The translations under genes and the position numbers were made by a program. A stretch of 33,473 nucleotides of DNA from the NCBI GenBank assembly GCA_019116525.1, contig DXBM01000025.1, positions 1 to 33,473 on the forward strand, in the 5' to 3' direction. Below, one piece after another: positions 1-33,473 of the stretch. Numbering within the stretch: the stretch's first letter is position 1; every line of letters starts with the position of its first letter. This DNA comes from Candidatus Olsenella pullistercoris. GTDB lineage: Bacteria > Actinomycetota > Coriobacteriia > Coriobacteriales > Atopobiaceae. Under the pieces are notes generated by a model, which was not told the origin of the DNA, made no database searches, and worked only from the letters and a program-made list of their open reading frames with translations.

Positions 1-63
1 CCCCGTCCCCCCCCCTGTCAGCCCCCGCCGGCCGCCTGCTGTGCGCCGGGCGAGGGGCGGAGC

Positions 64-69
64 TATACT
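64..69 (+). promoter_or_regulatory. Putative -10 box for purC
   Basis: TATACT stands in an otherwise very GC-rich stretch, 36 bases before the ATG at 106. Transcription would begin close to the TTG at 76, which argues against using that TTG as a start codon. No convincing -35 hexamer is visible. The first 63 bases of the window hold no gene that I can see. Confidence 0.5.
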
Positions 70-105
70 AGTACCTTGAGCATAACGACGTGGGAAGGTG
101 CCCCA

Positions 106-990
106 ATGGCTGAGATGGAACTTCGTCCCGACTCGCACGGCAAGGTGCGCGACATCTACGACTGCGGCGACAGCCTCCTCATGGTTGCGTCCGACCGCAT
201 CAGCGCCTACGACTTCATCCTGCCGGACGAGATTCCCCACAAGGGAGAGATTCTGACCCGCATCTCTGCGTTCTGGTTCGAGCGCTTTGCGGACCTCATC
301 CCCAACCACATGATCAGCTGCGACGTGGCGGACCTCCCCGAGGAGTTCAAGCCCTACGCCGACTATCTCGCCGGTCGCTCGATGCTCGTCAAGAAGGCGC
401 AGACCGTGCCGATTGAGTGCATTGTCCGCGGCTACCTCACGGGCTCCGGCAAGAAGACCTATGACGAGGACGGCACCGTCTGCGGCATCAAGCTGCCTGC
501 CGGCCTCACCGAGGCATCCAAGCTCCCCGAGCCGATCTTCACCCCCTCCACGAAGGCCGAGCTCGGCGACCACGACGAGAACATCTCGTTCGAGCGCTGC
601 TGCGACATCGTGGGCACCGAGGTCGCGGAGCAGCTGCGTGACGCCTCCCTCTCGATCTACAAGGCGGCCGCGGAGTACGCCGCGACGCGCGGCATCATCA
701 TCGCTGACACCAAGTTCGAGTTCGGCTTCATTGACGGCAGGCTCACCCTCATCGACGAGTGCCTGACCCCCGATTCGAGCCGTTTCTGGCCGGCCGACTC
801 CTACGAGGAGGGGAAGGTCCAGCCCAGCTACGACAAGCAGTACGTTCGCGACTGGCTGCGCTCCAACTGGGACATGACCGGCGAGCCGCCGCGCATCCCC
901 GCCGACGTCATCGAGGGCACCTCCCGCCGCTACCAGGAGGCCTTCCAGATCATCACCGGCGGCGAGTTCTCGCCGGTCCGAGCCAGCTGA
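106..990 (+). CDS. purC: Phosphoribosylaminoimidazole-succinocarboxamide (SAICAR) synthase
   Basis: Cytoplasmic purine-biosynthesis enzyme that joins aspartate to CAIR using ATP to give SAICAR. The 294 residues fit the longer single-domain form of the family. Visible family motifs: HGKVRDIY near residues 11-18, DRISAYD near 30-36 (ATP site), ECIVRGYLTGSG near 104-115, FTPSTKAELGDHDE near 145-158 and IIADTKFEFG to LIDECLTPDSSRFW near 198-228 (metal and substrate site). I chose ATG 106 because GGAAGG lies 7 bases upstream; a TTG 30 bases earlier is in frame but falls at the predicted transcription start. The partner late-pathway gene purH is 29 kb away, so the purine genes are scattered here. 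The next gene on the same strand starts 46 bases later. No purine riboswitch is seen upstream, though only 105 bases are available. Confidence 0.95.
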   Translation: MAEMELRPDSHGKVRDIYDCGDSLLMVASDRISAYDFILPDEIPHKGEILTRISAFWFERFADLIPNHMISCDVADLPEEFKPYADYLAGRSMLVKKAQTVPIECIVRGYLTGSGKKTYDEDGTVCGIKLPAGLTEASKLPEPIFTPSTKAELGDHDENISFERCCDIVGTEVAEQLRDASLSIYKAAAEYAATRGIIIADTKFEFGFIDGRLTLIDECLTPDSSRFWPADSYEEGKVQPSYDKQYVRDWLRSNWDMTGEPPRIPADVIEGTSRRYQEAFQIITGGEFSPVRAS

Positions 991-1036
991 GTTCCGCGTC
1001 ACGTTTTCGCGTTCGCACGTTCGCAAAAGGAGAGCA

Positions 1037-1684
1037 ATGTCACTGCGCGACACCATTGACGGCGCCCGCCGCGAGGCTGAGGGCAACATCATCGGCCGAC
1101 CCAAGAAGGAGGCCGAGGCCGTCACCGACAAGTCTGGCGACGAGGACAAGAAGGGCTTCGCGCGCCGCTCAGCTGCCAGCGCCAAGCCGTCCCGCGAGGC
1201 CGCCGCGTCCGTTCACGTTAGCTCCAAGCCCAAGGCCCAGCCCGGCCTCTTCGGCGGCGACAAGTCGGAGACCAAGGAGGAGAAGCGCGAGCGCAAGCGC
1301 CGCGAGCGCGTTGAGAGCGACCTGCGCACGCGCGCCTACGACCTCGTGCTCCGCAGCATGGAGGGCTATCGCAAGAGCGAGAAGGTCTTCTGGGGCATCG
1401 TCGGCGCCGGCATGGTCCTCGCTGTCGTCTCCCTCGTGTGCGCCTACTCCTTCGGCGAGCAGACCGACCTCTCCACCTGGCAGGGTATGCTCTCGGTGGG
1501 CACGCTCGTGGGCGCCTACGCGCTGATCATCGGCGGCTTCATCTTCGACCTCGTCAAGCGCCGTCCTTATCGCAAGGAGGCCGAGGCCCGCGTGCATGGC
1601 CTCTCGGAGAAGAAGCTCACCGAGCTCTTCGAGCAGCAGCGCGCGGCCGAGATGGCGCGCAAGGCCAAGAAGGGGTCGAAGTAG
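1037..1684 (+). CDS. Two-TM membrane protein with long charged N-terminus, unknown function
   Basis: I do not recognise a named family. The 215-residue product has a highly charged, Lys/Glu/Arg-rich cytoplasmic-type N-terminus (1-115) that is probably disordered or coiled. Two hydrophobic segments follow (about 117-139 and 149-172) with a short loop between them, and a basic/acidic helical tail ends in a lysine run. The layout suggests a small inner-membrane hairpin protein with both ends inside. The start is well supported by AAAGGAGAG just upstream of the ATG. It follows purC by 46 bases without a visible terminator, so the two may be co-transcribed. tRNA-Arg(CCU) begins 37 bases after the stop. 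Confidence 0.8.
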   Translation: MSLRDTIDGARREAEGNIIGRPKKEAEAVTDKSGDEDKKGFARRSAASAKPSREAAASVHVSSKPKAQPGLFGGDKSETKEEKRERKRRERVESDLRTRAYDLVLRSMEGYRKSEKVFWGIVGAGMVLAVVSLVCAYSFGEQTDLSTWQGMLSVGTLVGAYALIIGGFIFDLVKRRPYRKEAEARVHGLSEKKLTELFEQQRAAEMARKAKKGSK

Positions 1685-1721
1685 GCACGGCGCCGTTTGG
1701 GTGCTAGAATGTCGTTCCAAT

Positions 1722-1797
1722 GCCTTCGTAGCTCAGGGGATAGAGCACCGCTCTCCTAAAGCGGGTGTCGGCCGTTCGAATCGGCCCGGGGGCACCA
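1722..1797 (+). tRNA. tRNA-Arg (anticodon CCU)
   Basis: Full cloverleaf of 76 bases. The acceptor stem GCCTTCG pairs with CGGGGGC using G-T wobbles, and the anticodon arm CCGCT/AGCGG holds loop CTCCTAA with CCT at the centre. The T-loop TTCGAAT is present, followed by discriminator A and an encoded CCA. It reads the AGG codon. A -10-like TAGAAT lies at 1705-1710, so it may have its own promoter inside the end of the preceding transcript. Confidence 0.95.
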
Positions 1798-1806
1798 GAG
1801 ATTTCG

Positions 1807-1843
1807 CAGGTCAGTGGCCATGTGGCTGCTGGCCTGTCTTTTT
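1807..1843 (+). terminator. Intrinsic terminator after tRNA-Arg(CCU)
   Basis: A 14-base arm (1807-1820) pairs with 1823-1836 through three G-T wobbles, and a TCTTTTT run follows. It starts 10 bases after the tRNA CCA end. Confidence 0.8.
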
Positions 1844-1883
1844 GGCCGCGTTCTGTTGGCGTGAGGAGCCAGTCCTCCCAAGT

Positions 1884-1996
1884 CTCCCTCCCAAACCCAC
1901 GGTTTTCTCGCCGGAATGTTGGTTTGGGAGGTTTCAACAAGCTTAATGCCGCTTAAACCTACGCTTCGACGGGCGTTCTGTAGGTTTGGGAGGGAG
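1884..1996. repeat. 113-bp element with 17-bp inverted ends
   Basis: The left end 1884-1900 (CTCCCTCCCAAACCCAC) and right end 1980-1996 (GTAGGTTTGGGAGGGAG) are inverted copies with one mismatch. A further copy of GGTTTGGGAGG lies inside at 1921-1931, and AAACCTAC at 1955-1962 can pair with GTAGGTTT at 1980-1987. No open reading frame with a ribosome binding site lies inside. The layout resembles a small non-autonomous mobile element or a folded RNA element. Its right end is 31 bases from the stop of the minus-strand gene at 2027. Confidence 0.55.
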
Positions 1997-2026
1997 CTTC
2001 GCGCTCGGCTCGCAGGCGCATGCGCG

Positions 2027-2311
2027 TCACGCGCGGCGAGCTGAGCGGCAGTAGACGTACCAGCGGGCCCCGTAGCGATAGAGCCGTCGCTGCGTCGCGA
2101 TGGTCCCCCGTGGTGGGCCGGGAAGGATGACGGCGTAGCACCAGCCGAGCTCTCCCGTCTCGGGGTCCTGCGCCCTCAGGGGCCTCCCAAGAGTGTGGAG
2201 CACCTGGAACTCGCGCCCGTCCGCCCAAACGATGGAGGTGGGCGTGACCTCGCCCTCGCGCGTCACGCGAAGCGTCACCTCAACGGGAACCCGGTAGTCC
2301 GCCTGCTCCAT
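2027..2311 (-). CDS. Small DUF6504-like protein behind an SOS-type operator
   Basis: 94-residue soluble protein. The order of features, a VEVTLRVTREGEV strand, the IVWADGREFQV strand, then a tryptophan-containing LGWCYAV segment and the YRYGARWYV end, resembles the small DUF6504 family. From memory, actinobacterial members of that family are often found near Y-family or error-prone polymerases; this link was not checked. The start is supported by GGAAGGGG 7 bases before the ATG. The gene stands alone: no polymerase gene is adjacent, pknB ends upstream with its own terminator and a repeat element lies downstream. A LexA-like box overlaps the predicted promoter, so DNA-damage induction is likely. 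Coding is well supported; the family is tentative. Confidence 0.75.
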   Translation of the reverse strand: MEQADYRVPVEVTLRVTREGEVTPTSIVWADGREFQVLHTLGRPLRAQDPETGELGWCYAVILPGPPRGTIATQRRLYRYGARWYVYCRSARRA

Positions 2312-2324
2312 CTCGTGCCCCTTC

Positions 2325-2349
2325 CATACAAACGTCTGTTCGTATGATA
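2325..2349 (-). promoter_or_regulatory. LexA/SOS-like operator and -10 box
   Basis: Read on the minus strand, CGAACAGACGTTTG (2329-2342) matches 13 of 14 positions of the Gram-positive SOS consensus CGAAC-RNRY-GTTYC. It is extended by CATA and TATG arms into a 22-bp imperfect palindrome at 2325-2346. A -10-like TATCAT (2344-2349, minus) overlaps its upstream edge, so a bound repressor would block initiation. The box ends 17 bases before the start codon of the 94-residue gene. Confidence 0.7.
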
Positions 2350-2384
2350 GGGCACGGGGGAGACAGAAAGTCGCAACACAAAGA

Positions 2385-2418
2385 GGCGCGGCGAGAGGAA
2401 CAGTCCCCTCGCCGCGCC
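2385..2418 (-). terminator. Terminator of the pknB operon
   Basis: A perfect 11-bp GC-rich stem (2385-2395 with 2408-2418) and a 12-base loop begin 21 bases after the pknB stop. On the minus strand they are followed by CTCTTTGTGTT, a modest T-rich tail. Confidence 0.75.
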
Positions 2419-2439
2419 CAAAGCTCGCCGAAGAACCTG

Positions 2440-4437
2440 CTACGCCGACTGGCCCGTGGTCGTGCCCTGCGTCTGCGAGCCGTCAGAGGTGGCGTTGCCG
2501 CTGCCGGTGCCGGTGCCTCCCTCGGGCGTCGTGGGCTCGGGGAGCTGCGTGGTCAGGACGATCGAGGCGCCGGCCTCAACGGACCCAATCACGGTCTGGT
2601 CGGTCACGATGCCGTCGGCGGAGCTGCCGCTGGCAAGGCTCACGTTGAGGCCAAGGGCGCTGAGCTCCTTGAGCGCCTCGTTGTACGTCCACCCGATCAC
2701 GCTGGGCACGGTGACGGTCTCAGGCCCAGAGGAGACGGTGATCGTGACCGTGGAGCCCTTGTCCAGGGCGGTTCCCACGCCCGGGCTCACGGAGATGACG
2801 TAGCCCTCATCGACAGTGCTCGAGGTGGCGTACTGGACGCTGGCGACAAGCCCGGCGTCCTCGATGCGCGTCCGGGCGCTCGACTCGGAGTCGCTTTGGA
2901 CGTCGGGAACGACGACCTGGCCCTCTCCGGAGGAGATGTGGAAGGTGATGGTGGAGCCCTCGGTCACCATGGTGCCAGGCTCCTGGTCCTGGGAGCTGAC
3001 CTCGCCCTCCTCGTACTCATCGCTCTCCTCGTCGTCGCCGCGACGGGCGAGCAGCCCGTACTGCTCGAGCAGGGCCTCCGCCTCCTCCTGCGTCTTTCCG
3101 CGAAGGTCGGGCACCTCGACCTCCGCCGCGGGCGGCGCGCCGTCAGAGACCTTGAAGTTGACCGTGGAGCCCAAGGGCATCTCGCGCTGGGCCATCGGGT
3201 CCTGCTCGCAGACGAGCCCCTCATCAACGGAGGAGCTGTGAATGTACTCGGGCTCGCCGGGGACGAAGCCCGCCTCGGTGATGACATCGGACGCTTCCTC
3301 GGGCGTGAGGCCGATGATATAGGGCACCTTGGCGGTCTGCGTGCCCCCGCCGAGCAGCGACACCAGCGCAAAGACGATAAGGGCAACGGCGGCAACGCCC
3401 CCGATCACGCCGAGGACGACGTTGCGCCGGTGCTTCCGCGCGCGCTCGGCCTCCTCGGCGGCTGCCTGCTCGGTCGCGGTCTGGGTGCGGATGCGCCCGG
3501 AGCGCTCAACGCGCGGCATCGCGGCGGTGGAGGCGGGGGTCGCGCGAGCCGCCGAGCCGCGCTCGAGCTTGCTCGTTGCCTGGGCGGGCAGCATCGCCGT
3601 GGCGCTGTTCACGGCCTGCATGCGCCCAGCGAGGTAGTCGCGCAGGGTGCGATAGAGCTCGTCGGCCGTCTGGAAGCGGTCGGCGGGGTTCTTCTGCATG
3701 CACTTGAGGATGATGGACTCAAGCTGCGGGTCCACGTTGGGGTTGAGCTGGCTGGGCGGCTTGGGCTGCTCGTTGACCTGCTTGAGCGCCACGGAGATGG
3801 CGTCGTCGCCCTGGAAGGGCACCTGCCCGGTGGCGGCCTCGTACATCACGATGCCGAGGGAGTAGATGTCGGTCGTGGGGCCGAGCTCCTTGCCCTGGGT
3901 CTGCTCGGGCGAGACGTAGTGCGCCGTGCCGAGGACGGAGTTGTCCTGCGTGAGGTGGCTGTTCTTGGCGCGCGCGATGCCGAAGTCCATCACCTTGATG
4001 TTGCCGTCGGGCTGCACCATGATGTTCTGCGGCTTGATGTCGCGGTGGATGATGTCGTGGCGGTGCGCCACCGAGAGCGCCTGGGCGATCTGCGAGCCGA
4101 TCTGCGCGACCTTCTTGCAGTCGAGCGCCCCGTGCTTGCGGATGCCGCTCTTGAGGTCGGTGCCGCGCAGGTACTCCATGACGATGTAGTACGTGTCGGC
4201 GTCCTTGCCCCAGTCGTAGACCGAGACGATGTAGGGGCTCTGCAGCGCTGCCGCTGCCTGGGCCTCCTGCTTGAAGCGCGCCGCGAAGGAGGGGTCGTTG
4301 GCGTACTGGGGCAGCATCGTCTTGATGGCAACGGTGCGGCCGAGAACCTCGTCAAGGCCGCGGTAGACCGTGGCCATGCCGCCCGTTCCGATTCTGTCCT
4401 GGACCTGGTAGCGTCCGCCGAGCATATTCGCTGACAT
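2440..4437 (-). CDS. pknB: PASTA-domain Ser/Thr protein kinase (PknB/Stk type)
   Basis: Membrane receptor kinase that phosphorylates cell-wall and division proteins and senses muropeptides or lipid II through its outer PASTA repeats. The 665 residues contain the glycine loop IGTGGMATVYRG (16-27), the ATP-binding lysine in VAIK (39), catalytic HRDIKPQN (131-138), DFG (151-153) and the GTAHYVSPEQ activation segment. A juxtamembrane region rich in threonine and basic residues follows, then one TM helix (339-362) and four PASTA domains (about 368-432, 438-504, 507-571, 574-632) with a Gly/Ser/Thr tail. All kinase residues are intact. AGGAGAGGG sits just before the ATG. It is the last gene of the operon, 85 bases after the ftsW-pbpA fusion. 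The separate pknA that usually precedes pknB in actinobacteria is absent at this position. Confidence 0.95.
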   Translation of the reverse strand: MSANMLGGRYQVQDRIGTGGMATVYRGLDEVLGRTVAIKTMLPQYANDPSFAARFKQEAQAAAALQSPYIVSVYDWGKDADTYYIVMEYLRGTDLKSGIRKHGALDCKKVAQIGSQIAQALSVAHRHDIIHRDIKPQNIMVQPDGNIKVMDFGIARAKNSHLTQDNSVLGTAHYVSPEQTQGKELGPTTDIYSLGIVMYEAATGQVPFQGDDAISVALKQVNEQPKPPSQLNPNVDPQLESIILKCMQKNPADRFQTADELYRTLRDYLAGRMQAVNSATAMLPAQATSKLERGSAARATPASTAAMPRVERSGRIRTQTATEQAAAEEAERARKHRRNVVLGVIGGVAAVALIVFALVSLLGGGTQTAKVPYIIGLTPEEASDVITEAGFVPGEPEYIHSSSVDEGLVCEQDPMAQREMPLGSTVNFKVSDGAPPAAEVEVPDLRGKTQEEAEALLEQYGLLARRGDDEESDEYEEGEVSSQDQEPGTMVTEGSTITFHISSGEGQVVVPDVQSDSESSARTRIEDAGLVASVQYATSSTVDEGYVISVSPGVGTALDKGSTVTITVSSGPETVTVPSVIGWTYNEALKELSALGLNVSLASGSSADGIVTDQTVIGSVEAGASIVLTTQLPEPTTPEGGTGTGSGNATSDGSQTQGTTTGQSA

Positions 4438-4522
4438 GTCCCTCTCCTATCTCACGCGGGCGCCGCCCGCATCTGCTTTCATTCCGTAGCGCCCTGGGGC
4501 GCCGGATTCATCTCGTTCGTCC

Positions 4523-7495
4523 TCAGCTTGCCGTTCCCGACGCCTGCACCTGGAGGCCGGCCGCCAGGACCTCAGCGGCCATGCTCGAGGCAACGCCCTC
4601 GACGTCCTCGCCCAGTCCCTCAACGTAGGCGGAGATGACGAGCGTCGGGTTGTCGTAGGGTGCGAACCCGATGAAGGACGAGTTTACGTTGCCGTTTCCA
4701 ACCTCGGCCGTGCCGGTCTTGCCGGCCACCTGCACGCCGGAGATGCGAGCGCGCCAGCCGGTGCCGTGGTCGCTCTCGACGACCTCGAGCATGGCCTGCT
4801 TCTCGAGCTCGGCCGTCTCTGCCGAGATGGGCTGCCCGAGCGCGCGCGGCGTGGTGCGGTAGGTCTCGACGCCCTCGGGGGAGAGGACGTGGTCAACGAC
4901 GTAGGGGTCCATCGCAACGCCGCCGTTGGCGATGGCCTGGGCGACCACGGCGTTCTGCATGACGGTGGTCTGCGGGCCGGCGGGGCTCTCGTGCTGGCCG
5001 ACGGGCTGTCCGCAGGCGGCCCAGGCGGTCTCCCAGTCCGTCATCTCCGCGGGGTTGGGCATGAGCGAGGCGAGGCAGGTGAAGTCCTGGCCGATCTCCT
5101 TCCCGTAGCCGAACGCGTTGGCGTAGCTGACGAGCGTGCTCGCGCCCACGTCGAGGCCAACCTGCCCGAGCGCGGTGTTGGAGGACATGGCAAACGCGCT
5201 CTGGAGCGTGGGCGAGCCGTAGTCGTTGTTGCCGTAGTTATTGACGATGGCGCCATCGACCTCGATCTGCGACCCCGCGTAGACGGTGTCGTCGAGGGTG
5301 TGGGTGCCGGTGTCGAGCGCCGCGGCGAGCGTGATTGCCTTGAAGGAGGAGCCGGGCGCGTAGAGCGCCTGCGTGGTGCGGTCGAGCAGGGCCCCGTTGT
5401 CCGAGGACATGGCAGTTTCGAGCTCGTCAACGGTGTAGGTGGGCGAGGACGCCTTGGCGAGAACCGCCCCCGTCTTGGGGTCGAGCACCACGATCGCGCC
5501 GGTGTAGCCCTCAAGGGCCTCCTCGGCCGCGCGCTGGATCTGCGAGTTGATGGTGAGCGCCACCGTGGAGCCGGGCTGCGAGACGCCGGCGAGCGAGTAG
5601 AGGGCGCTGCGCCAGTTGGAGTAGTCCTTGCGGCCCGTGAGCGTCTCGTTCATGCTCGCCTCGATGCCGGAGGAGCCGTACTGCGTGGAGATGTAGCCAA
5701 CGGTGTGCCGCGCGAGCGAGCCCTGCGGGTAGCTGCGCGCGTAGGTGCCGTCCGCCTGCGGCACGCTCTCGGCGAGCGTGACGCCGTCGGAGGTGATGAT
5801 GGCGCCGCGCTGCACGTAGGCACTTCGCGCGATGGTGTGGTTGTTGGTGGGGAGGTTCTGGATGCGCTGCGCGTCGAACACCTGCACGTAGGTGAGGTTG
5901 GCGACGAGCGCGGCAAAGAGCACCGCGAAGACGCCGATGAGGCTCGTGAGGCGCTTCCCGAGCGCCACGCGCCCGAGCACGCCCGACTCCGCGGTGGTGA
6001 GGCCAAAGCTCCCGCGCGCGTGGCTGCCGCGGACGACAGCGGCGGCGTGCGCGCCCTGTCCCGCGCCTGCGGGGAGCTGCCCGGTGAGCGAGAGGACCGG
6101 GTCCTTGCCCGTCCCCTGGCGCTCGGAGGCGCTCTGGAGCTGCGCCTCCCGGCCCGTTCCCTCGTCGCCCGCGCGCAGGAGCAGGCCCACGATCACAAAG
6201 CTGGCGAGAAGCGACGTGCCGCCCTGGCTCATGAAGGGCAGGGTGACGCCCGTGAGCGGCAGGAGCTTGGTGACGCCGCCGACGATGATGAACGCCTGGA
6301 ACGAGATCGCGCAGGTGAGGCCGACGGCGGCAAAGGCGGAGCAGTCGGACTTTGCCCGCGCCGCCGTGGCGAGCCCGCGCACGCAGAAGAGCAGGAACAG
6401 GATGAGGACGCCGGAGGCGCCGAGAAGGCCCATCTCCTCGGCAATCGCCGAGAAGATGAAGTCGCTCTGCACGAAGGGGATGGTCGTGGAGAGCCCGTTG
6501 CCGATGCCCACGCCCGAGAGCCCGCCGTCAGCGAGCGAGTAGAGGGACTGGACGATCTGGTAGCCGCCCGTCGAAGCCGCCGACCACGGGTCGATCCAGA
6601 TGTTGACGCGGTTGGCCACGTGCGAGAAGAGGAAGTAGCACGCCGTGCCGCCCGCGGCGAGCAGGGCGAGGCTCACCACGACGTAGCTCACGCGCCCGGT
6701 GGCGACGTAGAGCATGATGACGAAGAAGGCGAAGAAGAGCAGGGCGCTGCCGAGGTCCCTCTCAAAGACCACGACGAGCAGGCTGATGCCCCACATGACG
6801 AGCATCGGCAGGAGCATGCGCAGGCGGGGCAGCCTGAGCGGGCCCACGCGCCTCATGGACGCCGAGAGCGCCTCACGGTTGGTGGCGAGGTAGAAGGCGA
6901 GGAAGAGCGTGATGAGGATCTTGGCGAACTCGCCCGGCTGGAAGCTGAAGCTTCCGATGTAGATCCAGAGCTTGGAGCCGTTGCGCTCCGTGCCGAGGAT
7001 CATGGGCAGGACGAGAAGGACCACGCCGGCGAGCCCGATCGTGTACTTGTAGTCCGCCAGCGTGTCGAGGTCGCGCACGAGCGCGAGCACCGCGACCATC
7101 GCGGCGACGGAGAGGAAGAGCCACACGACCTGGCTCACCGCCTCCTCGGGCGCGAGCCGCGTGAGGAAGGTGATGCCCACGCCCGAGAGCACGAACACGA
7201 TGGGCATGATGGCGGGGTCGGCGCCGGGCGCGAGGAGGCGCACGGCCACATGGGCGGCGGCAAACGCCGCGAAGAGCCCGAGCGGCACGCCCAGCGACTC
7301 CAGCGTGACCGGCGCGCTCGAGTCGATCAGGTACATCGCATAGAGCAGCACGACGGGCACCGCGGCTATGCAGAGCAGGAAGAGCTCCGTGGTGCGGCGG
7401 CTGTGGCCGTGCCCGGACTGCTGGGACGCGGGGACGCTGGTCATGGCGGTGACGGCGGCGCGGCTGCGCGACGCGAGCGCACTTCTCCTCCGCAC
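4523..7495 (-). CDS. Natural FtsW/RodA-class B PBP fusion (SEDS glycosyltransferase-transpeptidase)
   Basis: One uninterrupted frame of 990 residues joins two enzymes that are normally encoded by adjacent genes. The N-terminal part (about 35-440) is a multi-TM SEDS protein that polymerises lipid II; it shows the NIWIDPW and [16 protein letters not shown] segments and the conserved Asp of VQSDFIF (about 345). A Ser/Gly/Ala-rich linker follows (about 441-515). The C-terminal part is a class B penicillin-binding protein: TM anchor about 518-536, dimerisation region, and transpeptidase motifs SSFK (serine about 716), SSN (771-773) and KTG (926-928). I chose GTG 7495 because GGGGGTGA lies 5 bases upstream and the start follows the pstP stop by one base. 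ATG 7522 (overlapping pstP) and ATG 7444 are in-frame alternatives. Fusion fixes a 1:1 ratio of the two activities. Confidence 0.93.
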
Positions 7496-7496
7496 G

Positions 7497-8801
7497 CTAC
7501 TCACCCCCGTCCTGCCCGGCATCGGCGGCGCCCTCGCCCGAGGTCGCGCCCCCTGACGCCGTGTCCCCCGAGGAGGACTCCTCGGGGGCTATGTCGCCCT
7601 CGGTCTCGGAGCGGGTCGTCTGGGCGACCTGCTCGGCCTGGGCGATCTCGGCCTCGATCTGCCGGTGGTAGGCGTCGATCGCCTCCCGGCCGGCTGCCTC
7701 GTCGCGCACGCGGATGCCGTCCTCGAGCTGGTCCTGCACGGAGGCGGGAAGCGAGCTCAGCTCCACTGCGCTCGTACCCACGAGCTCGTAGAGCGGGATT
7801 CCGAGGATCTCCCCCTGGATGCCGCGGTAGAGGCCCACGGTGCCGTCGTTCACGCCGAGGTACCACTCGCTGCGAACGAACATGAGCGCAACGGCAAAGA
7901 CGAGCGCCGCCACGGCGACCACGATCCCGGTGACGCCGGCGGCGCGACGGAGGAGGTGCTTGCGAGCGGCCTCTGCCAGGCCGTCGTTGAGCACGTCGAC
8001 CACGACCACGGTCACGTTGTCGGCGCCGCCCGCGGTGAGCGCGGCAGCGACGAGGTTGTCGGCTGCCTGCTGCGGCGTGGCGCTCGAGACGGCGAGGGCC
8101 TCGATCTCGGAGTCGGGGACCATGCTCGAGAGGCCGTCGGAGCACAGGATGACGCGGTCGCCCATCTCCACCTCAAGGGAGAAGTGGTCGGCGTACATGT
8201 CGGGGTCGGAGCCGAGGGCGCGGGTGATGATCGAGCGCGACGGGTGCGTGCGCGCCTCGTCGGCCGTGATCTGCCCGGAGTCCACGAGCTCCTCGACGTA
8301 GGAGTGGTCGTGCGTGACGCGCACGAGCGTGCCGTGGCGCAGGACGTAGGCGCGCGAGTCGCCCACGTGGGCCACGGCCATCTTGTTCTTCTCGATGAGG
8401 ACGGCGGTGGCGGTGCAGCCCATGCCGGGCTTGCCGACCCCGGCCTCCGCCGCTGCTATGACGCTGGCGTTGGCCGCCTCCACGGCCGCGCCGAGAAGGA
8501 CGTCGTCGGCCGTGCCGGGGGCGCGGTCGCCCACGGTCTCCACGGCGATCGAGCTCGCGACCTCCCCGGCGGCGTGGCCGCCCATGCCGTCGGAGACGAC
8601 GAAGAGGGGGGTTCGCAGAAGGAAGGAGTCCTCGTTGTGCCCGCGGACCAGGCCCACGTCGCTGCGCGCGCCCCACGAGATGTACCCGTTGGAGCCAGAG
8701 ACGGCGTCCGCGCCGGCGCGCCCCTCGACGGGCATCTCGGCGCGTCCTGGCGCGTTGGCAGGCTCCTGGGGAACGCTCGCGTGTGCGACGTCGATGCTCA
8801 T
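7497..8801 (-). CDS. pstP: PP2C-family Ser/Thr protein phosphatase (PstP type)
   Basis: Metal-dependent phosphatase that reverses phosphorylation by the operon kinases. In the 434 residues the catalytic PP2C domain spans about 40-272 with [11 protein letters not shown] (49-59), [10 protein letters not shown] (71-80), HVGDSRAYV (145-153), LCSDGLSSM (219-227) and [10 protein letters not shown] (258-267), which supply the metal-binding aspartates. A single TM helix (about 289-309) anchors it. An outside domain of about 80 residues and a low-complexity Gly/Ser/Glu tail follow. Its ATG overlaps the stop of the upstream fhaB gene in an ATGA, which indicates translational coupling. The ftsW-pbpA fusion starts one base after its stop. 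The order fhaA-fhaB-pstP-SEDS-PBP matches the conserved actinobacterial cluster. Confidence 0.93.
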
Positions 8802-9211
8802 CCGCGGCTCACTCGCATGATGGTGTCGCCGATCTGGACCTCGTCGGCCTCGCGCAGCGTGACGGGCTGCTCGATGAGGTGGCCGTTGACGAGGGTCCCG
8901 TTGGTGGAGCCGAGGTCCTCGAGCACGAGCGCGGGGCCCTGGAGGGTGAGGCGCGCGTGCGTGGAGGAGACGTAGGGCTCGTCGACGACGATGTCCGATG
9001 ACGGCGAGCGGCCGATCACGACTGGGCCAAGGATGTCGACGTGCAGGCCGCGCAGCGACCTCGTGCCCTTCTCGACGTCAACCGCCCAGATGGCGGAGTC
9101 GCGGCGCTGGCCCCTCACGAGGCCCACGCCCGTGCGCATGACGGCGAACAGGAACACGTACAGGACGACGACGAGAAGAACGCGTCCTGCGAACAGGACG
9201 AGCTCGATCAT
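8798..9211 (-). CDS. Membrane-anchored FHA-domain protein (FhaB/FipA-like)
   Basis: 137-residue protein with one N-terminal TM helix (about 5-25) and a cytoplasmic forkhead-associated domain (about 65-132) that binds phosphothreonine. The FHA signature is complete: VIGRSPSSD, VSSTHARL and LGSTNGTLVNG. In relatives such a protein links kinase output to division and wall-synthesis complexes. I chose ATG 9211 because it overlaps the fhaA stop as ATGA and begins directly with the hydrophobic helix; a longer in-frame reading to 9280 would lie inside fhaA. Its own stop overlaps the pstP start in the same way, so three genes are translationally linked. Confidence 0.9.
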   Translation of the reverse strand: MIELVLFAGRVLLVVVLYVFLFAVMRTGVGLVRGQRRDSAIWAVDVEKGTRSLRGLHVDILGPVVIGRSPSSDIVVDEPYVSSTHARLTLQGPALVLEDLGSTNGTLVNGHLIEQPVTLREADEVQIGDTIMRVSRG

Positions 9212-10362
9212 CGCGGGTTCTCCCTGAACTCGAGGTTGACGAGGCCGAGCGTGATGAGGTCCCCGTCGCGCAGCGCGCACTCGCGCACGTCAACGTCGTT
9301 GACGAGGGTGCCGTTGGTGGAGCCGAGGTCGCGGATGGACCAGTCGCGACCGTTGAAGGAGAGCTCGGCGTGACGGCGGGAGACGTTGGGGTCGCGCAGG
9401 ACGACGCCCGCCTGCGAGCGCTCGCGGCCGATCACGGTGGTCGGCGCGCTCGCGGTGTAGGTGCGTCCGGTCTGGCGGTCGATGAGCAGGCAGGATGCCG
9501 GGCGCTGCTCGGGCGCGGCGGCGTGCTGGGGCCGGGCGCCGGCCGCGGCGGCAGCGGCGGCCGCCCCTGCGGGGGCTGCCGCGGCGGCGACCTCGCCCAT
9601 GTTCACCCCACGGCGCATGTCCACGAGCGGGACGTTCTTGCGCTGCGTCTGGGGGACGGGGATGGCGCCGGGGCCCTCGCCGGGCACGACGACGGGCGCG
9701 GGGCCCGCCATCGGGACGGGCATGGGGGTGGACGCGGAGGCGGAGGCCACGGGCTCCGCGTCAACGAACTCGTCGGGGAGCACGCTCAGGCCGGCGCTCG
9801 CGCTCGGCTGCACGCCGGCGCCGCTCGGGACGGACGCGAGCGGGGAGGGCGTGGGGGCGGGCGTAGGTGCCGCGGCGGGGGGCTGCGTGGCGCGACGGCT
9901 GCCGTCGTGCGGGTGCACCTGGGCCGCGGCGCCGCCGGCGCTGGAGTTGCCCGCCAGGAAGGCGCGCTCCTCCTCGCGAAGGCGCGCGAGCGTCCCCGCG
10001 TCGACGTTCTCCGCGAAGACGGCGAACTTGCCGGACTTGAGGGACGGGTCGACCATGAAGCGCACGAGCGGGCTGCCCACGAAGGCGTAGCCCTTCTTCT
10101 GGGCCTGGGAGGTCACGAAGGAGGCGGTCTCGTAGGTGATCTGCTCGTAGAGCGGGCGCATCAGCGAGTCGTCGGAGGCGGAGACGAGCACGGTGTAGAG
10201 GGCGGGCGCCGTGTCCACGCCGTCGATCTCGTAGGTCTCGTTCTCCATCTCGCGCGCGGCGCGCTTGGCCAGCTTCTTGAACGAGAAGGGCTCGGTGTAG
10301 CCCTGGGGCGCGGCCCCAAAGACAGAGCCGATTCTTGTCTCGAAGTCACTCAGAAAGCTCAT
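9208..10362 (-). CDS. DUF3662 + FHA domain protein (FhaA-like)
   Basis: 384-residue cytoplasmic adaptor. The N-terminal DUF3662 domain (about 1-120) begins MSFLSDFETRIGSVF and contains the ALYTVLVS and GSPLVRFMVDPSLKSGKFAV stretches typical of actinobacterial FhaA. A long Ala/Pro-rich low-complexity linker (about 145-290) follows, with a C-terminal FHA domain (about 300-380) carrying VIGRERSQ, VSRRHAEL and LGSTNGTLVND. In mycobacteria FhaA binds phosphorylated partners of peptidoglycan synthesis. The start lies 17 bases inside the end of the upstream kinase gene, so the two are probably coupled. The linker is strongly biased to GCG/GCC codons. Confidence 0.92.
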   Translation of the reverse strand: MSFLSDFETRIGSVFGAAPQGYTEPFSFKKLAKRAAREMENETYEIDGVDTAPALYTVLVSASDDSLMRPLYEQITYETASFVTSQAQKKGYAFVGSPLVRFMVDPSLKSGKFAVFAENVDAGTLARLREEERAFLAGNSSAGGAAAQVHPHDGSRRATQPPAAAPTPAPTPSPLASVPSGAGVQPSASAGLSVLPDEFVDAEPVASASASTPMPVPMAGPAPVVVPGEGPGAIPVPQTQRKNVPLVDMRRGVNMGEVAAAAAPAGAAAAAAAAGARPQHAAAPEQRPASCLLIDRQTGRTYTASAPTTVIGRERSQAGVVLRDPNVSRRHAELSFNGRDWSIRDLGSTNGTLVNDVDVRECALRDGDLITLGLVNLEFRENPR

Positions 10363-12100
10363 CGTATGAACCCTCGCCTTCCTGGTCCTCGTAGAGAGGG
10401 CCTCTCAGGGCAGTAGCAACGCACATAAGCACACTCAAGAGTACCGCAAGCACGACGCTGCCCCAGTCGATCGCGGGGGATATACCGGGATTCTCCATTC
10501 TAGCTGCGAAAACCTCAGAACCCACAAGGATGGCGAGGCCAAGGGCCTGCCCGATCACGCCGGCGGCCACAGATCCTCGCAGCGCGACGGCGGATGAGGC
10601 GGCCGCGCAGCCCACGGCGCCGGCGAGCACGACCCAGGTGTCGGGCTCCGCAGCGGCGGACAGCAGTGCCTGCGCCGTCGCGTCGGGCGAGAAGCCCGCG
10701 GAGACGCTCAGGTGAAGCGTTGTGCCGAGCACGTAGCCGAGGGCGGTCGTTGCTGCCGCGGGGCCCGGGTCGAGCGCGTAGCCGGAGAGGGCGGCCCCCG
10801 CGGCGGGGGAGGGCAGGCAGCACGGAAGCAGCAGGGCGAGCGAGGACATACGCTCACGCAGTCCGCACGTCGCCCACCACACGCACGACGCGACGCCGAG
10901 CGCGCAGGCGCCAAGAGCCGCGAGGCCGCCGGGGTCGGCGCCGAGAAGGGCCACGACAAGGGCGGCAACGACGACGGGAGCCCCCAGCTGGGGAAGGGCC
11001 GCGGAGGCGAGGGCGGCGACGAGGCTCGCCACGGCGGCGGCCTCGGGCGCGAGCGCACCTATCGCCGGCGTCACGAGGCGCAGCGCGACGAAGGTGGCGA
11101 GCGCGGTCAGGGCGCGCGGGGCGATCCTGCCCGGGCTTGCGAGCCAGCGGGGGAGCCGCAGGGTGCGACCGGGGCCGCGGCGCGAGGCCCCCTCGTCCTC
11201 CTCGGCCTGCCCCACGAGCTCGCGCAGGGACTCCGCTCCCTCGCGAGCGCTCCCCAGGCCGCCGGCTAGCTCGTCAGCGAAGGCGAGCACGCTCGCGTCC
11301 CGGCCCGCGGGCGCGGGCGAGAGCTCCGCGAGCAGGGCCTCCTCGACTCCTGTGGGCATGCTGCGCGCGGGCCGCCCTGGCCCGTGGCCGATCTTTCTCA
11401 GGGACTCCTCGGGGGTTCTCGCCAGGAACGGGTTGCGGCCGGTGAGCGACTGCCAGACCACAACGGCGAGCGAGAACACGTCGGTCCGCTCGTCAACGAG
11501 CCCGCCCTCGATCTGCTCGGGCGGCATGTAGCCCACGGTCCCCCCTCGCGCGCCCCCGTAGCCGGCGGCCGAGGCGAGCGTTGCCATGCCAAAGTCCGCG
11601 AGCTTCACGGTGCCCTGGCGGTCGACCATGATGTTCGTCGGCTTGATGTCGAGGTGGAGGACCCGGTTCTCGTGCGCGAAGTCAAGCGCGCGCGCCACGG
11701 AGGAGAGCACGTGCGCGCACTCCTCGGGCGTGAGGCGGCCGCCCTCGACGCGCGCGAGGAGCTCGGCGAGGTTGAGGCCGTCAACGTACTCCATGACGAG
11801 ATACGCGTAGGCGCCGTCCGCCTCGAAGTCAAAGACGGTGACGATGTTGGGGTGCCCGAGCATGCAGGCGGTGCGCGCCTCGGCGAGGGCCTCTTGGGCC
11901 GTTGTCCCGGTCTCTGCGGCGAGGGGCATGCGCTTGATCGCGACGCGGCGCATGAGGCGCGTGTCCCAGCAGGTGCACACGGTGCCGAAGCCGCCCGTTC
12001 CGCGGCGCTCGAGCACGCGGTAGCGCCCAAGGAGCAGCTCCTGCGGCGCGCTCGCGGGGGCGTGCTCGCCCGAGCTCGTCCAGCCTGGGGTCTCGCTCAC
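10346..12100 (-). CDS. Ser/Thr protein kinase with multi-TM C-terminal half
   Basis: First gene of the operon, 584 residues. The N-terminal kinase domain (about 26-280) shows the glycine loop RRGTGGFGTV (32-41), ATP lysine in VAIK (56), catalytic HLDIKPTN (149-156), DFG (169-171) and GYMPPEQ. The catalytic loop reads HLD where most such kinases have HRD, so it lacks the arginine that usually reads activation-loop phosphorylation; the aspartate and lysine are present. After a charged linker (about 285-320) there are roughly eight to ten Ala/Leu/Val-rich hydrophobic segments (325-565), a membrane module that I do not recognise. GTG 12100 is preceded by GGAGGC. It takes the place of pknA in the cluster but at the front and with a different architecture. 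Confidence 0.88.
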   Translation of the reverse strand: MSETPGWTSSGEHAPASAPQELLLGRYRVLERRGTGGFGTVCTCWDTRLMRRVAIKRMPLAAETGTTAQEALAEARTACMLGHPNIVTVFDFEADGAYAYLVMEYVDGLNLAELLARVEGGRLTPEECAHVLSSVARALDFAHENRVLHLDIKPTNIMVDRQGTVKLADFGMATLASAAGYGGARGGTVGYMPPEQIEGGLVDERTDVFSLAVVVWQSLTGRNPFLARTPEESLRKIGHGPGRPARSMPTGVEEALLAELSPAPAGRDASVLAFADELAGGLGSAREGAESLRELVGQAEEDEGASRRGPGRTLRLPRWLASPGRIAPRALTALATFVALRLVTPAIGALAPEAAAVASLVAALASAALPQLGAPVVVAALVVALLGADPGGLAALGACALGVASCVWWATCGLRERMSSLALLLPCCLPSPAAGAALSGYALDPGPAAATTALGYVLGTTLHLSVSAGFSPDATAQALLSAAAEPDTWVVLAGAVGCAAASSAVALRGSVAAGVIGQALGLAILVGSEVFAARMENPGISPAIDWGSVVLAVLLSVLMCVATALRGPLYEDQEGEGSYDELSE

Positions 12101-12142
12101 GGCGCCTCCCTCGTTTCAGCTGCGTTCGGCCGTGCTGGGGAC

Positions 12143-12148
12143 ATTTTA
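12143..12148 (-). promoter_or_regulatory. -10 box for the kinase/FHA/wall-synthesis operon
   Basis: TAAAAT on the minus strand, 42 bases before the GTG start at 12100, is the only AT-rich hexamer in the gap. No clear -35 is visible at 16-18 bases. It lies back to back with the tRNA-Leu promoter, so the two transcripts diverge. Confidence 0.5.
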
Positions 12149-12178
12149 CCCCTTCGAGGGCGGGGCGAGAAAAACCGC

Positions 12179-12208
12179 TTGCCAGCTGGCGCGGGGATGC
12201 GCTACGAT
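12179..12208 (+). promoter_or_regulatory. Promoter of tRNA-Leu(CAG)
   Basis: -35 TTGCCA (12179-12184), an 18-base spacer and -10 TACGAT (12203-12208) place the start just before the tRNA at 12219. An A-rich tract (GCGAGAAAAACC, from 12165) immediately upstream resembles an UP element. Confidence 0.65.
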
Positions 12209-12218
12209 ATCCCAGCAC

Positions 12219-12305
12219 GCGGGCGTGGCGGAATTGGCAGACGCGTACGGTTCAGGTCCGTATGGGGGCAACTCCATGAAGGTTCAAGTCCTTTCGCCCG
12301 CACCA
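12219..12305 (+). tRNA. tRNA-Leu (anticodon CAG)
   Basis: Class II tRNA of 87 bases with an extended variable arm. The acceptor stem is GCGGGCG/CGCCCGC, the anticodon stem TACGG/CCGTA holds loop TTCAGGT with CAG, and GGTTCAAGTCC forms the T arm. Discriminator A and an encoded CCA end the gene. It reads CTG, the dominant leucine codon in this high-GC genome alongside CTC. Confidence 0.95.
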
Positions 12306-12315
12306 TGAGAGCTCA

Positions 12316-12346
12316 GGGCCTCGGCGCATGGCGCCGGGGCCCTTTT
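12316..12346 (+). terminator. Intrinsic terminator after tRNA-Leu
   Basis: GGGCC-T-CGGCGC pairs with GCGCCG-G-GGCCC around an ATG loop, and TTTT follows directly. It begins 10 bases after the tRNA. Confidence 0.85.
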
Positions 12347-12449
12347 GCGTTGCGGCAGGGGCGTGCCGGGCTTCTTGCCGCGGCCCTCTCGTCGGCAGCT
12401 CTCCCGTCACGGGCTTCTCGCCGCCGTTCCATCCTGCCGCGTCCCCGAA

Positions 12450-12522
12450 TAACACGCAGAATCAGGTAAAGTTTCATATATTCCCAGTTGAAAAAACGGA
12501 CAAACCCGGATTCTGCGTGTTA
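12450..12522 (+). repeat. 73-bp terminal-inverted-repeat element, copy 1
   Basis: The ends TAACACGCAGAATCAGG and CCGGATTCTGCGTGTTA are inverted copies with one mismatch over 17 bases, enclosing an AT-rich core. A second copy at 13750-13822 lies in opposite orientation with 66 of 73 bases identical; all seven differences are transitions in the core. AAT flanks both ends, as it does in the other copy. Similarity between the two flanks extends outward to GCTTCTCGCCG at 12413-12423. The 264-base gap 12306-12569 otherwise holds only the tRNA-Leu terminator and a small hairpin near 12530-12544. Confidence 0.8.
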
Positions 12523-12569
12523 ATTTGAACCTGGCGGTGCCAGGACGGGCGTTCTGGAACGTCGCGCCG

Positions 12570-13697
12570 CTACAGAGCGAGGTGCTCCCACGGGCGCCAC
12601 GCAAGCGCTGCCCGTGCGTGCGCGACGCCCTCTTCCCAAGGGAGTAGCGACCAGATGAGCCGGTGACGGCGCTGCTGCTCCATCGGCCCGAGAATCGTGC
12701 GCACGCCGCTCGTCGCGGAGCCGCCGTCTATTTCGTCCATCACCATCGCGGCCTCCAGCATGACGGCGTCAAGGCCGCCCGGCGCGAACAGGTCCTGCTT
12801 GGTGACGGGCAGGATAATGCATCCGAGTGCGGCAAGCTCGCGGTTGCGCCGCAGGTCGTCGAGGTACTTGTCCCGCACGTCCCGGATTGCCTCCGTTGCG
12901 TCGCCGTCCGTCGTTGCCTGCGCGATTGCGTCGAGATTCAGGTGGAGGGTGCTGTCGTAGTTGAAGCCCACGTGCGTCCCCACAATCTCGATGTCGGGCA
13001 CGCGCGACTCGCGGCAGCCGAGGGAGACGAGTTCCGGGGTCGCGCCGTGGCGCACGTTGAGCCGCACGCGCCCCAGCCCGTATCCCTGCTCGCTGGCGCT
13101 CAGGCAGGTCATGAGGGCAACGACCGCCTCCGTCGGCGACCAGGCGTTGTCGGCGGCGTGGGAGAGGTTGTGGCGCGCGATCAGCGCGTTCGGGCGGTCG
13201 CCGAGAAGGTCGAGGTAGGCGCCGAGTCGCTCGACCGAAGTCACGGGCGGCAGGTCGTAGACCACGTCACCGAGGCGCGGGCTGGCGGCGTTGCGCGCGT
13301 AGGTGCCGCAGAGCTCGTAGGCGAGAAGGGCGTGCGCCTCGGGCGTGAGCACGACGGCGAGCTCAAAGAAGAGCAGCTCGGGGCAGGGTATGGAAAGCCC
13401 ATCGCCGAGGTCGACGAAGGAGCGCTCCGGGACGCTCGTCGAGCGGACGCGGCAGTGAGCGAACGACGCCTGCAAGCGGGCCTGCGCGCTCGAGACGACA
13501 ACGTCGATTGGCTGGTCGGCAGTGGGCGCCACGTCGAGGGCCATCCGCTCGAGCGGGAGGAGCCGCGCGGTCCAGCGACGCTGGGGGCTCGGGTCGGGGG
13601 CGGGGAGGTCGATGCGCGCCTTGGGGAGCGCGCGGCCCGTGCGGCGCCAGACGCGAAGCGCGCGCAGGGCGGTCAGCCTGTCGAGGGTCAGTCGCAC
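12570..13697 (-). CDS. Uncharacterised 375-residue protein, possible DUF559/Vsr-like nuclease fold
   Basis: I do not recognise a named family. The middle carries a helix-rich segment ELLFFELAVVLTPEAHALLAYELCGTY (107-133, quoted as the pieces ELLFFELAVVL and LLAYELCGTY). The C-terminal part runs VPDIEIVGTHVGFNYDS (233-249), IRDVRDKYLDDL (271-282) and RELAALGCIILPVTKQDL (286-303). This spacing resembles the strand-Asp, charged helix and L-G-x-x-V-x-x-V-T pattern of DUF559/Vsr-type endonuclease domains, some of which occur in AbiEi-like proteins. The usual catalytic set is not clearly complete. The start is GTG with GGAGGGGG about 10 bases upstream. The gene is boxed by inverted 73-bp elements on both sides, one of them in its promoter region, which suggests an acquired single-gene cassette. 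Confidence 0.8.
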   Translation of the reverse strand: MRLTLDRLTALRALRVWRRTGRALPKARIDLPAPDPSPQRRWTARLLPLERMALDVAPTADQPIDVVVSSAQARLQASFAHCRVRSTSVPERSFVDLGDGLSIPCPELLFFELAVVLTPEAHALLAYELCGTYARNAASPRLGDVVYDLPPVTSVERLGAYLDLLGDRPNALIARHNLSHAADNAWSPTEAVVALMTCLSASEQGYGLGRVRLNVRHGATPELVSLGCRESRVPDIEIVGTHVGFNYDSTLHLNLDAIAQATTDGDATEAIRDVRDKYLDDLRRNRELAALGCIILPVTKQDLFAPGGLDAVMLEAAMVMDEIDGGSATSGVRTILGPMEQQRRHRLIWSLLPWEEGVAHARAALAWRPWEHLAL

Positions 13698-13749
13698 GGT
13701 TTGCTCGCCCCCTCCGTTGTTGTGGCGGACTCTGCTGCTAGGGCGGAAT

Positions 13750-13822
13750 TAACACGCAGAATCCGGGTTCGTCCGCTTTCTCAACTGGGGATATATAAAA
13801 TTTTACCTGATTCTGCGTGTTA
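13750..13822 (-). repeat. 73-bp terminal-inverted-repeat element, copy 2
   Basis: Inverted copy of the element at 12450-12522, with identical 17-base ends and seven transitions in the core. Matching flank GCTTCTCGCCG appears as its complement at 13846-13856, 23 bases outside the element (26 in copy 1). It lies 52 bases upstream of the GTG of the 375-residue gene, so its AT-rich core may carry that gene's promoter. Confidence 0.8.
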
Positions 13823-13885
13823 TTGGGCGACGCCAGCGGGCGGGACGGCGAGAAGCGCGCGGGCGAGAAGGGCCGCGGCCCCCGG

Positions 13886-14077
13886 CTACTCCTCCTCGTC
13901 GTCGCCGAAGAGGTCCCAGTCTCCCTCGGACTTCTCGTGGTTGAAGTAGCGCTGCTTGGTCTTGCGCTCCATGAGCAGGGCGATGGCGAGGCAGACGAAG
14001 ATGCCGCCAACGACGAGGCAGATCACGCCGGTCGGGTCGTTGAAGAGCCACGTGAAGAAATCTGTGATCGCCTGCAT
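13886..14077 (-). CDS. Small single-TM membrane protein (63 residues)
   Basis: Short protein starting MQAITDFFTWLFNDPTG. One strongly hydrophobic helix spans about 17-35 (VICLVVGGIFVCLAIALL). A basic patch, RKTKQR, comes next, and the tail ends in DLFGDDEEE. The basic patch just after the helix predicts the tail inside the cell. GGGGAGG stands 6 bases before the ATG, and the rest of the longer open frame upstream has no such site. I do not recognise a family. It diverges from serS with overlapping -10 boxes between them. Codon use matches the neighbours. Confidence 0.75.
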   Translation of the reverse strand: MQAITDFFTWLFNDPTGVICLVVGGIFVCLAIALLMERKTKQRYFNHEKSEGDWDLFGDDEEE

Positions 14078-14113
14078 GCGATGCCTCCCCTGAGCGCGCC
14101 TGAGTTCGTGCGC

Positions 14114-14127
14114 ACAAGTATATACTT
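14114..14127. promoter_or_regulatory. Palindromic divergent -10 for serS and the 63-residue gene
   Basis: CAAGTATATACTTG is a perfect 14-bp palindrome. It contains TATACT on the plus strand (14120-14125, towards serS) and TATACT on the minus strand (14116-14121, towards the small membrane protein). The two -10 boxes overlap by two bases, so only one polymerase could open the site at a time. No clear -35 hexamers are visible on either side. Confidence 0.55.
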
Positions 14128-14183
14128 GGGAGGCCGCGGCGCGTTGCCGTGGCGCACGACCGCGAGGAGCGAGGAGCCAAAAC

Positions 14184-15467
14184 ATGCTCGACATCAAGTT
14201 CGTCCGCGAGAACCCCGACGCCGTTGACAGGGCCTGCGAGTCCCGCCAGAACGCCCACTGGGACCGCGAGAAGTTCTTTGAGCTGGACGAGGAGCGCCGC
14301 TCCGTCATCTCCGAGGTCGAGAAGCTCCAGGCCGAGCGCAACTCCGTCTCCAAGGAGATCGGCCAGCTCATGCGCGAGGGCAAGCGCGAGGAGGCGGAGG
14401 CGGCCAAGCAGCGCGTCGCCGCGAACAAGGACCGCATCGCCGAGCTCGACGACAGGCGCGGCGAGGTGGAGCAGGCCCTCTTTGACCTCGTGGCCGCCAT
14501 TCCCAACATCCCGCACGAGAGTGTCCCCTACGGCAAGGACGACTCCGACAACCCCGAGGTGCGCCGCTGGGGAACGCCCCGCGAGTTTGACTTTGAGGCC
14601 AAGGCGCACTGGGACCTGGGCCCCGAGCTCGGCATCATTGACTTCGACCGCGGCGTGAAGGTCTCCGGCGCCCGCTTCTACGTGCTCGGCGGCATGGGCG
14701 CCCGCATGGAGCGCGCCCTCATCAACTTCATGGTGGACATGCACGTGAAGGCGGGCTTCAAGGAGTGGTGGATGCCCGTCATCACCAACCACGACACGCT
14801 CTTTGGCACCGGCCAGCTCCCCAAGTTCGAGGACGACCTCTACCACGTCAACCCTGACCTCTACCTCATCCCCACGGCCGAGGTCATGCTCACGAACCTC
14901 CACCGCGACGAGGTGCTCGACGCCTCCCAGCTGCCGCTGTGGTACACCGCGTTCACGCCGTGCTTCCGCGAGGAGGCGGGCTCCGCGGGCCGCGACACGC
15001 GCGGCATCATCCGCGTCCACCAGTTCGACAAGGTCGAGATGGTCAAGTTCGCCAAGCCCGAGGACTCGATGAACCAGCTCGAGAGCATGGTCGGCGAGGC
15101 CGAGGCGGTGCTCCAGGCGCTCGGCCTGCCGTACCACGTGGTGACGCTGTGCACCGGCGACATTGGCTTCTCGGCGTGCAAGTGCTACGACCTCGAGGTG
15201 TGGCTGCCCAGCTACAACGCCTACAAGGAGATCTCCTCCTGCTCCAACTGCTGGGACTTCCAGGCCCGCCGCGCCAACATTCGCTACAAGGACCCGGCCG
15301 AGTTCAAGGGCACGCGCTTCGTGCACACGCTCAACGGGTCCGGCCTTGCCGTGGGCCGCACGATGGCCGCGATCATCGAGAACTACCAGAACCCCGACGG
15401 CTCCGTGACGGTCCCCGAGGCGCTCGTCCCGTACATGGGCGGCGTTGAGGTCATCAGGCCCGCCTAG
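14184..15467 (+). CDS. serS: Seryl-tRNA synthetase
   Basis: Class II synthetase that charges tRNA-Ser; it would act on the tRNA-Ser(GCU) encoded at 28.1 kb. 427 residues, the usual length. An N-terminal antiparallel coiled coil (about 28-103) grips the long variable arm. The catalytic core shows the TAE motif (231-233), motif 2 FREEAGSAGRDTRG (261-274) and motif 3 LNGSGLAVGRTMAAIIEN (383-400). SSCSNCWDFQ (351-360), a typical serine-site segment, is intact. AGGAG lies about 9 bases before the ATG. The leader is only about 50 bases, with no room for a T-box. No stem with a T run follows; the next palindrome at 15491 looks like an operator. Confidence 0.97.
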   Translation: MLDIKFVRENPDAVDRACESRQNAHWDREKFFELDEERRSVISEVEKLQAERNSVSKEIGQLMREGKREEAEAAKQRVAANKDRIAELDDRRGEVEQALFDLVAAIPNIPHESVPYGKDDSDNPEVRRWGTPREFDFEAKAHWDLGPELGIIDFDRGVKVSGARFYVLGGMGARMERALINFMVDMHVKAGFKEWWMPVITNHDTLFGTGQLPKFEDDLYHVNPDLYLIPTAEVMLTNLHRDEVLDASQLPLWYTAFTPCFREEAGSAGRDTRGIIRVHQFDKVEMVKFAKPEDSMNQLESMVGEAEAVLQALGLPYHVVTLCTGDIGFSACKCYDLEVWLPSYNAYKEISSCSNCWDFQARRANIRYKDPAEFKGTRFVHTLNGSGLAVGRTMAAIIENYQNPDGSVTVPEALVPYMGGVEVIRPA

Positions 15468-15490
15468 GGCGAGAAAAACCTCTTGCCAAA

Positions 15491-15531
15491 ACCAGAACAC
15501 CCGTTCTTTCGAACGGGTGTTCTGGTATACT
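15491..15531 (+). promoter_or_regulatory. Double SOS-like operator with -10 box
   Basis: Perfect inverted arms of 16 bases (15491-15506 and 15511-15526) around TTTC contain two GAAC-N4-GTTC boxes. Box 2, CGAACGGGTGTTCT (15510-15523), matches 13 of 14 positions of the SOS consensus. Box 1, read on the minus strand (15494-15507), is AGAACGGGTGTTCT. Their centres are 16 bp apart. A -10 TATACT (15526-15531) abuts the right arm, so binding would shut the promoter. TTGCCA at 15483-15488 is 37 bases from the -10, too far to be its -35. Confidence 0.7.
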
Positions 15532-15563
15532 CATGCCATGAGGAGACGAGGAAGGGAGAGGGC

Positions 15564-15911
15564 ATGAGAGAGCGAGAGGTGGCGCGGTTCGAGCGTGCGG
15601 GTGACGTGCGGGTGATGAGCCTGGGCGAGGAGGAGGGGCGCATCGTGGTGAGAGAGGATCTCGCCGGCCCCTCCGTGCTTGTCGCGTACGGGGACGAGCG
15701 GCGCTCCCTGAGGGTCTCCTTTGGCCCGGCGTCCGTGTCGGGCCTCCTGGGGGCGATCGGGTCGTCCGGCGAGGGCGAGTCGCTGTGGGCCTATCTCGCG
15801 GACGAGTCGCATGACATCGTTGACCTGATGGACCTGTGCGACGCCGCGGCGGTCCCGTACTCCTTCACGAGCCTGGGCTCGGGCGGGGAGGTCGCGTACC
15901 GGCCGGCGTAG
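15564..15911 (+). CDS. Small acidic protein under SOS-like control, unknown function
   Basis: 115-residue soluble protein. It is rich in Glu, Asp, Gly and Ser, with no TM helix or signal peptide. It seems to consist of a short beta-rich domain (residues 1-60, with VRVMSLGEEEGRIVV and PSVLVAYGDERRSLRVSF) and a second half containing LWAYLADESHDIVDLMDLCDAA. I do not recognise a family. I chose ATG 15564 because GGGAGAGG precedes it; upstream in-frame codons would run through the operator. A nine-codon ATG-TGA frame (15538-15567) ends in an ATGA overlap with this start. It is monocistronic, closed by the hairpin at 15927. The operator suggests induction by DNA damage. Confidence 0.78.
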   Translation: MREREVARFERAGDVRVMSLGEEEGRIVVREDLAGPSVLVAYGDERRSLRVSFGPASVSGLLGAIGSSGEGESLWAYLADESHDIVDLMDLCDAAAVPYSFTSLGSGGEVAYRPA

Positions 15912-15922
15912 AAGGGCAGCAA

Positions 15923-15952
15923 AAAAGGGAGCCCCCGAGGGAGCTCCCTTAC
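15923..15952 (-). terminator. Bidirectional terminator between small SOS-like gene and tRNA-Arg(ACG)
   Basis: AAGGGAGC (15927-15934) pairs with GCTCCCTT (15945-15952). On the minus strand the stem is followed by TTTTTT, an ideal intrinsic terminator for the tRNA. On the plus strand only TTACTTTG follows, so it is weaker for the 115-residue gene. Confidence 0.85.
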
Positions 15953-15958
15953 TTTGCG

Positions 15959-16035
15959 TGGTGCGGCGTATAGGATTCGAACCTATGACGCCCTGATTCG
16001 TAGTCAGGTCCTCTATCCAGCTGAGGTAACGCCGC
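15959..16035 (-). tRNA. tRNA-Arg (anticodon ACG)
   Basis: 77 bases including encoded CCA. The acceptor stem is GCGGCGT/ACGCCGC, the anticodon stem CCTGA/TCAGG holds loop CTACGAA with ACG (read as ICG after editing), and the T-loop is TTCGAAT. A TTGACG at 16071-16076 (minus) is a candidate -35, with CATACT at 16045-16050 as an over-spaced -10. The remaining gap up to 16239 is GC-rich with no other clear feature. Confidence 0.95.
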
Positions 16036-16239
16036 GTGCAGCTGAGTATGTTGCCACGATGCTTGCTGTCCGTCAAGCCTCGCGAGAAAAAATGGCGAAG
16101 TTGTGGTGAAGGCGGGGCTCCGCGCTCAGCGGGCGCGTCGCTCGCCGACGCGCGGCCGCCGTTCCCTCTCGGGGCGGGGCGTTGCGCGCGCCCCGCCGGG
16201 TACGCTCTTCTAAATCACGTCCCAAGAGGAGGAGTGCTC

Positions 16240-17172
16240 ATGGAATACATTGAGTTCGGAACCCAGAAGGCGCAGGTATCCAAGGTCATGCTCGGCCTCA
16301 TGCGCATCGACAGCATGAGCGTCGAGGAGGTCTCCGAGCTCGTGCAGGGCGCCCTCGAGGAGGGCATCAACGCGCTCGACATCGCCGACGTCTACGGCCT
16401 CGGCAAGTGCGAGTCCATTCTTGGCGAGGTTTTCAAGGCCAACCCCGGGCTGCGCGACAAGTTCTTCCTGCAGACCAAGTTTGGCATCCGCAAGGAGGAG
16501 CCGGGCTTCACCTGGTACGACTTCTCAAAGGACTACCTCGTCAAGGCTGCCGACGCCTGCCTCGAGCGCCTTGGCGTCGACCACGTTGACTGCCTGCTTC
16601 TGCACCGCCCGGACGTCCTGATGATTGGCGAGGACGTCGCCGAGGTCATGGACGGCCTCATGGCATCGGGCAAGATCCTCGACTGGGGCGTCAGCAACCA
16701 GAACCCCGCCACCATGAACCGCATCGCCCGCTACGCCAAGACCCCGATGGTCACCACGCAGATGCAGCTCTCCTGTGCGTTTGCCCCTGCCTTTGACGCC
16801 TTCTTCAACGTCAACATGGAGAACGACGAGGCCATCATGCGCGAGGGCGGCGTCTTTGAGTACTGCCTCGAGCACGACATGGTCATCCAGACCTGGTCCG
16901 CGTTCCAGTACGGCTACTTCGGCGGCTCGTTCCTGGGGAGCGACAAGTACCCCGAGCTCAACGCTGTGCTCGAGCGCATGGCTGCGGAGCAGGGCGTCAC
17001 CCCGGCGGCCGTGGCCCTTGCGTGGATCCTGCGCTTCCCGGCCAAGATGCAGGCCGTGATCGGCACCACCAAGCTGCACCGCGTCAAGGACTCCGCCAAG
17101 GCCTGCGACGTCACCCTCACCGAGCGCGACTGGTACGAGATCTACCAGGCCGCCGGCAAGGTCATGCCGTAG
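16240..17172 (+). CDS. Aldo/keto reductase (YdhF-like)
   Basis: NAD(P)H-dependent oxidoreductase of the TIM-barrel aldo/keto reductase superfamily, 310 residues. The catalytic tetrad is visible: Asp47 and Tyr52 in ALDIADVYG, Lys80 in LQTKFGI and His122 in CLLLHRPD. GVSNQNPATMNRI and the C-terminal VIGTTKLHRVKD segment are typical of the cofactor-binding half. The second half resembles YdhF-type members; the substrate cannot be told from sequence. GAGGAG stands 7 bases before the ATG, and in-frame upstream sequence overlapping the tRNA was discarded. A hairpin at 17200-17233 separates it from the creatininase block, so it is probably not part of that operon. Confidence 0.92.
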   Translation: MEYIEFGTQKAQVSKVMLGLMRIDSMSVEEVSELVQGALEEGINALDIADVYGLGKCESILGEVFKANPGLRDKFFLQTKFGIRKEEPGFTWYDFSKDYLVKAADACLERLGVDHVDCLLLHRPDVLMIGEDVAEVMDGLMASGKILDWGVSNQNPATMNRIARYAKTPMVTTQMQLSCAFAPAFDAFFNVNMENDEAIMREGGVFEYCLEHDMVIQTWSAFQYGYFGGSFLGSDKYPELNAVLERMAAEQGVTPAAVALAWILRFPAKMQAVIGTTKLHRVKDSAKACDVTLTERDWYEIYQAAGKVMP

Positions 17173-17199
17173 GCGAGAAGCACGAGCAGGTTGAGAGGT

Positions 17200-17233
17200 G
17201 CGGTGCCCGTCACGAGCGCGTGGCGGGCACCGC
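17200..17233 (+). terminator. Stem-loop terminator after the aldo/keto reductase
   Basis: GCGGTGCCCG (17200-17209) pairs perfectly with CGGGCACCGC (17224-17233). A T-containing but not T-pure tail (GCTCTGTGTT) follows, so termination may be partial. Confidence 0.6.
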
Positions 17234-17283
17234 GCTCTGTGTTACCAGTGCGAAAACGTCCGCAAGCGCCCACACGAGCCGCC

Positions 17284-17289
17284 TACAAT
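17284..17289 (+). promoter_or_regulatory. Putative -10 box of the creatininase operon
   Basis: TACAAT lies 59 bases before the GTG at 17349. It sits inside CGCCTACAATGGC (17280-17292), a 13-mer that recurs with one change before the binding-protein gene at 21217. No convincing -35 is seen, so an activator may be involved. Confidence 0.45.
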
Positions 17290-17348
17290 GGCAGGCGTCA
17301 AGAGAGGGGGGCGCGCCCGGCGCCTCCTCGGCAAGGGAGGTCAGCACC

Positions 17349-18197
17349 GTGCGCATAGAAACCTCTACCTGGCCCGCCGTCAAGCGCTATTTTGACGAGG
17401 GCAACGACCTGATCATTCTCGCCGTCGGATCGACCGAAGAGCACGGGCGGCACAACCCTCTGGGCGTCGACACCATCGCCCCCAACTACCTGCTTGACCT
17501 CATCGAGGCGGCCGACCCGAGCATCCTCATCGCCCCGACGGTGCCCTACGGCGCCGCGGACGACCTTGTGGGCTACCCCGGCACGCTGAGCATCGGATAC
17601 CGCCTGCTCTACGAGGTGGTCGGCCGCCTGTGCGATCAGCTCTACGACTACGGCGCGCGCCGCTTCGTGCTGCTCAACGGCCACGGGCCCAACATCAAGC
17701 CGCTCTCCCAGGTGGGCGAGGAGCTCGATCGCCGCGGCTGCCGCTGCGCGCTCATGAACTGGTGGCTCATGGCCGGCGAGATCAACCCCGCTTGGAGGGG
17801 CGGCCACGGCGCGGGCGAGGAGACGAGCGCGATGCTCGCCGTCGACCCGGCGCTCGTGGACATGAGCGAGCTCGAGGGCGAGCGCGGCGAGATGGGAATT
17901 GTGAACGACGTGAGCGACGCCCTGCCGAGCGACGGCTGGAGCAACGTGCTGTACAAAGGCGTGCACGTGGGCATGCCGCGCGACGCGGTGCGCTACGCCT
18001 CCAACGGCTGGATCGGCCCCGACCACGCCAAGACGGCGAGCAAGGAGTGGGGCGATGCAATGATGCGGGGCACTGCCGACTACATCGTCGACTTTCTGCA
18101 GGAGTTTCGCCGCTGCCCGCTGCCCGAGCCGCTGCCCGTGCGCTCGGCGGGCGCCCCGGGCACGTTCGCTGAAAAGCCCGGCGCGATCCGGGCGTAG
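17349..18197 (+). CDS. Creatininase-family amidohydrolase, paralog 1
   Basis: 282-residue metal-dependent amidohydrolase of the creatininase/MftE family, whose members open cyclic amides or cleave C-N bonds. Conserved positions are present: GSTEEHGRHNPLGVD near the N-terminus (Glu, His, Asp ligands), NGHGPN and GGHGAGEETS with the family Glu. Two details depart from the common form: HNP replaces HLP, and NGHGPN replaces NGHGGN. The start is GTG with GGGAGGT 8 bases upstream. It is first of three tandem paralogs, 38 bases ahead of the next, and all share the STWP opening, a GRHNPLG block and an NGW motif near the C-terminus. The substrate is unknown; creatinine is only one possibility. Confidence 0.88.
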   Translation: MRIETSTWPAVKRYFDEGNDLIILAVGSTEEHGRHNPLGVDTIAPNYLLDLIEAADPSILIAPTVPYGAADDLVGYPGTLSIGYRLLYEVVGRLCDQLYDYGARRFVLLNGHGPNIKPLSQVGEELDRRGCRCALMNWWLMAGEINPAWRGGHGAGEETSAMLAVDPALVDMSELEGERGEMGIVNDVSDALPSDGWSNVLYKGVHVGMPRDAVRYASNGWIGPDHAKTASKEWGDAMMRGTADYIVDFLQEFRRCPLPEPLPVRSAGAPGTFAEKPGAIRA

Positions 18198-18235
18198 GGA
18201 GCCGCGCCGGGGACGGCGCGAACGACAGGGGGGCA

Positions 18236-19120
18236 ATGTTTCTCGCACGCAGCACATGGCCGCAGGTGAGGGCCTACTTCGAGAGCCATGACACCGTGCT
18301 CATGGGCGTGGGGTCAATCGAGTGCCACGGCCGCCACAACCCGCTCGGCACCGACACGATGGCCCCGGACCATCTCATGAGGCTGGTCGACGAGCGCATG
18401 CCGGAGGTGCTCATCGCGCCGACCCAGCCCTACGGCGCGACCGACGACCTCATGGGCTACCCCGGGACCATCTCCCTCGGCGTCCAGGGCCTCGTCGACG
18501 TGATGAGCGCGATCACCGGTCAGCTCTACGACTACGGCGCGCGCCGCTTCGTGTTCGTCAACGGGCACGGCGGCAACGTCAAGTCTCTCAGTACGGTGTG
18601 CATGGACCTCAACCGCCGCGGGTGTCTCGCGGCGCTCGTGAACTGGTGGAAGGTTGCCCCGCAGCTCAACGCCGAGTGGGGCGGCGGCCACGGCGACGGC
18701 ATGGAGACGAGCGCGAACCTCGCCATCGACCCCGACGCGGTCGACCTGTCCGCCTACGCGCCGGAGGGCCTGCGCAACGACCTTGGGCTCGCCGAGGGCG
18801 ACGAGGCCAACGAGGTCGCGGGTGGCCCGTTCAGGACCACCGGCTGGAGCACGGTCGAGTTCGAGGGAGTGAGCGTGGACTTCCCGCGCCGCCTCGATCG
18901 CTTCAGCTCCAACGGCTGGCTCGGCTACGGCCTGGGCGTGCCCCCCGAGACGGCAAGCGCCGAGCGTGGCCGCGCCATGCTTGAGGGCACGGCCGACTAC
19001 CTCGTCCGCTTCGTGCTCGCCCTCGAGGCGACGGCGCTGCCCGGCCCGCTCGACGACGCCCGCGAGCTGCGTCGCGCCGACGCGCACATCGAGCGCCTGC
19101 GGAAGGGCGCCCAGCGCTAG
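18236..19120 (+). CDS. Creatininase-family amidohydrolase, paralog 2
   Basis: 294 residues, starting with MFLARSTWPQVRAYF after an AGGGGGG site. Metal-site motifs are GSIECHGRHNPLGTD, VNGHGGN and GGHGDGMETS. The residue between the ligand Glu and His is Cys, where the other two copies have Glu or Gln, so the active-site edge differs. It contains an extra acidic loop (AEGDEANEVAGGPFRT) that is lacking in paralog 3. Close similarity to the genes on both sides points to local duplication, but they have clearly diverged, which suggests separate substrates or a mixed oligomer (family members form hexamers). The next gene starts 51 bases later. Confidence 0.88.
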   Translation: MFLARSTWPQVRAYFESHDTVLMGVGSIECHGRHNPLGTDTMAPDHLMRLVDERMPEVLIAPTQPYGATDDLMGYPGTISLGVQGLVDVMSAITGQLYDYGARRFVFVNGHGGNVKSLSTVCMDLNRRGCLAALVNWWKVAPQLNAEWGGGHGDGMETSANLAIDPDAVDLSAYAPEGLRNDLGLAEGDEANEVAGGPFRTTGWSTVEFEGVSVDFPRRLDRFSSNGWLGYGLGVPPETASAERGRAMLEGTADYLVRFVLALEATALPGPLDDARELRRADAHIERLRKGAQR

Positions 19121-19171
19121 CCCGCGCCCTGCTCGCCCGCCTCTCGCCAAAGCGTCAGAACGGAGAAGCCC

Positions 19172-19945
19172 ATGCGTCTCGAGAGATCAACCTGGCCCCA
19201 GGTGAGGTCGTACTTCGCCGAGCACGACACGGTGCTGCTGCTCTTTGGCTCCATCGAGCAGCATGGCCGCCACAATCCGCTCGGCACCGACCTGTTCGCG
19301 CCGCTCAAGCTTGCCGACCTGATCGAGGAGCGGCTGCCCGACCTGCTCATCGCGCCCGCGCTGCCGTTTGGCTCCACGCCGCGCTTTGCGGAGTTCCCCG
19401 GGACCGTCGACCTGGGCGACGAGCTGCTCCGTCAGGTCGCCCTGCGCGTCTGCGAGAGCCTCATGTCCCACGGGGCCCGCCACTTCGTGCTGCTCAACGG
19501 GCATGGCGGCAACAGCAAGGCCCTGGGCGCCGCCCAGCTCGAACTCGCGCGCCGAGGCTGCCGCTGCGCCGAGCTCGACTGGTGGAGGATGGTCCGTGAC
19601 ATCAGGCCCGAGTGGGCAGGGGGCCACGGCGGTGCGCAGGAGACCTCGGCCAACCTCTGCATCGACCCCTCGCTCGTGGACACGGGCGCCCTGGCGGGCG
19701 AGGGGCTCGTCGACGACTTGGGCCCGGAGCTGCCCACGACCTACTTCGACACCGTGCGCTTCAAGGGCGTTGACGTGTGCGTTCCACGCCCCACCAGCGA
19801 GTACGCCGAGAACGGCTGGATGGGCGACGACAACCCGCGCGAGGCGAGCGCCGAGTGGGGCAGGCAGATGCTCTCCGCCGTGGCGGACTGGGCGGCCGAG
19901 TTCATACCCGCGTTCGCTCGCACCCCGCTGCCCAAACCCGCGTAG
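19172..19945 (+). CDS. Creatininase-family amidohydrolase, paralog 3
   Basis: 257 residues, the shortest copy and closest in length to classical creatininase. It opens MRLERSTWPQVRSYF after GGAG. Motifs are GSIEQHGRHNPLGTD (the usual EQH), LLNGHGGN and GGHGGAQETS, so the metal site is complete. The DDLVGYPGT/DDLMGYPGT block shared by copies 1 and 2 is changed here to PRFAEFPGT, another sign of altered substrate choice. It lies 84 bases before the M42 peptidase gene on the same strand. Confidence 0.88.
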   Translation: MRLERSTWPQVRSYFAEHDTVLLLFGSIEQHGRHNPLGTDLFAPLKLADLIEERLPDLLIAPALPFGSTPRFAEFPGTVDLGDELLRQVALRVCESLMSHGARHFVLLNGHGGNSKALGAAQLELARRGCRCAELDWWRMVRDIRPEWAGGHGGAQETSANLCIDPSLVDTGALAGEGLVDDLGPELPTTYFDTVRFKGVDVCVPRPTSEYAENGWMGDDNPREASAEWGRQMLSAVADWAAEFIPAFARTPLPKPA

Positions 19946-20029
19946 AACCCGTGTCCGGGCTCGCCGCACCACCGCGCGCCCGGTACGCGAGAGTTTTGCA
20001 AGCACCCGTCCGAAGGAGGATCAAACCGT

Positions 20030-21109
20030 ATGAACTTCAACGATTCAGAGGTCGTCTCGCTCGTCGAGAGCCTGTCCAACGCCCGTGGCTGCTCGGGCTT
20101 CGAGGACGAGACGCTCGAGGCCGCCCGCGCGTTCTGCGAGCCGTTCGCCACGATCGAGGAGAACTCCCTGCGCTGCGGCTTCGTCGTGCCGAAGAGCTTT
20201 GCCGGCGACAAGCCCGTCGTCATGCTCGACGCCCACGGCGACGAGGTCGGTCTCATGGTGAAGTCGATCCGCGACAACGGCTGCCTCACCTTCATCCAGC
20301 TCGGTCGCTACACCAGCGGCACCCTCGGCGGCCAGGACGTGCTCGTGCGCACCGTTGACGGCAACTGGATCCCCGGCGTGGTCGGCATTAAGCCGCCCCA
20401 CTTCATGAGCGAGGCCGAGCGAGCCTCCCATGCCACCCCCGAGATGACCATCGACGTGGGCGCCACCTCCAAGCAGGACGCCGTCGAGAACTTCCGCGTG
20501 GGTATCGGCGAGCCGGTCGTCCCGGCCACCCGCTTCACCTGGGACAAGAAGAACCGCGTGATGTTCGGCAAGGCCTTCGACTGCCGCGTGGGCGTCGCCG
20601 CCATGCTGCTCGCCCTGCGTGAGCTCTCCACGCTCGACTTGCCGTTCGACGTCGTGGCCTCCATCAGCGCCCAGGAGGAAGTCGGTGAGCGCGGCGTTGC
20701 GTCGGCCGTCCGACGCTTCGAGCCCACGCTCTGCTACATGTTCGAGGGCTGCCCCGCCGACGACACCTTTGGCCCCGAGGCCGACATGCAGGCCCGCATC
20801 AAGCGCGGCCCGATGTTCCGCTACGCCGACGTGTGCATGATCACCAACCCGCGCTACCAGCGCTTCGTGCTCGGCGTCGCCGAGCGCGCCGGCATCCCCG
20901 CCCAGGCCTCCGTGCGCGAGGGCGGCGGCACCGACGGCGGCGTGGCGCACGTCATGGCCAACGGCATCCCCTGCGTGGTCTCGGGCGTGCCCTCGCGCTA
21001 TGTCCACGCCGGATGCTCCATCGCGGCTCTTGACGACGTTGAGAACGCGGCGCGCCTGTGCGTCGAGGTCCTCTCGCAGCTCACGCCCGAGGACGCCTCT
21101 CGCTTCTAG
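20030..21109 (+). CDS. M42-family metallo-aminopeptidase (FrvX/glutamyl aminopeptidase type)
   Basis: 359-residue cytoplasmic dinuclear zinc or cobalt peptidase that would remove N-terminal residues from imported peptides. Family metal and catalytic motifs: LDAHGDEVG (His69, Asp71), AFDCRVG (Asp184), SAQEEVGERG (Glu216, Glu217), FEGCPADD (Glu239) and a C-terminal VHAGCS with the last His ligand. The length and the VGIKPPHF segment fit the family. AAGGAGGATC stands 8 bases before the ATG. It lies between the creatininase genes and the peptide transporter genes, which supports a joint role in using an imported peptide-like compound. Confidence 0.93.
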   Translation: MNFNDSEVVSLVESLSNARGCSGFEDETLEAARAFCEPFATIEENSLRCGFVVPKSFAGDKPVVMLDAHGDEVGLMVKSIRDNGCLTFIQLGRYTSGTLGGQDVLVRTVDGNWIPGVVGIKPPHFMSEAERASHATPEMTIDVGATSKQDAVENFRVGIGEPVVPATRFTWDKKNRVMFGKAFDCRVGVAAMLLALRELSTLDLPFDVVASISAQEEVGERGVASAVRRFEPTLCYMFEGCPADDTFGPEADMQARIKRGPMFRYADVCMITNPRYQRFVLGVAERAGIPAQASVREGGGTDGGVAHVMANGIPCVVSGVPSRYVHAGCSIAALDDVENAARLCVEVLSQLTPEDASRF

Positions 21110-21220
21110 GTGAGCGCCGATTGAGTCGAGTTGGTTTCGGAAGCATGACGGCGCGGTTTCGCAGTGTAACGTGACGGCCAACAAGTCCCGCATCGCAGCT
21201 CTCCCTGCGTCTTGCTCGCC

Positions 21221-21226
21221 TACAGT
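21221..21226 (+). promoter_or_regulatory. Putative internal -10 box before the binding-protein gene
   Basis: TACAGT within CGCCTACAGTGGC (21217-21229), nearly identical to the sequence at 17280-17292. The gap 21110-21328 shows no clear terminator, so the transporter may be read both from here and from the upstream promoter. Confidence 0.35.
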
Positions 21227-21328
21227 GGCCGCACGCAAGGTTCGAGGCGCTCTTGCGCCGAGACCAGATGTAGCGGGTCCTGCGCGGGAAGGGCGCAGGG
21301 CCAACCAATCCGGAAGGAAGGGCGGGAC

Positions 21329-22921
21329 ATGGACCATCTTCAGCTCAGTAGGCGCAACTTCCTCAAGGGCGGCGCCGGCTTCGCCGCGGCGGCCTCGCTT
21401 GCCAGCCTCGTTGGCTGCGGCGGCGAGCCGGTCACCTCGAGCGACGGCGCAGGCTCTGGCGACCAGGCTGCGAGCAAGATCGTCCTCGGGCGCCCGGTCG
21501 ACTCCAACAACCTCGACCCTGTGACCTGCATCGGCAACGAGAACATCTTCATGTTCAACCTCATCGTCGAAGGCCTCGTCAAGACGGCCGACGACAGCGG
21601 CGAAATCGAGCCCTGCCTCGCCGAGAAGTGGGACGTCTCTGACGACGGCCGCACCTACACGTTCCACGTCATGGAGGGCCTCAAGTTCTCCGACGGCAGC
21701 GACGTCACCGCCGAGGACTGGAAGTGGACGTTCGAGCGCGCGATGGCCACGACGGACTCCCACTGGTACTCCTGCGTCGAGAACATCGAGAGCGTCGAGT
21801 GCCCCGACGACACGACGGTCATCGTCACCACCAAGGAGGCCGCGGCGTCCACGCTGGCCAACCTCTCGATCTTTGAGGTGGGCGTCCAGTCCAAGGCCCA
21901 CTTTGACGAGGTCGGCGAGGAGGAGTACGTCAACGCCGGCCCCGTCGGCACCGGTCCCTACGTCCTCGACGAGTGGGTCAAGGGCGAGTACATGACCTTC
22001 AAGGCCAACCCCAACTACCGCGAGGAGGGGCTGCCGCTGACCGAGGAGATCGAGTTCCGCGTCGTTGCCGACGACAACTCGCGCGTCATCCAGCTGCAGG
22101 GCGGCGACATCGACGTCGCCGACAGCGTGCCCTTCGCGAGCCTCCAGCAGCTCGAGGGCGACGCCAACTGCTCGCCACAGGTCGACCCCGCAACGATGGT
22201 CTATTGGATCTCGCTGAACACACAGAACGAGTACCTCTCCAACCCGCAAGTCCGCGAGGCCCTCTACCAGGCGACTGACGCCCAGGAGATCGTCGACATG
22301 ACCTCCTACGGCTACGCCGAGACCGCCGGCAGCGTCATCTCCGCGACCTCCGAGTACTGCGACACTTCGATCGAGCCTCCCGTGGCCGACGTCGAGGCTG
22401 CGAAGAAGCTGCTCGAGGAGGCCGGCTACCCCGATGGCTTCGAAATCAGCCTGCTCCTGCGCGGCGGCAACGCCCTCTACGAGTCCATCGCGCAGGTCAT
22501 CCTCGACCAGTGGAAGAAGATAGGCGTCACCGTCAACATTGACAGCCGCGAGTCCACGGCCTACAGCCAGGCCCGCAACGAGCTCGACCTCGACGTTGTC
22601 ATCTCCGGCTGGTCCGACGACGTGCCCGACCCTACCTCGCTGATGCAGTTCATCTTTGACTACGACACCGCCTTCGGCTACTACTCCGGCATGGAGCAGC
22701 CCGAGGAGCTGCAGGAGGTCAACAGGCAGGCCACGGTCGAGCTCGACGTGGAGAAGCGCAAGGAGCTCTACGCACAGATCCAGCAGGCCTTCCGCGAGGA
22801 GGCAATCTTCATCCCGTTCATGTCCGTGCCCTGGGCGTCGGCCATCCGCAACAACGTCACGGGCTTCATTCAGACGCCGATGGGCAACTACCGCTTCCAG
22901 GAGATCGCCGTGACGGAGTAG
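21329..22921 (+). CDS. Peptide ABC transporter substrate-binding lipoprotein (DppA/OppA, SBP family 5)
   Basis: 530-residue extracellular binding protein that captures peptide-like substrates for the permease encoded next. The N-terminus has a twin-arginine motif, SRRNFLKGG (7-15), a hydrophobic stretch and the lipobox LVGC (Cys30), so it is probably a Tat-exported lipoprotein. The family 5 region includes EPCLAEKWDVSDDGRTYTF, LKFSDGSDVTAEDWKWTFERA (quoted in part) and VGTGPYVLDEW, typical of DppA/OppA/NikA proteins. The 219-base gap before it and a stem-loop after it fit separate, stronger expression of the binding protein than of the permease. The ATG follows GGAAGG. Confidence 0.93.
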   Translation: MDHLQLSRRNFLKGGAGFAAAASLASLVGCGGEPVTSSDGAGSGDQAASKIVLGRPVDSNNLDPVTCIGNENIFMFNLIVEGLVKTADDSGEIEPCLAEKWDVSDDGRTYTFHVMEGLKFSDGSDVTAEDWKWTFERAMATTDSHWYSCVENIESVECPDDTTVIVTTKEAAASTLANLSIFEVGVQSKAHFDEVGEEEYVNAGPVGTGPYVLDEWVKGEYMTFKANPNYREEGLPLTEEIEFRVVADDNSRVIQLQGGDIDVADSVPFASLQQLEGDANCSPQVDPATMVYWISLNTQNEYLSNPQVREALYQATDAQEIVDMTSYGYAETAGSVISATSEYCDTSIEPPVADVEAAKKLLEEAGYPDGFEISLLLRGGNALYESIAQVILDQWKKIGVTVNIDSRESTAYSQARNELDLDVVISGWSDDVPDPTSLMQFIFDYDTAFGYYSGMEQPEELQEVNRQATVELDVEKRKELYAQIQQAFREEAIFIPFMSVPWASAIRNNVTGFIQTPMGNYRFQEIAVTE

Positions 22922-22967
22922 GGAGGCGGATGCGCCCTTGGGCGCGGCGCAAGGTAACGCAAGCGGG

Positions 22968-22996
22968 CTGCGGCGCGGCGATGACCCGCGCCGCAG
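22968..22996 (+). terminator. Intercistronic stem-loop between binding protein and permease
   Basis: CTGCGGCGCGG (22968-22978) pairs perfectly with CCGCGCCGCAG (22986-22996). No T run follows, so it probably protects the upstream mRNA end or partly attenuates transcription. A smaller GCGCCC/GGGCGC hairpin lies at about 22932-22945. Confidence 0.6.
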
Positions 22997-23068
22997 TTCC
23001 GTGCGAAAGGGTACAGGAGCTCGGGTCGAGCCGGTCGAGCCGGGCGGGAGAGAGAAAGGGGGAGGGGC

Positions 23069-24022
23069 GTGGAGACACTGCGCTACGTTCTCAAGCGCGT
23101 TCTGCAGATGATCCCGGTGCTGATCGTCTCGGCCATCGCGATCTTTCTGCTGATGCGCCTCCTGCCGGGCGACGCGGCCCTCGCGACGCTGGGCGACAAG
23201 ATCGACCCCGAGGTGTACGCGGCCCTTCGCGAGGAGATGGGTCTCAACCAGTCGCTCTGGACGCAGTTCACCGTCTGGGTTTTCGCACTCGCCCGGGGCG
23301 ACCTGGGGACCTCGGTCATCTACAAGATTCCGGTTGCCGGGCTCGTGGCGAGCCGCATGCAGGTCACCGTTCTTCTCGCCGTGGTGGCGGTCGTCATGAC
23401 CGTCGTCATCGCGCTGCCGCTGGGGTACCTCGCCGGCGCGAAGAAGGGCAAGCTCCCCGACGTGGTCGTCCGTCTGCTCGCGCTGCTGGGCCTCGCGGCC
23501 CCGTCGTTCTGGGTGGGCCTGATGCTGCTGATCGTATTCGGCGTGAGGCTGGCCATCTTCCCGACCTCGGGCTGGGGCAAGACGATGGGCGAGCACTTCT
23601 GGTCGCTCATCCTGCCGGGCTTCACGCTGGCGTTCGCCTCGATTGCGGTCATCGTCCGCAACGTGCGCAGCAACGTCGTCGAGGTGCGCAACGCCGACTA
23701 CGTGAGCTTCGGGCGCTCCAAGGGCCTCTCGGCCTGGGCCATCTCGACCGGCTACATCCTGCGCAACGCCCTGATCCCCACCACGACGCTGCTCTCCATG
23801 CGCATCATCGGCATGCTCTCTGGCTCCGTCGTCATCGAGAACATCTTTGGCCTGCCCGGGATCGGGTCGCTGCTCGTGCAGGCGGTCACCGGCCGCGACT
23901 ACGCGGTGGTGCAAGCGTGCGTGCTCGTCTTCGTGATCATCACGCTCGTCGTGAACCTGCTCACGGACATCCTTTACACGACGCTCGACCACCGCATCAA
24001 GTTGGGAGGTAACGAGGCATGA
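23069..24022 (+). CDS. Peptide ABC transporter permease (DppB/OppB family)
   Basis: 317-residue inner-membrane permease with about six TM helices, the first at residues 10-30 (MIPVLIVSAIAIFLLMRLLPG region). LLPGDAA early and the cytoplasmic loop YVSFGRSKGLSAWAI ahead of the last helices are the DppB-type features; the latter contacts the ATPases. The start is GTG with GGGGGAGGGG upstream. Its stop overlaps the ATG of the next permease by 4 bases (ATGA), giving coupled equal synthesis of the two half-channels. Confidence 0.93.
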   Translation: METLRYVLKRVLQMIPVLIVSAIAIFLLMRLLPGDAALATLGDKIDPEVYAALREEMGLNQSLWTQFTVWVFALARGDLGTSVIYKIPVAGLVASRMQVTVLLAVVAVVMTVVIALPLGYLAGAKKGKLPDVVVRLLALLGLAAPSFWVGLMLLIVFGVRLAIFPTSGWGKTMGEHFWSLILPGFTLAFASIAVIVRNVRSNVVEVRNADYVSFGRSKGLSAWAISTGYILRNALIPTTTLLSMRIIGMLSGSVVIENIFGLPGIGSLLVQAVTGRDYAVVQACVLVFVIITLVVNLLTDILYTTLDHRIKLGGNEA

Positions 24023-24906
24023 GCGCAGACGCTTCCACGGCTCCCGGTCTCAAGATGCCCGAGAAGGGGAAGGCCAAGGCCAAGGGCAAGGGCGTGCCCA
24101 TCTGGCGCCGTAGTCCCAGCCTGGTCATAGGTGCCGTCATCGTGCTGGCGACCTGCGTCGTCGCCGCGTTCCCGAGCCTGTTCACCTCGCAGGACCCGCT
24201 GGCCCTCAACCCGAAGGAGATGCTGCTCCCGCCGAGCCCCCAGCACCTGTTTGGCACCGACAACTTCGGCTACGACGTCTTCACGCGCGTCATCTACGCC
24301 ACCCGCCTCGACCTTCTCATCGGCGTCGCCTCGGCCGGCATGCCGTTCCTCGTGGGCTCGGCGCTGGGGCTGGTGTGCGGCTACTACGGGGGGAAGTTCG
24401 ACGCCTTCATGATGCGCGTCCTCGATGTGTTCATGGCCTTCCCGTTCATGGTCCTAGCCATCGCCATCGTTGCCATCCTCGGAAACGGCGTGACGAACCT
24501 CATCATTGCGATGTGGGTCGTGAGCTGGCCGCCTTACACGCGCCTCGTGCGCGCCGAGGTCCTCATCGCGAAGGGCTCCGAGTACGTGCAGGCGGCGCGG
24601 ACGCTGGGCTACAGCGACCTCAAGATCATGTTCCGCCACATCCTGCCGAACGTCATCAGCAGCTCCATCGTGTACCTCGCCTCCGACATCGTCATGTGCA
24701 TCATGAGCGCGGCAACGCTGAGCTTCCTGGGCCTGGGCGTGCCCTCGCCCACGCCGGAGTGGGGCGCCATCATCTCGGGCGGCAAGGGCTTCATATCCAC
24801 CGCTTGGTGGATCTCCGCCCTTCCGGGCCTGGTGATGGTCGTGGTCGGTCTGGGCTTCTCGCTTCTTGGCGACGGCCTGAACGACCTGCTCAGGACCAGG
24901 GACTAG
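24019..24906 (+). CDS. Peptide ABC transporter permease (DppC/OppC family)
   Basis: 295-residue partner permease. A basic, Lys-rich N-terminal tail (KGKAKAKGKG) precedes the first TM helix at about 34-54. HLFGTDNFGYDVFTRVIYATR is the typical OppC N-terminal domain entry (quoted in pieces HLFGTDNFGYD and VFTRVIY). SEYVQAARTLGYSDLKIMFRH is its ATPase-contact loop in part (YVQAARTLGYS), and SFLGLGVPSPTPEWG near the end is a hallmark of the family. It is translationally coupled to the DppB-like gene through ATGA, and the first ATPase gene starts 12 bases after its stop. Confidence 0.94.
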   Translation: MSADASTAPGLKMPEKGKAKAKGKGVPIWRRSPSLVIGAVIVLATCVVAAFPSLFTSQDPLALNPKEMLLPPSPQHLFGTDNFGYDVFTRVIYATRLDLLIGVASAGMPFLVGSALGLVCGYYGGKFDAFMMRVLDVFMAFPFMVLAIAIVAILGNGVTNLIIAMWVVSWPPYTRLVRAEVLIAKGSEYVQAARTLGYSDLKIMFRHILPNVISSSIVYLASDIVMCIMSAATLSFLGLGVPSPTPEWGAIISGGKGFISTAWWISALPGLVMVVVGLGFSLLGDGLNDLLRTRD

Positions 24907-24918
24907 GGGGGTGCGACC

Positions 24919-25968
24919 ATGACCTATCAGACGCCCGCCCAGAGCGGCGGCACCTTACTCGAGGTCAAGGACCTCAGCATGTTCTACCTCACCAAGAGCT
25001 CGTGCGTGCGCGCCGTCAACGAGGTGACCTTCACCGTGCGCGAGGGCGAGACCTTTGGGCTCGTGGGCGAGTCGGGCTGCGGCAAGTCCACCGCGGTGCG
25101 CTCGCTGATCCGCCTCCTGCCCGAGGCGGGCAAGATCGTGAGCGGCACCATCACGTACAAGGGCCAGGACGTCACTGCGATGAGCGAGCGCGAGGTCAGG
25201 AGGCTGCGCGGCCGCGAGATCGGGATGATCTTCCAGGACCCCATGACCTCGCTCAATCCCGTGACCAAGGTGTCCAAGCAGTTCTACGAGTCCCTCAAGG
25301 CCGAGGGCCTCTCGCGAAGGGAGATGCGCGAGCGCGCGATCGAGCTCCTGCGCCTTGTCGACATCCCAGAGCCCGAGCAGCGCCTCGACAACTACGTCCA
25401 CGAGATGTCCGGCGGCATGCGCCAGCGCGTGATGATTGCGATTGCCCTGGCGAGCCGCCCAAAGCTGCTTCTTGCCGACGAGCCCACCACTGCCCTTGAC
25501 GTCACCATCCAGGACCAGATCATTGCGCTGCTCAACAGCCTGCGCGCCAAGCTCGGCATGAGCGTCCTTCTCGTTACGCACGACCTTGGGGTCGTCAACG
25601 AGATGTGCGACCACGTTGCCGTGATGTATGCGGGCCGTATCGTCGAGACCGCCGACACGCACGGCCTGCTGCACGACTCGCGCCACCCCTACACCTGCGG
25701 CCTGATCAACTCGCTGCCGGCCGAGCACGACACCCGCACCCGCCTCGAGCCCATCCACGGCGCGCCGCCCAATCTCGCGCAGGAGATCGTGGGGTGCCCG
25801 TTCGCGCCGCGCTGCCCCTACGCCACCGACGTGTGCCGCAGCGTCCTGCCCGAGATGTCCGAGGTGGCGCCGGGCCACCAGGTGCGCTGCCACCACGCCG
25901 ACCCGACGGACCGCGCGCGCATGACCGAGCCCACCAGCTCCGTGACCTTGCAAGGAGGTGCGGCATGA
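24919..25968 (+). CDS. Peptide ABC transporter ATP-binding protein (DppD/OppD family)
   Basis: 349-residue cytoplasmic ATPase. Walker A is GESGCGKST (about 50-58), the Q-loop is in [10 protein letters not shown], the signature is MSGGMRQR, Walker B is [12 protein letters not shown] and the switch His lies in LLVTHDLG. The C-terminal oligopeptide-transporter domain has the cysteine pattern [15 protein letters not shown] followed by VRCHH, which in some relatives binds an Fe-S cluster. The ATG at 24919 follows the previous stop by 12 bases. The gene ends in an ATGA overlap with the second ATPase. Confidence 0.94.
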
Positions 25969-27026
25969 GCACGACTGCCAACGCCGCGGAGGCGACCGAG
26001 AAGAACGAGGCCGTCACGGCCGTCCCGACCGAGCGCGCTGACGCCGAGCTGCTCGAGGCCAACGGCCTGGTGAAGCGCTTCCCGCTCAAGCGCACAATCT
26101 TCGACGCCATGCTGCACAAGGAGCGCAAGGCCCTGACCGCCGTTGACGACGTGTCGCTCACGCTGGCGCAGGGAGAGACCCTGGGCCTGGTCGGCGAGTC
26201 TGGCTGCGGCAAGTCGACGCTCGCGAGGACGATCATCAACCTCTACCGCCCCACCGAGGGCAAGGTGGTGTTTGATGGGACGGACCTCGCGTCGCTCTCA
26301 AAGCGCGAGCTGCGAGAGCGCTGCGGTGACATCCAGATGATCTTCCAGGACCCCTACTCCTCGCTCAATCCGCGCATGACCGTGCGCCAGGTGCTTCGCG
26401 AGGTGCTGCTGCATCGCGGCGCGTGCGAGAGGGACAAGGTGGACGCTGAGGTCATGCGCCTGCTGGGACTGGTCGGGCTCTCCGAGGACCAGGCGGACCG
26501 TCTGCCGAGCGCCTTCAGCGGCGGCCAGCGCCAGCGCATCGGCATCGCCCGTGCCCTGGCCGCGCGCCCGAAGCTCATCATCGCCGACGAGCCCGTCTCT
26601 GCGCTCGACGTCTCCATCCAGGCTCAGATCATCAACCTGCTGATCGACCTCAAGGAGAGGCTCGACCTGTCGATTCTGTTCATCAGCCACGACCTGCGCG
26701 TCGTTCGCTACATCTCCGACCGCGTGGCCGTGATGTACCTCGGCTCGATCGTGGAGACCGCCACGACCGACGAGCTCTACGACCACCCGCTGCACCCCTA
26801 CACGCAGACGCTGCTCGAGGCGGCGCCCTCGATGGAGGAGTCGCGCGTGAAGGAGACCAAGACGTTCGCGAAGGGCGAGCTGCCGAGCCCCATCAACATG
26901 CCGAGCGGCTGCCGCTTCCACCCGCGGTGCCCCTACGCGACCGAGCGCTGCAAGACCGAGCGCCCGTGCCTGCGCGACGCCGGGGACGGCCATCTCGTCG
27001 CATGCCATAACCCGCTCGAAGGGTAG
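25965..27026 (+). CDS. Peptide ABC transporter ATP-binding protein (DppF/OppF family)
   Basis: 353-residue second ATPase of the importer. An Ala/Glu-rich N-terminal extension of about 30 residues precedes the domain, which starts at LLEANGLVKRFPLKR. Walker [11 protein letters not shown]-loop FQDPYSSLNPRM, signature FSGGQRQR, Walker B LIIADEPVSALD and H-loop LFISHDLRVV are intact. The C-terminal CRFHPRCPYATERC pattern again matches the oligopeptide-transporter tail. AAGGAGGTG directly precedes the ATG, a near-perfect ribosome binding site. It is the last gene of the module and converges on the surface-protein gene at 27071 with only 44 bases between, containing no strong terminator. Confidence 0.94.
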   Translation: MSTTANAAEATEKNEAVTAVPTERADAELLEANGLVKRFPLKRTIFDAMLHKERKALTAVDDVSLTLAQGETLGLVGESGCGKSTLARTIINLYRPTEGKVVFDGTDLASLSKRELRERCGDIQMIFQDPYSSLNPRMTVRQVLREVLLHRGACERDKVDAEVMRLLGLVGLSEDQADRLPSAFSGGQRQRIGIARALAARPKLIIADEPVSALDVSIQAQIINLLIDLKERLDLSILFISHDLRVVRYISDRVAVMYLGSIVETATTDELYDHPLHPYTQTLLEAAPSMEESRVKETKTFAKGELPSPINMPSGCRFHPRCPYATERCKTERPCLRDAGDGHLVACHNPLEG

Positions 27027-27028
27027 GG

Positions 27029-27060
27029 CATGTCCCCAGGCTCAAATGGGGCAGCGTCGG
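27029..27060. repeat. Decayed arm of the TTGTAC palindrome
   Basis: CATG, CCCCA, CAAATGGGGCA and GTCG occur here in the same order as in the left arm of the 75-bp palindrome at 27955, but the middle TTGTAC part is lost. It lies just downstream of the DUF5648 gene, while the full palindrome lies upstream of it. Confidence 0.4.
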
Positions 27061-27070
27061 GCGCGCGGTC

Positions 27071-27910
27071 CTACTGCATAACCGCTCCGCAGGTGGAGCA
27101 CTGGTAGGCGGTGTAGGTCACGGTGCCGGTCTGGCCCCATCCGGTGCCAACGACGACGTTCTGGGTGCTCGAGGAGTACCCTCCGTGCTTTCCAATGAAC
27201 TCGTCGGCAGAGATCTTCCCGTCAAGCCACTGTTGCTTGATCGCGTTCTGGTGGGCGGCAAGCGCGTCGTAGCTGCTGAACTTCTCGCCGCAGTAGCAGG
27301 TGTACGTGGTCCTGCGCTCCGTGATGAAGATCTCTCCGTAAGCGGGCTCCGTCACCTCGGTCTTGATCCAGTTGTGCGTGTGGCTCGGCTGGCTGCCGTT
27401 GGCCCCGTACCACGCGACGTCCTCATCGTGCCAGCCAAGGGAGGTGAGGTGGTCGCGCTCCGTCGTGTTAGCGGTGTAGTTGTGCGTCCCGGTGGAGGCG
27501 AAGGGGTTGTACTGACGATAGAGCGCAACGGTCTTCTCGTCGTCAGAGTACCAGCCAACGCCCTCGTCACTCCAGCCGGCCTCGACCAGCGCGTCGCGCT
27601 CCGAGGCGTTTGTGGTGTAGTGGTGGTCCCCGCCCGGGGCGTAGGGATTGTACAGGCGATAGACCGGTGTCTTGGACGTGGCCGGGGCAATCCAGCCGAT
27701 GCCCTCGTAGTTCCAGCCCGCCGCCTCAAGCGAGTTGCGCTCATCGGCCGATGCCGTGTAGAAATGCTCGCCCGTGTACCTGTTGTACAGGCGGTACATC
27801 GCCCTGTTGGCCGCCTCCGCGGCGCCGGCGGCAGCGGGCAGCGACGCAACGGCAACGGCGACGGCGATGACAAACGGCGCAACGCGCCTCAGCAGCCTCT
27901 TGGTAGACAT
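27071..27910 (-). CDS. Secreted DUF5648-repeat protein with C-terminal Cys/His region
   Basis: 279-residue exported protein. The signal peptide has RRV followed by a hydrophobic core (about 10-25) and a likely cut near AGA-AEA (about 30). Three tandem repeats of about 45 residues follow (38-76, 82-121, 128-168), each of the form YRLYNRYTGEHFYT then ERNSLEAAGW and GIGW, the DUF5648 pattern of surface proteins in Gram-positive gut and host bacteria. The last 100 residues carry CYCGEKF-(9)-H (205-220) and a final CSTCG (271-275), possible metal-binding pairs. There is no LPXTG anchor and no enzyme domain. I chose ATG 27910, after AGGAGG, because it starts the signal peptide. It converges with dppF. 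The role is unknown; attachment to wall or glycans is a guess. Confidence 0.85.
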   Translation of the reverse strand: MSTKRLLRRVAPFVIAVAVAVASLPAAAGAAEAANRAMYRLYNRYTGEHFYTASADERNSLEAAGWNYEGIGWIAPATSKTPVYRLYNPYAPGGDHHYTTNASERDALVEAGWSDEGVGWYSDDEKTVALYRQYNPFASTGTHNYTANTTERDHLTSLGWHDEDVAWYGANGSQPSHTHNWIKTEVTEPAYGEIFITERRTTYTCYCGEKFSSYDALAAHQNAIKQQWLDGKISADEFIGKHGGYSSSTQNVVVGTGWGQTGTVTYTAYQCSTCGAVMQ

Positions 27911-27954
27911 AGGCCCTCCTGTTCGCAAGATCATGGACGTTCTTACTTGCCCCA

Positions 27955-28029
27955 CATGCCCCACTTGTACCAGGTACAAATGGGGCAACACCGTGTCGTC
28001 CCACTTGTACTTGGTACAAGTGGGACATG
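27955..28029. repeat. 75-bp nested palindrome with two TTGTAC-N3-GTACAA sites
   Basis: The 37-base left arm (27955-27991) and right arm (27993-28029) are inverted copies around C27992, with 32 of 37 positions matching and all five differences being transitions. Each arm is itself a palindrome centred on TTGTAC-N3-GTACAA (27965-27979 and 28005-28019), with centres exactly 40 bp apart. The DNA could form one long hairpin or two short ones. It lies between the tRNA-Ser terminator and the DUF5648 gene start, 45 bases from that start, so it may be a tandem operator, a folded leader or a small mobile element. Confidence 0.7.
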
Positions 28030-28030
28030 C

Positions 28031-28063
28031 AAAAGGCCCGCCCCGCGAGCGGTGGGACGGGCC
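28031..28063 (-). terminator. Intrinsic terminator after tRNA-Ser
   Basis: On the minus strand GGCCCGTCCC (28054-28063) pairs with GGGGCGGGCC (28035-28044), with one wobble, and TTTT follows directly. Confidence 0.85.
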
Positions 28064-28072
28064 AGAACAATC

Positions 28073-28164
28073 TGGCGGAGAGCTGGGGATTCGAACCCCA
28101 GATAGGATTTGCATCCTATACTCGCTTAGCAGGCGAGCACCTTCGGCCTCTCGGTCAGCTCTCC
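28073..28164 (-). tRNA. tRNA-Ser (anticodon GCU)
   Basis: Class II tRNA of 92 bases. The acceptor stem is GGAGAGC/GCTCTCC, the anticodon stem CTCGC/GCGAG holds loop CTGCTAA with GCT, and a long variable arm TATAGGAT/ATCCTATC is followed by T-loop TTCGAAT. Discriminator G and an encoded CCA end the gene. It reads AGC and AGT codons. Confidence 0.95.
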
Positions 28165-28204
28165 GTGAATGGTGCTAGAGCATGATACCCCACAACCGGC
28201 GAAC

Positions 28205-29206
28205 TCACAACGCCCGCTGCCACAGTTTCGCGAGAAACCCGGCGTCGCAGACAATGTCCTCGCGGTGCGAGGCCACGCGCTCCCACGAGAACGCCCCCAC
28301 GAGCTCGGCCGCCGCGCCCTCCCAGCCCTTCTCGGCAAGGCCGACGGCGCTGGCCAGCGCGCCCACCACGCGCTCGGGTAGCACGCCTCCCTCGCGCAGC
28401 GCGCCGAGGTCGAGATCGCGGTCGCGCTTGGAGAGGCGCCTGCCGTCCGGGGCCACCAGGAGCGGGACGTGCCCGTACTCGGGAGCCCTCCAGCCGAGAA
28501 GCCCGGCAAGGTAGGTCTGCCTCGCACAGGACCCCAGGAGGTCCCGTCCGCGCACGACCTGCGTCACGCCCATGAGCGCGTCGTCAACGACGACCGCGAG
28601 CTGATAGGCAACGACGCCGTCGCTGCGGCGCACGAGAAAGTCTCCGCACTCGCGCGCAAGCACCTCGCGCTGCGGGCCGTACGCGAGGTCGGTGAACCCC
28701 ACCGTGCCCGCCGGGTCGTCCGCGGCAGGGACGCGCAGGCGCGTCGCGGGCGGGCGCTGTGCCGAGCGCCGGGCGACCTCCTCGCCCGAGAGCCCGCGGC
28801 AGGTGCCGGCGTAGATCGGCGTTCCGTCGGAGGCGTGCGGGGCGCTCGCCGCGTGCAGCTCGGCGCGCGAGCAGAAGCAGGGGTAGGTGAGCCCGGCTGC
28901 CGTCAGCCGCGCTATCGCCTCGTCATAGAGCGCGCCGCGCTCGCTCTGCCAGAACGGGCCCTCGTCCCAGTCGAGCCCGAGCCAGCGCAGGTCGTCCATG
29001 AGCTGCTCGGCCCGCTCGCGGCTCTGCGCCCGCGGGTCGAGGTCCTCCACGCGCATGACCATCTCGCCGCCGGCTGCCCGGGCAGAGAGCCAGGCCACGA
29101 GCGAGGCCAGCGCGTTGCCCAGGTGCATCCGTCCCGAGGGCGTGGGCGCGAACCGGCCGCGGGGAGGCGCGGCGGCGCCCGTCGTGCGAGAGGGCTCGCT
29201 GTCCAC
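28205..29206 (-). CDS. gluQ: Glutamyl-Q tRNA(Asp) synthetase
   Basis: Truncated paralog of glutamyl-tRNA synthetase that attaches glutamate to queuosine in tRNA(Asp). 333 residues contain the Rossmann core only, without an anticodon-binding domain. RFAPTPSGRMHLGNA (18-32) holds the HIGH-equivalent, and RRLSKRD the KMSKS-equivalent. A zinc site of the GluQ type is visible as Cys110-x-Cys112, Tyr132 and Cys136. RVEDLDPRA (52-60) binds glutamate. The start is GTG 29206, whose G is also the last base of the preceding TAG stop, with AGGAG 5 bases upstream, so it is coupled to the acetyltransferase gene. About 15 residues precede the conserved core. No queuosine synthesis gene is in the window. Confidence 0.9.
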   Translation of the reverse strand: MDSEPSRTTGAAAPPRGRFAPTPSGRMHLGNALASLVAWLSARAAGGEMVMRVEDLDPRAQSRERAEQLMDDLRWLGLDWDEGPFWQSERGALYDEAIARLTAAGLTYPCFCSRAELHAASAPHASDGTPIYAGTCRGLSGEEVARRSAQRPPATRLRVPAADDPAGTVGFTDLAYGPQREVLARECGDFLVRRSDGVVAYQLAVVVDDALMGVTQVVRGRDLLGSCARQTYLAGLLGWRAPEYGHVPLLVAPDGRRLSKRDRDLDLGALREGGVLPERVVGALASAVGLAEKGWEGAAAELVGAFSWERVASHREDIVCDAGFLAKLWQRAL

Positions 29207-29856
29207 TAGAGCTCCTGGTCGTACACGTAGACGTAGAACTCGTCGGTGGCGGGGTCGGCGCCAGGCCAGCTCGCCTGCGAGCGGCGGCGCATCGCCTGGC
29301 GCAGGCCCTTGTGCTCGTAGAACCCCACGTCACAGGCGTCGTCGGTGAGCAGGTGGTAGCCCTTGGCGCCCTTCTTGCGCAGGTGCTCGGCCGCGGCCGA
29401 GAAGAGCCTGCCTCCCAGGCCCAGCCCCTTGGCCTCGGGCGCCACGATGAGGAGCTTCACGGTCGCCGCCGTCCCCGGCGCGCCCGTGGCCGCGTACTCC
29501 TGCTCGAGCCGCGCCTCCTCCTCGACGCCGTCCATCTCCACGCGAACGGCCTCTGCGGCCTGCGGGTCCCTCTCGGCGGCCGCGCGCTCCCGGGCCTCGA
29601 GGGCCGCCCAGTCCGCGCCGTCCACGGGCTCGCCCTCGCGCTCGGCGAGAAGGACCGCGCCCAGCACCTCGCCCGCGCGCTCCGCCACGAGCGACCAGGT
29701 CGCGCTCGCGAGGTAGTGCGCGAGCTCCACGCGGCTCGCCGCGCGCTGCCCGGCCTCGTCGAACTCGGGCAGCCACGTGCGGCCCATGAGGTCGGCCACG
29801 CGGTCAAAGTCCTCCGGCGCGAGGGCGCGCCACGTCACATCGGTCTTCTCGGTCAT
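29206..29856 (-). CDS. GNAT-family N-acetyltransferase
   Basis: 216-residue cytoplasmic acetyltransferase. An N-terminal WRALAPEDFDRVADLM segment and the central VKLLIVAPEAKGLGLGGRLFSAAAEHLRKKG (quoted as VKLLIVAPEAKG and LGLGGRLFSAA) give the beta4/acetyl-CoA loop of the GNAT fold; HLLTDDACDVGFYEHKGL supplies the last strand and helix. An acidic helical insertion (about 80-125, many Glu and Ala) between beta2 and beta4 is unusual in length. The substrate cannot be inferred. AAGGAC precedes the ATG. Its stop overlaps the gluQ start by one base, so the two form an operon. A -10-like TATCGT lies at 29883-29888 on the minus strand. Confidence 0.85.
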   Translation of the reverse strand: MTEKTDVTWRALAPEDFDRVADLMGRTWLPEFDEAGQRAASRVELAHYLASATWSLVAERAGEVLGAVLLAEREGEPVDGADWAALEARERAAAERDPQAAEAVRVEMDGVEEEARLEQEYAATGAPGTAATVKLLIVAPEAKGLGLGGRLFSAAAEHLRKKGAKGYHLLTDDACDVGFYEHKGLRQAMRRRSQASWPGADPATDEFYVYVYDQEL

Positions 29857-29978
29857 GCGGGTCCTTTCGTTGGTGGGACACGACGATACACCAGGGCGCC
29901 GCGCGTTTCTGCCGGGGCCGGCTTCTTGCTGGGGCCGCCATGCGAGCGGCGACCGACGCGCGCGCCGTCCGCCGGGGT

Positions 29979-30245
29979 GCTTAGAGATTGACGGGTGGTG
30001 CGCGTTCTTCTCGCCGGGGCGCTTACGGATTGGGGGTCATTGCGGGCTCGGGCTGCAGACGCGCTTACGAATTGAGGGGTGACGCGCCTTCTAGCAAGAC
30101 ATCGCCCGGCGAGAAGAACGACGAGCTGCGGTTTTGTAACGGCAGCGTCCGCTCCGCCGCCCTTCTCGCCAGCGGCGCCCGCAACGACCGGGGATTCGTA
30201 AGCGCCCGGCTCGCCCGGAGGCGCACCCACCGCGTTTTTCTAAGC
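29979..30245. repeat. Phased 42-bp intergenic repeats (three direct, two inverted)
   Basis: The 535-base gap 29857-30391 holds five copies of a degenerate unit opening GCTTA[CG][GA]. Direct copies start at 29979, 30021 and 30063, exactly 42 bases apart (GCTTAGAGATTG, GCTTACGGATTG, GCTTACGAATTG). Inverted copies read from 30203 and 30245, again 42 apart (GCTTACGAATCC, GCTTAGAAAAAC). Unit ends are also related, for example a GGTGGTGCGC/GGTGGGTGCGC block. GTTCTTCTCGCCGGG (30004-30018) has its complement at 30105-30119. Older traces may extend left to about 29895. The rest of the gap shows only a -10-like TATCGT at 30341-30346 before purH. Confidence 0.65.
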
Positions 30246-30391
30246 GCGCGAGCCTGATGGGGCCGCCCGGCGCCCGATGGGCCCTGCCGGGGTCGGACGG
30301 GTTCCGACGCCCCGCCGTGCACGCCGCGCCTCAACTGCGGTATCGTTACCTAGACGGTACAACATGTCGTCATCAATCCCAAGGAGGCCAC

Positions 30392-32038
30392 ATGGCAGAC
30401 ACACCCATCAAGCGCGCGCTCGTCTCGGTCACGGACAAGACGGGCGTGGTCGAGTTCGTGAAGGCGCTCGAGGACGAGTTCGGCGTCGAGGTCATCTCGA
30501 CGGGCGGAACGGCGCGCGTGCTCGAGGAGGCCGGCGTCCGCGTCGTGCCCATCGAGCAGTACACCGGCTTCCCCGAGATGATGGACGGCCGCGTCAAGAC
30601 GCTTCACCCCAAGGTCCACGGAGGGCTTCTCGCCCGTCGTGACAGCCCCGAGCACATGGCGGAGGCTGAGGCGCACGGCATCGGCATGATTGACCTCGTC
30701 TGCGTGAACCTCTACGAGTTCGAGAAGACCGTGGCCAAGCCCGACGTCACCTTCGACGACGCGATCGAGCACATTGACATCGGCGGCCCCTCCATGCTGC
30801 GCTCCGCCGCCAAGAATGCCGTCTCCGTGACCGTGGTCTCCGACCCCGCGGACTACGACGAGGTCCTCGCGACCATGCGCCAAAACGACGGCTGCACCAC
30901 CCTCGAGCTGCGCCGCTACCTCCAGCTCAAGGTCTACGACACCACCGCGGCCTATGACGCGGCGATCGCCGAGTACCTGTTCGACCGCTACGCCGAGGAC
31001 TTCCCCGAGCAGGTCGCCGACGACGAGCCCGAGGCCGACGGCTCCGTTGCGCCCGACGAGTTTGGCCTCTACCTCTCCAAGGTCGAGGACCTGCGCTACG
31101 GCGAGAACCCCCAGCAGAGCGCCGCAATCTACCGCTTTGCGGACGACTTCGCCGAGCTGGGCTCCTCGGCAAGCCCCCTCGTGGGCGCCGAGCAGGTCCA
31201 GGGCAAGCCGCTCTCCTACAACAACTACCTGGACGCCGACGCGGCCTGGAACCTCGTGCGCGAGTTCGACGGCCCGGCCTGCGTGATCCTGAAGCACCAG
31301 AACCCCTGCGGGTCCGCCGTTGCCGAGGACATCACCACGGCCTACGACCGTGCCTTCGCGTGCGACCCCAAGAGCGCCTTCGGCGGCATCATCGCCTGCA
31401 ACCGCGAGGTCCCCTTCGACCTGGTGGAGCACGCCTTCGACGAGAACGGCCAGTTCGTTGAGGTCATCATCGCCCCGAGCTACACGCCCGAGGCGCTCGA
31501 GCGCATGGCCAAGCGCCCCAACCTCCGCGTGCTCGCGACGGGCGGCGCCGCCGGCCACGCTCGCCTCGAGCTGCGCTCCGTTGACGGCGGCGTGCTCGTG
31601 CAGTGCGTGGACTCCGTCTCCGAGGACCCGGCGACCTTCACCTGCCCGACCGAGCGCAAGCCCACCCCGGAGGAGATGGACGAGCTCATGTTCGCGTGGC
31701 GCGTCTGCAAGGGCGTGAAGTCCAACGCCATTCTCGTCTCCAAGGGCAAGGCCGGCATCGGCATGGGCCCCGGCCAGCCCAACCGCGTTGACTCGGCGCT
31801 TCTCGCCTGCCAGCGCGCCGACGAGGCGTGCGAGCGCATGGGCGTCGAGAAGGGCGGCTACGCCTGCGCCTCCGACGCGTTCTTCCCGTTCCGTGACAAC
31901 GTTGACGTGCTCGCGGAGCACGGCGTGACCTGCATCATCCAGCCCGGTGGCTCCAAGCGCGACGACGAGTCCATCGAGGCCTGCAACGAGCACGGCATCG
32001 CGATGGTCTTCACCGGCGCCCGCCACTTCCGCCACTAG
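30392..32038 (+). CDS. purH: Bifunctional AICAR transformylase/IMP cyclohydrolase
   Basis: Last two steps of purine synthesis: formyl transfer to AICAR, then closure to IMP. 548 residues, slightly longer than usual. The N-terminal cyclohydrolase domain has [48 protein letters not shown] (in part, [16 protein letters not shown]) and [15 protein letters not shown]. The C-terminal transformylase has [21 protein letters not shown] with the catalytic Lys-His pair, and the SDAFFPFRD and [12 protein letters not shown] motifs. AAGGAGG stands 7 bases before the ATG; sequence farther upstream in frame is repeat region and was excluded. It is closed by a strong terminator at 32089, so it is a single-gene unit. 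No purine riboswitch is recognised in the leader. Confidence 0.96.
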
Positions 32039-32088
32039 GGGAGGGCGGGGCGCGGGCCCTCGTCCGGCCATTCCCGTGAGGTGACGCG

Positions 32089-32117
32089 ACGCCCCCGGCA
32101 TGAGCCGGGGGCGTTTT
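32089..32117 (+). terminator. Intrinsic terminator of purH
   Basis: ACGCCCCCGGC (32089-32099) pairs perfectly with GCCGGGGGCGT (32104-32114) around TGAG... loop bases 32100-32103, and TTTT closes the site. Confidence 0.9.
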
Positions 32118-32249
32118 GCCAGCTCGGCGGCCAAGCTGTCACGTGGCTCGCCCTATTCTTTCCGGGTTGGCCCGCCGTCCGAGCCCGACCTTGTCCTGTG
32201 GCGCCGGGCGGCGGGGTAGAATGTGGCTCCAACGGCGAAAGGGGGCCAC

Positions 32250-32912
32250 ATGCCCAGGGGAAGGCAACCACAGGTCACGATGAGCGGCTTCAGCCTGGGC
32301 CGACCGGCGCTCGTGTGCCGCTGGAGGCTCGCCGGCCGCTCCCTGCCGCTCGAGAACCGCCACCTCAGGGCGCTCGGGCAGCGAACGGTGAACGGCACTG
32401 CCGTCTCGGTGCAGCTCGTGGCGTGGGCAAAGCAGCACATCGAGTGGACGCTCTCGGACGGGGCGGCGCTGTACCCTGACGGCGTCCTCATGACGGTGGT
32501 CGACGAGGCGGGCAGCGCCGCGATGGCCGTCGGCCCCTACGAGCCGCTCGCCCGCACCACCGCGCTCGCCCTCGCCCGTCGCGCCGCCCGCTCAGCCCAG
32601 GAGGGCGAGAGGACCGGCGTCTCCCCGGAGACGCTCTGGGCACTTTCCGACGGCAGGCTCCTGTGGAGCGCCGGCCGCGACGAGGCGGCGGCGGGGACCG
32701 CGTCGCTCGTGTGCGACCTGGCGCGCACCCTTGGCTTTGTGGTGGAGCGCGACGAGGGCCTCGTCGAGCGCGCCCTCGCCGGGGAGGACAAGCCCGCCGA
32801 GGTGTTTCTCGCCTCAGACGAGCACGGCGTGGTGCTCGCCTCCAACGCGCAGGGGCCGAGCTCGCAGCGCTTTGCAGCCGGCTACGAGAAGCTGCTCGCC
32901 ACGAGGCGCTAG
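32250..32912 (+). CDS. Uncharacterised protein, remotely class IV aminotransferase-like
   Basis: 220 residues, soluble, Ala/Arg-rich. No family is certain. The overall run, LENRHLRALGQR with a basic start, then WTLSDGAALYPDGVLMTVVDE, and in the C-terminal half a segment with AEVFLASDEHGVVLASNAQGPSSQRFAAGYEKLL (in part, EVFLASDEHGVV and SSQRFAAGYEKL), is faintly like the end of class IV aminotransferases. The PLP lysine region cannot be identified, so an inactive or unrelated protein is equally possible. I chose ATG 32250 because AAAGGGGG stands 6 bases before it; the in-frame ATG at 32223 has no such site and lies at a -10-like TAGAAT (32217-32222). It stands alone after the purH terminator. 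Confidence 0.7.
   Translation: MPRGRQPQVTMSGFSLGRPALVCRWRLAGRSLPLENRHLRALGQRTVNGTAVSVQLVAWAKQHIEWTLSDGAALYPDGVLMTVVDEAGSAAMAVGPYEPLARTTALALARRAARSAQEGERTGVSPETLWALSDGRLLWSAGRDEAAAGTASLVCDLARTLGFVVERDEGLVERALAGEDKPAEVFLASDEHGVVLASNAQGPSSQRFAAGYEKLLATRR

Positions 32913-33473
<561 letters not shown>

Follow-up and report, generated by a model that had tools for sequence, protein, structure and literature searches.

Many bacterial genomes contain small palindromic repeats, and RAYT-REPIN is the enzyme-linked palindrome class found in the literature searched. The integron attC site has AAC...GTT ends and is an imperfect palindrome, similar in length to the elements described here, beside a single gene. 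On the protein side, the DUF559 and MTES_1575 families are kin to Vsr and share one clan with it. The gene in RAYT-REPIN systems adjoins its own palindromes, non-autonomous copies lie outside genes, and a genome may hold several types, each tied to one gene (PMC3116915). According to a review (PMC3943268), the target on which EDxHD enzymes such as I-Bth0305I form dimers spans nearly 60 bp, which is close in size to the dyad reported below. Here, we report a gene walled in by two palindromic elements in the window, the whole stretch of 33,473 nucleotides analysed from Candidatus Olsenella pullistercoris (genome G000; 1.88 Mb in 72 contigs, 81.5% complete). Palindromes of this kind are associated with the family of the boxed gene, they recur with different arms beside other family members, and arm type is tied to gene lineage. 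The boxed system works like RAYT-REPIN, with a gene beside its own palindromes and matching copies dispersed outside genes, but is not a member: its protein is a predicted DUF559/EDxHD relative that matches no Y1/HUH transposase, and its element forms a single long dyad (about 71-83 bp) whose arms are specific to the lineage and whose centre is retained. It differs from integron attC sites in that its ends are not AAC/GTT in every type and its elements go with one gene family. The open-access literature searched yielded nothing on a DUF559-related gene with palindromes of its own, which is not proof that such a system is unpublished. The features of the locus are collected in Table 1.

Table 1. 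Features at and around the boxed gene (window positions).
Feature	Position	Strand	Remarks
Serine/threonine kinase-like gene	10346..12100	-	Conserved left neighbour; below each model's curated cut-off
tRNA-Leu	12219..12302	+	ARAGORN; left neighbour of box
Outer motif, left of box	12415..12422	+	TTCTCGCC
Palindromic element copy 1	12450..12522	+	73 bp, 3' of boxed gene; arms TAACACGCAGAATC / GATTCTGCGTGTTA
Centre motif, copy 1	12475..12490	+	CATATATTCCCAGTTG; best-kept part across arm types
Boxed gene, 375 aa	12570..13697	-	GTG start; family related to DUF559 / EDxHD nucleases (predicted)
Palindromic element copy 2	13750..13822	-	73 bp, 5' of boxed gene
Centre motif, copy 2	13782..13797	-	TATATATCCCCAGTTG
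Outer motif, right of box	13847..13854	-	GGCGAGAA on +; second one 13862-13869
serS	14184..15467	+	Conserved right neighbour

The original prediction placed two inverted 73-bp copies around a single gene of 375 residues, and both the pair and the open reading frame are present. The copies are identical at 67 of 73 positions and differ at six, not at 66 and seven as had been counted, while the description of the differences stands: all are transitions in the core, within element positions 22-53. As had also been seen, the 17-base ends are the same in both copies (each copy's own ends being complementary at 16/17), AAT lies on both sides in the form AAT-AACACG...GTGTT-AAT, and similarity continues outward, the arms 12422-12525 and 13747-13850 (104 nt) being 86% complementary. 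With at most two mismatches allowed, the 12-base end occurred five times in the window against 1.07 expected, four of these being the arms of the two copies, and a count of five was reached in none of 100 window shuffles, so that the pair is not a product of chance. Besides the tRNA, the sole Rfam match up to E 1 in 12000-14300 fell far below its gathering score, and a promoter (sigma-70 type) and terminator scan of 12400-13900 gave 0 and 0.

A non-autonomous element family had been predicted, and the palindromes do form a dispersed family of this kind in G000, which harbours eight complete type-A copies, two boxing the gene and six elsewhere. Its type-A arms number 16 at 0-1 mismatch, all of which pair up at 71-72 bp, plus a lone site at 3 mismatches; the reversed-pattern control, allowing up to 3 mismatches, gave one. 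Measured from AAC to GTT, five of the eight copies are 71 bp long and three are 72 bp. An open pattern run over a contig collection of 84,980 species, in the results of which records close to the window's genome may be missing, returned 41 type-A elements in 38 stretches from six Olsenella/Atopobiaceae genomes only, and all 41 measured 71 bp from AAC to GTT though the spacer had been left free at 43-47. Viral contigs gave no matching stretch. Across arm types the element length is about 71-83 bp, the class II lengths coming from a scan with an upper limit of 83 bp. Type-A arms are near-fixed and the interior is variable, with a middle that tends to TATATCCNCAG; the element ends retain TA, a T-A column pair being present in 33 of 35 elements. 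All five elements tried for single-stranded folding, from four arm types, beat their shuffles (z -3.7 to -10.3). The elements sit in intergenic gaps with no clear promoter preference: the 64 type-A rows comprise 33 tandem, 13 convergent and 8 divergent positions, 3 at contig edges and 7 in predicted ORFs (four of the seven being look-alikes in coding DNA, counted among the 64 position and outer-motif rows), and background gaps of at least 90 bp are divided 90/33/29 between tandem, convergent and divergent. The outer motif TTCTCG[CG] was found within 80 bp to the left of the element in 39/64 type-A rows and its complement to the right in 34/64, at variable spacing, with 1 and 2 of 64 in the opposite orientations and a background of 61 and 54 of 702 intergenic 80-mers.

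Homologs of the boxed protein are present in all 31 genomes of the genus, with 6 to 15 matches each. The window protein itself gave no direct match in Pfam (0 families at E 10), NCBIfam or PHROG, and the profile containing it had no PDB match up to E 1. Distant paralogs passed the DUF559 cut-off in 15 of the 31 genus genomes, as did five of six A3 proteins scanned, and in a profile-profile comparison (hhalign) the boxed family A2 was matched near full length to the DUF559-positive paralogs A3 (99.9%, E 9e-34, 288 columns). The A3 profile in turn matched PDB entries 3r3p 'Mobile intron protein' (E 1.1e-5), which we take to be I-Bth0305I, and 3hrl 'Endonuclease-Like Protein' (0.0032). The boxed protein is, on these profile comparisons, a probable distant relative of the DUF559/EDxHD nucleases. 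E190, D235 and D281 are invariant among 34 sequences and H252 is kept in at least 90%; together with N246-Y247 these are the conserved residues of the window protein, and E190/D235/H252/D281 would fit the E-D-x-H-D layout if the presumed mapping is correct. The boxed subfamily departs from the restriction-endonuclease-like DUF559/MTES_1575 proteins in a longer H252-D281 stretch and in having Asn (N246) for a Glu conserved in the DUF559-positive paralogs (E243 of L248). It departs from EDxHD homing endonucleases, which it recalls through the 3r3p match of its paralogs, in that the boxed gene was found flanked by palindromes and not in an intron and that the subfamily has no PDB match. Given the lack of a direct family match and of a PDB match, and Asn for Glu, the nuclease activity of the boxed protein is putative.

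Association of gene and palindrome was scored by a fixed test in which a stem had to be paired at 12 or more of 14 positions, 55-95 bp long and within 350 bp of the gene. Such a stem accompanied all 42 genes of the genus (split L123 and contig-edge L106 and L110 included, fragments and L166 excluded), 26 of 32 other-genus genes (12 supplied as loci, 20 author-chosen from a longer list) and 7 of 33 same-locus control genes; these counts include near-identical orthologs (e.g. L096/L099, L107/L108, L111/L136) and are therefore not independent. A sequence-matched pair, one on each side, was found for 22/42, 7/32 and 0/33 of them respectively, and a matched pair or centred core for 35/42, 18/32 and 3/33. 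The seven genus genes and 14 other-genus genes that failed this last test count against our preferred reading; six of the other-genus genes had no stem at all (L192, L195-L198, L205). At element-chosen loci of 8-10 kb, 121 of 267 control genes had a stem, 2 a matched pair and 73 a pair or core. The same kind of centre is present in a nearby palindrome for 31 of the 42 genus genes, and homologs 38-78% identical are bordered on one or both sides by palindromes of similar size whose arms differ. For 12 of the 13 class II genes (38-46% identity) the element abuts the gene's 3' end or comes very close to it. Looking for the ends in relatives, as had been suggested, thus revealed recurrent boxing of one gene family in Olsenella and related Coriobacteriales, and the idea of the gene as mere cargo was not upheld: since the elements associate with the gene family itself, the boxed gene is more likely their partner than their passenger. 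Among wider paralogs (25-36% identity) a pair was seen in 2/18 only. These two, L156 and L164 (27-31% identity), have flanking palindrome pairs of their own, a hint that the arrangement extends beyond the boxed family.

The genes and their palindromes seem to evolve in matched pairs. Arm distance and protein distance were correlated over 27 genes (Mantel r 0.41, p 0.0001, with arms transcribed by hand from element listings) and in the 341 pairs with a protein distance above 0.25 (r 0.30), while a shared locus explained the arms less (r 0.20, p 0.012). The locus beside serS illustrates this with five arm types in nine genomes, where both elements of a box agree closely: the box carries the same arms in G000, G027 and G028 and other arms in G019, G003, G004, G012, G014 and G008. 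Within elements, 421 of 455 arm cells formed Watson-Crick pairs, whereas 1000 column shuffles averaged 319 and reached at most 340; this demonstrates joint change of the arms and not pairing as such, the 35 elements having been picked as palindromes. Six arm types were counted in the 31 genomes, with mean arm numbers of 10.3, 9.7, 12.0, 22.8, 9.3 and 5.0 where the type boxes a gene and of 0.28, 0.89, 0.48, 2.65, 0.04 and 0.00, in the same order, in the remaining genomes; reversed-pattern controls gave 0 in all six scans. Arms were found in 3/25, 7/28, 3/29, 11/26, 1/28 and 0/29 of the genomes without a gene boxed by the type, the cleanest types being AATCCGCCCTGTGGC and TTAGTGTACATAWTCC and the least clean TAACRCGCACRGTTTG. 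A gene was counted as matching when its box has the arms in question, so the presence of arms in gene genomes holds by construction, and because a boxed gene brings its own arms, copies beyond the box are the telling part. Such copies were found for 19 of 21 gene-genome pairs (A 6/6, B 2/3, D 2/2, I 5/5, class II 3/3, S 1/2; boxing arms were subtracted by hand from place lists for all pairs but G028 and G030, for which arm totals were used), the boxing arms standing alone in G022 (type B) and G019 (type S).

Some genomes run against this correspondence, having many arms and no matching intact gene found: G027 with 13 of type B, G029 with 10 of type D, and G017, G026 and G024 with 21, 14 and 12 of type I. 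Type-A arms moreover flank two gene lineages which are not grouped by a tree with open forks, made from proteins trimmed to 372 residues (G028 to 262). Several boxed genes with different arms may share a genome, as do four in G021. In G028 the boxed homolog (L123) is broken up between two frames. The type-A arm count is highest in this genome, though inflated because the end of a contig, seemingly an inverted duplicate, is duplicated. A short gene remnant lies between two matching elements at L259 (G017), where the gene was lost and the elements were kept.

Near-identical 45-bp cores are located on different contigs of one genome, and a gap between lspA- and rluD-like genes (L217-L246, names by eye; both genes placed in 26/30 loci) holds a type-A element in four genomes (G000, G013, G023, G026) and a related TAACGCGCACC element in one (G017), the rest having other stems (9), gaps of 1-5 bp (7) or longer stemless gaps (5). 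Together, the dispersed cores and the patchy presence in the gap show gain or loss of elements. The gap displays presence and absence with no exact junction, and among the loci compared, mostly chosen for bearing elements, there was neither a target-site duplication nor a base-exact empty site, although TA stands at both element ends; the empty site that the original prediction had proposed to look for was accordingly not encountered in clean form, nor was the reversed segment at the serS locus. The palindrome families occupying the lspA-rluD-like gap differ between species, and several have a CCGCAGGT-like centre; the gap is a possible insertion hotspot. Many copies are found at the same sites in several species, so movement is rare or old and turnover slow. 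Signs of concerted evolution of the cores are mixed: core similarity was 0.57 within genomes against 0.51 between them (a comparison that excluded three of the eight G000 elements, of 72 bp, and both G027 box elements and included four coding look-alikes), in G023 core similarity was the same within the genome as between genomes (0.51 and 0.51), and orthologous copies are often closer than paralogs among near species.

We consider it probable that the window harbours a nuclease-like gene to which a set of dispersed palindromes belongs, an organisation of the RAYT-REPIN kind built on an unrelated protein, to which cutting and spreading are attributed by inference. Such a two-part system would consist of the DUF559/EDxHD-related gene and a palindrome of about 73 bp whose arms are specific to the lineage and whose centre is largely common to the arm types; two copies wall in the gene, and others lie dispersed between genes. 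Binding the dyad, probably as a dimer, the protein would recognise the arms and nick or cut the element, and repair or strand transfer might then copy elements into new places or over existing copies, a copying that would keep gene and elements matching. The stronger proposal, that an EDxHD/DUF559-type nuclease multiplies its own 71-83 bp palindromes and keeps them uniform by cutting them, with several private systems per genome, as a new class independent of RAYT-REPIN, is put forward tentatively and with somewhat less than even confidence. Palindromes belonging to a second, unrelated protein family would, if true, mean that such systems arose more than once, and the boxed families would be a natural set of protein-DNA specificity pairs in which the arm code can be set against protein sequence.

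A different role for the same protein, that of a DNA-binding regulator with an inactive nuclease fold, for which the elements are operators, the scattered copies a regulon and the box a means of autoregulation, is unlikely in our judgement, but several observations agree with it: the near-fixed length, dyad and centre of the element suit a binding site, the arms follow the protein, Asn takes the place of the paralogs' conserved Glu, and many copies are retained at the same sites across species. It is opposed by the type-A positions, which do not favour promoters, by the near-identical cores at different places, which need copying, and by the class II genes, for which an element was found at the 3' end only. 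Less likely still is a selfish or defensive nuclease for which the palindromes are protected or targeted sites, in a restriction- or addiction-like manner and with no spreading unit. Restriction-like families occur among the matches of the A3 paralogs, and a genome may carry several differently armed boxes, as would fit such a function, but PADLOC recognised none of 43 family members at E 0.1.

The possibility that the elements are ordinary MITEs or REPINs moved in trans by a RAYT or IS transposase, with the gene as passenger, draws on the presence of Y1 transposases in 28 of the 31 genus genomes and on the TA kept at element ends; we regard it as very improbable, since a passenger gene would not explain the tie between arm type and gene lineage, and G013 (98% complete) carries elements of types A and B but gave no Y1 match. 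None of the 43 family members matched Y1_Tnp at E 0.1. Of four Y1 places in G000, only one has a type-A element on its contig, at a distance of about 33 kb. Stems of other sequence flank the Y1 gene at two of the places, and none passed the test at the other two; two separate gene-palindrome systems appear to exist side by side in G000. The invertible cassette or promoter switch of the original prediction has next to no likelihood left. Two near-identical inverted copies could recombine, but the gene at the serS locus has the same orientation in all nine genomes (kept relative to the serS side in 9/9 and to the kinase side in 8/9, the neighbour in G008 being unmatched), which does not support a switch, and of 17 boxes in which both elements were oriented, 10 have them opposed and 7 have them in one direction, so that boxing does not depend on inversion of the pair. 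The promoter suggested for copy 2 was not recovered either: a scan of 12400-13900 for the sigma-70 type only found 0 promoter-like sites against 0.1 by shuffles. Orientation is constant at other recurrent loci where the same neighbours were found, except at the argH-side locus, where the class I genes L132, L133 and L135 stand opposite to the class II genes (argH-like gene upstream in 13/13, argG-like gene downstream in 6/13, names by eye). This would agree with inversion; however, the three look like separate arrivals, because they belong to other gene lineages.

Some further observations concern the elements and the rest of the window. At L100 and L101 gene and element overlap at the gene's 3' end, and the last residues of the protein appear to be encoded by element sequence. 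At 27949-28029 the window contains a palindrome pair, TTGTACCAGGTACAA / TTGTACTTGGTACAA, that resembles the stems beside a Y1 gene (L263) in G000 and looks like a true REPIN. At 17100-19945, three adjacent and similar ORFs resemble, by eye, creatininase-family proteins.
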